A program made the position numbers and the translations under genes. This document shows positions 1-64,000 of a stretch of DNA of 64,000 nucleotides, piece after piece. A model generated the notes under the pieces. That model was not told the origin of the DNA, did no database searches, and saw only the letters and a list, made by a program, of their open reading frames with translations. Location: NCBI GenBank assembly GCA_004214155.1, contig SGYQ01000001.1:124001-188000 (forward strand). Reading direction: 5' to 3'. The stretch's first letter is position 1. Each line of letters begins with the position of its first letter. The DNA is from Burkholderiaceae bacterium (lineage in GTDB: Bacteria; Pseudomonadota; Gammaproteobacteria; Burkholderiales; Burkholderiaceae_A).

Positions 1-738
1 GGCGTAATAGTTAGGCAGGAGGATAACAAAGTTCTTGCGTACGATAAGGTGGGGGGTAAACTACTTTGGAGTATTTCTAAGAGAAGCATGCCGTTAATTT
101 TACATGCACAGTCGGACATGAGGTTTGTAGGGGATGAGAGCAAAGGATTAACAACAATCAAAAAAGATCTTGCTGTCAATTTAGCTGGAGGTGAGCTCAT
201 TTTGCTGAATTCGAAGACTGGTTCAGTTTTGTGGGAAAAAAGATTAGCTTTCCCAAAAGGTCAAAATGAGGTTGAAAGGATTATTGATTTATTGGGCGCG
301 CCTTTTTTGGACAACCAGGAAATTTGTACTAGTGTGTACCAGACAAAATTAGTATGTGTAGACAAAGGAACGGGTAATGTTGAATGGGAAAATCCTGAAA
401 AAATATTATCCCCAGGATTTTTTAAATCTCCGCTTGTCGCATCCGTTGGATTGAAAGACGAAGTAAAGTTATTTAACAGAGAAGAAAACGTTGAGGTCTG
501 GAGAAACGAAGAACTACGTTATCGTGACTTATCGAAACCAATAATTTGGGATGATTCTGTTTGGATTATTGATTCGTTTGGTATTTTGCACGGACTCTCG
601 ATACTGGACGGGAATACGATAAGTAGGTACGATCTAAATCGGAAATCAGACATTGTCCATCTCACAGTGACTCGATCTGGTTTGTTGGTAACTGATGCGG
701 ATGGTTACACAATACTATTAAAAAAACGCGAGTACTAA
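1..738 (+). CDS. bamB: BamB, outer-membrane assembly lipoprotein (5'-truncated by window)
   Basis: The reading frame is open from base 1, so the start, the lipoprotein signal peptide and the first blades lie outside the window; about 245 C-terminal residues are visible. BamB is a beta-propeller subunit of the BAM complex, which inserts outer-membrane proteins. Repeated PQQ-like blade motifs are visible, of the form D-x-x-x-G-x-x-x-W (AYDKVGGKLLWSI, NSKTGSVLWEK, VDKGTGNVEWEN), ending with a weaker last blade. The stop TAA is followed directly by the der ATG with no spacer, the standard bamB-der arrangement of proteobacteria. The ORF track start at base 49 is an internal GTG, not the real start. 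Confidence 0.85.
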   Translation, partial: GVIVRQEDNKVLAYDKVGGKLLWSISKRSMPLILHAQSDMRFVGDESKGLTTIKKDLAVNLAGGELILLNSKTGSVLWEKRLAFPKGQNEVERIIDLLGAPFLDNQEICTSVYQTKLVCVDKGTGNVEWENPEKILSPGFFKSPLVASVGLKDEVKLFNREENVEVWRNEELRYRDLSKPIIWDDSVWIIDSFGILHGLSILDGNTISRYDLNRKSDIVHLTVTRSGLLVTDADGYTILLKKREY

Positions 739-2088
739 ATGTTGCCTGTAGTTCCAATTATAGGTCGACCGAATGTCGGGAAGTCAACTCTTTTTAATCG
801 ACTCACAAAATCGCGTGATGCTCTGGTTTACGACAAACCTGGGGTTACACGAGACCGGAAATATGGGAGGTGCACTTTAAACGGTGTGGATTTTTTTGCA
901 ATTGATACTGCTGGTATATTAGGTCAAATTTCAAGCGATTTAGAGAAAAAAATTGATTTGCAAATCCACCAAGCAATGTTTCAAGGAGACTGCGTGATTT
1001 TTTTGGTTGATGGTAGAGCCGGACTTTGTTCGTCAGACATCGAGATAGCTAGAGAGCTCCGGAAAATAGACAAACTGGTTTTAGTTGGCGTAAACAAATT
1101 AGAGGGGATGACTGATGCAGTTCATTTGGCCGAGTTTCATGAACTTGGATTTGAGCGGTTGGTTGCTATTTCTTCCTCCCATGGTGATGGTATTGGTGAG
1201 TTATTGAGAGAAATAAAAAAGGGTTTCCATCAAAAATTACCAACAAATAATTTGAACCAGGATGAACAGGGAGAAGGTGTTGATAGAATTTCTCTCGCAG
1301 TTGTTGGTAGGCCTAACGTTGGAAAATCAACTACCGTAAATAAATTGCTTGGAGAAGAAAGGGTGGTTACTTGTGATATGCCCGGCACCACTCGAGATAC
1401 GGTAAGAATTCCTTTTTCCTGGAACAGCCGGAGTTATACTTTGGTCGACACAGCGGGAATTAGAAAAAAAACAAAAATATCCGATTTATTAGAAAGGTTT
1501 GTGGTCATAAAGACTCTCGAAATTATCAAACAGTCTAACGTCGTAATCCTAGTTTTGGATGGGTCACAAGGCATTACCGATCAAGATCTACACATTGCCT
1601 CTTTAGTTCAGTCGTCCGGTTGTGCATTAGTTGTTGGTGTTAATAAGTGGGATAAAATTAACGTTAATGACAAGTTTTTATTTAAAATGAGCATTAACAG
1701 GAAACTAAGGTTTCTGCACTGGGCTAGAATACATTTTTTTTCTGCTATTAAGGGTTTTGGTATTAAAGAGTTAATGGTGTCTGTTCGAAATGCTTACAGT
1801 GCCGCTTTGACAGAAATTTCTACTAGCATGTTGAACTCTACTTTGCGTCAACTCACCTCAAGGCATCCTCCACCTTTTAAGAGCGGCTTTAGGCCAAAAT
1901 TGAGATATGCTCATCAGGGGGGAAGGAATCCGCCGGTTATCGTTATTCATGGTAGCGGTCTCAAGCATCTAAATAAAGATTATGTAAAATATCTTGAAAA
2001 TGGGTTTAGGCAAGAATGTAGAATGTTCGGAACACCATTGCGAATTACTTTGCGAAATTCAACGAATCCGTATTTAAAACCTAAATAA
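739..2088 (+). CDS. der: GTPase Der (EngA), ribosome assembly
   Basis: Der is a double-GTPase factor for 50S subunit maturation. Two G domains are visible in tandem: GRPNVGKS near residue 8 with DTAGI near 56, and a second GRPNVGKS near residue 190 with DTAGI near 237 and NKWDK near 302. The first domain has NKLEG where NKxD is usual; as I recall, betaproteobacterial Der proteins show this. A KH-like C-terminal domain follows (NPPVIVIHG near 396). At 449 residues it is a normal length. The start ATG abuts the bamB stop, so translation is probably coupled. hfq follows after 36 bp. Confidence 0.97.
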   Translation: MLPVVPIIGRPNVGKSTLFNRLTKSRDALVYDKPGVTRDRKYGRCTLNGVDFFAIDTAGILGQISSDLEKKIDLQIHQAMFQGDCVIFLVDGRAGLCSSDIEIARELRKIDKLVLVGVNKLEGMTDAVHLAEFHELGFERLVAISSSHGDGIGELLREIKKGFHQKLPTNNLNQDEQGEGVDRISLAVVGRPNVGKSTTVNKLLGEERVVTCDMPGTTRDTVRIPFSWNSRSYTLVDTAGIRKKTKISDLLERFVVIKTLEIIKQSNVVILVLDGSQGITDQDLHIASLVQSSGCALVVGVNKWDKINVNDKFLFKMSINRKLRFLHWARIHFFSAIKGFGIKELMVSVRNAYSAALTEISTSMLNSTLRQLTSRHPPPFKSGFRPKLRYAHQGGRNPPVIVIHGSGLKHLNKDYVKYLENGFRQECRMFGTPLRITLRNSTNPYLKPK

Positions 2089-2124
2089 GAGTCAAGTATG
2101 TGGGAATTTGTTTTACACTAAGGT

Positions 2125-2364
2125 ATGGAAAAGAAAGAAACAAAACAAGCGAAATTACACAGTCTCCAGGATCCTTTTCTCAATACCTTGCGAAAGGAAA
2201 AGGTTCAAGTTTCTGTTTTTTTGGTGAACGGGATAAAGTTGCAGGGTCAAGTAGAGTCCTTTGATCAATATGTGATCCTTCTCAAGAGCAGTGTTGTCCA
2301 ACTGGTCTACAAACATGCAGTTTCCACAATAGTTCCGGCAAAGCCCATTGTTATTGATGAATAA
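2125..2364 (+). CDS. hfq: RNA chaperone Hfq
   Basis: Hfq is a hexameric Sm-fold protein that pairs small RNAs with mRNAs. At 79 residues it carries the family core: LQDPFLN (Sm1 start, proximal face), [16 protein letters not shown], and the Sm2 motif [11 protein letters not shown]. The usual NT dipeptide before Q is replaced by SS. The N-terminus has a short lysine-rich extension ([10 protein letters not shown]). It lies between der and hflX, the conserved hfq-hflX pairing. The reverse-strand 80-codon ORF over it is a shadow. Confidence 0.97.
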
Positions 2365-2471
2365 AAGTAAAAACCTAAAATTGTTTTCCTTCAACATAGG
2401 TTGGGCATCTGAGTAACGCCCCCTTACACGATCAAAACCTCATCATAGAGGGGTCAGAGGGAAGCAGTAGA

Positions 2472-3641
2472 GTGGGCCTGGTTAGTGTTCTGGAGATGAA
2501 TAATGACCGACCCACAGACAATCAGGAAATGATTTCCCTGGCTCATTCAGCGGGATGTCGCGTTGCATTTTTGTTTGAATCAAAAAAAAATAAAGTTCAT
2601 TCGTCTTTTTTTCTGTCGAAGGGGAAAGCAAGCGAACTCCAAATTCATTGTAAAAAAAGTTGTGTGGAATTGGTCATATTTTCTGAGCCTTTAAGTCCAA
2701 TACAGCAGAGAAACCTAACGTTATTTTTGAAGTGCAGAGTGATAGATAGAGTTGCTTTAATTTTGGATATTTTTGCGAACCGAGCGAGAACTAAAGAAGG
2801 GAAACTTCAGGTTGAGATGGCTCAATTAAAATATCTTTCCACTAGATTGGTTCGTGGTTGGTCTCACCTTGAGAGACAGAGGGGTGGAATCGGCCTTCGA
2901 GGGCCAGGGGAAACTCAGTTGGAAACCGATCGACGTTTGATTGCCAAGAGAGTCAGAAGGTTAAATGATCAATTAGTGCGATTTTCGGACCAGTGCAGAA
3001 ACAGAAGAAAATCAAGGAAAAAGAGGGGTGCTTATAATGTCTCACTTGTTGGGTACACCAATTCAGGGAAGTCAACATTGTTCAATGTGTTTACAAAAGC
3101 AGATGTGTATGCAGCAAATCAATTATTTGCAACGCTTGACACGACTACAAGAAGAGTTTTTCTAGAGGATCGAAATTATATCGTTCTTTCTGATACTGTA
3201 GGTTTTATAAAAGATTTACCGCACACATTAATCGAGTCATTTAAAGCAACTCTTTCAGAGGCAGTAAATGCCGATTTATTAATTCATGTTATCGATAGGA
3301 GCGACTGTTTATGGGAGCAGAAATTCCGAGATGTTATTGAGGTTTTGAAGGAGGTCGGTACTCAAAATATACCAATGATAAAAATGTTCAATAAAATTGA
3401 TCTAATTGGAGGCGAACCGGGTGTAAGGCGTGATCAATATGGTAGGATACAAGATGTCTATGCGAGTGCAGAAACAAAGGATGGTTTAGATCTATTAAAA
3501 AAAGCCATTGGAGAACAAAAAGATTTGCGAGAGAAATGTTATTATCCATCGGATAGCCCGGCTAATTGTGAGTCTCAAAGTGTAGAAGGGGATAATTATT
3601 TGGAGGAGAACTATTCTCCGAAACGGGAGTCATTATTTTAG
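2472..3641 (+). CDS. hflX: GTPase HflX
   Basis: HflX is a ribosome-splitting GTPase active under stress. The N-terminal HflX domain covers residues 1-185, with the signature RGPGETQLETDRR near 143. It is followed by a G domain with GYTNSGKST near 193, DTVGF near 241 and NKID near 307. The start is GTG at 2472; the frame is closed by a stop at 2445 and the family N-terminus (LVSV..) begins here. The 107 bp before it show no hairpin or gene. The family is often 370-430 residues, so 389 is normal. The tail after the G domain is short and acidic. Confidence 0.95.
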   Translation: MGLVSVLEMNNDRPTDNQEMISLAHSAGCRVAFLFESKKNKVHSSFFLSKGKASELQIHCKKSCVELVIFSEPLSPIQQRNLTLFLKCRVIDRVALILDIFANRARTKEGKLQVEMAQLKYLSTRLVRGWSHLERQRGGIGLRGPGETQLETDRRLIAKRVRRLNDQLVRFSDQCRNRRKSRKKRGAYNVSLVGYTNSGKSTLFNVFTKADVYAANQLFATLDTTTRRVFLEDRNYIVLSDTVGFIKDLPHTLIESFKATLSEAVNADLLIHVIDRSDCLWEQKFRDVIEVLKEVGTQNIPMIKMFNKIDLIGGEPGVRRDQYGRIQDVYASAETKDGLDLLKKAIGEQKDLREKCYYPSDSPANCESQSVEGDNYLEENYSPKRESLF

Positions 3642-3688
3642 TTATGGCGTATCTAGTACTGAAAAATATTTTATGAACTTGGAGATTT

Positions 3689-5014
3689 ATGGGAATTGAA
3701 GACCCTAAGTGGGGAAAGGCATCTGATGATCGTACTGAGGAAAAAGACGATAGTGTGAACGGCGGGAGCAAGCCCCCTCCTCGGAGACCTTCTCGTGGTG
3801 GAGGCGATGAACCCCCCGACCTTGAGGAAGTCTGGCGCGATTTTAATAAAAAGCTTGGTTCGTTGTTTGGGGGTGCGAAAAAGCCTAGGGGCAATGGAAA
3901 CTGGAATCCTAACAGGGGAGGGCCTTCAGGTGGAATACCACCAATTAACTTTGATAAAAGATTTGTAGTCGGGGGAATAGTTGGTTTTGTTTTTCTCTGG
4001 TTAGCTTCGGGCTTCTACATTGTTGAAGAGGGAAATACTGCGTTAGTTTTACGTTTTGGAGAATATAAATATTCTGCCAATGCTGGCTTTAATTGGAGAG
4101 TCCCTTATCCAGTGGATTCTCATGAGATTGTAAATTTTGCACAATTGAGGCAAACCACAGTTGGTGTGAGAAGTAATCAGGCTCAAACTGCTGGTAGAGA
4201 TTCTCTCATGTTGACAAGTGATGAAAATATCGTTGACGTACAATTTGCCGTGCAATATAGAGTCGGAGATCCTGAGGCCTATGTGTTTAACAATGTGAGG
4301 CCTGATGATATTGTTCGACAAGGGGCTGAAACGGCCATGAGAGAGGTTGTCGGTCGAAGTATTGCCGACCAGGTCCTTTACGAAAACAAAGAGGCTATAA
4401 GCAGAGAGGCACTGAATATCACTCAAAAAATAGCCGATCGGTACGAATCTGGAATTACTGTTGTGAATCTCACTATCCAAAATGTTCAGCCACCAGAGGA
4501 GGTTCAAGCTGCCTTTAGTGATGCGATAAAAGCGGCCCAGGATGCAGAAAAAACAAAAAACGAAGGTCAGGCTTATGCCAATGATGTTATTCCTAGAGCG
4601 AGGGGCGCAGCTTTTCGCCTGGTTGAAGAGGCTTCGGGCTATCAGGAAAGGGTAATCGCCACTGCGGAGGGAGACAGTGATAGATTTAAGAAATTGGTTA
4701 AGGAATATAAAAGCGCCCCAAGAGTCACAAGAGAGAGACTGTATCTCGAGTCTATGCAAGAAGTTCTCTCAAACGTCAGTAAAGTAATGGTTGAGAATAA
4801 ATCTGGTAGCAATTTGTTGTATCTTCCACTGGATAAGTTAATGAGGGAGCGAGGTGCTGGCGGCGAAAGAAGCATGAATATGAATAATTCAAACCAACAG
4901 ACCAGTCAGGGAACAATTAATTCGTCGGGTCAGAATATTGGTTCTACTGTGCGAAATATTGTTGGTGAAAGTAGGGCTGGAGCTCTTAATAACTTAAGAG
5001 ACCGGGTTAGATAG
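3689..5014 (+). CDS. hflK: HflK, modulator subunit of FtsH protease
   Basis: HflK is an inner-membrane SPFH/prohibitin-family protein that with HflC cages FtsH. Residues 1-90 form a glycine/proline/arginine-rich cytoplasmic segment typical of HflK. One membrane helix follows near 91-113 (GGIVGFVFLWLASGF), then the periplasmic SPFH domain and a coiled stretch rich in Ala/Glu/Lys. The last 60 residues are Asn/Gln/Ser-rich. The start ATG has GGAG seven bases upstream. hflC follows after 19 bp. Long reverse-strand ORFs here (236 and 77 codons) are shadows. Confidence 0.97.
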   Translation: MGIEDPKWGKASDDRTEEKDDSVNGGSKPPPRRPSRGGGDEPPDLEEVWRDFNKKLGSLFGGAKKPRGNGNWNPNRGGPSGGIPPINFDKRFVVGGIVGFVFLWLASGFYIVEEGNTALVLRFGEYKYSANAGFNWRVPYPVDSHEIVNFAQLRQTTVGVRSNQAQTAGRDSLMLTSDENIVDVQFAVQYRVGDPEAYVFNNVRPDDIVRQGAETAMREVVGRSIADQVLYENKEAISREALNITQKIADRYESGITVVNLTIQNVQPPEEVQAAFSDAIKAAQDAEKTKNEGQAYANDVIPRARGAAFRLVEEASGYQERVIATAEGDSDRFKKLVKEYKSAPRVTRERLYLESMQEVLSNVSKVMVENKSGSNLLYLPLDKLMRERGAGGERSMNMNNSNQQTSQGTINSSGQNIGSTVRNIVGESRAGALNNLRDRVR

Positions 5015-5033
5015 GTGAGGTGATTCCCAGATT

Positions 5034-5909
5034 ATGAACAAAATTATTACTATTGCAATTTTTTTACTAGGAACGGTCTGGCTGATCTCATCCTGCTTAT
5101 TTGTTGTTGATCAGAGGCAATTTGCGCTGGTATTCGCGCTTGGGGAAATTAAAAAAGTTGTTACTGAGCCGGGGCTATATTTTAAATTGCCTCAACCATT
5201 ACAAAATATTATTTATCTTGAAAAAAGAACTCTAACGATTGATACTCCCGATGCTGATCGTTTTATAACCAAAGAGAAGCAAAATGTTGTTGTGGATACG
5301 TACGTAAAATGGCGTATCGATGATGCGAAGCTTTTCTACACTAGTGTGGGGGGAAGAGTCGCAAGCGCAAATGATAGAATTTCCCGAGCATTGCGTGACG
5401 GTCTAAATAATGAGATAGCTACTAGGACAGTCAACGATGTTATTTCTGGCGAGCGTGAGGAGGTAATGGAAAGCGTAACCCGAAGGGTTGCAGAGGACGC
5501 TACCCAAATTGGTGTAAGAATTGTAGACGTGAGGCTTAGAAAAGTTGAGTTTGCCGATGAAATTCGTGACTCTGTTTTCAGGAGGATGGAATCTGAACGG
5601 AAGGCAATAGCGAGTGAGAGGAGATCAGAAGGAGCGGCTGAGGCTGAGAAAATCAGAGCAAACGCTGACCGACAGAGAGTCGGGCTTCTTGCGCAAGCAT
5701 ACAAGGAGGCTCAAGATATAAAGGGAATAGGTGACGCTAAAGCAGCATCGGCATATGCAGATGCGTTTGGAGAGGACCCTGAGTTTGCTGAGTTCTACAG
5801 GAGTCTTAAAGCATACAGAGAAAGTTTTAAAAGTGGCTCAGATTTAATTATTACCGACCCAAATTCTGATTTTTTCCAATTTTTCAAGTCCAACAAAGGT
5901 GGAAATTAG
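5034..5909 (+). CDS. hflC: HflC, modulator subunit of FtsH protease
   Basis: This is the partner of HflK in the FtsH-regulating inner-membrane complex. An uncleaved N-terminal signal anchor (IAIFLLGTVWLISSCLFVV) at residues 5-23 is followed by the SPFH domain (VVDQRQFALVFALGEI) and a long charged helix rich in Ala/Glu/Arg (about 180-245). The 291-residue length matches the family. The hflK-hflC-hisZ-purA order is conserved in Burkholderiales. Confidence 0.97.
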   Translation: MNKIITIAIFLLGTVWLISSCLFVVDQRQFALVFALGEIKKVVTEPGLYFKLPQPLQNIIYLEKRTLTIDTPDADRFITKEKQNVVVDTYVKWRIDDAKLFYTSVGGRVASANDRISRALRDGLNNEIATRTVNDVISGEREEVMESVTRRVAEDATQIGVRIVDVRLRKVEFADEIRDSVFRRMESERKAIASERRSEGAAEAEKIRANADRQRVGLLAQAYKEAQDIKGIGDAKAASAYADAFGEDPEFAEFYRSLKAYRESFKSGSDLIITDPNSDFFQFFKSNKGGN

Positions 5910-5931
5910 GAATCTAAAGGAAGGTTCTTGA

Positions 5932-8280
<2,349 letters not shown>

Positions 8281-8321
8281 TACACTTGTACAAAAAGGAA
8301 GCTTTAGATTTTTTTTAAATG

Positions 8322-8405
8322 TGCCCAGAAGAGGACTCGAACCTCCATGGTGTTTCCACCACTAGGACCTGAACCTAGCGCGTCTACCAGTTTCGCCATC
8401 TGGGC
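8322..8405 (-). tRNA. tRNA-Leu (CAG)
   Basis: Read on the reverse strand, the 5' acceptor GCCCAGA pairs with the 3' TCTGGGC. The D arm (GGCGAAACTGGTAGACGC), the long variable arm (TGGTGGAAACACCA) and the T loop (GGTTCGAGTCC) are in class II order. The anticodon stem CTAGG/CCTAG encloses TTCAGGT, giving anticodon CAG. The discriminator is A and the genomic sequence continues CAT, so CCA is not encoded, unlike the three tRNAs at 39 kb. It is flanked by purA (convergent) and rnr (divergent). Confidence 0.96.
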
Positions 8406-8419
8406 GGTTTTGAGTTAAC

Positions 8420-8448
8420 ACAATAGATTGGAAAGCGCACTTTGTCAA
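8420..8448 (-). promoter_or_regulatory. sigma70-type promoter of tRNA-Leu
   Basis: On the reverse strand, TTGACA (8443-8448) and TATTGT (8420-8425) are separated by exactly 17 bp, and the -10 lies 14 bp upstream of the tRNA 5' end. The -35 element overlaps the TTG start codon of rnr on the other strand (TTGTCAAA read forward). The match to the -35 consensus is perfect, and to the -10 it is 4 of 6. Confidence 0.7.
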
Positions 8449-10463
8449 AAGATAAAACTAGGGAAATCAGTGGGGTCGTTATTGGCCATAGTGACGGTTA
8501 CGGATTTTTGCGTCCTGACATTGGAAAAGAGGATTTTTATCTTTCTCCAACTGAAATGCTAAAAGTGATGCACGGAGACCAGGTTGTTGTAAAAATCTAT
8601 CCTAGAAGAGAAAAGCAACGGAGTGATGCAGTCATTGTGGAAGTAGCAAAGAGGGCTCAACGGGAACTTGTTGGGAGGTTAGTTTTTGAGAACGGGTTGT
8701 ATTTAGTAGTACCAGAGGAAAAGAGAATCAATCACGACATCGTGGTTTCAAAGAACAATTTGCAAACTGCAAAAATAGGTCAGATTGTTGTTGTCACTCT
8801 TATAGACCAACCTACCAAGGTAACTCCACCGATTGGAAAAATTATCGAAGTAGTTGGTGACAGCGATAAGCTAGGTATTGAAAACGAAATCGCTGTGAGA
8901 AAATTTAAAATCCCACATCATTTTCCGGATGAGATTTTACGAATGACAGAAGCAGACGTGAGTAAATTCTATGCTGCAAAAGATAACAAGAAACGGATTG
9001 ACTTGACCGAGATTGATTTTTTCACTGTTGATGGTTCAGATGCCAAAGATTATGATGACGCAATTTATGTAGAAGGGTATAAAAAAGGTGGTTGGAGAGC
9101 CTTAGTAGCAATCGCTGATGTTAGTAGTTACGTACATTCCGGCGACCCAATTGATCAGGAAGCATTTTCACGCGGCACATCTGTTTATTTTCCGCGATCG
9201 GTTATTCCAATGTTACCCGAATTTCTCTCAAATAATTTGTGCTCTCTGATACCAGACATGGACAGAATGGTATTAGTTTGCGATATGGTTGTGAGTGTGG
9301 ATGGGGTTATTTTAGCTTACCAGTTTTATGAGGCAACTATTCGGTCACGAGCTCGTTTTACATATGAAGATTTTTGGGAAATCATTAAAGATGACGATAT
9401 AGATAAGTTTAAAAATTTTGGGAATAAATCCTTAATAGTAGCTATGTTTTCCGCTAATAATTTATTTAAAGCATTGCACAGCAATCGGAAGAAAAGAGGA
9501 GCGCTTGATTTTGAAACTGTTGAAACATCAATTCAACTTAATGAGAAAGGTAAAATTCAAAGGATAATTCCAGTGACACGTACCAATGCTCATAAAATAA
9601 TAGAGGAATGCATGATTGCGGCCAATATTTGCGCTGCTCATTTTATTTCTGATAGTGAAAAAAAATGCCTATACAGAATTCATGACGATCCTGATGAAGA
9701 AAAGCTTGAAAATTTAAAAGAGTATCTTAAATTACAAGGTATTTCCTTCGCAGTCTCAGGGCCTCCATCACCGGAAGCGTATAGCGCCCTCTTGGATCAA
9801 ATAAAGTCCCGTTCAGACTCTGAAGTTTTACAAAATCTAATATTGAGGAGTATGAAACAAGCCTGCTATTCTCCAAAGAATACAGGACATTTCGCGTTAG
9901 CCTTAAAAAAATATACACACTTTACTTCTCCCATACGAAGATATCCTGACCTTTTGGTTCATCGAGTTATAAAGGAAGTTTTGTATAAAAAAAGTTTTGA
10001 CCTGCATGCTAATTTTGAAACGAGAGATAAGAGTATAGATGTATGGGAAGTGCTAGGAGAACAAGCCTCACTCGCTGAGAGGAGAGCGGAGGAGGCCACG
10101 CGTGACGTGATCTCATTGTTAAAATGTCAATTTATGCAGGAACGCATAGGAGAACAGATGCGCGGAATCATTACAAATGTAGTTCCTTTTGGTTTGTTTG
10201 TTACCCTGGATAATCTTTTTGTAGAGGGGTTAATTCACGTTTCTGAACTTGGTCAGGAGTTCTTTCAATACATTGCTAATTCACATGAACTGAGAGGAGA
10301 AAGAACAGGAAAACGATTTAAATTGTACGACCGCGTGCTAATACAATTGATGCGAGTGGATGTTCCTAACAGGAAGATACAATTTGCTCTTCTTCATCAA
10401 AGGGATCGAAGGGCGGCCAAAAGTGTTACCCTGAAAAGGAAGAAAAGATCCGTCAAGGATTAG
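8442..10463 (+). CDS. rnr: ribonuclease R
   Basis: RNase R is a processive 3'-5' exoribonuclease that degrades structured RNA. An OB/cold-shock domain begins at once (SGVVIGHSDGYGFLRPD). The RNB catalytic domain has the metal-binding motif DGSDAKDYDDA near 199-209, and the C-terminal S1 domain (GIITNVVPFGLFVTLDN) starts near 570, followed by a basic tail. At 673 residues it lacks the N-terminal helix-turn-helix of longer RNase R proteins; the tRNA-Leu gene leaves no room for it upstream. The start is TTG with a weak GGAAAG ribosome site. rlmB follows after 36 bp, the usual rnr-rlmB pair. Confidence 0.95.
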   Translation: MSKDKTREISGVVIGHSDGYGFLRPDIGKEDFYLSPTEMLKVMHGDQVVVKIYPRREKQRSDAVIVEVAKRAQRELVGRLVFENGLYLVVPEEKRINHDIVVSKNNLQTAKIGQIVVVTLIDQPTKVTPPIGKIIEVVGDSDKLGIENEIAVRKFKIPHHFPDEILRMTEADVSKFYAAKDNKKRIDLTEIDFFTVDGSDAKDYDDAIYVEGYKKGGWRALVAIADVSSYVHSGDPIDQEAFSRGTSVYFPRSVIPMLPEFLSNNLCSLIPDMDRMVLVCDMVVSVDGVILAYQFYEATIRSRARFTYEDFWEIIKDDDIDKFKNFGNKSLIVAMFSANNLFKALHSNRKKRGALDFETVETSIQLNEKGKIQRIIPVTRTNAHKIIEECMIAANICAAHFISDSEKKCLYRIHDDPDEEKLENLKEYLKLQGISFAVSGPPSPEAYSALLDQIKSRSDSEVLQNLILRSMKQACYSPKNTGHFALALKKYTHFTSPIRRYPDLLVHRVIKEVLYKKSFDLHANFETRDKSIDVWEVLGEQASLAERRAEEATRDVISLLKCQFMQERIGEQMRGIITNVVPFGLFVTLDNLFVEGLIHVSELGQEFFQYIANSHELRGERTGKRFKLYDRVLIQLMRVDVPNRKIQFALLHQRDRRAAKSVTLKRKKRSVKD

Positions 10464-10499
10464 TAGCTTATATTATGTAACCATAGCGTAACTAACTTT

Positions 10500-11276
10500 T
10501 TGTTTAAACTAAGATACTCTGGAAAACAAATGATTTTAGCCGGTTATCATGCGATCATAACAAGATTCAAAATTGCTCCAAAATCTATTTCTAAACTTTT
10601 CATTGTTGACAGAAGGAATGATCTTAAAGCAAAAAACCTTTTTCAGATTGCAAAAAAAAATAATGTGCAGGTAGTCAGAGTATCTTCATTAGAGCTGGCT
10701 AGACTAACAAAGAATAAAAAAAATAATATTTGCGCAGCATTTGTTGAGCAGCTTACGAAACCTACTTGTTTGGAAGAGCTCTTTATTTTTTTTAAGACAC
10801 AAGGAAGCAGTAATCCCCCAATAATTTTTTTGGATGGGGTCACTGACCCGCGAAACTTAGGTGCTATATTTAGAAATGTTGATGCAACAGGATTTGGGAA
10901 TATTGTTGTTCCTATGGATAATTCGGCGCCAATATCTGATCTTGTAATCAATACAGCTTGTGGGGCTGTTGATACGGTGAACTATATCCCCGTTAAGAAT
11001 ATTGCGAGGGCACTTGAGTTTGTGCAAGACAAAGGGTATCTCGTTTACGGACTTGACGGAGAAGCAGGAAAGAGCATTTTCTCGACAAATTTTTCACTGC
11101 CCTTGGCCCTAGTTTTTGGTGATGAGGGAAAAGGGTTGCGGAAATTGACAAAAGAGTACTGTGATGAATTGGTAAGTATTCCGATGTTGGGAAAGTTAGA
11201 AAGCTTAAATGTGTCAGTTGCTTGCGGAGTAACATTATTTGAGGTTCTTAGGCAATTACATGGAAGCAATAAATGA
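10500..11276 (+). CDS. rlmB: 23S rRNA (guanosine-2'-O-)-methyltransferase RlmB
   Basis: This SpoU-family SPOUT methyltransferase modifies Gm2251 of 23S rRNA (E. coli numbering). A small N-terminal RNA-binding domain (residues 10-90, AGYHAIITRFK) precedes the SpoU domain. Its three knot motifs are visible: DGVTDPRNLGAIFRN near 117, GDEGKGLR near 205 and SLNVSVACGVTLFE near 240. The start is ambiguous: TTG at 10500 or ATG at 10530. The gene ends close to the convergent lytic transglycosylase. Confidence 0.93.
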   Translation: MFKLRYSGKQMILAGYHAIITRFKIAPKSISKLFIVDRRNDLKAKNLFQIAKKNNVQVVRVSSLELARLTKNKKNNICAAFVEQLTKPTCLEELFIFFKTQGSSNPPIIFLDGVTDPRNLGAIFRNVDATGFGNIVVPMDNSAPISDLVINTACGAVDTVNYIPVKNIARALEFVQDKGYLVYGLDGEAGKSIFSTNFSLPLALVFGDEGKGLRKLTKEYCDELVSIPMLGKLESLNVSVACGVTLFEVLRQLHGSNK

Positions 11277-11283
11277 TAAGTAT

Positions 11284-12324
11284 TCAAGGTGCAGATTTAC
11301 CTTTTAATGCCTCAGAAAGTTCTAAAACGGCAGCAGCATACTTGTAACTTCGATTGTATTTTGTGATGGCAAAAAAATTTTCCGTAGCTAGCCAATAAAT
11401 AATCTTATTGTTCCTTAATTTTAGATCAACCAGGCTGACATCTAAGTATGCCGGAATTTTATTTAATGGGTCTTTGAAACCACCTTTTTGCAAATCGTTA
11501 TATCTGTATTCTGCCTGGAGTTCATATGTAAAGAACTGTTTTGCGTTTGACCCTGGTTCTGGTTTAGCAACACTGTGAGTAGGTATGTTTTTATCCCAGC
11601 CATGTTTTTTAAGATAATTTGCCACTGAACCTATCGCGTCTTTCGGGCTGGTTAATAGATTTGTTTTGCCGCTTTGGTCAAAATCAACAGCAAAAGTTCT
11701 CCAACTGCTTGGCATAAATTGGGGGATCCCTAGTGCACCAGCATACGAACCTTTTATTTTGTTAATGCTAAGTCCCTGCTCTAAACAAAGCAATATAAAG
11801 GCCTCTAACTCTTCCCGGAAAAAGTTTTCTCGATCACTACGTTCAAATGCCAGGGTTGCGAGTGTATCGAAAACAGGAAATTTTCCTTGATTCTTACCAT
11901 ATTTAGTTTCAATACCAATAATCGCTGCAATAACCTCCGGCGGAACTCCATATTTTTTGTGGGCTTTTTCTAAACTCAGCATGTAAGTTGAAATAAATCT
12001 TTTACCTTTGTCGATATTATCTTTATTTACAAATAGTTTCCGGTAATGGTCCCATGTTATCGTTTGAGACTTATCAGTTTTAGAAGGCCTAATTAAATTA
12101 AGAGCCTTCCGTTGCGGCCTAACTTTTGCAAAAATCCGTTCGAGATATGACCTGTCAAAATTGTATTTGGCGCTTAAAGAAGAAATAAAATCTCGCATGT
12201 TTTCCTGTGCCTTCGGACTAAGTTGAGTGTGATGACCCCAACATATTGAAAAACTGCTCAGAAACAGGAAAATTCCAAAATACAGGTTCAGGTTTTTCCT
12301 TCGAAATTTAAAACAAGAGCGCAT
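11284..12324 (-). CDS. mltB: lytic murein transglycosylase, MltB/SltB family
   Basis: It cleaves peptidoglycan glycan strands to 1,6-anhydro products in the periplasm. A basic N-terminus and a hydrophobic helix (LYFGIFLFLSSFSICWG) form a signal peptide; there is no clear lipobox, so it may be a soluble SltB-type enzyme. The catalytic glutamate lies in AIIGIETKYGKN near residue 132. The core motif GALGIPQFMPSSW near 195 is a strong family mark. At 346 residues it has the usual length. It is divergent from rpsP and convergent with rlmB (7 bp apart). Confidence 0.9.
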   Translation of the reverse strand: MRSCFKFRRKNLNLYFGIFLFLSSFSICWGHHTQLSPKAQENMRDFISSLSAKYNFDRSYLERIFAKVRPQRKALNLIRPSKTDKSQTITWDHYRKLFVNKDNIDKGKRFISTYMLSLEKAHKKYGVPPEVIAAIIGIETKYGKNQGKFPVFDTLATLAFERSDRENFFREELEAFILLCLEQGLSINKIKGSYAGALGIPQFMPSSWRTFAVDFDQSGKTNLLTSPKDAIGSVANYLKKHGWDKNIPTHSVAKPEPGSNAKQFFTYELQAEYRYNDLQKGGFKDPLNKIPAYLDVSLVDLKLRNNKIIYWLATENFFAITKYNRSYKYAAAVLELSEALKGKSAP

Positions 12325-12346
12325 GCAAATAAACTCAAAAATTAAC

Positions 12347-12375
12347 TTGTCTACAGTTTAACATGAAGGTATACT
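12347..12375 (+). promoter_or_regulatory. putative sigma70 promoter of the rpsP-rimM-trmD-rplS operon
   Basis: TTGTCT (12347-12352) and TATACT (12370-12375) are separated by 17 bp. Transcription would begin about 12382, downstream of the ATG at 12363. This rules out the long ORF-track start for rpsP and supports ATG 12396. Confidence 0.6.
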
Positions 12376-12395
12376 TTCATATTTTTAAGGATACT

Positions 12396-12680
12396 ATGGT
12401 TGTCATTCGTTTAACTAGAGGTGGGTCTCATAAGAGGCCTTTTTACCATATCGTAGCGACAGAGTCCCGCTTCAAGAGGGATGGACGTTTCATAGAGCGG
12501 TTAGGGTTTTATAATCCGATAGAGAGTGCGTCGGGAATTGATTTACGGGTGATTTCAGATAGAATTGAGTATTGGGTTAGTAAAGGAGCTAAAGTTAGCA
12601 ACGCGGTTTCTCGGCTTGTAAAAATGAATGCAAAAAATATCGCGAACAAACCTAAACAACAAGCTGGCGAGCAGAAGTAA
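12396..12680 (+). CDS. rpsP: 30S ribosomal protein bS16
   Basis: The sequence [25 protein letters not shown] is the canonical bS16 N-terminus and begins at the internal ATG 12396, with AAGGA upstream. The extra 11 residues of the ORF track are not translated, since the likely -10 box lies between the two ATGs. At 94 residues it is a little longer than E. coli bS16, with a Lys/Gln-rich tail. It is the first gene of the rpsP-rimM-trmD-rplS operon. Confidence 0.96.
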
Positions 12681-12729
12681 GCACAGCAAAAAAGAGAAAA
12701 ACAGCAAAAATTTATTTTCCCAGCGTAGG

Positions 12730-13305
12730 TTGCTAAGCCTTGGTCTGAGCGACAGACTAACAAAAACTATTGAGTTTCTTCATCGGGAAGGTCTTAGCGA
12801 ATCACTAGTGCATATAGGCAATGTAGCTGGCTTCAGGGGGATTCGCGGAGATATATACGTACGGTTTACGATGCCTGCATGGGAACTTTTCGGCTCGGGA
12901 GGTTTAGAGCAATGCCTATTCGAACGACTTGCGGTTTTTTTTCGATTAGAGAGTAGATTTTTTGAAGCAGTTGTTTCAAAATCTAGAAGCGGCTCTGAGG
13001 GCTTTTATTTTACACTCGAAGGATTAAATACTAGAACTAAGGTCGCTAATTTGCGTTTTTCGGAAGTACTGATTCATAAAGAGTCAGTTCCCGGGGTACT
13101 AATATCGCAAATCCATTCATATGTGGGGTTCATGGTGGTGAATGTTGAAGGCAAACAGTTAGGAACCATACTCGAGGTTGGAGGGACTAAATATCAGTCC
13201 TATTTAAAAACGTCGGCAACTATTATTCCAAATGTGCCTAGTATTGTTATTGAAGTGAAAAAAGATTCCAAAACAGTCTTAGTTGACTGGTCCGAGAGTT
13301 GGTGA
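12730..13305 (+). CDS. rimM: ribosome maturation factor RimM (start uncertain)
   Basis: RimM assists 30S head maturation and binds uS19. The family core begins LVHIGNVAGFRGIRGDIYVRF and ends in a PRC-barrel half (VEGKQLGTILEVGGTKYQSYL). The frame is open from 12628, inside rpsP. No start is convincing: ATG 12628 overlaps rpsP by 53 bp, TTG 12730 has no clear Shine-Dalgarno, and GTG 12808 (which fits the family N-terminus) has GGGAAGG about 17 bp away. I give the TTG start as a compromise. The end overlaps nothing, and trmD starts 11 bp later. Confidence 0.85.
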   Translation: MLSLGLSDRLTKTIEFLHREGLSESLVHIGNVAGFRGIRGDIYVRFTMPAWELFGSGGLEQCLFERLAVFFRLESRFFEAVVSKSRSGSEGFYFTLEGLNTRTKVANLRFSEVLIHKESVPGVLISQIHSYVGFMVVNVEGKQLGTILEVGGTKYQSYLKTSATIIPNVPSIVIEVKKDSKTVLVDWSESW

Positions 13306-13315
13306 GGTTGGCGGA

Positions 13316-14089
13316 ATGAAATTCAGTATTATTACTCTTTTTCCGCAAATGTTCGATGCTTTCGCTAATGTTGGTGTCATAGGAAGGGCAGTTGGGAGGG
13401 GTATCGCTGAAATAGAGTGTGTAAATCCGCGAGATTTTGCGGAGAATTCTTACGGATGCGTTGACAAAAGGCCTTTCGGAGGAGGGCCCGGTATGATTAT
13501 GATGGCAGAGCCTCTGAAAAAGAGCATCATATCGATATCGAAAAAGCATGTAAAAAGTGATCTTGTGGTAATAAACTTCTCTCCTTGTGGCCAAAAACTA
13601 GACCAGACTCTAATCGAGGGGTTTATCGCTAATCGGGGTGATAATAATCGGCGACATTGCTTAATTTGCGGAAGATATGAGGGTATAGATGAGCGATTTA
13701 TTGAAAAATACGTCGATTTATCAATAAGTTTGGGAGACTTTATTGTATCTGGGGGTGAGGTAGCCGCTTTCGTATTTCTGGATTCTTTGATAAGGCGGTT
13801 ACCAGGTGTTTTGGGTAATAAAGAGTCAGGAATACATGATTCTTTCATGGACGGAATGTTACAATACCCGCACTACACTAAACCTGACATTTTTGAATCT
13901 ATGGAGGTACCTGCTATTTTGAAATCTGGTGATCACAAAGCTATACAATCATGGAGAAGGGAAAAAGCTATAGATAAGACGATTCAGTCTCGTCCGGACT
14001 TAATCCGCAAGTATATAGATTCGGGATATTTTTCCGATGCAGAGCTTGCTTACATTAGCAACAGAAGTGATCGCTTAACAGGAAAGTAA
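13316..14089 (+). CDS. trmD: tRNA (guanine-N1)-methyltransferase TrmD
   Basis: TrmD makes m1G37 in tRNAs for Pro, Leu and Arg. The start is set at ATG 13316, because MKFSIITLFPQMFDAF is the family N-terminus; the ORF-track start at 13283 lies within rimM. SPOUT motifs are KRPFGGGPGMIMMAEPL near 50, CGRYEGIDERF near 118 and the deep-knot region LGDFIVSGGEVAA. The product is 257 residues. It lies between rimM and rplS as in most bacteria. Confidence 0.96.
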   Translation: MKFSIITLFPQMFDAFANVGVIGRAVGRGIAEIECVNPRDFAENSYGCVDKRPFGGGPGMIMMAEPLKKSIISISKKHVKSDLVVINFSPCGQKLDQTLIEGFIANRGDNNRRHCLICGRYEGIDERFIEKYVDLSISLGDFIVSGGEVAAFVFLDSLIRRLPGVLGNKESGIHDSFMDGMLQYPHYTKPDIFESMEVPAILKSGDHKAIQSWRREKAIDKTIQSRPDLIRKYIDSGYFSDAELAYISNRSDRLTGK

Positions 14090-14108
14090 CTTTTTGGAAA
14101 GGTAATTT

Positions 14109-14486
14109 ATGAATGTTATTGAAGAATTAGAGAGTAGAGAGATGGCGAAACGCGAGGTTCAGGTCCCTGAATTTTCCTCGGGCGATACTGTTAAGGTTAG
14201 CGTCAATGTTATTGAAGGTGAACGAAAGCGTGTTCAGGCTTTTGAAGGAGTTGTTCTGGGAAGACGTAACAGAGGACTTAATTCGTCGTTTATAGTTAGG
14301 AAGATTTCCTCTGGAATTGGTGTCGAGAGGACGTTTCAACTTTTCTCCCCCTTGATTTCAAAGATTGAAGTCATTCGAAGAGGAGATGTGCGGCGGTCCA
14401 AATTATTTTACTTGAGAGAAAGATCAGGAAAGTCGGCCAGGATCAAAGAAAAACTGCCCGGAAAATTAAAGGCTAAAAGTGATTAG
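14109..14486 (+). CDS. rplS: 50S ribosomal protein bL19
   Basis: bL19 sits at the 30S-50S interface. Family signatures are [33 protein letters not shown], and [31 protein letters not shown]. At 125 residues it is normal. It is the last gene of the ribosomal operon, with AAAGG nine bases before the ATG. Confidence 0.97.
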
Positions 14487-14554
14487 GATAGCTTTGATAG
14501 AAAAAATCATTGACTTGTCTCACTATCTACTAATAGCGTTTTGAGAAGTACCTT

Positions 14555-15631
14555 ATGTTGTTGAGCAGTCTTTTTATTACTTTTTTGCTGGAGTATTTTC
14601 TTACTCCAGTTGAGGACTCTTTTGACAAGTACCTTAGCAGGGTAATCAATTGGGTAAGACTCAAGTTGGATGTCGATGACAAGAAGGTAGCCCTTCTTAC
14701 ATGGTCGGTATTGGTGGTTGGAAGTTCATTAGCTCTCTGGGTGTTATGGGAGATTCTCCTTTTTATCCACCCTATCTTAGCATTTGTTTTCTTAGTAGGT
14801 TTCCTTTATTTGAACCTTGGATTTAAGCGGTTCATTAATATTTTTCTTAAAATTCACAGCCACCTCAAAAATGAAGAAATTGAAAAGGCTAGGTTAGAAA
14901 TAAATGAATGGTCGTCTTCGGTGAAATCAAATCAAGTAGTAACAGATGCTATCAAAAGTGGCGATGCTCGGCAGATCGCAAGGGAGGCCACGAAACTGCT
15001 AGTGTTATCTATGCATAGAAACCTTTTCGCACCGATATTTTGGTTGGTTATGCTCCCTGGACCTGTTGGTATTCTTTTGTATAGAGCATCGCTGTTTGTT
15101 GAGCGCGAATGGAGCCAAACCCACGAGGACGTTGGCAATCCCGACTTAAATGATGATTCGGTCCGAAGTGCACTGGAGAAAGAAGAAAAACATACTGAGG
15201 AAAAAATAGAAAGTGGAGAAGCGCGGTTTGATACATATGCGGAAATTGCAAGCCGAGGTTTCTTCTGGTTTGATTGGTTGCCTGCTAGATTTACATCTTT
15301 GGTTTTTGCTATCGTAGGGAACTTTGAAGATGCTTTTGCCCAGGGAAGACTGCAAGGAACTGAAATAGGCTACAAGTCCCCGTCGGCTTCAGACAGACTA
15401 CTTCTTGCTGTAGGTGAAGGGGCCATGATGTTATCCTTAACTATTCCAACTGCTGTTTCTGGAACGCAGCAATTAAACAACATGGATGATTTGGCTAGTA
15501 GGCCAGAACTTCTAGAACCAGACATCAATTCCATGAAGTTTGCGATTGGCTTGATGTGGCGAAGTTTGATTCTATGTATGGTTATTTTTACGCTTGTTAG
15601 CTTCGGTTATTTTCTACGCTTTTTTTATTAA
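14555..15631 (+). CDS. CobD/CbiB-family membrane protein
   Basis: This 358-residue protein resembles CobD/CbiB-like (AmpE-like) membrane proteins, which in Burkholderiales lie near rsgA and orn. Hydrophobic segments are near 2-16, 50-92 (a helical pair), 155-180 and 330-355. The middle carries the CbiB-like stretch REATKLLVLSMHRNLFAPIFWL and an acidic helical insert. No cobalamin genes are nearby, so the aminopropanol-linking role of true CobD is not supported; function unknown. Its 3' end overlaps the convergent rsgA by 35 bp. Confidence 0.7.
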   Translation: MLLSSLFITFLLEYFLTPVEDSFDKYLSRVINWVRLKLDVDDKKVALLTWSVLVVGSSLALWVLWEILLFIHPILAFVFLVGFLYLNLGFKRFINIFLKIHSHLKNEEIEKARLEINEWSSSVKSNQVVTDAIKSGDARQIAREATKLLVLSMHRNLFAPIFWLVMLPGPVGILLYRASLFVEREWSQTHEDVGNPDLNDDSVRSALEKEEKHTEEKIESGEARFDTYAEIASRGFFWFDWLPARFTSLVFAIVGNFEDAFAQGRLQGTEIGYKSPSASDRLLLAVGEGAMMLSLTIPTAVSGTQQLNNMDDLASRPELLEPDINSMKFAIGLMWRSLILCMVIFTLVSFGYFLRFFY

Positions 15632-16592
15632 TATTGAACATTAATTTCTTCCACAACGTAAGTCGGCTGGATATATGTTGGAAATCCTCACTTTCATTTC
15701 TTAAATTAACTAAGAATCTTCGAATCCCGCAATCAGGTTCACAATCATGACTGCAATTTTTGAATTTACAAAAAAAGTATTGTTGATTTATATCCTCCCA
15801 CTCACTAAAATACTCTGCTAACTCGCGGTACTCCAGGTCTTCTAATCCAAAGGAGTCGATGCCTGGTGTATCCATAACGAATATCCTTTTTTTATTATCA
15901 CCACATATTTTGTATTCAAAAGACCTAGACTCTCTAGTTGTATGTCTTCCTTTCTTGTGACGAGTTGATACTATCTCAGTTTTCTGCGCAGCAGATGGAA
16001 TCAATTTATTAATTAATGAACTTTTACCTACGCCCGATTGACCAATCAAGCAAATAGATACTTCACTGCTTTCACTGGTTAAAGCGACTTCTCTTATCTT
16101 TGAGCTTAAATTCTTTATCAGAGTATCGTCATGAAGCGAGACCTGAATGATTTTAAATTTTTTATTATCGTTAGCTTCATCACAAACACTAAAAGGAATC
16201 AAAGCCTTTACTTTTTTCTTGAATGATTCATTAACGTTGGGGTGATCAACCTTATTCATTATTATTGTAAGTGGAATATTTTCATTTCGTGCCCGAATGG
16301 CCATTTTGGCAGAATTTAATAGGTTAAATGAAGGAAAGTTCGTAACAACTAAAAAAAGATGATCGAGGTTGGCAACAATTTTTTTTTCAATTTTCTCTGA
16401 CCTAGATAATAAATTTTTACGAGGTAAGATTTTTATCTGTTGTTTTTTTGGTTTAAGGACTATCTCGATTGAATCGTTTAGAACTATAGACGATAATATA
16501 CCCACCGGAACAGAATAAGAAGAGTTTAGTGGTGGCTCCAGTGTTATGGTTTTCTGTGATTTACTCAAAACTCTGTGTGTGGTTTTTACCAA
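15597..16592 (-). CDS. rsgA: small-subunit biogenesis GTPase RsgA
   Basis: RsgA is a circularly permuted GTPase that checks the 30S decoding centre. The motif order is the permuted one: G4 NKVD near 111, then G1 GQSGVGKSS near 183, then G3 DTPGIDSFG near 235. A zinc module follows (FFCKFKNCSHDCEPDCGIRRF near 285). An N-terminal OB fold precedes the GTPase. The start is TTG with GGGGG four bases upstream. The gene runs opposite to its neighbours and is divergent from orn. Confidence 0.94.
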   Translation of the reverse strand: MVKTTHRVLSKSQKTITLEPPLNSSYSVPVGILSSIVLNDSIEIVLKPKKQQIKILPRKNLLSRSEKIEKKIVANLDHLFLVVTNFPSFNLLNSAKMAIRARNENIPLTIIMNKVDHPNVNESFKKKVKALIPFSVCDEANDNKKFKIIQVSLHDDTLIKNLSSKIREVALTSESSEVSICLIGQSGVGKSSLINKLIPSAAQKTEIVSTRHKKGRHTTRESRSFEYKICGDNKKRIFVMDTPGIDSFGLEDLEYRELAEYFSEWEDINQQYFFCKFKNCSHDCEPDCGIRRFLVNLRNESEDFQHISSRLTLWKKLMFNINKKSVENNRS

Positions 16593-16632
16593 CTTTCCCC
16601 CTGTATTGTTTATTTAAAGTGTATAAGAGTTT

Positions 16633-17229
16633 ATGAGTATTTCTAAAAAAAAATCTGAAGATAAGGGCGTTGATCAAGAGAAACCCAATCTAAAACAAAA
16701 GGATAATCTGGTTTGGTTAGATATGGAAATGAGTGGATTAGATCCAAATACGTGCAGAATCCTCGAAATAGCCATCATTGTTACAGACAGAGATCTAAAT
16801 CCTCTGCACGAGGGTATTGAATTTGTCCTAAAGCAATCCGATTATTTTTTAGACAAAATGGATGATTGGAATAAGATAACACATAAAAAAAGCGGACTAA
16901 TTCACAAAGTTAAAATTTCATCATTGGACGAGCAAGTAGTTGAGGAAAGGATTCTGGACTATTTGTCTCAATTTGTACCAGCAGAAGCTTCACCACTTTG
17001 TGGGAATTCAATTCATCAGGACAGAAGATTTTTGCGTCTTTATATGCCCAGGCTAGATGCTTACTTTAGTTATCGTAATGTTGACGTAAGTACAATTAAG
17101 GAGTTATGTAAGCGATGGAGTCCTCATATTGCAAAGGCTTTTTCAAAAAAAGGCGCTCATACTGCGATGGCAGATACTTTAGAATCCATTACTGAGCTGA
17201 AGTTTTATCGAAAAAATTTTTTTCGCTAG
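16633..17229 (+). CDS. orn: oligoribonuclease
   Basis: Orn degrades RNA dinucleotides and so clears pGpG and nanoRNA. The DEDDh exonuclease fold is visible: DMEMSGLDP near 33 (first Asp/Glu), GNSIHQDRRFLRLYMP near 122 and HTAMADTLESI near 177 with the final His/Asp. A lysine-rich N-terminal extension of about 20 residues precedes the usual start. It ends one base before the convergent glycosyltransferase stop. Confidence 0.94.
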   Translation: MSISKKKSEDKGVDQEKPNLKQKDNLVWLDMEMSGLDPNTCRILEIAIIVTDRDLNPLHEGIEFVLKQSDYFLDKMDDWNKITHKKSGLIHKVKISSLDEQVVEERILDYLSQFVPAEASPLCGNSIHQDRRFLRLYMPRLDAYFSYRNVDVSTIKELCKRWSPHIAKAFSKKGAHTAMADTLESITELKFYRKNFFR

Positions 17230-17230
17230 G

Positions 17231-19027
17231 TCAGTTTCTAGAGTACAAGGTAAAGAGTTCCCTTTTTTTTGAGTCACTTTTTCTGTATGCATCTGATAAT
17301 TTAATCCATGTTTGCTCTTCAACTGTGGCATAGGCCGGGCTTCCCCGGACGAGCAAATATCTGCATAAATTTTTATTTAGATTTCTATTATAGGGAACTA
17401 TTTTGGTTTCACTATGAGCAGCTACTATGGCTATTAGCTTTTTGTCGTCTCTATTTATGCAAACTGTTTCGTTACGGACAGGTTTAAGTAAGGCTTGAAT
17501 ATTCTGATACCCTCTGTTGATATTTAGAGCTGGCCCCCAAAGCGTAATAAGTAATGCCCATGTAAGCCCGAGTCCGCCTGCACTGAGCACTACTGGTCTC
17601 CAGATATTTGGGTGAATAAATTTTAGTCTCCACAGTATTAAATATATCCAAAAGAGAGAAATAATTACTCCTAGAATTAAATCATTTGTATTAACGACTT
17701 CTGAAATGCCCGGCGCAGCTCTTGTGATATTAGCAAATACTTCTACTGGAAGACCCGAGTGCAAGGCGATCCAATAAAACCAAACTATGAATCCTAGAAA
17801 GGTAAAGAGTGACAATGCAAACCAGTCAAGTAAGTCGGCAACTATTTTTGGAAGAAATAAAAGCCCAAATGCAGCCATTACTGTTAACGGCACTATGGGA
17901 AGAAATTTTTGTCCATCGTTGGTTAGCAAACCCATTAATGGAAAAAAAGATTGGGCTATTAAAAGGATTCCGAGAAATTTTAAGTGAGGCTGATTAAATT
18001 TCTCAAATTTTACGAGATTATATAACATAACAAGGCATATTGGCCACAATGGCCACCATGTCCAAAGCCAATTTTTGATAACATAAAATGGCCGAAGCTC
18101 AAACAAGTTTAGCTGTCCGTTGATCCAAAGGTAAAAATTTTGAGATTCATCACTCTGGTAAACCAGAACCAGAACCACAATCAATATCGTAGAGGTTAAA
18201 AAATAAAAGGTTGAGCGTAAAAAACTTTTTTTCACCAATGTCCATGGATAAATAAATGAGAATATAAATATCGCTGCTAACAAAATTGATAGGGAAACAT
18301 GTACACTTGTGCCAAAGAATAATGCGACTAAGCCAACACTAAAAATTACTGCGGATTCTTTCGGTTTTTCTGGACCCTGACACATGGCAAAAAAACAGAC
18401 AGCCTGAAAAAGGAAGGAAAAGCCCTCGCTACCTACTTCGTGCCATCGAAAAACTAATCCTAGACATGATAGTGTAAGCAGAACTGCGCATGTTCCCAGG
18501 TTATTACCGAAAGTTGACGCATCTGGACCAATGCCCAAAGGGTCAGAAGGCCTCGATTCTCGACGCAATCCAAGTATTTTAGTCCCTAGCCAAAGAAAAA
18601 TTAATGCAACCAAAACACATAAAACTTGTAAGATTCTGCCAAAATCGTCAACGTACTCTAGCGGTAATGAGTCACCGAATATAAACAAATAAGCTTGTTC
18701 TGCCGCACTAATTATGTATGCAGCGATAAAGAAAAATAGTGGAGCTTCATGTTCTAGCTTTATTCCGTATAAGTTTGGAAAAAAACAAGCTGGTGGAGAG
18801 TTTTGCTTAAAAGCACTCAAGCAAAATTTTATCAGAGCAGTACCCGTTGTATCCGGACCTGTCCAGGGTCCCCTATCAACTATTCCGAATGCCAATATTC
18901 CAACTATAATAATTGACAAAAAAGTGAAAGGGACCATTTTCGCTGCCGAGGCAACTAAACCGGGTGGTTGCTGAGCTCCCCCCGGAAAAGATAAAAGCTT
19001 TTCGATTTTTTTGTTTCGTTCAACCAC
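17231..19027 (-). CDS. GT-C family membrane glycosyltransferase (ArnT/PMT-like)
   Basis: This 598-residue protein has about twelve hydrophobic segments. Its first periplasmic loop (GIVDRGPWTGPDTTGTALIKFC) holds the Asp expected of lipid-phosphate-sugar transferases, as in ArnT and dolichyl-phosphate-mannose transferases. The last 100 residues are a soluble, probably periplasmic tail. By family it moves a sugar from an undecaprenyl-phosphate carrier onto lipid A or another envelope acceptor; the real substrate cannot be read from sequence. The start is GTG. It lies beside rpmE2-rho without any other envelope gene. Confidence 0.65.
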   Translation of the reverse strand: MVERNKKIEKLLSFPGGAQQPPGLVASAAKMVPFTFLSIIIVGILAFGIVDRGPWTGPDTTGTALIKFCLSAFKQNSPPACFFPNLYGIKLEHEAPLFFFIAAYIISAAEQAYLFIFGDSLPLEYVDDFGRILQVLCVLVALIFLWLGTKILGLRRESRPSDPLGIGPDASTFGNNLGTCAVLLTLSCLGLVFRWHEVGSEGFSFLFQAVCFFAMCQGPEKPKESAVIFSVGLVALFFGTSVHVSLSILLAAIFIFSFIYPWTLVKKSFLRSTFYFLTSTILIVVLVLVYQSDESQNFYLWINGQLNLFELRPFYVIKNWLWTWWPLWPICLVMLYNLVKFEKFNQPHLKFLGILLIAQSFFPLMGLLTNDGQKFLPIVPLTVMAAFGLLFLPKIVADLLDWFALSLFTFLGFIVWFYWIALHSGLPVEVFANITRAAPGISEVVNTNDLILGVIISLFWIYLILWRLKFIHPNIWRPVVLSAGGLGLTWALLITLWGPALNINRGYQNIQALLKPVRNETVCINRDDKKLIAIVAAHSETKIVPYNRNLNKNLCRYLLVRGSPAYATVEEQTWIKLSDAYRKSDSKKRELFTLYSRN

Positions 19028-19056
19028 AGAACGAATACCGGATAAGTTTTCTAATA

Positions 19057-19329
19057 CTATTCTGTTGTTTGGGACCTCGTACCTCGTTTTTTACCAAACT
19101 TTTGTCTAAATTTCTCAACTCTACCAGCAGTGTCTACCATCTTCTGCGTACCTGTGTAAAACGGGTGGGATTCTGAGCTAGTATCTAATTTGTATAGGGG
19201 ATATTCATTACCATCTTCCCACTTGGTTGTATCCTTTGTTTTTACAGTCGATCTTGTCAAAAAACGGTAGTCGTTAGATACGTCTACGAACACGACCTGT
19301 CGATAATTCGGGTGCACATCTTTTTTCAT
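19057..19329 (-). CDS. rpmE2: 50S ribosomal protein bL31, type B
   Basis: The sequence [28 protein letters not shown] is typical of type B bL31. It contains no cysteine, so this is the zinc-independent form. At 90 residues it has the B-type length, with [10 protein letters not shown] and [10 protein letters not shown] near the end. It is transcribed after rho on the same strand (26 bp gap). Confidence 0.96.
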
Positions 19330-19355
19330 ACGAAATCCTAAACCTTCTGATTAAC

Positions 19356-20618
19356 TTAGCTGCCTTTTTTCATTAGATCAAAAAATTCAGCGTTATTTTT
19401 AGTTTGCCTTATCTTGTCTAACAGAAACTCAATTGCCTGAGACTCGTCCATATCATGTAAGAGTTTACGTAGGATCCAAATCTTTTGCAATAAATCAGGT
19501 TTAATGAGTAATTCTTCCTTCCTGGTTCCCGATCGATTAATGTTTATCGACGGATAAACCCTTTTCTCGGCTAACCTTCTCTCCAGGTGTACCTCCATAT
19601 TACCTGTTCCCTTAAACTCCTCATAAATTACTTCATCCATCCTGCTGCCTGTCTCTATAAGCGCCGTGGCTATAATTGTAAGGGAACCACCTTCCTCGAC
19701 ATTTCTTGCTGCGCCAAAAAATCTTTTTGGCCTGTGAAGGGCATTCGCATCAACCCCCCCTGTAAGTACCTTCCCGGAAGTTGGGACAACCGTGTTGTAA
19801 GCCCTTGCCAATCTTGTAATTGAATCCAATAATATTACAACATCTTTTTTGTGCTCAACCAAACGTTTTGCCTTTTCGATAACCATTTCAGCAACCTGTA
19901 CATGTCTTGCAGCAGGCTCGTCAAACGTGGATGCAACAACTTCCCCTCTAACTGATCTCTGCATTTCAGTGACCTCCTCAGGTCGTTCGTCAATAAGCAA
20001 GACTATCAGTTTAATCTCTGGATGATTTGCGGTGATTGAGTGAGCTATGTGCTGCATCATAACAGTTTTGCCACTTTTCGGCGAGGCTACAAGTAAACCT
20101 CTCTGTCCTTTACCTATAGGAGCCACCATGTCTATGATTCTTCCAGTAATATTTTCTTCGCCCCTCATCTCCCTCTCCAGTCTTATCGGATCATTAGGAA
20201 AGAGTGGTGTAAGATTTTCGAATAAAATCTTATTTTTCGATGCGTCTGGTGATTGAGAATTGATTTGGTCAACTTTTACAAGAGCGAAATATCGTTCCCC
20301 ATCCTTTGGGGTTCTAACTTCTCCTTCAATTGCATCCCCGGTATGCAAATTAAATCTCCTTATCTGAGAAGGAGACAAATAAATATCATCAGTACTTGCC
20401 ATATAAGAGGCTTCGGGAGATCTCAAAAACCCAAAACCATCAGGTAAAACTTCAAGGACACCGTCGCCAAATATTTGCTCACCTCCCTTTGCTTTTCGTT
20501 TTAAAATTGTGAACATTAATTCTTGCTTACGTAGGCGACTAGCTGTCTCTATGTCAAGAGATCTGGCTAATTCTACCAACTTGGTTACGGGCAATGCTTT
20601 TAATTCAGATAAATACAT
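19356..20618 (-). CDS. rho: transcription termination factor Rho
   Basis: Rho is a hexameric RNA helicase that ends transcription. An N-terminal Rho-N helix bundle (residues 1-45) is followed by the RNA-binding cold-shock fold ([20 protein letters not shown] near 54) and the RecA-like ATPase. The P-loop is ASPKSGKT near 180, where E. coli has [23 protein letters not shown] (Walker B) and the Q-loop/R-loop region follow. At 420 residues it is standard length. The trxA-rho-rpmE2 order is conserved in betaproteobacteria. Confidence 0.97.
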
Positions 20619-20651
20619 ATTTAGCGGCGGTTATTATGGATGATAAAAATT

Positions 20652-20978
20652 TTAAGTATTGCTATCAATCCATGCACTTAGTTGCGATTTCGCGGCAGCT
20701 CCAACTTTTTGAGAGACTACCGCGCCATTTTTAAATAAAAGTAATGTTGGTATTCCTCTTACACCAAACTTAGTGGGTGTTTCAAGACTTTCGTCAATAT
20801 TTAGTTTACAAACCTTAATTTTCCCCTCATAGTCGCTAGCCAACTCCTCAATAATCGGCGCAATAGACTTACATGGCCCACACCACTCAGCCCAGAAATC
20901 AACTATCACCGGCACCGAGCATTTTAAAACTTCGGTATCAAAACTTTCATCTGATATATTCGTTACCAATTCTGTCAT
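20652..20978 (-). CDS. trxA: thioredoxin 1
   Basis: This cytoplasmic dithiol reductase has the active site WCGPC at about residues 31-35 ([12 protein letters not shown]). The cis-proline loop [11 protein letters not shown] and [12 protein letters not shown] complete the fold. At 108 residues it is canonical. It is the first gene of the reverse-strand trxA-rho-rpmE2 group. The region between its start and dnaX holds the A19 tract and the SRP RNA. Confidence 0.97.
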
Positions 20979-21093
20979 TATATTAATAAGGGAAATTTGA
21001 GGTTAACTAACCAACGCGAGACCAATTGCGATAAGACTAAAGCGAATTTTATTTAATGAGCATATTGTTACAAACTATTTTATTAATTTCAAC

Positions 21094-21112
21094 AAAAAAA
21101 AAAAAAAAAAAA
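21094..21112. repeat. 19-A homopolymer upstream of the SRP RNA gene
   Basis: Nineteen consecutive A residues, the longest homopolymer in the window. It lies about 12 bp before a possible -10 (TAAACT, 21125-21130) of the SRP RNA gene, where a curved A tract could act as an UP-like element. Length in the assembly may be unreliable. Confidence 0.8.
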
Positions 21113-21135
21113 GAAATCAGTTGGTAAACTTATGT

Positions 21136-21228
21136 AGCGGGCTTATTGCATTACTTAAAATGTCAATCTGGTCAGGTCGGAAACGGAGCAGCCAAGGCAA
21201 TTGATGGTAAGTGTAAGTGTAGCCCGCA
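21136..21228 (+). ncRNA. ffs: small signal recognition particle RNA (4.5S)
   Basis: The conserved Ffh-binding hairpin reads GGTCAGGTC then GGAAACG then GAGCAGCCAAGG, matching the 4.5S consensus with a GAAA tetraloop in place of GGAA. The outer helix is formed by GCGGGCT (21137-21143) and AGCCCGC (21221-21227). The total of about 93 nt fits a bacterial small SRP RNA. The 3' end lies only 24 bp before the proposed dnaX start. Confidence 0.92.
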
Positions 21229-21237
21229 CAGTTAATC

Positions 21238-21254
21238 AAAGGAGAGCAAAAATT
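21238..21254 (+). promoter_or_regulatory. Shine-Dalgarno and ATT start of dnaX
   Basis: AAAGGAG (21238-21244), a 7-nt spacer, then ATT (21252-21254) in the DnaX frame. No ATG, GTG or TTG occurs in frame between the SRP RNA end and this codon. ATT initiation is known from infC, where IF3 discriminates against it. Confidence 0.6.
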
Positions 21255-22874
21255 TCATATACGGCGTTAGCTCGTTCATTGCGCCCGAACAAGTTTGCAT
21301 CGGTCGTTGGCCAAGAATTAGTTGTAAGGGCTTTAACTTACTCAGTAAGGTTGGGAAATATGCACCATGCGTATTTGTTAACCGGAGGAAGGGGTGTCGG
21401 AAAAACAACCTTGGCGAGGTTGATAGCGAAAGCTTTGAATTGCGAACGTCCTGAAAATGGGGATTGCTGTGGCACATGTAACAGTTGCAAAAACATTGAG
21501 GAAGGGTCTTTTTTAGATGTAATTGAGCTTGATGCTGCTTCAAATAGGGGAGTTGAAGAGATCCAGGCGTTCTTTGAGCAACTTCGTTATCCTCCATCAT
21601 TAGGAAAAATGAAAGTAATAATAATTGACGAAGTACACATGTTAAGTAGTCATGCTTTCAATTCGATGTTGAAGACGCTTGAGGAACCTCCGAATTACGT
21701 TGTTTTCGTCTTAGCAACCACGGAACTCAATAAGGTGCCATTAACGGTGGTATCGCGGTGTGTAAAATTTAGTTTGCAAAACATCTCCACCAGTAAAGTT
21801 CACGACTATTTAGTTACCGTTTTTGAAAAAAAGGATATCAAGTTTGATGATGATGCGCTTGAGCCAATAGCCTCTGCTGCTTCTGGAAGCTTGCGAGATG
21901 CACTATCTATTTCTGAACAAGTAATTGCCGTATCAGGGGATAAGTCTATCGCACTGTCCACAGTTTTTGAGATTTTGGGTTTGATATCGAGCGAAACTTT
22001 AGAAAGTCTAGTTGCGGCTATTGCTAAAAACGATGTAGCGGAAGCTTTAAAAATCTCAAACGAAGCTCTGAGCAAAGGAGCATCTGCTGAAACAATTCTT
22101 GATCAACTAGCGACTGTTTTCCATAAAATTTGCCAAACAAAAATTTTAAATTCTGTTGGAGAGGGAGAAGCAGGGAATGTTGTAATAGCAGACGAAATGC
22201 CTGTGACAGAAACGGACGCTAATCTGTTTTATCAGATATGTATACTAGGAAAGAGGGATCTGCATTTAGCTCCAAATGAGTTAGTCGGATTACAAATGAC
22301 TATTCTTCGCATACTAGCCTTTCTCCCTGAAAGACCTTTTTTTCAAAAAAAAAAATCGATAGAGACAAATTCTCGTGACCATGTTATCTCAGGCGAAGGG
22401 GATGTTGATATGACTGAGAGCTCTGCGTCGGACGGTGAAAAGTGCATTTCTGTTGATGTGGGTAGTTCTTTGGGAATGCTATTCAGGAAAGTAGACACCA
22501 CCACATGGCCTCATTTTGTAAAAAGATTAGGGGGTAATGGACTAGTAAAGCAGTTTTTATCGCAATCAGAATTAGTGAGCATTAGCTATGCAAAATCTAG
22601 TTCTGTATGCCTTATAAAAATTGACTCTTCATTTCTCATGGATTCGGATTTAGTGAAAAAAGTGAATTTTTATGTTTCAGATAAAATAGGTGAAGCAGTC
22701 GAATTCAAAACAAAGTTTTTTGATGAAGTCGAGTCATCTCTTTTAATGATTGAAAAAGATGAAAAGGAAAAATCAATTAATGAAGCCTATGCAAAAATTT
22801 CTAAATCCGAGGTGGTTAACGCTTTCATCAAGCGATTTGATGGAAAGGTATTAAGAGAATCGATAAAAAATTGA
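21252..22874 (+). CDS. dnaX: DNA polymerase III tau (and probably gamma) subunit DnaX; ATT start proposed
   Basis: DnaX is the clamp-loader ATPase. Visible motifs are GGRGVGKTT (Walker A), a zinc site in CERPENGDCCGTCNSC, IIDEVHMLS (Walker B) and the sensor ATTELNKVP. Domain III ends at LRILAFLPERP. The family N-terminus (MSYQVLARKWRP in E. coli) aligns with ISYTALARSLRP here, whose first codon is ATT, with AAAGGAG seven bases upstream. The ORF-track TTG/ATG starts lie within the SRP RNA. An A11 tract at 22345-22355, just after domain III, is a likely slippage site for making gamma. The C-terminal tau part is short (about 170 residues) and diverged. ybaB and recR follow. Confidence 0.93.
   Translation: MSYTALARSLRPNKFASVVGQELVVRALTYSVRLGNMHHAYLLTGGRGVGKTTLARLIAKALNCERPENGDCCGTCNSCKNIEEGSFLDVIELDAASNRGVEEIQAFFEQLRYPPSLGKMKVIIIDEVHMLSSHAFNSMLKTLEEPPNYVVFVLATTELNKVPLTVVSRCVKFSLQNISTSKVHDYLVTVFEKKDIKFDDDALEPIASAASGSLRDALSISEQVIAVSGDKSIALSTVFEILGLISSETLESLVAAIAKNDVAEALKISNEALSKGASAETILDQLATVFHKICQTKILNSVGEGEAGNVVIADEMPVTETDANLFYQICILGKRDLHLAPNELVGLQMTILRILAFLPERPFFQKKKSIETNSRDHVISGEGDVDMTESSASDGEKCISVDVGSSLGMLFRKVDTTTWPHFVKRLGGNGLVKQFLSQSELVSISYAKSSSVCLIKIDSSFLMDSDLVKKVNFYVSDKIGEAVEFKTKFFDEVESSLLMIEKDEKEKSINEAYAKISKSEVVNAFIKRFDGKVLRESIKN
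22345..22355 (+). promoter_or_regulatory. A11 slippage site within dnaX
   Basis: Eleven A residues read in frame as CAA-AAA-AAA-AAA. With one A more, the frame meets TGA after seven codons; with one A fewer it meets TAG after two. Either product would be a gamma-like protein ending at the domain III boundary. Confidence 0.6.
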
Positions 22875-22892
22875 ATAATAAAGGAGATTATT

Positions 22893-23216
22893 TTGATAAA
22901 GGGTAAATTAGGAAATATGATGAAGCAGGCTCAAAAAATGCAGCAAGATTTAAAAAGAGTACAAGATGAGCTTGCTACGTTAGAGGTAGTTGGGGAAGCG
23001 TCAGGAGGAAAAGTTAAGGTTACTTTGACGTGTAACAATAGAATGGAAAAAGTTTGGATTGACCCCTCCATGTTTACGGGACAAGAAGAGGATCTGGAGC
23101 TTTTGCAAGACCTGTTAAGGCTCGCAATAAACGATGGTATCCAGAAAGCAAAGCAGTTATCTGATAGTAGAATGGAATCGGTCACTTCTGGCATTTCGCT
23201 TCCCCCTGGTTTTTAG
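22893..23216 (+). CDS. ybaB: nucleoid-associated protein, YbaB/EbfC family
   Basis: This small dimeric DNA-binding protein of 107 residues has the family helix (MMKQAQKMQQDLKRVQDEL), the G-G-K-V-K-V strand and the C-terminal helical part. The start is TTG with AAAGGAG eight bases upstream. It lies between dnaX and recR, the near-universal dnaX-ybaB-recR order. Confidence 0.95.
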   Translation: MIKGKLGNMMKQAQKMQQDLKRVQDELATLEVVGEASGGKVKVTLTCNNRMEKVWIDPSMFTGQEEDLELLQDLLRLAINDGIQKAKQLSDSRMESVTSGISLPPGF

Positions 23217-23228
23217 GCTTAACCGATT

Positions 23229-23852
23229 ATGAGTAGTCGTGATAATCACCGGGATAGTTTCAAAGAGTTAGTAGAAGCTTTAGCGGAATTACCTGGTGTA
23301 GGTCCAAAAACTGCGCAACGATACGCTTTTTATTTGTTACATGTAGATAGGCAGATTGCTCAGGACTTATCAGATTCAATCATTAAGGCCTTAGTAAAAA
23401 TTAGCAATTGTCAGAAATGTAATACCCTGTGTGAGGGTGAGGTGTGCAAAATTTGTACTGACGGTAATCGGGATCCCACTAAATTATGTATAGTTGAGTC
23501 CCCTTCCGATTTGTTAGCCGTGGAACAATCTCACGCATTTAACGGTTTGTATTTCGTTTTGATGGGAAAAGTTTCTTTTATCGATGGGGTCGGTCCAAAA
23601 GATTTAGGCTTTGAACGACTTTTCTTTAGAGCAGAGGAAGAAGAGGTCAAGGAAATTATTATTGCGACAAACTTTACGGCTGAGGGCGAGGCGACCGCTC
23701 AGGCTATCGAGTATCTTTTTAAACAACATTTGAAGACAAAGAAAAAAAAGCTCGCTCGTTTAGCCCGAGGCGTTCCGCATGGGGCGGAACTTGAATACAC
23801 CGATCTTGGAACAATTGCGCAGGCTTTTAGAGAGAGAAAGCGGGAAGGTTAA
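23229..23852 (+). CDS. recR: recombination protein RecR
   Basis: RecR forms a ring clamp that acts with RecO/RecF in gap repair. Helix-hairpin-helix ELPGVGPKTAQRYAFYLL near 16, a four-cysteine zinc site CQKCNTLCEGEVCKIC near 60, and a Toprim domain (CIVESPSDLLAVEQ near 85; EGEATAQAIEYL near 155) are in the normal order. 207 residues. A MAPEG gene starts right after its stop. Confidence 0.96.
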   Translation: MSSRDNHRDSFKELVEALAELPGVGPKTAQRYAFYLLHVDRQIAQDLSDSIIKALVKISNCQKCNTLCEGEVCKICTDGNRDPTKLCIVESPSDLLAVEQSHAFNGLYFVLMGKVSFIDGVGPKDLGFERLFFRAEEEEVKEIIIATNFTAEGEATAQAIEYLFKQHLKTKKKKLARLARGVPHGAELEYTDLGTIAQAFRERKREG

Positions 23853-23855
23853 ATT

Positions 23856-24236
23856 ATGGATAAAATCTCATTTTGGTGTTTTTTTACAGCTGGAATCTTG
23901 CCTATCATTTGCGCGGGAATCTCAAAATCAAAAAAAAACTACGATAACGAAAATCCGAGGAAATGGCTCGCCATTCAAACTGGTTTTAGGGAGCGAGCAA
24001 ATTCAGCTCAGCAGAATAGTTGGGAATCATTTATCTGGTTCTCTGCCTCATTGACCCTTGCTTTAATTTTCTCTCTTGACAATATAGATTTTGTTAATCT
24101 TATGTCTGTGCTTTATATTTTCCTGAGGGTTTTTTACGTGTTATTTTACATTTTTGGTTTTTCAAACTTGAGGACGATTTCATGGCTTTGCGCCCATGGG
24201 TGTGTCTTCGGGATCTTGTTTTCTGCTCTTAGCTAA
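23856..24236 (+). CDS. MAPEG family membrane protein
   Basis: A 126-residue protein with four hydrophobic segments (near 5-22, 60-75, 80-105, 107-124). The MAPEG signature is recognisable as ERANSAQQNSWESF near 48-61. The family includes glutathione S-transferase-like and eicosanoid enzymes of eukaryotes; bacterial members mostly lack an assigned substrate. It begins 3 bp after recR and is probably cotranscribed. Confidence 0.75.
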   Translation: MDKISFWCFFTAGILPIICAGISKSKKNYDNENPRKWLAIQTGFRERANSAQQNSWESFIWFSASLTLALIFSLDNIDFVNLMSVLYIFLRVFYVLFYIFGFSNLRTISWLCAHGCVFGILFSALS

Positions 24237-24271
24237 ATAGCAGTGAATGTTGGAAATTAGACGGAGATGAT

Positions 24272-25459
24272 TTGTTGGATATAGATAAGCTACTCGATTT
24301 TTCAGGAAAAGGTTTTAAGAAGGCGGCGCTAATATTAGAGGACGGTATGCGATTCAACGGCAATTCAATTGGCGTGAATGGAGTTGCGATCGGAGAGGTA
24401 GTTTTTAACACCTCAATTACTGGGTACCAAGAAATATTAAGTGATCCAAGTTACTGTAATCAGTTAGTAACGCTGACCTACCCGCATATTGGAAACGTCG
24501 GATGCAATTCTGTGGACATGGAATCTTATAAAACTCACCTATCGGGATTAATAATTAAGCAGATATCCACGGCATATCATAACCATAGAGCGGAGGAGTC
24601 ATTACAAAATTTTCTTAAAAGAAACAGGATCGTAGGGATTGAAAACATTGATACAAGGAAACTGACCTTGCATCTGAGGAAAAATGGAGCAAAGAATGGA
24701 ATCATTGTTGTTGAATCTGCTGACATTGATTTTGAGTCACAAGATGTAGAGAAGTTTGCTCAGGAGCGTTTAAGTTCCTTTCCTGGCATAACTGGAAAAA
24801 GCCTAATCGAGCATGTGTCTGGACTGAAAGAGGAAGATTGTTTCCAGGAGTTTGTTCCGAATCTTATGAGAAAAAAAAAGGAATTTGTCGTGCTTGTTTA
24901 CGACCTAGGAGTTAAACGAAATATAGTTAAGACCCTAACAGGATTGGGTTGCAGCGTGAAAATTGTCGGTTCGGGCACGAAATTTGCCGATATTAAAAGC
25001 CTAGGAGCTTCCGGAATTGTTTTTTCAAATGGGCCCGGAGACCCAGAGCCATGCACTGAGGCAATAAAGTTTGCAAAATTGGCAATACAGGACAGAATGC
25101 CCTGTCTCGGGATTTGCTTAGGGCATCAAATCATCTCTTTAGCCCTAGGAGGAAAAACAGTGAAAATGTCTGTAGGACATCATGGAGCAAATCACCCTGT
25201 AGTAAACTTGAAGACTGGCAAGATATTTATCACATCTCAGAATCACGGCTTTGCTGTTGATGAACAGCAGTTCGAAGAAATAGCGGAAATAACACATCGC
25301 TCTCTATTTGATGGAACCATTCAGGGTTATCGGCTCAAAAAGTTTCCAGTTAGTGCTTTTCAAGGTCACCCCGAGGGTTGTCCTGGCCCGCAGGATATTG
25401 AGGAAATTTTTGAAGATTTTTTGACTTCAATTGTGAATAAGGTAGAGGGTTCAAAGTGA
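24272..25459 (+). CDS. carA: carbamoyl-phosphate synthase small subunit
   Basis: CarA supplies ammonia from glutamine for carbamoyl phosphate, feeding arginine and pyrimidines. The N-terminal CarA domain (ALILEDGMRFNG) is followed by a class I glutamine amidotransferase with the nucleophile in CLGICLGHQ near 280 and the His/Glu pair in AFQGHPEG near 365. The start is TTG at 24272 with GGAG upstream; an adjacent TTG is an equal candidate. 395 residues. carB follows after 30 bp. Confidence 0.96.
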   Translation: MLDIDKLLDFSGKGFKKAALILEDGMRFNGNSIGVNGVAIGEVVFNTSITGYQEILSDPSYCNQLVTLTYPHIGNVGCNSVDMESYKTHLSGLIIKQISTAYHNHRAEESLQNFLKRNRIVGIENIDTRKLTLHLRKNGAKNGIIVVESADIDFESQDVEKFAQERLSSFPGITGKSLIEHVSGLKEEDCFQEFVPNLMRKKKEFVVLVYDLGVKRNIVKTLTGLGCSVKIVGSGTKFADIKSLGASGIVFSNGPGDPEPCTEAIKFAKLAIQDRMPCLGICLGHQIISLALGGKTVKMSVGHHGANHPVVNLKTGKIFITSQNHGFAVDEQQFEEIAEITHRSLFDGTIQGYRLKKFPVSAFQGHPEGCPGPQDIEEIFEDFLTSIVNKVEGSK

Positions 25460-25489
25460 CCTGTTTACCAGTTTAAAGAAAGAGAGTTC

Positions 25490-28400
25490 ATGCCTCGGAG
25501 AGAAGACATAAAAAAAATTTTGATTGTTGGCGCCGGACCGATTGTCATCGGGCAGGCTTGCGAGTTTGATTATTCTGGTGTTCAAGCTTGTAAAGCACTC
25601 AAGGAAGAGGGTTATAAAGTTGTTCTCGTAAACAGTAATCCTGCTACGATCATGACAGACCCAGATATGGCAGATTCAGTTTATATCGAGCCATTGAATA
25701 CCATGGTGTTAAATCAAATATTCGAGTGCGAGAAACCGGACGCGATGTTAGCAACCATGGGTGGTCAAACTGCATTGAATTTGGCGTTAAAACTTGCTGA
25801 GACTGGTTCTCTCAAAAAGCATGGCGTGGAATTAATTGGAGCGAAAAAAACTTCAATTGAGGTCGCTGAAGATAGAAGTCTGTTTAAAATAGCGATGAAT
25901 GAGCTAGGACTTGAAACTGCTAAGTCCGGGCTAGCTCAATCACTAGAAGAGGCAGTAGAGGTCCGCGAGTCAATTGCAAAGGTGACCAATGGAACAGGTT
26001 TTCCGGTGATAATCCGTCCAAGTTTTACATTAGGTGGAACCGGAGGAGGGATTGCTTTCAACGCCCAAGAATTTGATTCCATTTGCAGGCATGGTCTCGA
26101 AGTTTCTCCAGCAAAACAGTTGTTGATCGAAGAATCATTAATCGGTTGGAAAGAATTTGAGATGGAGGTTGTCAGGGATAAAAATGATAATTGTATAATC
26201 GTTTGCTCCATAGAGAATCTTGATCCAATGGGAGTGCATACGGGTGATTCAATTACTGTTGCCCCTGCTCAGACGCTATCTGATAAAGAATTTCAAATAA
26301 TGAGAAGTTCCTCTATAAACATATTGCGCAAAGTTGGGGTAGACACTGGCGGTTCAAATGTGCAATTTGCCGTAAACCCGTTTGATGGAAGAATGGTAGT
26401 GGTTGAAATGAATCCAAGAGTATCCAGATCATCAGCGCTAGCATCTAAAGCCACTGGTTTTCCAATTGCAAAAGTTGCCGCAAAGTTAGCTGTGGGATAT
26501 TGTTTAGACGAGCTTGCAAATGAGGTTACGGGCGGAAATATTCCGGCCTCATTTGAGCCGACTATCGATTACGTCGTTACAAAAATCCCGAGGTTTGCAT
26601 TTGAAAAATTTCCATTAGCGGAAGATAAATTGACAACACAAATGAAATCAGTCGGGGAAGTAATGGCGATAGGAAGGACTTTTCAAGAATCATTTCAAAA
26701 AGCTTTACGTGGATTGGAGACTGGCATAAATGGCTTAGAAGAATTAGGCCTGCACCAGGACGATTTAAAAAACCAATTAACACAACCTAGTTCAACTCGT
26801 ATTCTTGCTGTGGGAAATGCTTTCAGGGAAAACGTTACGGTCGAAGAAGTATATGTCGCGACAAAGATCGATAAATGGTTTTTAAATCAAATAAGGGAAC
26901 TGATTTATATTGAGCAAAATTTAAAAAAATTGGTCATACCCGATATTGATAGATCTATTATGACTGCGCTTAAGCAAAGGGGCTTCTCCGATAGTCGACT
27001 GGCAAACCTTCTTGATGTTTCCGAAGCACAAGTTCGTAAAGTAAGGCATTCACTTGAGGTAAGGCCTGTATTTAAAAGAGTTGACACTTGCGCCGGGGAA
27101 TTTGATTCGACAACCTCATACTTCTATTCAACATATGAAGAAGAGGATGAGTCGCATCCCAGTAAAAATAAAAAAGTACTAATTTTAGGCGGAGGACCAA
27201 ATAGGATTGGTCAGGGCATTGAGTTCGATTATTGTTGTGTTCATGCGGTTTTTGCGCTCAAGGCACTCGGGTTTGAAACGATCATGGTGAATTGTAACCC
27301 CGAGACGGTTTCGACGGATTACGATACTTCTGATAGGCTTTATTTTGAATCTTTAACTTTGGAAGATGTTCTTGAAATAATTCATAGAGAAAAGCCGCTT
27401 GGGGTAATTGTGCAATTCGGAGGCCAAACTCCGCTAAAGTTAGCTAAGGATTTAGAGGCCTCTGGAGTAAATATTCTGGGCACTAAACCAGAGTTTATCG
27501 ACTTAGCGGAAGATAGAGAACGTTTTCAGAAGCTTCTAAAAAAGCTAGATCTGTTGCAGCCCCCTAATAGAATTGCGAGAACAGAGGAAGAAGCGACAAT
27601 GTTTGCTAGGGAACTTGGTTTTCCTCTCCTAGTTCGTCCAAGCTATGTATTAGGAGGAAGGGCGATGGAAATTGTTCAGGATGAAAAAGACCTTAAACAG
27701 TATTTTTTAGAGGCCGTGAAGGTTTCAAATGAATCGCCAGTCCTTCTGGATTGTTTTTTAAATGATGCTATCGAAGTGGATGTAGATTGTCTGTTTGACG
27801 GAAAAGATTTATTTATTGGAGGAATTATGGAGCATATTGAGCGAGCCGGGGTCCATTCGGGCGACTCAGCGTGTTGCATTCCTCCATTTTCCCTGGATAA
27901 AAAGATCATTGCTCAAATTGAGCATCAAACCGCTATATTGGCACAGGCTCTTCAAGTTAAAGGTCTTATGAATATTCAGTTTGCTGTGCAAAACGGAGAT
28001 TTATATGTTCTAGAAGTTAACCCTCGAGCCTCAAGGACAATTCCTTTTGTATCCAAAGCAATTGGAATGCCGTTAGCAAAGTTAGCTACTAAAATCATGT
28101 TGGGCGTATCCTTGGATGCGCAAAATGTATCTGAAAATCGAGAATCTAAGTACTATGCCGTAAAGGAGGCTGTATTTCCATTTTCCAAATTTATCGGAGT
28201 GGATACTATTTTAGGTCCAGAAATGAAATCAACTGGGGAAGTCATGGGAATTGGGAAAACATTTAGCGAAGCTTTTATAAAATCACAGTTAGCGGCAGGT
28301 ATTGATTTTCCAACAAAAATACCGGGAAAGCTCGCATTCATCAGTGTTCGTGATCATGACAAACCTGCCGCAGTAGATCTAGCCAGAAAACTTCAGATGT

Positions 28401-28720
28401 TGGGGTTTGAGCTGGTTGCTACAAAAGGAACTGCTGAATATATCGGAAAAAGAGGTATTAAGGTTGAAACGGTAAAAAAGGTAACCGAAGGACGGCCTCA
28501 TATAGTTGATAGGATAAAAAACGGACAAATTTCTTTCATCTTAAATACTGTGGAGGAAAGAAAGAGCGCGATAAAAGATTCGAGATCGATTCGTACCAGT
28601 GCTTTGAGTGAGAGTGTAACCACTTACACAACTCTTGCAGGCGCTAAAGCTGCAGTTGATGGGTTATCTTCGCTTGCGGCATCCAAGGTTGAAGTTTATG
28701 ATTTAAAATCACTACACTGA
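25490..28720 (+). CDS. carB: carbamoyl-phosphate synthase large subunit
   Basis: CarB holds two homologous ATP-grasp synthetase halves plus an allosteric MGS-like domain. The first half has [17 protein letters not shown] near 14 and [12 protein letters not shown] near 173. The second has [17 protein letters not shown] near 565 and [12 protein letters not shown] near 715. The C-terminal MGS domain is near 940-1076. At 1076 residues it is intact. The first reverse-strand ORFs over it are shadows. Confidence 0.98.
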
Positions 28721-28727
28721 GAATAAG

Positions 28728-29207
28728 ATGAATAGAACGCCTTTAACTAGCAAAGGTTTTGACCGACTGAAGGAGGAGTTACAATTATTAAAGACTCATG
28801 AGAGGCCGGCAGTTATTCAGGCGATAGCCGAGGCTAGAGCACATGGTGATTTGTCCGAAAATGCTGAATATGATGCAGCTAAGGAAAAGCAATCTATGTT
28901 GGAGGGGCGGATACAGGATTTAGAAAACAAAATATCTACAGCTGAGATCATAAATCCAACTCAGTTGCAAAGGGATGGAAGAGTTGTTTTCGGTGTTATT
29001 GTAACCTTTATAGATTTGAATACTGATGAGCAGTTTAAATATCAGATTGTAGGGGAGGATGAGGCCAATATACGCGAAGGGAAAATCTCGTATGTTAGTC
29101 CAATTGCTCGGGCATTAATCGGGAAAACAGAGGACGATATTACGGAATTCGATATTCCATCAGGAAAAAGGGAAGTCCAAATTATAAAAGTAGAATACGA
29201 AGTGTAG
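28728..29207 (+). CDS. greA: transcription elongation factor GreA
   Basis: GreA rescues backtracked RNA polymerase. The N-terminal coiled coil with its acidic tip is clear (ARAHGDLSENAEYDAAKEKQ near 37-56), followed by the FKBP-like C-terminal domain (SYVSPIARALIGK). 159 residues. The gene starts 7 bp after carB; carB-greA linkage is common in beta- and gammaproteobacteria. Confidence 0.97.
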   Translation: MNRTPLTSKGFDRLKEELQLLKTHERPAVIQAIAEARAHGDLSENAEYDAAKEKQSMLEGRIQDLENKISTAEIINPTQLQRDGRVVFGVIVTFIDLNTDEQFKYQIVGEDEANIREGKISYVSPIARALIGKTEDDITEFDIPSGKREVQIIKVEYEV

Positions 29208-29219
29208 ATCACCAAAACA

Positions 29220-29831
29220 ATGGTGAAAAAAAAATGGTTAAATGAGTTTTTATCTGATAAGTACGTAAAAGATGCTAACCGTGAAGGGTTTCGGTCTAGA
29301 GCAGCCTTTAAGTTGTTGGAAATTGATGAGGAGTTTTGTCTGTTTAATAATTGTTCAAGCGTACTTGATCTTGGTTGTGCGCCCGGTAGCTGGTTGCAGG
29401 TCGCTAAAAGGAAGACGAAGTCAAAGAAGACCCTTATTGTAGGTGTTGATATACTTCATTTTCAATTGATTCAAGGGGTAACTCAAATTGAGGGTGATTT
29501 TCAAGATGAATCCGCCCGTAAGGAAATACTTGCAGCATTTAATGGCAGAAAAGTCGACTTAATTTTATCTGACATGGCTCCAAATCTATCTGGAATTAAA
29601 GTTGTTGACGGGGAAAACATCTTCAATTTGGTCAATCTTGTTCTAGATTTCAGCCTAGAGAACTTGCATAAAAATGGTTGTGTTGTGGTTAAAGCGTTTG
29701 AAACCGGCACTGGAAGCCGTGAATTTCGCAAAAAACTAAGTAAATACTTCGAAAAAGTATGGCTGAGAAAGCCGTTGGCTTCCAAAAAAGTGTCCGCTGA
29801 GCAATTTCTTGTCGCAAAAACACTAAAATAA
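29220..29831 (+). CDS. rlmE: 23S rRNA (uridine-2'-O-)-methyltransferase RlmE
   Basis: RlmE (FtsJ/RrmJ) methylates U2552 of 23S rRNA (E. coli numbering). The SAM motif VLDLGCAPGSW near 43, the catalytic SDMAPN near 120 and the final KPLASKKVSAEQFLVAK are visible. 203 residues. rlmE-ftsH adjacency is conserved. The yhbY gene often found beside rlmE is absent here. Confidence 0.96.
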   Translation: MVKKKWLNEFLSDKYVKDANREGFRSRAAFKLLEIDEEFCLFNNCSSVLDLGCAPGSWLQVAKRKTKSKKTLIVGVDILHFQLIQGVTQIEGDFQDESARKEILAAFNGRKVDLILSDMAPNLSGIKVVDGENIFNLVNLVLDFSLENLHKNGCVVVKAFETGTGSREFRKKLSKYFEKVWLRKPLASKKVSAEQFLVAKTLK

Positions 29832-29846
29832 TAGTGTATTTAAAAA

Positions 29847-29875
29847 CTTATTTGGAATATAGTTATCCAAATAAG
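29847..29875 (+). promoter_or_regulatory. inverted repeat in the ftsH leader
   Basis: A perfect 10-bp stem, CTTATTTGGA and TCCAAATAAG, encloses a 9-nt AT-rich loop. It ends 27 bp before the TTG of ftsH and is not followed by a T run, so it does not look like a classical terminator. It could be an operator, an mRNA hairpin regulating ftsH, or the 3' end of the rlmE message. Confidence 0.55.
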
Positions 29876-29902
29876 CAATACTAACAAATTCGAGGTTTTG
29901 AT

Positions 29903-31825
29903 TTGAATAATACTGTATCAAAAGTAGCAATATGGATGGTAATCGCTTTAATTTTATTTTCTATATTTCGGCAATTCGACGGAACTAGGGGAATGAGTCG
30001 GGAGATTTCCTATTCGCAATTTATGGAAGAGGCAAGGCAGGGAGCCATTAAATCCGCTGTTGTAGATGGTAGAACGGTTAGAGCCATAACGACTGATGAC
30101 AGGCAACTTATGGTAAACGCTCCGCAAGATTTGTGGATGGTTTCCGATCTCATGAAATATGGGGTAATAGTATCGGCTAAGCCTGAGGAGCAGCCATCGT
30201 TGTTAATGAGTATTTTTGTTTCATGGTTCCCAATGCTACTTCTAATTGCGGTATGGATTTTCTTTATGAGGCAAATGCAGGGAGGTGGTCGAGGTGGTGC
30301 CTTTTCATTTGGAAAGTCAAAGGCTCGCATGATCGATGAGAATAACAATGTTATTACTTTTTCGGATGTTGCTGGTTGTGATGAAGCCAAGGAAGATGTT
30401 ACAGAATTGGTTGATTTTTTGCGAGATCCGACTAAATTTCAAAAGCTTGGAGGTAGAATACCTCGGGGGGTTCTGATGGTTGGATCCCCTGGTACAGGAA
30501 AGACACTGCTTGCTAAAGCAATTGCTGGCGAAGCGAAAGTACCTTTTTTCTCCATCTCAGGGTCGGATTTTGTTGAAATGTTTGTTGGTGTCGGGGCGGC
30601 TCGTGTACGGGATATGTTCGAGAACGCAAAGAAACACTCGCCTTGCATAATTTTTATTGACGAGATAGATGCGGTTGGCAGACAAAGAGGGGCAGGACTT
30701 GGTGGAGGAAATGATGAGCGTGAGCAAACCCTAAATCAGATGTTGGTTGAGATGGATGGATTTGAGACGAATCAAGGCATTATAGTGATAGCTGCCACGA
30801 ACAGGCCTGATGTGTTAGACCCAGCTCTGTTAAGACCAGGAAGGTTCGATCGACAAGTTGTTGTTCCGCTTCCTGACGTTCGAGGCAGGGAGCAAATTCT
30901 AAATGTTCACATGAGAAAGGTACCCATTGCATCTGATGTTAAAGCGGATATCTTAGCCAGGGGAACGCCCGGGATGTCAGGGGCAGACTTAGCCAATATC
31001 GTAAATGAGGCTGCTCTCTTCGCTGCGCGACGCAGCGGAAGAACGGTTGAAATGGATGATTTCGAGAAAGCAAAGGATAAAATCTTAATGGGTTCTGAGA
31101 GGAAATCCATAGTTATGCCTGAGGAAGAAAGGAAAAATACTGCTTATCACGAGTCTGGTCACGCCATAGTCGCAAAGATGCTCCCAAAAACCGATCCGGT
31201 ACACAAGGTTACTATCATTCCTAGGGGAAGGGCTCTTGGGGTTACCATGCAATTACCTGAGGGCGATAGGTATAGTATGGATAAGGAACGGATTTTGAAC
31301 ACTATTGCAGTGTTATTTGGGGGCAGGATTGCTGAAGAAATCTTTATGGACCAAATGACAACTGGGGCCTCAAACGATTTCGAGAGGGCTACCCAGCTTG
31401 CCCGCGATATGGTCACTAGATATGGAATGAGTGATGCTTTAGGGCCAATGGTATACGCGGAAAATGAAGGAGAGGTATTTCTTGGTAGAAGCATCACAAA
31501 AACGACTCACGTGTCTGAGTCGACGATGCAAAAGGTTGATTCTGAGATACGTAGGATTATCGACGAACAGTACACGGTAGCACGAGATATCATAGAAAAA
31601 AATTCAGAAAAGATGCATGCGATGGCGAAAGCCCTTTTAGAATGGGAAACTATCGATGCTGAACAGATTGATGATATCGCTAAAGGAAAGGAGCCAAAGC
31701 CGCCCAAAGATAGTCTTAAATCTGGCCCCGAAAATGATGGCGGTAACAGTTCTAATTCGGGAGGGGGCTCAAGCGCTAAAAGCGGTAACCAAACTCCACC
31801 GGATGCTGTTACAGCTGCCAACTGA
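29903..31825 (+). CDS. ftsH: ATP-dependent zinc metalloprotease FtsH
   Basis: This membrane AAA+ protease degrades damaged membrane proteins and regulators and is caged by HflKC encoded earlier in the window. Two membrane helices lie near 7-23 and 98-120. The AAA domain has the P-loop GSPGTGKT near 194 (usually GPPGTGKT), [15 protein letters not shown], and the second region of homology. The zinc site is HESGH near 416. The tail is Gly/Ser/Pro-rich. The start is TTG. 640 residues. Confidence 0.97.
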
Positions 31826-31860
31826 TACAAAACCTTTTTTTTTCCTGCTTTCTATTTACT

Positions 31861-31886
31861 GTGGGATGCTTGTACAAGCATCCCAC
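31861..31886. promoter_or_regulatory. perfect 26-bp palindrome between ftsH and folP
   Basis: GTGGGATGCTTG continues straight into its own reverse complement, giving a perfect palindrome with no spacer. A T9 run lies just before it and none after it, so it is not a standard forward terminator. It is either a dyad binding site or a strong RNA hairpin before folP. Confidence 0.65.
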
Positions 31887-31914
31887 GTTCTGGGTGACAC
31901 ACGGAGACACTTAG

Positions 31915-32811
31915 TTGACAGAAACCCATTCAGAGAACCATATTTTTACTTGCGGTAGGTTTGATCTTTCCCTAGAAGGTCCTTTGGTGATGGGGATTTT
32001 AAACGTGACCCCAGACTCTTTTTCTGACGGAGGAACTCTTGGTACCTGTGACCTTGCCGTAAAAAGGGCGGAAGGTATGATCTCTGATGGAGTCGATATA
32101 ATCGATCTTGGGGGGGAGAGTACTAGGCCTGGAGCTGAAAAAATTCCACTGGAGGAAGAGTGGAGACGAGTGGAAGAGGTTTTGGCAAAGATTTTGGAGT
32201 TGAAAATTCCTGTTTCCATAGATACTATGAAGCCCGAGATTATGATCAGGGCTGTAGAAATGGGGGTGGATTTAATAAATGACGTCTCTGGATTTAGGTC
32301 AAAAGAGGCTCTTGATTTTTTAAAAGCAATGAAAAAAAGTCGGATTGGCTTTTGTATAATGCACATGCAGGGGAATCCACAAAATATGCAGGACAGTCCT
32401 CGGTACGGTGATGTTGTTTCTGAAGTTGAATTTTTCTTGCAAAGAAAGGTGGAGGAATTTCGGAATTCCGGAATTTCAAAAGACAGGATTTTAATCGATC
32501 CAGGATTTGGTTTCGGAAAGACTTCGCAACATAATCTTTCGCTTTTAAAAGAAATCCCAAGGCTAAGTAAAGTTTGCCCTTTGCTAGTTGGGTTATCCAG
32601 AAAAAGAATAATCTCAGAACTTTGTAAACGTAATAGTAAACCAACCGATAGATTGGGAGGAAGCTTAGCAATGGCCCTTTGGAGTGCAATGCAGGGTGCA
32701 TCCGTAGTTAGAGTACATGACGTCAAGGAAACAAAAGAGATGATCACTGTCTATAAGGCTTTGGGCGGAGACAACATATTTTCTGGCGTGGACAATGAAA
32801 AACAAACTTGA
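31915..32811 (+). CDS. folP: dihydropteroate synthase
   Basis: FolP condenses p-aminobenzoate with dihydropterin pyrophosphate in folate synthesis. Motifs are MGILNVTPDSFSDGG near 23, LGGESTRPGA near 64, DVSGF near 123, DPGFGFGKT near 196 and VGLSRKR near 224. The start is TTG with GGAG eight bases upstream. It overlaps glmM by 17 bp. A 278-codon reverse ORF covers it fully and is a shadow. Confidence 0.96.
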   Translation: MTETHSENHIFTCGRFDLSLEGPLVMGILNVTPDSFSDGGTLGTCDLAVKRAEGMISDGVDIIDLGGESTRPGAEKIPLEEEWRRVEEVLAKILELKIPVSIDTMKPEIMIRAVEMGVDLINDVSGFRSKEALDFLKAMKKSRIGFCIMHMQGNPQNMQDSPRYGDVVSEVEFFLQRKVEEFRNSGISKDRILIDPGFGFGKTSQHNLSLLKEIPRLSKVCPLLVGLSRKRIISELCKRNSKPTDRLGGSLAMALWSAMQGASVVRVHDVKETKEMITVYKALGGDNIFSGVDNEKQT

Positions 32812-34129
32812 ATTTGGCACTGACGGTATCCGCGGCCCTGTCTCTGAGAAAGGAGTTTCTCCGGAATTTGCACTAAGACTGGGGATTGCCACGGGGGCTG
32901 CTCTAAAAAACACCAGAGAAACAGTTGACGTAGTTATTGGGCGAGATACAAGATCATCTGGGGATATGTTAGCAAGTGCCTTTTCTAGCGGTCTAAATCA
33001 GGCTGGAGCTAATGTATTTAACGTTGGGATAATGCCAAGCCCTGCTGTGGCTTTTCTCACAAAGTCAATTGGTGCAAACGTAGGAGTTGTGGTAAGCGCA
33101 TCCCACAATATGTTCCGAGATAATGGGTTTAAATTCTTCAGTGGTTCGGGGAAAAAAATACCAGAATTGATGGAAAAAAAAATTCAAGATAGTTTGAAGT
33201 TAAACTATGCCATCGACCCTTGTAAATTGGGGGTGCAAAAAAAAATACAAGATGCTGACGGTAGATACATCGAGTTTTGTAAATCTTGTTTTCCGAGAAA
33301 TTTGTCTCTTAGAGGTAAGAAAATTATTTTAGATTCATCGAATGGGGCTGCATCATTTTGCGCGGGAAAGATTCTCAGCGAACTCGGAGCTGAAGTTATT
33401 GAAATAGGTAATAAACCGAACGGAATGAATATCAATGATTCTGTGGGAACTCTTTTTCCTCAAAAGCTTATTGAGAGAGTTCTTCGTGTTTCGGCAGATT
33501 TCGGAATCGCTTTGGATGGTGACGGGGATAGACTCAAGCTGGTTGATCATTTGGGAAGAGTTTACGATGGCGATGAGTTGTTGTACGCGATCACCAAACT
33601 AAGAGTTAGAACGGAAGGAGCAAGCGCCGTTAAGGGTGTGGTTGGGACACTCATGAGTAATCTGGGTCTCGAGCGGGCCATCAATAAGTGTGGGCTCGAA
33701 TTTAGAAGAGCAAAAGTTGGAGACCGTCATATTCTACAAATTCTAGAGGAGAATGATTGGTATTTAGGAGGAGAAACTTCGGGACATATTTTATCGTTAG
33801 ACATGCATACGACGGGCGACGGAATTGTAAGTGCGTTACAGGTTTTACAAGCTATTATTACTATTGGAGACAACCTTTCTGATTTTATTGCCGATTTACA
33901 ACTGATGCCTCAACTTTTAATAAATGTGCCCCTTATTCCAGGCAAAAATTGGCCAATTAACGAAAAGTTTAAAAATGCGAAAAAGCGGGTCCTCGACGAA
34001 CTTGGCTCAGATGGACGTATTCTGGTAAGGGCTTCAGGAACCGAACCCGTAATACGGGTAATGGCAGAGGCGGAAACTGAAAAACTCGCGAAGTCGTGTA
34101 TCGATCAATTGGTATCAAGCCTGCAGTAA
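32795..34129 (+). CDS. glmM: phosphoglucosamine mutase
   Basis: GlmM converts glucosamine-6-P to glucosamine-1-P for peptidoglycan and LPS precursors. The active-site serine is in VVSASHNMFRDNGFK near 101. The magnesium site DGDGDRLK is near 242, the sugar-binding GGETSGHI near 328, and the phosphate loop RASGTEPVIRVM near 410. 444 residues. folP-glmM coupling is conserved; the 17-bp overlap implies translational coupling. Confidence 0.97.
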   Translation: MKNKLEFGTDGIRGPVSEKGVSPEFALRLGIATGAALKNTRETVDVVIGRDTRSSGDMLASAFSSGLNQAGANVFNVGIMPSPAVAFLTKSIGANVGVVVSASHNMFRDNGFKFFSGSGKKIPELMEKKIQDSLKLNYAIDPCKLGVQKKIQDADGRYIEFCKSCFPRNLSLRGKKIILDSSNGAASFCAGKILSELGAEVIEIGNKPNGMNINDSVGTLFPQKLIERVLRVSADFGIALDGDGDRLKLVDHLGRVYDGDELLYAITKLRVRTEGASAVKGVVGTLMSNLGLERAINKCGLEFRRAKVGDRHILQILEENDWYLGGETSGHILSLDMHTTGDGIVSALQVLQAIITIGDNLSDFIADLQLMPQLLINVPLIPGKNWPINEKFKNAKKRVLDELGSDGRILVRASGTEPVIRVMAEAETEKLAKSCIDQLVSSLQ

Positions 34130-34133
34130 GCAT

Positions 34134-34442
34134 TCATTCCCTTCGCAAAACATTCATCATAGTGGGACAACTGAATCCAGGGCCAATGTTGTTACTTTCC
34201 ACTCTTCCTTTTACGGAGGGGCATTTGTAGATGCAGGTAGTGCCTCCATCGCTAATTTTTTTACGTTCTCGTAAATAGCAGTTGATGGAATCTCTCCTAG
34301 CCTTTTCTCTTTTTATTTTATCAATCCGTGCTTTTCTTTTTGCTTCAATCGGGTCAATTCCTCTTGGTGGAGGCACTGCATAAATGCCGCTCGCAAAAAC
34401 AAGTAATACCACTAGAGACAAAAACCTAAAATTTCGCATCAT
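34134..34442 (-). CDS. small exported cysteine-containing protein, unknown function
   Basis: This 102-residue ORF is on the reverse strand, opposite to both neighbours. An N-terminal signal peptide (FRFLSLVVLLVFASGIYA) is followed by a proline patch, a highly charged helix (EAKRKARIDKIKREKARRD) and four cysteines (INC, TTCIYKC, FSC) that could form two disulphides in the periplasm. A GGAG site precedes ATGATG, and a TATAAT box lies upstream, so it is probably a real gene. I do not recognise a family. Confidence 0.65.
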   Translation of the reverse strand: MMRNFRFLSLVVLLVFASGIYAVPPPRGIDPIEAKRKARIDKIKREKARRDSINCYLRERKKISDGGTTCIYKCPSVKGRVESNNIGPGFSCPTMMNVLRRE

Positions 34443-34462
34443 ATTTTGCTCCGGCTAAACAC

Positions 34463-34468
34463 ATTATA
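34463..34468 (-). promoter_or_regulatory. -10 box of the small exported protein
   Basis: A perfect TATAAT on the reverse strand, 21 bp upstream of the start of the 102-residue protein. Seventeen bases further upstream is ATGTCA, a poor -35. Confidence 0.45.
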
Positions 34469-34484
34469 CAAAGGTAACATAGGA

Positions 34485-34513
34485 TTGACATTTGTAATAA
34501 AAATAAGTTTTAT
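34485..34513 (+). promoter_or_regulatory. possible promoter of pstS
   Basis: TTGACA (34485-34490), 17 bp, then TTTTAT. The -35 is perfect and the -10 weak, as expected for an activator-dependent promoter. I could not identify a convincing Pho box in the 190-bp region before pstS. Confidence 0.35.
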
Positions 34514-34633
34514 ATAACACTTAAGTATGCACTGAAATTTTTTTACAACTAGTTAATATTTCCTGCGTTGTTATATTTTTGTAATACTTTCTCGTCACAC
34601 TAGGTATGAAGATTAATTTTTTAAGGAGTTCAC

Positions 34634-35674
34634 ATGCAATTTCGGTTTTTTATCCTTTCAGGAATCAGTTTGGTCCTGTGTACAAGCTCATTTGCCCGTG
34701 ATTACGTAAGTATGAAGGGTTCATCGACCGTTTTTCCATTTGCTACGATAGTTGCCGAGCAATTGGGTAAAAACCCCTCTATAAAGACCCCAGTTGTCGA
34801 ATCCGGTGGATCATCAGTTGGTAAAAAAGGTGTATGCGAAGGGACGGGAACACAATTTGTTGATATCGGGAATGCATCGTCTCGCATGAAGAAAAAAGAA
34901 TTGGCATTTTGTCAAAAAAATGAAGTAAAGGTCACAGAAATTAAGGTCGGTTACGACGGAATTGTTGTGGCAAATTCAAAAAAAGGGACAAAATTAATTA
35001 TTTCTCGAGCAGATTTAGCTAAAGCACTAACCGCCGAAGTACCAAATGAGGCTGGAACGAAGTTTGTACCTAACTACTACAAAAAATGGTCAGATATAAA
35101 ACCACTTCTTCCAGATGTGCCTATCAAAGTATACGGACCACCAACAACATCAGGCACGCGTGCATCTTTTGCTGAAATGATTAACCAAAAATCCTACTGT
35201 GGTAAAGATTCTGTTGCCAAAAAGCTTTCAAAAGCCCGTGGAGATAAAAAAGGAAAGAAATGTCGGGCGATGAGAACAGATGGAGCATACGTAGAAGCAG
35301 GGGAGCAGGATAACTTAATTGTTCAAAAGCTTAAGGAAGACCCAACCGCTTATGGAATTTTTGGGTTTTCTTATCTAAACCAAAACTCCGATACAATTCA
35401 AGGTGCTGTGTTGGACGACGTTGCGCCAACATTTAAAGACATCGCTTCTGGCAAATATAAGGCATCAAGATCATTGTATTTTTACGTAAAGCAGTCCCAC
35501 ATTGGGGTAGTTCCTGGAATTAACGACTATATGATGGAATGGACCAAACATTGGGGTGAAGACGGAGCTTTGGCAGATGCTGGAATGATTCCGATGAGTA
35601 AGGAGGAAAGGGAAAAATACAAAAAAGCAATGACCGATCTTCCCGTGCTTGTCATGGATAACTTATCGAAGTAA
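34634..35674 (+). CDS. pstS: phosphate ABC transporter, periplasmic binding protein PstS
   Basis: PstS captures phosphate for the PstCAB transporter. The signal peptide (FFILSGISLVLCTSSFA) ends near residue 21. Phosphate-binding loops are visible: MKGSSTVFPF near 27, ESGGSSVGKKGVC near 55, and TTSGTRASFAEM near 174. The ATG has AAGGAG six bases upstream. At 346 residues it is normal. A terminator-like hairpin follows, so the rest of the operon is probably expressed at lower level. Confidence 0.95.
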   Translation: MQFRFFILSGISLVLCTSSFARDYVSMKGSSTVFPFATIVAEQLGKNPSIKTPVVESGGSSVGKKGVCEGTGTQFVDIGNASSRMKKKELAFCQKNEVKVTEIKVGYDGIVVANSKKGTKLIISRADLAKALTAEVPNEAGTKFVPNYYKKWSDIKPLLPDVPIKVYGPPTTSGTRASFAEMINQKSYCGKDSVAKKLSKARGDKKGKKCRAMRTDGAYVEAGEQDNLIVQKLKEDPTAYGIFGFSYLNQNSDTIQGAVLDDVAPTFKDIASGKYKASRSLYFYVKQSHIGVVPGINDYMMEWTKHWGEDGALADAGMIPMSKEEREKYKKAMTDLPVLVMDNLSK

Positions 35675-35706
35675 AGTTACATATAGGAAGTTTTTTTTAA
35701 TAGAAG

Positions 35707-35742
35707 AAGGGACCATCGCTCTAAAAAGCAGGGTCCCTTTTT
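35707..35742 (+). terminator. attenuating terminator between pstS and pstC
   Basis: Stem AAGGGACC (35707-35714) and GGTCCCTT (35732-35739), with a 17-nt loop and a TTTTT run at the 3' side. Its position after the binding-protein gene and before the permeases is typical for partial termination in ABC operons. Confidence 0.8.
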
Positions 35743-35759
35743 AATTCACGGAGGCACCT

Positions 35760-37139
35760 ATATTTACTTCCTTTCACGCCTTACTGATTATTTGTGCTGT
35801 AGCTATATTTTACGGATTTTTTACTTACCGGCTGGTTTCTTTAGGTAAGGAAAACATAAAATTTGACTCTTTGCCAAGATATCACGTGTATTGGTCCGTA
35901 CTAATTGGCTTATTGCCAGCTTTGTCTTTTTTGTTAATTGCAGCCGTTGGCGATGGAATTCTGTTTAAACTCTGGGTGGAAGACTTCTATCCTAATTTGC
36001 TCCAACTAAATCAGACAGAAAAAGAAATTAATTTTATCAAAGTGATGAATGAGGTGGATGGCATTAGTTTTGGGAAGACAGAGCCATGGGTAGTTCCGGC
36101 GGCAGATGCATGGAGACGGTGGTCCACGGCCTCTAGCAATATCATTTTTTTTGGGTGTATAGTTATCTCGGTTATTTGTGGTTATCTTGCATCAAAAAAG
36201 GTTTCTCCGGCTTTCAAGGCAAGAATCCATGTCGAGAAAATTGTTTTATGGATCCTCGGGTTAAGCTCGCTAGTTGCCATTTTGACAACGATAGGAATTG
36301 TACTTTCAGTCCTATTCGAAACAATTCGGTTTTTCGATTTAATTCCGCCAGATGAATTTTTATTTGGACTAACGTGGAACCCTCAGTTTGAGGGAGCCAT
36401 CCGAGCTGGCTCAGAGGGTGCTGAGCCTGAATATGGAATGATTCCAATGTTTGTTGGAACCCTATTGATATCTTTGGTGGCAGTATCAGTTGCTGTTCCA
36501 GTAGGTCTGTTGAGCGCGATTTATTTAGCAGAATATGCAACCAAAGGGGTCAGATCTATTGTAAAGCCGTTGTTGGAAATCTTGGCCGGGGTCCCAACCG
36601 TTGTATATGGGTTTTTTGCAGCTCTTACAATTGCTCCAATGGTAAAAGGTTTTGGCGAAAGTTTGGGACTTACTGTGTCTTCTGAATCAGCCTTGGCAGC
36701 AGGACTTGTGATGGGTGTCATGATAATACCATTTGTATCTTCCCTTTCTGACGATGTAATAAATTCAGTACCGCAATCTTTGAGGGATGCTGCGTATGGG
36801 TTGGGTTCCACTGTGAGTGAGACTACAAGGCTGGTAGTAATACCAGCCGCACTTCCAGGAATCGTGGCGGCAATAATATTAGCTGTATCGAGAGCAATTG
36901 GAGAGACGATGATAGTGGTGATGGCTGCAGGGTTGGCTGCGAATCTTACTTTCAACCCATTGGACGCTGTAACCACCGTTACTACACAAATAGTGACCAT
37001 CTTAGTTGGAGATCAGGAATTCGAATCGGCTAAAACATTGTCAGCATTTGCCTTAGCTCTCATGCTGATCATCGTTACATTAGTACTAAATTTCTTTGCC
37101 TTGCAAATCGTAAAACGATACAGAGAACAGTATGATTGA
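35760..37139 (+). CDS. pstC: phosphate ABC transporter permease PstC; ATA start proposed
   Basis: The ORF track begins at an internal TTG (35871). The frame is open back to 35745, and the extra 37 codons encode a membrane helix (ALLIICAVAIFYGFF) and the stretch SLPRYHVYW, which match the N-terminal PstC extension family. There is no ATG, GTG or TTG there. A GGAGG site sits five bases before ATA 35760. The permease core has the EAA-like loop (SLRDAAYGLGSTVSETTRLVVIPAALPGI near 355). Length from ATA is 459 residues. It overlaps pstA by 8 bp. Confidence 0.85.
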   Translation: MFTSFHALLIICAVAIFYGFFTYRLVSLGKENIKFDSLPRYHVYWSVLIGLLPALSFLLIAAVGDGILFKLWVEDFYPNLLQLNQTEKEINFIKVMNEVDGISFGKTEPWVVPAADAWRRWSTASSNIIFFGCIVISVICGYLASKKVSPAFKARIHVEKIVLWILGLSSLVAILTTIGIVLSVLFETIRFFDLIPPDEFLFGLTWNPQFEGAIRAGSEGAEPEYGMIPMFVGTLLISLVAVSVAVPVGLLSAIYLAEYATKGVRSIVKPLLEILAGVPTVVYGFFAALTIAPMVKGFGESLGLTVSSESALAAGLVMGVMIIPFVSSLSDDVINSVPQSLRDAAYGLGSTVSETTRLVVIPAALPGIVAAIILAVSRAIGETMIVVMAAGLAANLTFNPLDAVTTVTTQIVTILVGDQEFESAKTLSAFALALMLIIVTLVLNFFALQIVKRYREQYD

Positions 37140-38436
37140 TACCAATAAAAAAATAAAACCTATTGATGTCAGTCAAAAAATAAGGAACTCACTTCCAAAA
37201 CGACACTTTCAGGAAAAAAAGTTTAAGTTTTATGGGCAAAGTGCAGTTACATTGGCTATTTTTTTCTTGTTTTTTTTATTTTATTTAATTTTTACGAACG
37301 GCATTCCCGGTCTTTTTCAGCACTATGTAACTCTAAACGTATATATCGATTCATCTCGCTTAGATCCGAAAGGAGATTTTTCTGACCAATCTCTTTTTTC
37401 TGGGGATACATCTAAAGTGATATATGAATCTCTTTACGCGGAAATTGGAGGCATTGATACACGCAATGAGAAAAGGACCGCAAAGTCACTCGTTTCGTCC
37501 GCATCCGATGTTCGACTCATCAAACATGTAAAAGAAAATCCAGAATTGTTGGATTCTACGCATCGTATTCAATTTGCCTTAGATGATGATGTTGATAGTT
37601 TTTTAAGAGGTTACATTTCTAGAGACACCCCAGAAGAAGAAAGAAGATTGTCAAACCTTGCTATCCAATATATCGACGAATTAAGTTCAAAAGGACTAAT
37701 CACGTACGAATTCTCAGACTATTTATTTTCAGGTTCGGCCTCCAGAGAAGCTGAAATCGCGGGAATAAAGGGAGCCCTGGTCGGTTCTATTTTGACCATG
37801 CTTATTTGCTTAAGTATTGCCTTTCCCTTGGGAATTATGACTGCTATTTATCTGGAAGAGATTGCGCCGAAAAATTGGATTACTGAATTAATTGAGATCA
37901 ATATAAATAACCTTGCTGCGGTCCCATCTGTTGTGTTCGGAATAATGGGACTTGCTATTTTTATAGTAGCATTTGGTCTCCCAAGATCAATCCCTTTGGT
38001 CGGTGGAATTGTCCTTGCTTTGATGACTCTACCCACGGTAATTATCTCCTCTAGAGCAGCTATAAAAGCTGTTCCGCCCAGCATTAGAGAGGCAGCGTAT
38101 GGAATAGGGGCCTCGAAAATGCAGATGATTTTTCATCATGTATTGCCTTTAGCTATGCCGGGTATGCTTACTGGTACCATTATTGGCATGGCACAAGCAC
38201 TCGGGGAAACAGCGCCCTTGTTGATGATTGGAATGGTTGCGTTTATAGTAGATGTTCCTGGGGGATTTGCTGAGCCTAGTACTGCGCTTCCCGTGCAAAT
38301 TTTCATGTGGGCAGATTTTGCTGAAAGAATGTTTGTTCACAAAACAAGTGCTGCGATCATAGTGCTGCTAATGTTTTTGCTGTCTATGAATTTTTTTGCG
38401 GTGGTATTGAGAAAAAAACTTGAAAAACGTTGGTAA
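37132..38436 (+). CDS. pstA: phosphate ABC transporter permease PstA
   Basis: This is the second permease of the Pst system, in the long form with a DUF3333-type region. One membrane helix (AVTLAIFFLFFLFYLIF near 37-53) is followed by a soluble periplasmic domain to about 200. The transport domain then has EAA motif IREAAYGIGASKMQMIFHHVLPLAMPG near 320. 434 residues. The start ATG overlaps the pstC end, so translation is coupled. Confidence 0.94.
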   Translation: MIDTNKKIKPIDVSQKIRNSLPKRHFQEKKFKFYGQSAVTLAIFFLFFLFYLIFTNGIPGLFQHYVTLNVYIDSSRLDPKGDFSDQSLFSGDTSKVIYESLYAEIGGIDTRNEKRTAKSLVSSASDVRLIKHVKENPELLDSTHRIQFALDDDVDSFLRGYISRDTPEEERRLSNLAIQYIDELSSKGLITYEFSDYLFSGSASREAEIAGIKGALVGSILTMLICLSIAFPLGIMTAIYLEEIAPKNWITELIEININNLAAVPSVVFGIMGLAIFIVAFGLPRSIPLVGGIVLALMTLPTVIISSRAAIKAVPPSIREAAYGIGASKMQMIFHHVLPLAMPGMLTGTIIGMAQALGETAPLLMIGMVAFIVDVPGGFAEPSTALPVQIFMWADFAERMFVHKTSAAIIVLLMFLLSMNFFAVVLRKKLEKRW

Positions 38437-38452
38437 TTGAAACAGGAATATT

Positions 38453-39322
38453 ATGGAAAATGTAGATCAGATGAGTGCATCAAGTCTTCAAAAAAAAGAA
38501 ACCTCCAAATTAAGTATCGAAGATCGTTTGTTGCCAGAGACAACAGCGGGCAATGTTTTCGTGCAAAACCCACGAATTTCCACAAGAGACGTCAATGTTT
38601 TCTACGGGGACAAGAAAGCTTTGGTGGATGTCACGGTGGATATTGCTGAAAAAGAGGTCATTGCTTTCATTGGGCCGTCTGGATGCGGTAAGTCCACCTT
38701 GTTAAGAAGCTTAAACAGGATGAACGATACCATTGATAGTTGTCGATTGGAGGGTCAGGTTTTACTGGATGAACAAGACATTTATGATCCATCGGTGGAT
38801 GTTGTAGGTTTAAGAGCTAGGATAGGCATGGTTTTTCAAAAGCCGAATCCATTTCCTAAATCAATTTTCGAAAATGTAGCATACGGTCCTAAAATTCATG
38901 GTCTTGCTGAGAATAACACTGATTTAAATAATATTGTTGAATCTTCCTTAACAAGGGCGGGTATTTGGGATGAACTAAAAGATCGGCTCGATCAACCTGG
39001 AACTGGTTTATCTGGTGGCCAACAACAGCGTCTTTGTATCGCAAGAGCAATCGCAGTCAATCCTGAGGTAATTCTTATGGATGAGCCGTGTTCTGCTCTC
39101 GACCCAATTGCTACGGCGAAAATTGAGGAGCTTATCTCGGAGTTAAGATCCGAATACACTATAGTTATTGTTACGCACTCGATGCAACAAGCTGCAAGGG
39201 TATCCGACAGGACAGCGTATTTCCATTTGGGCAAATTGGTTGAAGTTGGAAAAACCAAAGAACTCTTCATTAACCCAGTTCATGAGCTTACTCAGGATTA
39301 CATTACCGGTCGTTTCGGGTAA
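38453..39322 (+). CDS. pstB: phosphate ABC transporter ATP-binding protein PstB
   Basis: PstB energises phosphate import. Walker [10 protein letters not shown] near 75, the PstB-specific [13 protein letters not shown], the Q-loop [13 protein letters not shown], signature [16 protein letters not shown] near 184 and Walker [14 protein letters not shown] are all present. There is an N-terminal extension of about 40 residues before the ABC core. phoU, which normally follows directly, lies 1.5 kb downstream beyond tRNAs, a cysteine-cluster gene and rpiA. Confidence 0.97.
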
Positions 39323-39352
39323 AAACCCTCTTTCTTAATGCAAACTTTGCGA

Positions 39353-39358
39353 TATACT
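39353..39358 (+). promoter_or_regulatory. -10 box of the tRNA-Pro/Arg/His cluster
   Basis: TATACT lies eight bases upstream of tRNA-Pro. No good -35 is seen at 16-18 bp, so the call is tentative. Confidence 0.4.
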
Positions 39359-39362
39359 ACTT

Positions 39363-39443
<81 letters not shown>

Positions 39444-39451
39444 AATATTTT

Positions 39452-39528
39452 CTGCCGGTAGCTCAGCTGGATAGAGCAACAGCCTTCTAAGCTGTGGGTC
39501 GGGGGTTCGAATCCCTCTCGGCAGGCCA
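39452..39528 (+). tRNA. tRNA-Arg (TCT)
   Basis: The acceptor CTGCCGG pairs with TCGGCAG (one G-T pair), followed by G and an encoded CCA. The anticodon arm ACAGC-CTTCTAA-GCTGT gives TCT. The D arm is GCTCAGCTGGATAGAGC. Nine bases after tRNA-Pro. Confidence 0.97.
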
Positions 39529-39578
39529 GGTACAGATGGGTGTTTTTCACCGATTTTTTGTTTAGAATATCGGAACAT

Positions 39579-39655
39579 GGTGGTCGTAGCTCAGTTGGTA
39601 GAGCCCCAGATTGTGATTCTGGTTGTCGTGGGTTCGAGCCCCATCGACCACCCCA
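39579..39655 (+). tRNA. tRNA-His (GTG)
   Basis: The acceptor GTGGTCG pairs with CGACCAC. An extra G at -1 faces discriminator C, the identity mark of tRNA-His; CCA is encoded. The anticodon loop TTGTGAT gives GTG. It is the third tRNA of the cluster, overlapping nothing; the reverse-strand ORF on these tRNAs is spurious. Confidence 0.97.
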
Positions 39656-39659
39656 AATT

Positions 39660-40049
39660 TTAAAAAGTGGGGTAGTAGGATTTATCGTCTTGCTGCTTTC
39701 TCTCAAATTTTAAGAATTCGTAATACCCGCAGCGGGTGGTGTTAGGATATTGCCTACACACTTTTGGCCGTGCCTCATAGATTGTGCATTGTCTAGAATC
39801 GCTGTCTAGAAATTTGCAGACTGACGTAAATATATGATCCTTTTTGTGCCGTAGAATTTGTTCGATTGTAATCTCGTTGTTTTCCTTAAGTTTATAAGTT
39901 TTCGTATGCCTACTTTTAACATCCTGTTCAGCCATGCCAAAATATTTTGCTAGACGTTTAATATCTTTTTCAGAAACCTCTATTCTGTCATAGCTACAAC
40001 AGTACCCCGTGCATTTCAGACAGTCGTATTTGATTTTTTTTCTTTTCAT
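39660..40049 (-). CDS. YkgJ-family cysteine cluster protein
   Basis: A 129-residue soluble protein with the CxxCCxxC-like cluster pattern: CLKCTGYCCSYD near 9-20, VCKFLDSDSRQCTIYEARPKVCRQYP near 83-108, and a final RCGYYEF. This is the YkgJ/UPF0153 family, thought to bind an iron-sulphur cluster or zinc; no reaction is established. It is reverse-strand, divergent from rpiA with a 33-bp gap, and ends right after tRNA-His. Confidence 0.8.
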   Translation of the reverse strand: MKRKKIKYDCLKCTGYCCSYDRIEVSEKDIKRLAKYFGMAEQDVKSRHTKTYKLKENNEITIEQILRHKKDHIFTSVCKFLDSDSRQCTIYEARPKVCRQYPNTTRCGYYEFLKFERKQQDDKSYYPTF

Positions 40050-40082
40050 CTTTTCTTTTATAAATGATATTATTTGAGTAGT

Positions 40083-40762
40083 ATGCCAGACTTAAAAAAA
40101 AAAATGCAGCCTACGCTGCTGTAAAACATATCGGTGACGGTTGTTTTCTTGGGGTAGGAACAGGATCAACCGTAAACTTTTTTATTGAAGCTTTAATTAT
40201 ATCGGGTAGACGTTTAAGCGGGGTTGTCACAACATCTAAACAAAGTGAGGAGTTGCTTATAAAAGGAGGATTCAACCCCATGCCACTTGCAGAAGCAAAA
40301 CATCCTTTGGATGTTTATGTGGATGGAGCTGATGAGGTAGATCCGAGATTTAATCTGATTAAGGGAGGGGGCGGTGCATTAACATCAGAAAAAATCGTAG
40401 CTAATAACGCAAAGAAATTTATTTGTATTGTGGACGAAAGTAAATTAGTGCAAAAACTTGGCAAGTTTCCGATCCCGGTAGAAGTGATTACCTCTGCAGT
40501 GCCGTCAATATCAAGAATTCTTAGAAATGATTACAATGCGATTCCTCGGGAGCGAGAAGGTTTTACGGTGCACAGAAATAGGATTATTGATGTCGCTGGA
40601 TTGGAAATCGAAAGCCCTGAAAACCTGGAGGAGGAATTAAATCAAATACCAGGTGTCGTAACAGTCGGACTGTTTTCCAAAATTAAGCCATACTCATGCC
40701 TTGTAGGATATGATGAGGAGGCAAAGGAGATTTTTAAAGAAGATGTAACAAATAAATTATAA
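40083..40762 (+). CDS. rpiA: ribose-5-phosphate isomerase A, frame broken at an A11 tract
   Basis: RpiA interconverts ribose-5-P and ribulose-5-P. The protein reads MPDLKKK, then with a shift NAAYAAVKHIGDGCFLGVGTGSTVNFF, then TTSKQSEELL, VDGADEVDPRF and IKGGGGALTSEKIV, a complete RpiA. The ATG at 40083 and the body are in different frames: the A11 run at 40094-40104 is one A short of the 12 needed. The body frame has no ATG/GTG/TTG until TTG 40253, which would lose the GVGTGST substrate loop. Either an assembly indel, a phase-variable tract, or slippage that restores the frame. It may be cotranscribed with phoU 20 bp downstream. Confidence 0.85.
40094..40104 (+). repeat. A11 homopolymer at the rpiA frameshift
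   Basis: Eleven A residues, following ATG CCA GAC TT. Twelve would join the start to the RpiA frame. RNA polymerase slippage by +1 would produce a translatable mRNA fraction. Confidence 0.75.
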
Positions 40763-40782
40763 CATTATTTATCGGAGACAAA

Positions 40783-41463
40783 ATGAGTACACTTATGAAG
40801 GGAGTCGCTAGTAACGCTGTCGAGTCTGAAATTGAAATGATCAGATCTCGTATGCTTTTGATGGGTGGTATTGCAGTAGAGATGATCAAATGTTCATTAG
40901 AGGGGCTTTTAAATGGGTCCACTGAATCTCTACAGAAGACTTTTGAGATGGAAGAGAAAGTGAATAATGCAGAGGTCGAAGTGGATGCGCTTTGCAATAA
41001 GTTTATCGTATTAAGGGCTCCTGCGGCATATGATTTGCGTTTTGTCTTATGTACTCTCCGGATGATCAGAGATATTGAAAGAATTGGAGACGAGGCAGAG
41101 AAAATGGCCAGGATGGCTAAGTTTTTCCACGATGATGTTTATACTATTACTCCTAAGCCAAATCTTTCACTAATGGTTAATGACGTTGTACACATGTTGG
41201 AAAAGGTGTTGAATGCCTATGCGCGTGATGATGATTCGGAACTTAGAAAAGTGATTAACTTTGATCAGGTAGTTGATGAGAAGTTTAGGCAGACCTTGAA
41301 TGATTTAATGTCCTTCATAATCAACAAAAAGGATAGCGTGGGTTGCTGTATTGATCTGATATTTTTCGCAAAGGCGTTAGAGAGAATTGGGGATCATGCG
41401 AAAAACATGTCCGAGAGTGTAATATTTATGATCAAAGGTAAGGATTTACGACACGTTGGTTGA
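40783..41463 (+). CDS. phoU: phosphate uptake regulator PhoU
   Basis: PhoU links the Pst transporter to PhoR signalling and limits phosphate uptake. Two three-helix PhoU repeats are visible, each with the E/D-x-x-x-D metal-binding pattern: RDIERIGDEAEKMARMA near 98 and KALERIGDHAKNMSESV near 198. 226 residues. It has GGAG before its ATG. No phoB or phoR gene is present in this window. Confidence 0.95.
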   Translation: MSTLMKGVASNAVESEIEMIRSRMLLMGGIAVEMIKCSLEGLLNGSTESLQKTFEMEEKVNNAEVEVDALCNKFIVLRAPAAYDLRFVLCTLRMIRDIERIGDEAEKMARMAKFFHDDVYTITPKPNLSLMVNDVVHMLEKVLNAYARDDDSELRKVINFDQVVDEKFRQTLNDLMSFIINKKDSVGCCIDLIFFAKALERIGDHAKNMSESVIFMIKGKDLRHVG

Positions 41464-41471
41464 AAAATGAT

Positions 41472-41744
41472 TTAAGCTTCTGGAGGTACAAACCCAGATG
41501 CGGCATCAGCGCCGTCGCCAAAAAAATGAGCTTCCATTTGTTCAGCCAGATATTTCCTGGCCCTGATATCTGACAAATTGAGTCGATATTCATTTACAAG
41601 CATCGTTTGGTGCTTAATCCATTCATTCCAGGCCTCCTTCGATACATTCTCCCAAACCTTCTTTCCAAGTTCTCCCGGAATAGGCGGAAAGTCAAGACCC
41701 TCGAGATCTTTTTCTAGTTTTATGCAGTGAATGATCCTTGACAT
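41472..41744 (-). CDS. yggX: YggX-type oxidative damage protection / Fe(II) trafficking protein
   Basis: The start is set at ATG 41744, since [27 protein letters not shown] is the family N-terminus with its single conserved Cys; the 24 extra residues of the ORF track overlap the upstream gene. It continues [21 protein letters not shown], as in YggX. 90 residues. The family protects iron-sulphur enzymes from superoxide. It starts 1 bp after the stop of the YkuK-like gene, on the same strand. Confidence 0.93.
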
Positions 41745-41745
41745 C

Positions 41746-42267
41746 TTATGCTGCCTCCAAAGTGGATTGGGCAAAACCACGATATCGATCGGCCGCGCAA
41801 CTTGCCGCAAATGCATCGGGTTTCACTCTAGGTGATACATTACAAACCCCCCTTATATAGCCAATTGCCTGCTGAACAACACTTTGTGACATAAATGACG
41901 GGTCTGGATTCAAATCCAAATGGATTTCAACGATTCTTCCTTCAATAACATCGACGATTTTGAGATATAGTTCAGCAACTTTGTATACTTCGTTCATCAG
42001 ACGAAGCTGGGGTTTTTCTCCAGACTGATCAAAATCCAGCTCTCTTGTTGTTTCACCAAAAATCTTACAGCCATGTTTCCCGTCGATATGTACAACTATT
42101 ACAGCAGTATAATCAGCAAACCATTTTTCCCCAGAATTAATTCTGGTGGAGTCAACTCCAATATATATCTTGGTGTCTGATGACTGTACACTAAGAAAAT
42201 CGCGAACATTTTGGATATTGATTCTCATGCTTATTATTGTGCCAGAACCAGTCAGTGTGTAAGACAT
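41746..42267 (-). CDS. RNase H-like protein, YkuK/DUF458 family
   Basis: 173 residues. The C-terminus [15 protein letters not shown] resembles KPDAFVASSYANRY of Bacillus YkuK as I recall it, and IYIGVDS near 35 matches the first acidic strand of this RNase H-like family. EIHLDLNPD near 113 supplies further acidic residues. Function is unassigned. I know the family mainly from Firmicutes, cyanobacteria and phages, so its presence here is unusual. The start may instead be ATG 42228. It is upstream of and probably cotranscribed with yggX. Confidence 0.7.
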
Positions 42268-42353
42268 TTTTTTTTGTATTTCTTGTTAAATTTGTATGGT
42301 TATTAATCGTGATTCGAATTGTCAATTAAAGTAGAACATTAAGAGTGAGGGTA

Positions 42354-43511
42354 ATGGATTATTTTCATCGAAATAAAAAAGTAGTTTTTGGGTTTGCGCT
42401 TCTTATTAGCCTTGTCATTTACATGTTTCTGTTTAGGGAGAATTCTTCGGAATCATCCTGGAAAACTGAGCTTTCCTTCTTAGGAGCAATTGACCAAGGT
42501 GTTGCTGCTACTGGGACAATAAATCCAAAGAACACTGTTGAGGTAGGCACACAAATCTCAGGCATTATCGAAGGGGTTTTTGTTGATTACAATGACACGG
42601 TTCAAGTTGGAACTTTACTTGCAATTGTAGATTCTTCGATTATTGACGCAAATATTGAACAATTGGAGGCAAATCTTTCGGCAGCTGAGGCTGTTTTCAA
42701 AGCAAGCGAGTCAAAATACGCTCGTGAAAAAAGATTGCATGCACAAAATTTCATCTCGATTTCGACGCTAGAAAATACAGAAAAATTATTTTTAGAATCC
42801 AAATCAAGACTTGCTTTAGCGCAGGCAGAATTAAAACGAGAAAAACGAAATAAGACATTCACAAATATAACCTCACCTATTTCTGGTGTAGTGATGGAAA
42901 AAAAAATTGATGTTGGTCAAACTGTCGCAGCTAGATTTCAAACTCCAACATTATTTAAAATCGCCGCAGATTTAAACTCAATGCAGATAGAGGCGTTGGT
43001 CTCTGAAGCAGATATTGGTCAAGTTAAACGAGGCCAGAGTGTAAAATTTTTTGTCGATGCATTCTTTGAGGAGTTGTTTGAGGGAACAGTTGAGCTTATT
43101 CGTTTAGAACCGAAAGTTGAGCAAGGGGTTGTTAACTATATTGTAGTAATTGATGTAGATAACGAAGACAAAAAGTTGCTTCCAGGGATGACTGCGCAAG
43201 CGACAATAATAACAAGCTCAAAGGAAGGAGTACAGTTGGTTCCACTAGCTGCCGTACGATTTAAACCACCAAATAATGTTTCTTTAGAGAAAAAAGAACA
43301 GGACGGAGAGAAAGTTTCTTCCGCAGACAGTGCTACAGTATATTCTCCCGATAATCATGGAAACCTTTTGGAGCATCAAATTGAAACAGGAATTTCAGAT
43401 GGAAGATTTATTGAGGTTATTAGAGGTTTTGAGATTGGTAATGAAGTGATAACGGGTGAAGTGAACAAAACAAAAGAAAAAAGTTCCGCATTTCGATTTA
43501 GTGGGCGTTAA
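42354..43511 (+). CDS. efflux periplasmic adaptor, MacA-like
   Basis: This membrane-fusion protein should link an ABC permease to an outer-membrane channel. A membrane anchor (VVFGFALLISLVIYMFLF) near 9-26 is followed by a lipoyl half (GTINPKNTVEVGTQISGIIEG), a short coiled-coil hairpin (near 95-150), the second lipoyl half (TSPISGVVMEKKIDVGQTV) and a beta-barrel (PGMTAQATIIT). The start chosen is ATG 42354 with GAGGG upstream; GTG 42345 is the alternative. MacB-like genes follow. No TolC gene is visible. Confidence 0.88.
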   Translation: MDYFHRNKKVVFGFALLISLVIYMFLFRENSSESSWKTELSFLGAIDQGVAATGTINPKNTVEVGTQISGIIEGVFVDYNDTVQVGTLLAIVDSSIIDANIEQLEANLSAAEAVFKASESKYAREKRLHAQNFISISTLENTEKLFLESKSRLALAQAELKREKRNKTFTNITSPISGVVMEKKIDVGQTVAARFQTPTLFKIAADLNSMQIEALVSEADIGQVKRGQSVKFFVDAFFEELFEGTVELIRLEPKVEQGVVNYIVVIDVDNEDKKLLPGMTAQATIITSSKEGVQLVPLAAVRFKPPNNVSLEKKEQDGEKVSSADSATVYSPDNHGNLLEHQIETGISDGRFIEVIRGFEIGNEVITGEVNKTKEKSSAFRFSGR

Positions 43512-43512
43512 A

Positions 43513-44208
43513 ATGAACCCATTAATTTCAGTGGCTGAGTTGTATAAGGAGTATAGTGAAAATCTTCCAGAGCCGGTGAAGGTTTTGAAGAACTTAACTT
43601 TAGAAATCTTTAGAGGGGAGTTTGTATCCTTGATGGGTCCATCGGGCTCTGGGAAGTCCACTTTGTTAAATATGCTCGGCCTTTTAGATAGTCCTACTAG
43701 CGGGACTATATCTTTCGAAGAGCGTGAAATTTCACAACTTTCTAGTTTAGAAAAGGCACGGTTACGCAATTCATCGTTCGGATTTATTTTTCAAGGTTTC
43801 AATCTTTTAAAAAAACATTCTGTTCTAGAAAACGTAATGCTTCCTTTGCTTTATTCTAAAGTTCAGAGAGGCGAAGCCGCGAATGCTGCGAAGAAGGTTC
43901 TGAAGTCGACAGGGCTTGAGTTTCTCAGTAATCGATTACCATCACAATTATCTGGAGGCCAACAACAGAGAGTTGCAATTTGCAGAGCCCTGGTTGTACA
44001 ACCCAAAGTCATTCTTGCTGACGAACCGACGGGTAATTTAGATAGTACAACAGCTAGGCAAATTATGAATATTTTAAAAGAATTAACTCAAAAAAATGGA
44101 ATTACGATAATATTGGTTACTCACGAAAAAGAAGTAGCTGCATACGGTTCCCGACTCATTCAAATGAAAGATGGGGTTGTTCAAACTGACGAAATCATAG
44201 GTTCATAG
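43513..44208 (+). CDS. ABC transporter ATP-binding protein, MacB/LolD type
   Basis: 231 residues from ATG 43513 (the ORF-track GTG lies within the adaptor gene). Walker A GPSGSGKST near 42, FIFQGFNLL (Q-loop), signature [15 protein letters not shown] near 139 and VILADEPTGNLDS (Walker B plus D-loop) mark the LolD/MacB group. It is a stand-alone ATPase, with the permease as a separate gene 5 bp downstream. Confidence 0.93.
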   Translation: MNPLISVAELYKEYSENLPEPVKVLKNLTLEIFRGEFVSLMGPSGSGKSTLLNMLGLLDSPTSGTISFEEREISQLSSLEKARLRNSSFGFIFQGFNLLKKHSVLENVMLPLLYSKVQRGEAANAAKKVLKSTGLEFLSNRLPSQLSGGQQQRVAICRALVVQPKVILADEPTGNLDSTTARQIMNILKELTQKNGITIILVTHEKEVAAYGSRLIQMKDGVVQTDEIIGS

Positions 44209-44213
44209 AAAAC

Positions 44214-45437
44214 ATGAAGTTTATTGATTGTTGTTTAGAAGCACTTTCTTCTTTGAGACAAAACTTCCTCAGGACCTCTTTAACAGTCCTAGGTATTGTA
44301 ATAGGTGTGATGTCTGTCATAGTTATGCTGGCCGTTGGAAAAGGTGTTCAAACACAAGTTACTGATACGATATCCTCAATTGGAAGTAACCTTTTAGTTG
44401 TGTGGCCGAAAATGCAAAGTTCTAATAGGGTTAAAATGCCCGGAACCGGTTCAGTTTCTCTAAGCCTTGACGATGCAGCAGAGTTGAAATATTTGGATGA
44501 AATAGAGGAAGTTGCATCAGTTATAGCGAAGAGCTTTCAAGTGCAGTTTCAGGAAATGAATTGGAATGCTAGAGTATCCGGGATATCTCCTGCCTATAAT
44601 GAGGTTAGAGACTGGAATCTTGTTTATGGTAGCTACATCTCTGAGCAAGATATGAAAAGTTCGGATCGAATAGCTGTTATAGGGTTGACTGTTGCACGAG
44701 AGTTATTTGGCAAGTTAGATGTTGTTGGAAAAGTTATCCGGATTAAAAATATTCCGTTTCGGGTAGTTGGAGTTTTGGCTGAAAAAGGAAGTTCAATCAC
44801 CGGTAGAGACCAAGACAATACCATATTGATTCCGATTACTAGCGCAAGAAAATATTTAATAAAAAGTAATTATCCCCGTTCGGTGTCTTATATTATTCTC
44901 AAGGTTAAAGAAGACATTTTATTGGCCTCAGCGGAGACCAGTGTGAAGAGTGTATTACGGGAAACCCACAAGTTAAGGGCTGATGAAAAAAATGATTTCA
45001 GTGTCTCAAATCTTGCCGATATTTCCTCTACAGCCTCTACAGCAACCAAAGCATTGACTGTTTTACTAGCATCTATCGCAGGTATTTCACTTCTTGTTGG
45101 AGGGGTTGGAATAATGAATATTATGTTGGTGAGTGTTACCGAGAGAACTAGAGAAATTGGGGTACGCTTAGCGATTGGTGCAACACAAAGGGATATTCTG
45201 AAACAATTTTTGATCGAGTCATCGTTTGTATGTTTAACCGGAGGATTTGTTGGTATTGTTGTTGGTATTGGACTGTCTTACGGAATAGCGGCAATGACAC
45301 CAGTCTTTGTTGAGGTCTCTTTAAGTTCGATTTTAATTTCCTTTTTTATTTCAATTGGAATAGGTATTTTTTTCGGTTGGTATCCTGCTCGCAAGGCTTC
45401 TAAGATGGAGCCTGTTGTTGCGTTGAGAATGGAGTAA
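44214..45437 (+). CDS. ABC transporter permease, MacB/FtsX type
   Basis: 407 residues. One N-terminal helix (FLRTSLTVLGIVIGVMSVIVML near 18-39) is followed by a MacB-type periplasmic domain (40-275) and the FtsX domain with three helices (near 285-310, 330-355, 365-390). The motif GIMNIMLVSVTERTREIGVRLAIGA near 298 is a family mark. Together with the two genes before it, it forms a MacA plus split MacB exporter; the substrate cannot be told (antibiotic, peptide or siderophore are possible). Confidence 0.92.
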   Translation: MKFIDCCLEALSSLRQNFLRTSLTVLGIVIGVMSVIVMLAVGKGVQTQVTDTISSIGSNLLVVWPKMQSSNRVKMPGTGSVSLSLDDAAELKYLDEIEEVASVIAKSFQVQFQEMNWNARVSGISPAYNEVRDWNLVYGSYISEQDMKSSDRIAVIGLTVARELFGKLDVVGKVIRIKNIPFRVVGVLAEKGSSITGRDQDNTILIPITSARKYLIKSNYPRSVSYIILKVKEDILLASAETSVKSVLRETHKLRADEKNDFSVSNLADISSTASTATKALTVLLASIAGISLLVGGVGIMNIMLVSVTERTREIGVRLAIGATQRDILKQFLIESSFVCLTGGFVGIVVGIGLSYGIAAMTPVFVEVSLSSILISFFISIGIGIFFGWYPARKASKMEPVVALRME

Positions 45438-45445
45438 AATAAATA

Positions 45446-46885
45446 ATGGTCCCAAAAACACGCTTTGCTCCCAGTCCGACAGGAGATCTTCATCTTGGAG
45501 GGATTAGAACCGCTTTATACAACTGGGCTTTAGCGAGAGGCAATAATGGTAAATTTGTATTGCGAATTGAAAATACTGATGTGGAAAGATCATCAGCCGA
45601 ATACACAGAGGGAATACTGAATGGTTTACAGTGGTTAAATGTTGACTTTGATGAAGGGCCAGTATTTCAAACAGATAGGCTCTCAAGATATAAGGAAGTA
45701 GTGGATACCCTTTTATCTGAAGGCAAAGCATATTTCTGCTCTTGTTCGCAGCAAAGTTTAGATGAGATGAGACGTCAGCAAATTGAGAAAGGTTTAAAGC
45801 CAAGATATAACGGAAAGTGCAGATCTCTGGGAATAGTCGAAAAAAAGACAAGTGAAGAGTTAGATGGCACTAAAGTTATACGATTTTTGAGTCCACTTAA
45901 GGGTAGAGTGAGTTGGAAAGATCTTATTAAGGGTGAAATTACTATTTCAAACGAAGAATTAGATGATTTGATATTAATTCGTGCGAACGGTTTACCCACC
46001 TATAACTTTGCCTCAGTAGTAGATGATTTAGACATGGATATTACGCATATTATCCGAGGGGATGATCACATCAATAACACTCCAAGGCAAATAAACATAA
46101 TCCAGAGTTTAGGTAAACGCTTACCTTTTTTTGGGCATCTACCCATGATACATGGCCCCGATGGTCAAAAGTTATCTAAGCGTCACGGTGCTGATTCGAT
46201 TTTAGAGTTTCGGAAAAAAGGTTTTATTCCTAGCGCAATGATAAATTATTTAGCGAGACTGGGATGGAGTCATGGTGATAGGGAGTTATTTTCTGTTGAT
46301 GAATTTGTTTCGCTGTTCTCGCTTTCTAGTTGTGTGGCATCTCCAGCCAAATTTGATATGGCTAAGCTTGCGTGGATTAATGGGGAACATTTGAAAAATC
46401 TTTCCGGAGCTGATATTGCTCAAAAAGTATGTGAGAAAGCTAATATCAGTTTAGTAGAAATTAAAAAAAATGGGATTGAATTTGAAGGCCTGTGCAGATT
46501 ATTGTTAGAAAGAGTTAACACTATTTCTGAATTGAGTGACGAATTACATTCATATGTCTCTAAACCTAAAAGTATCTCTTTGAGAGAGTTGGTTGAGAGC
46601 CCGGCTTATCGCAAAAACAGAGTTGATTCCGAGCAAATTCTCTACGAAGTGATACGTGATTTTGCAAAGAACCTCCCCGATGATTGGGTTTTAGAAAAAG
46701 TCAGCCACTACTTTCGATCGACTTTAGCTACACGCAATTTAAAAACGCCCCAGCTAGCTATTCCCCTTAGAGTAATTGTTTTGGGTCAGAGCCAGTCTCC
46801 AGCAATAGAAAATGTTCTTTTTTTGCTAGGAAGAATGGAAGTAAAGAAAAGGTTAGAAAAGTTTTTAGAAGGAACAGTTAAATGA
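45446..46885 (+). CDS. gltX: glutamyl-tRNA synthetase
   Basis: This class I synthetase has the HIGH-type motif [20 protein letters not shown] near 7 and the KMSKS-type motif KLSKRHG near 246. [18 protein letters not shown] is a GltX hallmark. The four-cysteine zinc insert is incomplete (YFCSCSQQ near 100). 479 residues, full length. It overlaps aroC by 4 bp (ATGA). Confidence 0.96.
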
Positions 46886-47943
46886 GTGGCAATTCCATCG
46901 GATTATCTTTTGTCGTCACATCTTTTGGTGAGTCTCACGGGCCTGCTATTGGTTGTGTCATTGACGGGTGTCCTCCTAACTTGCAAATTTCAACCCAGGA
47001 AATTCAAAAGGAGCTGGACCGAAGAAAGCCAGGTACTTCAAGGTTTGTGACTCAAAGGAAAGAAAGTGATGAAGTGGAGATACTGTCTGGAGTTTTCGAT
47101 GGTCGAACTACGGGTACGCCAATAGGATTGCTCATAAAAAATACGGATGCCCGTAGCAAAGATTATGAGAATATCAAAGATAAGTTTAGACCGGGACATG
47201 CGGACTTTTCCTACCAAAAGAAATATGGAATAAGAGATTACAAAGGTGGAGGAAGGTCTTCTGCAAGAGAGACAGCGGTTAGAGTAGCTGCGGGAGCAAT
47301 TGCGAAAAAATGGCTGAGAGAAAATTTTAATATTCGAATTAAGGGATGTTTGGACCAACTCGGAAAACACAAAATAAGATTTGAAGATTGGAAGTTTACT
47401 GAGGAAAATCCTTTTTTTGCGCCAACCTCTAAGGGACTAGAACCCGTTGAATCGTACATGGATGAGTTGCGGCGTGCGGGTGACTCCTGTGGAGCAAAGT
47501 TATCATTTGTCGTTGAAGGAATGCCAGTAGGTTTTGGGGAACCAGTGTTTGACAGATTAGATGCAGATATTGCACATGCTTTGATGGGGATTAACGCAGT
47601 AAAAGGAGTGGAGATCGGGGCAGGTTTTGATTCCGTCTCCCAGTTAGGTTCTGATCATAGTGATGAGATTTTTCCAGATGGTTTTGGTTCTAATAATGCA
47701 GGAGGTGTTCTAGGAGGTATCTCGTCTGGTCAAGATTTAGTTGTGCGTATCGCAATAAAACCCACTTCGAGTATCAGAAAAAACAGGAATACTGTTGATC
47801 AAGATGGACGAAGTACAGAGATCAGTACTACGGGAAGGCATGATCCATGCGTCGGAATTAGAGCTACTCCCATCGGTGAGGCGATGATAGCTATTGTTTT
47901 GATGGACCACGCACTAAGAGATCGTGGACAAAACAATCGTTGA
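46882..47943 (+). CDS. aroC: chorismate synthase
   Basis: AroC makes chorismate from EPSP, the entry to tryptophan synthesis encoded later in the window. Signatures [17 protein letters not shown] near 14, [22 protein letters not shown] near 105 and [18 protein letters not shown] near 320 are intact. 353 residues. The start overlaps the gltX stop. Confidence 0.97.
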
Positions 47944-47973
47944 TGTATATGTACTGATGATGGGTCATTTTGA

Positions 47974-49134
47974 ATGTTAGGTAGAAAAAGTTCCGTAAGC
48001 GCTTTTTTCTTTTTTTATTTTGCTTTTGTAGGTTTGTTTTCTCCTTACTTATCTCTCTGGTTGAATTTCAGAGGATTTACTCCAGCGGAAATTGGGGTCT
48101 TGATGTCTCCTATGCAGTGGAGCAGGATTGTTGGCCCCGGTTTTTGGGGGGCTTTAGCAGATTACGGGAAAAATTTTATATCAATTAAGGGGATAATAAC
48201 TGGTGCTACTTCATTGGCTCTGATCTGTAGTTCATTATTATTCTACGAATTTGATTTTTTTGTTTTATTAAGCATTTTAGTTCTTCTAACATTCTTTCTT
48301 AGTGGCCTTACTCCACTGAGTGAGGTAATTGCGTTAAAAGTTAGTCGAGATACGGATTGTAACTATGGCGATCTTCGGGTCTGGGGGTCGGTTGGATTTT
48401 TAGTCGCTGTTTTGCTTTATGGGGCATTGATTGATGCTTTTGGGACTAGCAAAATTCCAATGTTTGTATTTATTTCTCTGAGCTTTATTTTTTTATCCTC
48501 TACTTTTATACATAGAGAAAGTAATACTATAGAAAAAAGTGAACCAATCGGAATTAGAAGACTTTTCAATTTTAAGATAAATTTGTTTTTAATTGCCTCC
48601 TTTTTCATGATTATGTCTCACGCGGTTTTATACACTTTTTTTTCTCTGTGGTTAAAAAAGTTTGGTTACAGTAACATGGAAATAGGGCTAGTTTGGTCAA
48701 TTGGAGTAATTGCGGAAATTATTTTTTTTGTTAATCAAAAGAATATATTATCTCGGTTTAGAAATCTTACTTATGTTTGGTTTTCATGTTTTATTTTTGC
48801 AGTAGTTAGATTTTTAATAATTTTTTTTTCTGATGGGCTATTAATTTGGTTGATTTTCGCCCAATTACTGCATGCGATTACTTTTGGGTTACACCACGTG
48901 ACCTCGATTATGTTAGTAACGAATCTTTTTCCGGATGCTGCGAAAGCAATTGGGCAATCTTCATATACAGTGGCTTCGTATGGAATTGGGGGTTCTCTTG
49001 GAGGTGTGTTTTCTGGTTTAATATGGGAAAAGTTTTTTCCCGAATCAATTTATTTATTTGCATCTTTGGTTGCTTTTTTAGGAGCAGTGTTTGCCTGGCT
49101 ATTGATAAGAAAATACAAAGTGGAGTGTGATTAA
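47974..49134 (+). CDS. MFS transporter, HcaT/LacY-like
   Basis: 386 residues with twelve predicted membrane segments. The N-terminus ([35 protein letters not shown], quoted only in part elsewhere) has the MFS_1-like pattern of the HcaT/YwbF group, and [19 protein letters not shown] near 129 is typical of it. Substrate unknown. It is placed between aroC and leuC, 2 bp before leuC. Confidence 0.82.
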
Positions 49135-49136
49135 AA

Positions 49137-50540
49137 ATGAAACAAACGCTATATGATAAGTTATGGGAAGAGCATGTTGTGCGCAGCCCGGAAGGGTCTA
49201 ATTTGTCGCTTATATACATTGATCGCCATTTAATTCATGAAGTAACGAGTCCTCAGGCATTTGAAGGCATGAGACTGAATGCTAGACCTTTATGGAGAAC
49301 TGAATCAAACTTAGCGGTTGTTGATCACAATGTGGCAACCGTCGATCGACATTTAGGTATCAAGGATAAGATTTCAAGGCAACAAATTGAAGCTCTGGGA
49401 AACAACACTTCAGCCTTTAAAATCAAATTTATTGATCTCAAGAATCCTTTTCAAGGAATCGTTCATGTCATTGGTCCGGAGCTTGGAGCTACTTTGCCGG
49501 GAATGACCGTAGTCTGTGGCGATTCGCACACGAGTACTCATGGAGCACTTGCTGCATTGGCTTTTGGAATAGGAACTTCAGAAGTGGAGCATGTTCTTGC
49601 TACAAGCTGTTTGTTATTAAAAAAAATGAAAAACTTTTCCATTTGTCTGGATAGCAGGGTTGGGAATCAGGTTTCTGCGAAAGATATTATTCTTTACACA
49701 ATAGGCAAAATTGGCATTGCTGGTGCTACCGGATGTACTATTGAATTCAGAGGAGAAGGGATTGAGGCACTGTCTGTCGAAGAGCGCATGACAATTTGTA
49801 ATATGTCCATAGAAGCAGGCGCTAAATCCAGTTTAGTTGCGTTTGATTCAGTTACTGAAGATTATGTAAAAAATAGGCCTTTATCTCCTGGCGGGGAGAA
49901 GTTAGAGAGAGCATTATCTTACTGGCGCACTTTAAAATCTGACTCGGGGGCGTATTTTGATCGCGAGTTACATTTAGATGCTAAAATCATCAGCCCACAA
50001 GTTACATGGGGTACTAATCCGGAGATGGTAACGTCATTTGCTGGTAGAATTCCTTCTGAGAATCAAGTAAAAACACCTGAGCAAGTACAAGCTTTTAAAA
50101 GGGCTATAGACTATATGGGATTAGTCCCAGGTAGCCCTATTAAAGACATATCTATTGATAAGGTTTTCATTGGCTCATGCACTAACTCGAGAATTGAAGA
50201 TCTCAGAGCGGCAGCAAATATTTTGAAAGGGAAAATGAAGTCTAAAGTAGTGTCCCAAGCCCTTGTTGTCCCCGGTTCCGGGTTGGTAAAAAGGCAAGCG
50301 GAGGAGGAAGGTATTCATGAAGTGTTTTTGTCGGCAGGTTTCGAGTGGCGAGACCCTGGATGCTCTATGTGCCTGGGCATGAATTCAGACCGACTCAATG
50401 AGGCTGAGAGGTGCGCCTCTACTTCTAACAGAAATTTTGAGGGTAGGCAGGGAAGAGGAGGTAGAACCCATTTATTGTCCCCGCAAAGTGCTGCAGCCTC
50501 TGCTATTGCGGGTAGACTGGTGGATGCAGGGAGTCTGTAA
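49137..50540 (+). CDS. leuC: 3-isopropylmalate dehydratase large subunit
   Basis: LeuC with LeuD isomerises isopropylmalate in leucine synthesis. The [4Fe-4S] cysteines are in GSCTNSR near 343 and [11 protein letters not shown] near 404. [12 protein letters not shown] near 125 is a family mark. 467 residues. leuA is not in the window. Confidence 0.97.
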
Positions 50541-50541
50541 A

Positions 50542-51210
50542 ATGAAATTGAAGCCTTTTTCTTCCCACACGGGATTAGTTTTGCCACTTGATGTATCCAA
50601 CGTAGATACCGACTTAATAATTCCGAAACAATATCTCAAGTCAATTAAAAAGGTTGGTTTCGGCCCCTATTTGTTTGATGAGTTACGTTATTTAGATAGT
50701 GCAGAATATGGAGATGATTGTTCGAAAAGAAAACTGAATCCTGAATTTATCTTGAATAAAGAAGAGTATCAAGGAGTTTCGGTTTTATTAGGTAGGGAAA
50801 ATTTTGGCTGTGGATCCTCTAGAGAACACGCTCCGTGGGCAATGTTAGATTATGGTTTTAGAGTAATAATAGCCCCTTCATTCGCAGATATTTTTTTTTC
50901 TAATTCGGTAAAAAACGGTTTGTTACCAATCGTACTTGACACAGAAATAATAGAACAACTTTTTGTTGCGGCCCGAAAAAATCATTTTTTTCGGCTAAAG
51001 GTTGATTTGCCATCTCAGCAAATAACCAATGCAGAATTAAACTTTAAAGAGGAGTTTGAGATTGCAGAGGATGTCAAAAGTTTCTTAATAGCGGGAATGG
51101 ATGAAATATCTATGACTCTTCAGTATAAACAGGATATCAAAAGTTATGAGAACCGACGATTAAAGGAAAAGCCCTGGATTGCCGAAGACCCTCAGGAGAT
51201 TTTGAAATGA
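50542..51210 (+). CDS. leuD: 3-isopropylmalate dehydratase small subunit
   Basis: The start is set at ATG 50542, one base after the leuC stop, because MKLKPFSSHTGLVLPLDVSNVDTDLIIPKQYL is the family N-terminus; the first 48 residues of the ORF track are out-of-frame leuC. The swivel-domain motif GRENFGCGSSREHAPWA is near 90. 222 residues. It overlaps leuB by 4 bp (ATGA). Confidence 0.96.
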   Translation: MKLKPFSSHTGLVLPLDVSNVDTDLIIPKQYLKSIKKVGFGPYLFDELRYLDSAEYGDDCSKRKLNPEFILNKEEYQGVSVLLGRENFGCGSSREHAPWAMLDYGFRVIIAPSFADIFFSNSVKNGLLPIVLDTEIIEQLFVAARKNHFFRLKVDLPSQQITNAELNFKEEFEIAEDVKSFLIAGMDEISMTLQYKQDIKSYENRRLKEKPWIAEDPQEILK

Positions 51211-52292
51211 AAACGTTTAATTTAGCTATCCTATCGGGCGATGGTATTGGACCAGAAATAATGACTGAGGCTCAAACTATATTAGAGTATCTAAAACAAG
51301 CTGGCCTTGTAGATTTTCAAATCCAAGAAGCGTTGGTTGGGGGCGCAAGTATACGTGATTCAGGGGTTGCTATTACAAATGCGACACTGGATATGGTTAA
51401 AACCGCGGATGCAATTTTATTTGGAGCTGTTGGGGATTATTCTTTTGATCACCTTCCGCAATCAGAGAGACCAGAAACGGCTATTTTAAAACTTCGGAAA
51501 GAACTCGAGTTATTCGCAAACATCAGGCCAATAGTAATTTTTGATGAATTAATTGCAAACTCTAATCTCAAGGCAGAGGTTTTACAAAACGTAAACTTTG
51601 TTATTGTACGTGAGCTTACTGGAGATATTTATTTTGGCGAACCTAGGGGAGAGAAAAAGATTAATGGAGTTCGCCATTGTTTTAATACAATGACGTATTC
51701 CGAGCTTGAGATAGAACGTATCGCAAATGTAGGATTTAAGTTGGCTGAGACTAGACGAAGAAAAGTAACTTCTGTTGATAAGGCAAACGTACTTGAGACA
51801 ATGCAGTTATGGAGAGATGTGGTTTCGAGAGTCTCTGAGTCCTATAAGGATATTGAATTACAACATCTGTACGTAGATAATGCTGCAATGCAGTTGGTCA
51901 ATTCGCCAGCACAATTTGATGTAATTGTTACAGGGAATATTTTTGGTGATATTTTGTCAGATCAGGCTTCCATGATTACAGGTTCGATAGGTCTTCTGCC
52001 ATCTGCATCTCTTAATGAAGGTTTGTTTGGTCTATATGAACCGATTCATGGGTCAGCACCGGATATAGCTGGTAAGAACAAAGCAAACCCTCTTGCGATG
52101 ATGTTATCGATGGCAATGATGTTCAGGCATTCTTTGGATAGAGCAGATATCGCAAATTTTATAGAGCAAGCAGTTAAAAATACTCTTGGGAAAAAAATTG
52201 CGACTCCAGATTTTTGCCGAGAAGGTTGGAGGGAAATTAGTACTAACGATATGGGTAGGGAAGTGCTTAAGGAGTTAAGTAAGCTATGCTAG
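51207..52292 (+). CDS. leuB: 3-isopropylmalate dehydrogenase
   Basis: This NAD-dependent oxidative decarboxylase has LSGDGIGPEIM near 10, the substrate arginines in LRKELELFANIRP near 93, and the cofactor loop LYEPIHGSAPDIAGKNKANP near 276. 361 residues. It overlaps asd by 7 bp. Confidence 0.97.
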   Translation: MKTFNLAILSGDGIGPEIMTEAQTILEYLKQAGLVDFQIQEALVGGASIRDSGVAITNATLDMVKTADAILFGAVGDYSFDHLPQSERPETAILKLRKELELFANIRPIVIFDELIANSNLKAEVLQNVNFVIVRELTGDIYFGEPRGEKKINGVRHCFNTMTYSELEIERIANVGFKLAETRRRKVTSVDKANVLETMQLWRDVVSRVSESYKDIELQHLYVDNAAMQLVNSPAQFDVIVTGNIFGDILSDQASMITGSIGLLPSASLNEGLFGLYEPIHGSAPDIAGKNKANPLAMMLSMAMMFRHSLDRADIANFIEQAVKNTLGKKIATPDFCREGWREISTNDMGREVLKELSKLC

Positions 52293-53425
52293 TTGGAATT
52301 GTTGGTTGGCGTGGCATGGTTGGTTCTGTTCTAATTCAACGAATGTTGCAAGAGGGAGACTTTAATTTCTTTGAAACTAAATTCTTCTCTACATCAAATG
52401 CGGGAGACAAAGTTCCGGAAAAAATTAAATTCAAAGGTAGTCATATACTCGCTGATGGCTTCGACGAAAGTGCTTTGGCTGATTGTGATGTTATTCTCAC
52501 GTGTCAGGGCTCTGAATACAGTAGGAAAATGTTTCCTACCCTTCGGTCAAAAGGCTGGAGTGGGTTTTGGATTGATGCTTCAAGGGAATTTAGAATGGAA
52601 GAAGAAACAACGATTGTTTTGGATCCATTGAATAGAAGTGGTATTGATCGTGCAATCAAAGCGGGGAGAAAAGTGTTTTGTGGCGGTAATTGTACGGTCA
52701 GTTGCCTTCTTATGGCGATTCATGGATTGGTGACAAACAATTTCGTTGAGTGGGTCAGTAGCACAACATATCAGGCTGCTTCTGGAGGAGGAGCAAAACA
52801 CATGAAGGAGCTACTTACTCAGGCAGGAAAAATTTATAATCAAGTTGATTCTTTGCTTTCTCAGGATAGCTCACATATTCTGGATATTGATAGTAAAGTC
52901 CTAGATACTCAAAAAAACTTTTCTGAGAATGAAATGCACTGTTTTAAAGTCCCTCTCGCAGGCTCATTGATCCCATGGATTGATCAAGATAGAAATGATG
53001 GTTGGAGTCTTGAAGAGTGGAAAGGCGATGTTGAATTAAATAAAATTTTAAGTTCTGATGAAAAAGAGAAGGTTAAAGTTGATTTCACTTGTGTAAGGGT
53101 CGGGGTCATGCGATGTCACAGCCAGTCGGTAATTTTAAAACTAAAACAAAAGTTAGACGTCGAGGATGTAGAAAAAATACTGGATGAAGCAAACCCATGG
53201 GTTGAAGTAGTTCCTAACAAAAAAGCTAATTCAGAACAATTCCTTTCTCCTTTGTATGCTAGCGGCACACTAAAGATTCCAATCGGAAGAGTTAGAAGAA
53301 TGAACTATGACGATTCATGTATAAGTGCTTTTACGATTGGCGACCAGCTTTTATGGGGAGCTGCGGAACCATTAAGGAGAGTGTTAAGAATAATAGTCGA
53401 CGAAAATTTTCCAAAGGATGTTTGA
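52286..53425 (+). CDS. asd: aspartate-semialdehyde dehydrogenase
   Basis: Asd makes the precursor of lysine, threonine, methionine and diaminopimelate. NADP loop VGWRGMVGSVL near 6; catalytic cysteine in GGNCTVSC near 135; substrate-binding RVGVMRCHSQSV near 272. 379 residues, the gammaproteobacterial-type long form. It overlaps truA by 8 bp. fimV, which often lies between asd and truA in related genomes, is absent. Confidence 0.96.
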   Translation: MLVGIVGWRGMVGSVLIQRMLQEGDFNFFETKFFSTSNAGDKVPEKIKFKGSHILADGFDESALADCDVILTCQGSEYSRKMFPTLRSKGWSGFWIDASREFRMEEETTIVLDPLNRSGIDRAIKAGRKVFCGGNCTVSCLLMAIHGLVTNNFVEWVSSTTYQAASGGGAKHMKELLTQAGKIYNQVDSLLSQDSSHILDIDSKVLDTQKNFSENEMHCFKVPLAGSLIPWIDQDRNDGWSLEEWKGDVELNKILSSDEKEKVKVDFTCVRVGVMRCHSQSVILKLKQKLDVEDVEKILDEANPWVEVVPNKKANSEQFLSPLYASGTLKIPIGRVRRMNYDDSCISAFTIGDQLLWGAAEPLRRVLRIIVDENFPKDV

Positions 53426-54179
53426 AGTGCGCTTAGCTCTAGGCATTGAATATGATGGGACTGAATGGTCTGGTTGGCAAAGTCAGCCCTCAAGAAATAC
53501 CGTTCAGGATCATTTGGAAGATGCTTTAGAGAAGTTCTCTTTAGAGAAGGTAAAGGTTATTTGTGCAGGAAGAACTGATGCAGGTGTCCATGCAAAGGAA
53601 CAGGTAGTTCATTTTGACACTGATTTAAATCGAGAAAGACATAGCTGGCTACGTGGCATAAATTCTTTTTTGCCTGCGTCAATAAACGTTAAGTGGGTAA
53701 GGTCGGTACCTTCTGACTTCCACGCCCGTTTCTCTGCAAAGTCGAGGAAATATAGCTACTCAATTTTAAATCAGAAGGTAAGATCTTCCTTGAATAGAAG
53801 TTTTACGACATGGATCGCAGTTCCTCTTGACCACAACAGGATCTCAGATGCTGCCAAATTATTGTTGGGGGTCCATGACTTTTCTGCTTTTCGTTCTAGC
53901 GAATGTCAGGCAAAATCTGCAGTTAGAAAAATCATTAACATAAATGTAGAAAAGGTAAATTCAATAATAAGGATTGAAATTGAAGCAAATGCTTTTTTAC
54001 ATCATATGGTGAGGAATATAGTCGGATGTTTTTTTGAAATTGGTAGAGGTGAAAAGTCAGTTGCGTGGATTAGGGAGGTCATTGATTCACGCGATAGAAG
54101 TATCTGCGCAAAAACTTTCCCTCCTGAAGGACTGTGTCTCGAGAAGATTGATTACGGGGATTTATTGAATGCGAACTAG
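53418..54179 (+). CDS. truA: tRNA pseudouridine38-40 synthase TruA
   Basis: The catalytic aspartate is in CAGRTDAGVHAKEQVVHFDT near 52-71. The N-terminal GIEYDGTEWSGWQ and the C-terminal FLHHMVRNIVGCFFEIGRG complete the family set. 253 residues. It overlaps asd and trpF, and is part of a tightly packed operon. Confidence 0.97.
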   Translation: MFEVRLALGIEYDGTEWSGWQSQPSRNTVQDHLEDALEKFSLEKVKVICAGRTDAGVHAKEQVVHFDTDLNRERHSWLRGINSFLPASINVKWVRSVPSDFHARFSAKSRKYSYSILNQKVRSSLNRSFTTWIAVPLDHNRISDAAKLLLGVHDFSAFRSSECQAKSAVRKIININVEKVNSIIRIEIEANAFLHHMVRNIVGCFFEIGRGEKSVAWIREVIDSRDRSICAKTFPPEGLCLEKIDYGDLLNAN

Positions 54180-54840
54180 GGTAAAGATTTGTGGTCTGAC
54201 AAGACCTGATGATGTAATTGTTGCTGTGAAAGCTGGTGCGGATGCGTTGGGGTTTGTATTTTACAAACAAAGCCCTCGCTATGTCAGTCCAGAAATTGCT
54301 AGAGAATTAGCTAATCTGGTTCCTGCCTGGGTTTCGACGGTTGGTTTATTTGTTAACTCTGGGTTTAACGAGATTTCTGAAGTGGCTGATTATGTCGGTG
54401 TGTCTCATGTACAGTTGCACGGTGATGAGCCTGAAACACTATGCAAAAAGATCAGCAGGCCTGTAATAAAAGCGATTCGTTTGCCAACTAGTGGTATTAT
54501 TAATCAAGTTAATTTGGATAAATTCACAAAAATATCAAAGAGCTATCTGGATTGCTGTTCCGCCATTTTATTAGATAGCGATACTCAAAGCTTTGGTGGG
54601 AGTGGGAAAACTTTTAATTGGGAAGTTTTGGATGAGTTGACCCCAAAACTTAATGGAAAATGGGTATTAAGCGGTGGCTTGAATGTCGGTAATATTGAAC
54701 AGGTGATGACTAGGTTTAATCCTCCTTTTGTGGATGTCTCCAGTGGTGTAGAGTTGAAAGAATTAGGCAAGAAGAGATCTGGCATTAAGGACCATAATGA
54801 GATAGAAGATTTCTTGAAAGTGGTTGCGAGTTTTAATTGA
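54169..54840 (+). CDS. trpF: phosphoribosylanthranilate isomerase
   Basis: This TIM-barrel enzyme catalyses the third step of tryptophan synthesis. VKICGLTRPDDVIVAVKAGADALGFVF with the catalytic cysteine, HVQLHGDE near 83, DSDTQSFGGSGKTFNW near 141 and LSGGLNVGNIEQ near 166 are visible. 223 residues. trpB follows after 34 bp. Confidence 0.96.
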   Translation: MRTRVKICGLTRPDDVIVAVKAGADALGFVFYKQSPRYVSPEIARELANLVPAWVSTVGLFVNSGFNEISEVADYVGVSHVQLHGDEPETLCKKISRPVIKAIRLPTSGIINQVNLDKFTKISKSYLDCCSAILLDSDTQSFGGSGKTFNWEVLDELTPKLNGKWVLSGGLNVGNIEQVMTRFNPPFVDVSSGVELKELGKKRSGIKDHNEIEDFLKVVASFN

Positions 54841-54874
54841 ATAGATAAGTTCAAAAAATTGGGAGTGTTTAAGG

Positions 54875-56089
54875 ATGAAGTTAAAAAGATTTACGGGTTA
54901 TGACTTTCCAGATTCTAAAGGACATTTCGGCCCGTATGGGGGCTCGTTTGTCTCTGAAACGTTGTTTGCAGCGTTAGAAAAATTAGATCAAGATTATTCT
55001 GTTGCCATTAACGATAGAAAGTTTTTGGATCAGTTTGAAAAAGAATTAAAAACATTTGTCGGACGTCCATCCCCCATCTTCCATGCACAAAGATGGTCTG
55101 AAAAGATCGGCGGAGGCCAATTATATTTTAAAAGGGAAGATCTCAATCATACTGGAGCTCACAAAATTAATAACACTATCGGCCAGGTTTTGCTTGCGAA
55201 ACGAACCGGAAAAAAAAGAGTTATAGCAGAAACGGGAGCAGGGCAACATGGGGTAGCAACCGCTACTGTGGCAGCTAGATTTGGTATGGAATGTACTGTC
55301 TACATGGGTTCGACTGATGTTGAGAGACAAGCTCAGAATGTATACCGTATGAAGCTTTTGGGGGCGGAAGTTGTGCCCGTTACTGCTGGGTCAAAAACCT
55401 TAAAAGATGCTCTTAATGAGGCTATGCGGGATTGGGTGACAAATGTGGAAAATACTTTTTACATTATAGGTACTGTTGCGGGCCCTCACCCTTACCCTAA
55501 GTTAGTAAGGGATTTTAATTCGGTTGTTGGTAAAGAATGTAAAATCCAAATGAAAGATTTGACCGGAAGAAATCCCGATTACATTGTTGCCTGCGTCGGA
55601 GGAGGTAGTAATGCTTTAGGAATTTTTTACGATTATATACCTTGCGAGGAAGTAGAGTTAATAGGAGTGGAAGCAGCAGGGGAGGGTTTAGGTTCCGGCA
55701 AACATTCTGCTTCGTTATCAGCTGGGAAGCCTGGAATACTGCACGGAACGAGAACTTATTTATTACAAGATTCAAACGGACAAGTTGAAGAAACACATTC
55801 CATTTCTGCAGGTTTAGATTATCCTGGTGTGGGGCCTGAACATGCGCACCTAAAAGATATAAATAGGGTGAAGTATGTAGGAGCTTCAGACAGAGAGGCA
55901 TTGGCCGCGTTTCATGATTGTTGTAGAATCGAAGGGATTATACCGGCTCTTGAGACCAGTCACGCAATAGCGTATGCGACGAAGCTAGCGAAGGGTTTAG
56001 ACAAGGATAAAATCGTACTAGTAAATTTATCTGGACGTGGCGACAAGGATATGCACACGGTTTCTCAATATCTCGCGGTTGATACATAG
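54875..56089 (+). CDS. trpB: tryptophan synthase beta subunit
   Basis: The PLP lysine lies in [13 protein letters not shown] near 96. [17 protein letters not shown] near 119 and the PLP phosphate loop [12 protein letters not shown] near 241 are intact. 404 residues. The stop TAG directly abuts the trpA ATG. GGAGTG and AAGG lie upstream of its ATG. Confidence 0.98.
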
Positions 56090-56908
56090 ATGCACCATTC
56101 CCGTCTAGAGAAGTGTTTCGATGAGTTGAAACGTTTAAAAAAAAAGGCTTTAATTCCCTACATTACTGCAGGTGACCCCTTGCCAGACTTGACTGTGAAT
56201 CTAATGCACGCTCTTGTGGAAAGTGGAGCTGATATAATCGAGCTAGGGGTTCCGTTTTCTGACCCCATTGCTGACGGCCCGATAATTCAGAGAGCTAGTG
56301 AAAGAGCTCTTAATCAGGGAGTAAATTTAGAGGCTTGTTTGAATTTTGTCAGTGATTTTCGTGCCACGAACAAAGTAACGCCCATTGTTTTGATGGGTTA
56401 TATGAATCCCATAGAGCAATTTGGTTGGGATCATTTTGCTGATAAGGCCGCTAATGTTGGTGTCGACGGAGTATTAGTAGTTGATTGTCCTCCGGAGGAA
56501 TCAAAAATGTTCTTTAATAAATTAAAAGCTCAGCATATCGATTGTATCCATTTAGTTGCTCCCACTACTTCAGAGGAACGTCTAAAAAAGATTTTAGGAG
56601 AGGCCTCTGGGTATATATATTATGTTTCCTTAAGGGGTGTGACAGGGTCTGATAAGTTAAACCCAGTGGATGTTTCCCGAAAAATTAATTTCGTTAAAAA
56701 GCATACGAAACTACCTGTGGCCGTTGGCTTTGGTATATCATCTAGGAAAAGTGTTTTTGACATGGCTAAAACAGATGCGGATGGTGTTGTGATTGGAAGT
56801 GCGTTAATTAGGGCTATGGAAGAAGCAGGGTCCGAAGGGGGTTCTCCAATAGAAACGGTTAAAAGTCGATTAGATGACTTGAGCAAGGGATTGTCAAAGA
56901 AAAGGTAA
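56090..56908 (+). CDS. trpA: tryptophan synthase alpha subunit
   Basis: [13 protein letters not shown] near 21, the catalytic Glu in [22 protein letters not shown] near 49, and the loop [11 protein letters not shown] near 185 mark TrpA. 272 residues. It begins with no gap after trpB, consistent with coupled synthesis of the alpha2beta2 complex. Confidence 0.97.
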
Positions 56909-56913
56909 TATTG

Positions 56914-57771
56914 GTGAGTTGGTTAGAGAATATAATTCCTCCAAGAATTAAAAAAGGTAACAGCCAAAAGAAAACCATACCAGACGGGGTTTGGGTCAAA
57001 TGTCCTGACTGTGATTCGGTTTTATATAGGGAGGATTTAGATGCAAACATGCAAGTATGTCCAAAATGTCAACACCACCTTCGTATAAGTGCTCGGAAGA
57101 GAGCTGAGCATCTCCTAGATGATCACAATTTTAAAGAGTTAGCGAAGGATGTAAAACCCAAGGATTTTTTAAAATTCAAGGATATAAAGAGTTACCCGCA
57201 GAGAATTAATGAAGCCTCAATTTCCACTGGGGAGTCGGATGCTCTTGTTCTTGTTGTCGGCAGTATAATGAAGATTAAATCAGTTGTGGCATTATTCGAG
57301 TTCGACTTCATGGGAGGCTCGATGGGCTCGGTTGTGGGTGAGAAGTTTGTGCGTGGAATTGAGCATGCAACGGAAAATAATATCCCGTTTGTTTCCGTCG
57401 CTGCGAGTGGTGGTGCTCGTATGCAAGAAGGTTTAATGTCATTAATGCAGATGGCAAAAACTACGGCCGCTTTGAAGAAACTGGACGAAAAAAAAATTCC
57501 GTATATCTCAATACTCACTGACCCAACTATGGGAGGGGTTTCTGCTAGCTTTGCTTTCGTGGCTGATGTCGTAATCGCGGAACCAAATGCCTTAATTGGT
57601 TTTGCTGGACCAAGAGTTATCGAGCAAACTGTAAGAGAAAAATTGCCTAAGGGTTTTCAAAGGTCGGAATTTTTACTTAAAAAAGGTTCAATTGATCTGA
57701 TCATTGATCGCAGGGATCTAAGAAAAAAAGTTGGAAGTTTGTTGTCTTTACTAAAAGACTCTAAGATGTAA
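56914..57771 (+). CDS. accD: acetyl-CoA carboxylase carboxyltransferase subunit beta
   Basis: AccD works with AccA to carboxylate acetyl-CoA. The zinc ribbon ([14 protein letters not shown] .. [12 protein letters not shown]) is near 29-53 and [23 protein letters not shown] near 164. The start GTG 56914 gives the family N-terminus (M)SWLEN; the track's TTG 56911 adds one residue. About 285 residues. Placement after trpA and before folC is typical for betaproteobacteria. Confidence 0.96.
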
Positions 57772-57781
57772 AAAGTTTTTT

Positions 57782-59119
57782 ATGATTGATAATCCCAGTG
57801 AGTTAGATAAGTGGTTAATAAAGCTACTGGATGCGCACCCCAAACAAATCGCATTAGGACTTCGGAGAGCTGGTTCCGTTGCGGAAAGGATGTGCCTTAA
57901 AATCGTAGATAAAAAAATTAGGTTGAATTCGAAGGTTATTATAGTAGGTGGTACAAATGGAAAAGGGTCAGTATGTGCGTTTTTAGAAAATATTCTTTTG
58001 TCGGAAGGTTACACAACGACGCTTTATACATCACCTCATATTTTAACTTTTAAAGAAAGACTAAGGAGTAATGGAGAATTATTAGACGACTCAGTTTGGA
58101 TCGAGGCATTTGGTGCAGTAGAGGATGCCAAAATTGTAGTCCCAGAGAAGAAATTAACCTTTTTTGAGTTCTCCACGCTAGCAGCAATACTAATATCAAG
58201 TAAGTTAAACCCTGATGTGGCAATTTTTGAAATAGGGTTAGGGGGTCGACTTGATGCAGTAAACTTACTCGACAGTGATTGTACTGTATTAACATCAATT
58301 GATTTAGACCATGAAAACTTTTTGGGAAACACGAGAGAAAAAATTGCCTGGGAAAAAGTTCATATCGCAAGACCAGGAAAGCCCATCGTTATTGCTGAAG
58401 AGAATCCTCCGGAAATTTTATACTCATTCTGTGAAAAAATTGGAGCAAAACAGATACGAGTTAATAAAGACTATCATTATAAACAGGTAGGTAATCAATG
58501 GAGTTGGTATGGTCTAGAGACAACACGACATGCCCTCTCAATCCCATCACTCCGGGGCAAGCATCAATTACGTAATGCATCTGCAGCACTTGCCTGTGTG
58601 GAATCGTTATCGGAGGAATTCCCGATTAGTCAGGGTTCTATAAGAAAAGCATTAGTCTCTGTAAACTTACCTGGTCGTTTGCAAGTCCTCGCAGGTCAGC
58701 CAACAATAGTTCTTGATGTAGCTCACAATGCTTCTGCAGGTCGCGTATTGGCATCAGGTCTGGGAGAAATTGGTTTTTACCCTATGACTGTAGGGGTGGT
58801 AGGGCTTTTGGATGATAAGGATAGCTTGGCTATTTTCGAGGCACTAAAGTCAAAAATCGATAAGTGGTTTTTAGTTAGCTTAGACCCGCAAAGGTCTATG
58901 AATAGAGGGAGGCGCGCTGATTCTTTGAAAAAAACTTTAATTGAGTTAATTCCAGAAGCTGACGTACACTGTTTTGATGGGCCTGAAGAGGGATTTACAG
59001 AAGCCTGCAGAATTTGTAATAAAGAGGATAGGATAGTAGTTTGTGGCTCTTTTGTTACGGTCTCAGCAGTATGGCCTTTAGCGGAAAAATTTCTTAAAGG
59101 AACAGAGAAAGGTGAATAA
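57782..59119 (+). CDS. folC: folylpolyglutamate synthase / dihydrofolate synthase
   Basis: FolC adds glutamate to dihydropteroate and folates, completing the pathway begun by folP at 32 kb. P-loop IIVGGTNGKGSVCAFLE near 52, FEIGLGGRLDAVNLLD near 150 and the Mur-ligase-like LDVAHNASAGRVLA near 310 are visible. 445 residues. Confidence 0.95.
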   Translation: MIDNPSELDKWLIKLLDAHPKQIALGLRRAGSVAERMCLKIVDKKIRLNSKVIIVGGTNGKGSVCAFLENILLSEGYTTTLYTSPHILTFKERLRSNGELLDDSVWIEAFGAVEDAKIVVPEKKLTFFEFSTLAAILISSKLNPDVAIFEIGLGGRLDAVNLLDSDCTVLTSIDLDHENFLGNTREKIAWEKVHIARPGKPIVIAEENPPEILYSFCEKIGAKQIRVNKDYHYKQVGNQWSWYGLETTRHALSIPSLRGKHQLRNASAALACVESLSEEFPISQGSIRKALVSVNLPGRLQVLAGQPTIVLDVAHNASAGRVLASGLGEIGFYPMTVGVVGLLDDKDSLAIFEALKSKIDKWFLVSLDPQRSMNRGRRADSLKKTLIELIPEADVHCFDGPEEGFTEACRICNKEDRIVVCGSFVTVSAVWPLAEKFLKGTEKGE

Positions 59120-59166
59120 AAACTTGTTTTTCATTCACTCATTGAATATCTTGAGGTCTTGGCAAG

Positions 59167-59670
59167 GTGAGAAGTAAAGAAAATATATCTGATCCATTTT
59201 TGTCTGCTAAAAAAAAGGCTAGGCATAGATTGATCGGAGTCTGTTTGTTTTCTCTATTTTTATATTTTTTGGGTGACGTTTTCTTTAACTTACCTCCTAA
59301 ATATTTACCAACTGATTTCGTAGTTGAAACCTTAGAAGAGAGCCGCTCAAGTAGAGAGCTCGCTTCGGAATACAACCGACTAAACAGAAAGCTGGGGAAA
59401 GTAATAGGGGATGAAGATATTGAGATGTTAAAAAATCTCAAAAGAAAAAATTGGTTTGTCGAAGCTGGTATGTTTGATAATAGAGAAAAAGCAAAATTAC
59501 TAAATGAAAGATTGATACTCGAAGGGTATTCGCCTAATCTCAAAGAGAGAAAAGTCGGGGACGGGTATATTTTTCTTGTTATCCTAGGCCCCTTCAATCT
59601 AGTAAAGGCAGAGGAAATAGTGAATAAAATGATTAGTAAAGGTCTGAGGGCAGACCTTAACAGGTTTTAA
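59167..59670 (+). CDS. dedD: SPOR-domain cell-division protein, DedD-like
   Basis: 167 residues from GTG. A short basic cytoplasmic end, one membrane helix (LIGVCLFSLFLYFLGDVFF near 23-41), a charged linker and a C-terminal SPOR fold (WFVEAGMFDNREKAKLLNERLILEGY .. FLVILGPF) that binds denuded septal peptidoglycan. Its position between folC and cvpA is that of dedD. The linker is shorter than in most DedD proteins. Confidence 0.82.
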   Translation: MRSKENISDPFLSAKKKARHRLIGVCLFSLFLYFLGDVFFNLPPKYLPTDFVVETLEESRSSRELASEYNRLNRKLGKVIGDEDIEMLKNLKRKNWFVEAGMFDNREKAKLLNERLILEGYSPNLKERKVGDGYIFLVILGPFNLVKAEEIVNKMISKGLRADLNRF

Positions 59671-59677
59671 GATCAAA

Positions 59678-60196
59678 TTGATTGAAGAATTTACCTGGGT
59701 TGATATTGTCGTTTTTGTAATACTCTCTTCATCATTTTTACTTTCTATACTGAGGGGACTGGTTTACGAGCTGTCGTCAATAATAGTTTGGGGCCTTAGT
59801 ATATTTTGTGCTTATAATTTTGGTTTCTACTTTTCTGCTATATTTCCAGAACATTTGTCACCAGAGTTGCGAACTATCTTCGGTTCTTTGTTAGTTTTAT
59901 TTATTGCAATTTTATTGTCAAAAATGATTGTATTATCATTAAAGGAAATAATAGAAAAATCAGGTGGTGGAAGTTTAGATAAAATATTTGGCGCATTCTT
60001 CGGAATATTACGCGGAGGATTGATAGTGGTGGCGTTATCATTATTGGGAACCATGACTGCATTAACGGAAGAAGAGGCGTGGGTGAACGCAAAAACTCGG
60101 GCGTATTTGGAATTCTCTGTGATTCAAACAATCCCTTATCTTCCAGAAACTGTGGTGGATAAAATTAAAATTGATTTTGAGGGGGAACTTAATTAA
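59678..60196 (+). CDS. cvpA: CvpA family membrane protein
   Basis: 172 residues, with four hydrophobic segments. The N-terminus FTWVDIVVFVILSSSFLLSILRGLVYEL is typical of CvpA, needed for colicin V production in E. coli and for envelope tolerance elsewhere; molecular role unclear. The start is TTG with no clear Shine-Dalgarno. The stop TAA shares its last base with the purF ATG; cvpA-purF is conserved. Confidence 0.92.
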   Translation: MIEEFTWVDIVVFVILSSSFLLSILRGLVYELSSIIVWGLSIFCAYNFGFYFSAIFPEHLSPELRTIFGSLLVLFIAILLSKMIVLSLKEIIEKSGGGSLDKIFGAFFGILRGGLIVVALSLLGTMTALTEEEAWVNAKTRAYLEFSVIQTIPYLPETVVDKIKIDFEGELN

Positions 60197-61611
60197 TGTG
60201 TGCCGTTTTTGGAATTGTTGGAAGAGAACCTGTTAACCAGGAGATCTATGACGCTCTTTTGCTCATGCAACACAGGGGTCAGGATGCTACTGGTATTGTT
60301 ACGGCTCATGGAAAGAAAATTAATATGGTAAGAGGTAATGGGTTAGTAAGGGATATTTTCAGAACAAGAGACATGCGTAATTTAGTTGGAGAAATGGGCA
60401 TCGGTCACTGTCGGTACCCAACTGCCGGAAATGCTGGAAGCTATGAAGAAGCGCAACCATTTTATGTTAATGCACCATACGGGATTGTGTTAGGACACAA
60501 TGGGAATTTGACGAACGCGAACTCGTTACAAAAGACGATGTATGAGTCCGATCTAAGGCATATTAATACCGATTCTGATTCTGAGATTCTGCTGAATGTA
60601 TTTGCTCACGAATTACAAAAAAATTCGACAGGGTTAAATGTTAGCGCTGATCAGATTTTCAAGGCAATTAACGGGTTACATGGGAGGGTTCGAGGTGCAT
60701 TTGCTTGTGTAGCAATGATTCCTGGGTTTGGTGTAATTGGCTTTAGAGATCCTTGGGGAATCAGACCACTTGTGATTGGTAAAAGGCAAAACAAACAGAG
60801 TTATGATTGGGCTATAGCTTCGGAATCTGTTGCGTTGCAAGGATTGGGTTTCGAGATTGAACGTGATGTAGGACCTGGTGAATGTGTTATTGTTAGTCTT
60901 GACGGTGAATTACTATCTCAAATATGTTCTTCAAAGCAGTCACTAAATCCATGTATTTTCGAATACGTTTACTTTGCTCGTCCAGATTCTGTTATCGACG
61001 GTATATCTGTGTATGATGCCAGGTTAAAGATGGGGAAACGTCTTGGGGAGAAGGTGAAAAGATTGCTCGGAAATGGAGATATCGATGTTGTAATTCCGGT
61101 CCCAGATTCAAGTAGACCAGCGGCTCTGGAGTTGTCTATGACATTAAATATTCCCTACAGAGAAGGGTTTATAAAGAATAGATACATCGGCAGAACGTTT
61201 ATAATGCCGGGTCAAGAGATTCGAGCGAAATCAGTCAAGCAAAAACTAAGCGCTGTAACTACAGAATTCAAGAACAAAAGCGTTCTTATAGTTGATGATT
61301 CGATTGTTAGAGGAACAACTAGTAAGCAAATAGTTCAAATGGCTCGTGAGGCAGGTGCGAAAAAAGTTACCTTCGCCTCTGCATCTCCACCCATAAGATT
61401 TTCTAATGTATACGGAATTGACATGCCAACTCGCAGCGAATTAATAGCCTATGATAGAAGTGAGGAAGAAATTAGATCAGAACTTGGGGTGGATAATTTG
61501 GTATTTCAAGAACTTGATCATATGCTTAGAGATGTACTATCTTTTAATAATACGTTAGACGGACTAGAGGCTTCCTGTTTTAATGGAAATTATATTACTG
61601 GTAGGAAGTAA
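60196..61611 (+). CDS. purF: amidophosphoribosyltransferase
   Basis: PurF catalyses the first committed step of purine synthesis. The Ntn nucleophile Cys2 is immediate (MCAVFGIVG), so little or no propeptide is processed. HRGQDATGI near 27, GHCRYPTAG near 72, and the PRPP loop VLIVDDSIVRGTTSKQ near 367 are intact. 471 residues, somewhat shorter than E. coli PurF at the C-terminus. Last gene of the long forward operon; convergent with dnaE2. Confidence 0.97.
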   Translation: MCAVFGIVGREPVNQEIYDALLLMQHRGQDATGIVTAHGKKINMVRGNGLVRDIFRTRDMRNLVGEMGIGHCRYPTAGNAGSYEEAQPFYVNAPYGIVLGHNGNLTNANSLQKTMYESDLRHINTDSDSEILLNVFAHELQKNSTGLNVSADQIFKAINGLHGRVRGAFACVAMIPGFGVIGFRDPWGIRPLVIGKRQNKQSYDWAIASESVALQGLGFEIERDVGPGECVIVSLDGELLSQICSSKQSLNPCIFEYVYFARPDSVIDGISVYDARLKMGKRLGEKVKRLLGNGDIDVVIPVPDSSRPAALELSMTLNIPYREGFIKNRYIGRTFIMPGQEIRAKSVKQKLSAVTTEFKNKSVLIVDDSIVRGTTSKQIVQMAREAGAKKVTFASASPPIRFSNVYGIDMPTRSELIAYDRSEEEIRSELGVDNLVFQELDHMLRDVLSFNNTLDGLEASCFNGNYITGRK

Positions 61612-61631
61612 TAAAAGTCAACAGCTTCCAG

Positions 61632-64000
61632 TTAGTGAAAATCTCTAGTCTTCCAGCTTGAAGTTTTAAAAAATTTTGTCAGTAACCCTGTCTGATTTTG
61701 TATCGATGAAACTATAAAGTTTCCGTAACAGTTATAAAAATAGTTTGATTCGAATGTTCCATTCTTTTCCCAGTAGCCTTCAACACTAATAAATATGGAT
61801 TGTAGAATGGTTTCTTTGTTTTCCTCAAAAAGATTGTTGGAGACGATTAAATTCAAACTTCCTGTTTCGTCTTCTATAGTTATAAATACTGTACCTTTGG
61901 CAGTTGTTGGACGTTGGCGATTTGTGATTAGTCCCCTTGTTTTTAATAGCTCATTAGAAGAAGTTTTTTTTATTTCTATAATAGATTTTCCCGGGATTAA
62001 ATTTCTTAGAAAAGAAACAGGGTGAGATTCCAAGGAAAATCCTAATCCGTTATAGTCAAGGACCATTTTACATAGGTTATTTGGAAGTCCTAGTTGATCT
62101 TCCTTAAGAGACTTTTCTACAATCTTACTTGTTACTAGTATCCCATTAAATTTGGTATTCCCAATCGCAGACCAAGTGGCATGAAAACGATTTTTATCAA
62201 AATCTCTTAATGCTCCAATGCTTCCTAGTATCTCTACTTCCTTTTTTTCTAACCCCACTCTCCTACATAAATCAGCAATTGAGGAATATGCATGCAATCC
62301 CCTCATCAGTTCTATTTTTCTTAATTTCTTTTGAGAAATCTTTTTTATTTGGTTAAGTCCTAGGCGCACTGGAAATAATTCCGAATCGTTTTTACCCCTT
62401 ATCGATTTATATTCTAAAGCCGTTTCAAATGTACTTATCTGAACATCAATTGGTAGTACGATAACGCTGTGATCTTTTGCATCTCGTATTAGCTGGTCTG
62501 GATGATAGAATCCAAGTGGTTGAGCATTTAATAGAGAAGCTAGAAAAACATCAGGGTGATGGTTTTTGATCCATGCACTAAAATAAACTAATAAAGCAAA
62601 GCTTGCTGCATGGGATTCTGGAAAACCATATTCTCCAAATCCATGTATTTGAGAAAAAACTTTTTCTGCAAAGTCATTTGAGTAACCTTTACTTTTCATG
62701 CCATTTAAAATTTTTTGGCGAAAAATATCTATTCCTTTTTTGCTTTTCCATGTTGACAGTGAGCGCCTAAGTTGGTCAGCTTCTCCTGGACTAAAGTTAG
62801 CGGCCTCAATAGCTAACTCCATAACCTGCTCTTGAAATATTGGAACTCCTAGTGTCCTATGTAAGATCTTTTTTATAGCTTCGCTTGGGTATTTGTAAGG
62901 TAATTTATCCCTTCGTCGTTTTAAATAAGGGTGTATCATTCCCCCTTTTATTGGACCAGGGCGTACTATAGCTACTTCTATTACAAGATCATAAAAACAG
63001 GATGGCTTAAGCTTTATTAGCATTGCCATCTGCGCTCTTGACTCAATCTGAAATACTCCAACCGTATCTGCCTTCGAAATCATTTTATAAGTACTAGAAT
63101 CATCTTTAGGAATATTCTGAAGTGAGTACGATATATTCTTTTGCTCGTTTTTTAAAAATTTATTCTTTTCCTTTAGCAAGGAAAGAGAGTTTTGTATAGC
63201 TGAAAGCATACCGAGCCCTAAGATATCAATTTTTAGTATATTTAATTCCTCAATATCATACTTATTCCATTGTATGACTGTTCTATTTTCCATTTTTGCA
63301 TTTTCAATCGGAACCGTATTGTACAAGGGAGAGCTACTAATAATGAATCCTCCTACATGTTGTGATAGATGCCTAGGAAAATTTAAGATTTGATTGCTTA
63401 TTTTTATCCACCAATACACTTTTACAAAAATTTCATATTCACTAAATCCTTGGAAAAATTTTGAAATCTGTGAGAAATTTTCTTGTATAAAAAGTTTTAT
63501 ATTTTTTGGATTTATAATTTCTTCGTTCTCCCAATAAAAACTTATAGATAACTTTTCGATTAAGTCGGGAGGTATTGCTAGGGACTTTCCAACGTCTCTT
63601 ATAGCTGATTTTTTTTTATAGGTTATAGTGGCTGCTGTAAGAGCAGCTCTTTTTGTACCATATCGGTTATAGATATATTGGATTATTTCTTCTCTTCTTT
63701 TGTGTTCAAAGTCGATATCAATATCAGGGGGTTCATTCCTTTCTTTTGAAAGAAAACGTGCGAAAAGCATATTTGACCTAATCGGATCTACTTCTGTTAT
63801 TCCCAGGTAATAACAAACAGCTGAATTCGCAGCAGAACCTCTCCCTTGACATAGAATATTTCTGGATTTTGCAAAAGCAACAATGTCATATACAGTTAAG
63901 AAATAGCATTCGTATTTCATTTGCGAGATAATTTTCAATTCATTTAATATTTGTTTAAATATTCGAATTGGCACCTTTTCTTGACTTTTTGTTACCCCCC
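61632..64000 (-). CDS. dnaE2: error-prone DNA polymerase DnaE2/ImuC (5' end outside window)
   Basis: The frame remains open from the GTG of the ORF track (63974) to the window edge, so the N-terminal PHP domain and part of the palm lie outside. Visible are YFLTVYDIVAFAKSRNILCQGRGSAANSAVCYYLGIT, the catalytic DIDIDFEHKRR, VRPGPIKGGMIHPYL, and the terminal S-W-K-T-RDFH typical of DnaE2. The OB domain is near the C-terminus. DnaE2 does mutagenic translesion synthesis with ImuA/ImuB, which would lie upstream if present. Convergent with purF, 20 bp apart. Confidence 0.93.
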   Translation of the reverse strand, partial: GVTKSQEKVPIRIFKQILNELKIISQMKYECYFLTVYDIVAFAKSRNILCQGRGSAANSAVCYYLGITEVDPIRSNMLFARFLSKERNEPPDIDIDFEHKRREEIIQYIYNRYGTKRAALTAATITYKKKSAIRDVGKSLAIPPDLIEKLSISFYWENEEIINPKNIKLFIQENFSQISKFFQGFSEYEIFVKVYWWIKISNQILNFPRHLSQHVGGFIISSSPLYNTVPIENAKMENRTVIQWNKYDIEELNILKIDILGLGMLSAIQNSLSLLKEKNKFLKNEQKNISYSLQNIPKDDSSTYKMISKADTVGVFQIESRAQMAMLIKLKPSCFYDLVIEVAIVRPGPIKGGMIHPYLKRRRDKLPYKYPSEAIKKILHRTLGVPIFQEQVMELAIEAANFSPGEADQLRRSLSTWKSKKGIDIFRQKILNGMKSKGYSNDFAEKVFSQIHGFGEYGFPESHAASFALLVYFSAWIKNHHPDVFLASLLNAQPLGFYHPDQLIRDAKDHSVIVLPIDVQISTFETALEYKSIRGKNDSELFPVRLGLNQIKKISQKKLRKIELMRGLHAYSSIADLCRRVGLEKKEVEILGSIGALRDFDKNRFHATWSAIGNTKFNGILVTSKIVEKSLKEDQLGLPNNLCKMVLDYNGLGFSLESHPVSFLRNLIPGKSIIEIKKTSSNELLKTRGLITNRQRPTTAKGTVFITIEDETGSLNLIVSNNLFEENKETILQSIFISVEGYWEKNGTFESNYFYNCYGNFIVSSIQNQTGLLTKFFKTSSWKTRDFH

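Follow-up and report, generated by a model that had tools for sequence, protein, structure and literature searches.

Operons of E. coli provide documented cases of differential decay in which the upstream gene is protected by a 3' structure, and 3' hairpins are well established in proteobacteria as stabilizers of the gene upstream (PMC5927463). Template switching is known to both create and mend hairpins (PMC8794818). In Burkholderia pseudomallei, a single operon of folP and glmM is believed to follow ftsH (PMC5587915), a view that agrees with a boundary at the ftsH–folP spacer. In a scan of 99 such spacers, a strict intrinsic terminator, defined as a stem with at least five T in eight bases, was found in 46 of 70 named Betaproteobacteria and in 9 of 22 relatives at the family or order level, compared to 1 of 495 shuffled spacers and none of the seven from the genus investigated here. 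This genus belongs to a small-genome lineage of Betaproteobacteria, and the closest named relatives of the FtsH studied here are found in Burkholderiales LSUCC0115 and in a Betaproteobacteria MAG, at 85–86% identity.

The window, by which we refer to the entire analysed stretch of 64 kb, contains the genes carB, greA, rlmE, ftsH, folP and glmM in this order, all on the plus strand, with names taken from the translations and from the original prediction, and with ftsH and folP backed by sequence matches. A small SRP RNA (Rfam RF00169) is located on the same strand at positions 21135–21232. Between ftsH and folP resides the palindrome listed in Table 1, whose two halves of 13 bp meet without spacer, as had been claimed and as a direct reading of the positions confirms. 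It is preceded by the ftsH stop codon 35 bp upstream and followed by the folP start 28 bp downstream.

Table 1. Position of features surrounding the ftsH–folP spacer in window coordinates.
Feature	Position	Strand	Remark
ftsH, gene upstream of spacer	29903..31825	+	stop TGA 31823–31825
T-run, nine T, after ftsH stop and upstream of hairpin	31837..31845	+	sequence
Perfect 26-bp palindrome GTGGGATGCTTGTACAAGCATCCCAC	31861..31886	+	sequence
5' arm core GGGATGCT	31863..31870	+	same letters in G000, G002, G006
Variable centre TGTACA	31871..31876	+	TGTAAAC in G002, TGGACG in G006
3' arm core AGCATCCC	31877..31884	+	same letters in G000, G002, G006
Likely folP Shine-Dalgarno GGAGA	31903..31907	+	read from sequence; 16 nt 3' of hairpin
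folP (dihydropteroate synthase), gene downstream of spacer	31915..32811	+	TTG start at 31915
glmM, after folP	from 32795	+	

About 0.05 palindromes with halves of at least 13 bp would be expected by chance in the whole 1.75 Mb genome, an estimate derived from base composition, which gives a chance of 0.262 for pairing at each position. The second-longest spacer-free palindromes have halves of 8 bp in the window and of 9 bp in a 399-kb sample of this genome (38.5% GC), drawn as stretches for the statistics of palindromes and hairpins. The contrary case envisaged in the original prediction, namely an abundance of similar random palindromes and a lack of conservation, is thus at odds with both these values and the invariance of the arms in three genomes described below. 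The proposed search for further copies identified the palindrome as unique, with no second occurrence in the 1.75 Mb genome at up to three mismatches over its central 22 bp, and since its counterparts in two related genomes are equally present once each, a repeat family, an uptake sequence or a repeated mobile element can be ruled out. A plasmid search using the ftsH–folP spacer returned no match, and neither did a comparison of positions 31861–31886 with Rfam.

The constrained part of the element is revealed by comparison with seven other genomes of the genus, the genome under study being referred to as G000. In six of the seven, ftsH adjoins folP at the loci at hand, and in G007 there was no match to folP or to a true ftsH. 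The two nearest by FolP identity, G002 (86%) and G006 (88%), carry the element once per genome at the matching location, as GTGGGATGCT-TGTAAAC-AGCATCCCAC and GGGATGCT-TGGACG-AGCATCCC, respectively. Among the three genomes, 16 of 16 columns are invariant in the arms compared to 19 of 63 in the spacer outside of the hairpin (Fisher P = 2e-7), and the differences at four-fold degenerate sites amount to 27–34% in folP and 41–47% in ftsH. At a four-fold-site divergence of 0.27–0.47, the neutral chance of finding all 16 columns invariant would be about 4e-4 to 1e-6, as estimated after the fact for a star tree with the Jukes-Cantor model. The invariance in light of this divergence indicates that the arms are under constraint. 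Conversely, the centre measures 6, 7 and 6 bp in G000, G002 and G006 and is palindromic in G000 only, and since it differs in both relatives, the exact loop-free symmetry is, as judged from these alignments, a peculiarity of one genome rather than a shared trait. The outcome for conservation, which had been suggested as a check, is thus mixed, with arms that are retained in G002 and G006, a centre that has changed, and no comparable hairpin in the ftsH–folP spacer of the four farther members G003, G005, G004 and G001, from which it follows that the hairpin is not essential for the ftsH–folP gene order. By the same token, the claim that the exact symmetry reflects selection for a dimer-binding site or a cruciform is borne out in that the sequence is non-random, its arms are conserved and selection is likely, but it finds no support for the symmetry itself, whose centre is not conserved. 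Matches to a loose pattern in distant genomes concern other sequences that are apparently not located beside folP and were treated as chance.

As RNA, positions 31861–31886 are predicted to fold into a stem of 11 bp with a GUAC loop at -17.6 kcal/mol. A hairpin of at least eight pairs is common to G000, G002 and G006, with predicted energies in the range of -13.7 to -17.6 kcal/mol despite the changes in the loop. In G006, the T-A pair beside the centre is replaced by T-G, which pairs only as RNA, and an additional outer stem, GTGCG/CGCAC, lengthens the hairpin (L003:2389–2465, minus strand). The tolerance of the loop, the T-A to T-G change and the outer stem of G006 all hint at an action as RNA. 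Compensatory base pairs are absent among the three arm sequences, and because the arms vary nowhere, these sequences cannot distinguish selection on RNA from selection on DNA. T-rich stretches are also found in G002 and G006 at the place matching the T-run upstream of the hairpin. We considered and rejected the idea that this T-run sequesters the Shine-Dalgarno sequence of folP, as the predicted pairing is strong in G002 only and involves other partners in G000 and G006.

With its 11 pairs and its predicted energy of -17.6 kcal/mol, the stem resembles that of an intrinsic terminator, for which a GC-rich stem of at least six pairs is expected. A T run directly after the stem is absent, with at most three T in eight bases on either strand, and the strict scan found none in G002 and G006 either. 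The earlier remark that no T run is found downstream thus applies to both strands, the run of nine T being located upstream, and the doubt about a normal terminator was justified, since a canonical U-tract terminator can be ruled out in either direction. In a survey of the 399 kb that relied on crude ORF calling, we identified eight hairpins in intergenic regions with energies of -12.6 kcal/mol or lower, most of which carry a T-tract on one strand or the other, the exceptions being the ftsH–folP hairpin and an AT-rich one at C2:3084. The former is the only hairpin in this set that is placed between co-directional genes without a T-run, and the other two at such locations end in T7 tails. The AT-rich hairpin (L129:3084–3119) contains a perfect stem of 14 bp and no T-run and is located between convergent ORFs. 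Since the other strong hairpins mostly come with T-tracts, this organism appears to employ termination at U-tracts, which is missing at the ftsH–folP boundary. The hairpin probably derives from, or replaces, an old ftsH terminator; what suggests that it descended from the terminator seen in other Betaproteobacteria is its position alone, as the stem sequences are unlike.

The element is thus real, locally conserved and of a known type. In the interpretation we favour, to which we assign a probability of about 0.6, it would act as an intercistronic RNA hairpin that serves as a U-less barrier at the 3' end, or as a weak attenuator, and keeps the level of ftsH mRNA above that of folP-glmM. The palindrome would in this case be the DNA of a strong hairpin in a co-directional ftsH-folP-glmM transcript, at the spot that the intrinsic ftsH terminator occupies in most Betaproteobacteria, and, without a U-tract, it should allow most polymerases to read through into folP and glmM. 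Such read-through is probably required for folP, as the gap of 28 bp separating it from the hairpin is too short for a full promoter. Upon cleavage of the mRNA in its folP part, the hairpin would stop 3'-to-5' exonucleases and might add slight pausing or termination, with an excess of ftsH mRNA over folP-glmM as the predicted net effect. Selection on the stem would preserve the arms, and the final step to a perfect palindrome in G000 might have been a local change of the loop that arose by chance or through an event such as template switching, with two point changes in the loop as an alternative route. The features of a stabilizing hairpin are found in a strong structure between co-directional genes, whose stem is kept in the two closest species.

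The main rival to a stabilizing hairpin is a genuine ftsH terminator that is either U-poor (I-shaped) or assisted by Rho, in which case folP-glmM would be expressed through leakage or from an ftsH-internal promoter. Although the strong stem, its location at the canonical terminator site of most Betaproteobacteria and the classification of U-less hairpins as I-shaped terminators (PMC7406221) would agree with this mechanism, we regard it as unlikely, since the prevalence of T-tracts at the other strong intergenic hairpins suggests that the U-less type is not in general use, no good promoter-like site is found from the hairpin to folP, and the genes directly downstream, folP and glmM, are usually essential. 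A promoter just upstream, which would place the hairpin at the 5' end of an mRNA, was also considered and rejected, as a TATAAT-like -10 box, which in G002 is located immediately 5' of the hairpin (L004:1420–1445), is not kept in G000 and G006.

An operator, at which a dimeric protein would bind the DNA and regulate folP-glmM or ftsH, is possible with nothing specific in its favour, and we consider it improbable. The perfect dyad and the letter-identical arms in three species are compatible with such an operator, but its spacing and symmetry would not be constant, as the centre expands from 6 to 7 bp and is asymmetric in the relatives; moreover, there is one copy per genome, no regulator gene is found in the immediate stretch of ORFs from carB to glmM, and no conserved promoter adjoins the palindrome. 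Slightly less probable still is the absence of any present function, where the hairpin would be a decayed terminator or a product of template switching on its way to loss. This would fit the absence of a hairpin in four of the seven genus members whose spacer was available, the missing U-tract and the ability of template switching to make or perfect hairpins without selection (PMC8794818), but it does not account for fully invariant arms in a spacer where only 30% of the surrounding positions are invariant, since repeated template switching could mend the pairing but would not keep the letters. We assign the lowest probability to a clade-specific element, either the target of a dedicated protein or a structured RNA switch, that would replace the ftsH terminator and set the ratio of FtsH protease to FolP and GlmM.

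Collectively, our analysis defines a boundary of the ftsH-folP-glmM cluster, which is itself widely conserved. Betaproteobacteria commonly carry a canonical terminator at this boundary, whereas the small-genome lineage either has a U-less hairpin there or lacks any such element. Our comparison also illustrates that a perfect palindrome in a single genome need not signify a protein-binding dyad and that it is the relatives which show the constrained part. With the ftsH–folP intrinsic terminator of Betaproteobacteria, the hairpin shares the spacer, a strong stem and a loop of few bases, whereas it lacks a U-tract after the stem and is unrelated in stem sequence. REP-type repeats are similarly intergenic palindromes that can fold as RNA, in contrast to which the hairpin described here is present in a single copy and is not part of a repeat family. 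As in I-shaped terminators of the WebGeSTer classification (cited in PMC7406221), a U-less hairpin follows a gene, although in our case it is located inside an apparent operon of a genome that otherwise uses U-tracts. With intercistronic mRNA-stabilizing hairpins, as found in the puf operon and in operons of E. coli (PMC5927463), the element has in common that it is strong, placed between co-directional genes and devoid of a U-tract.
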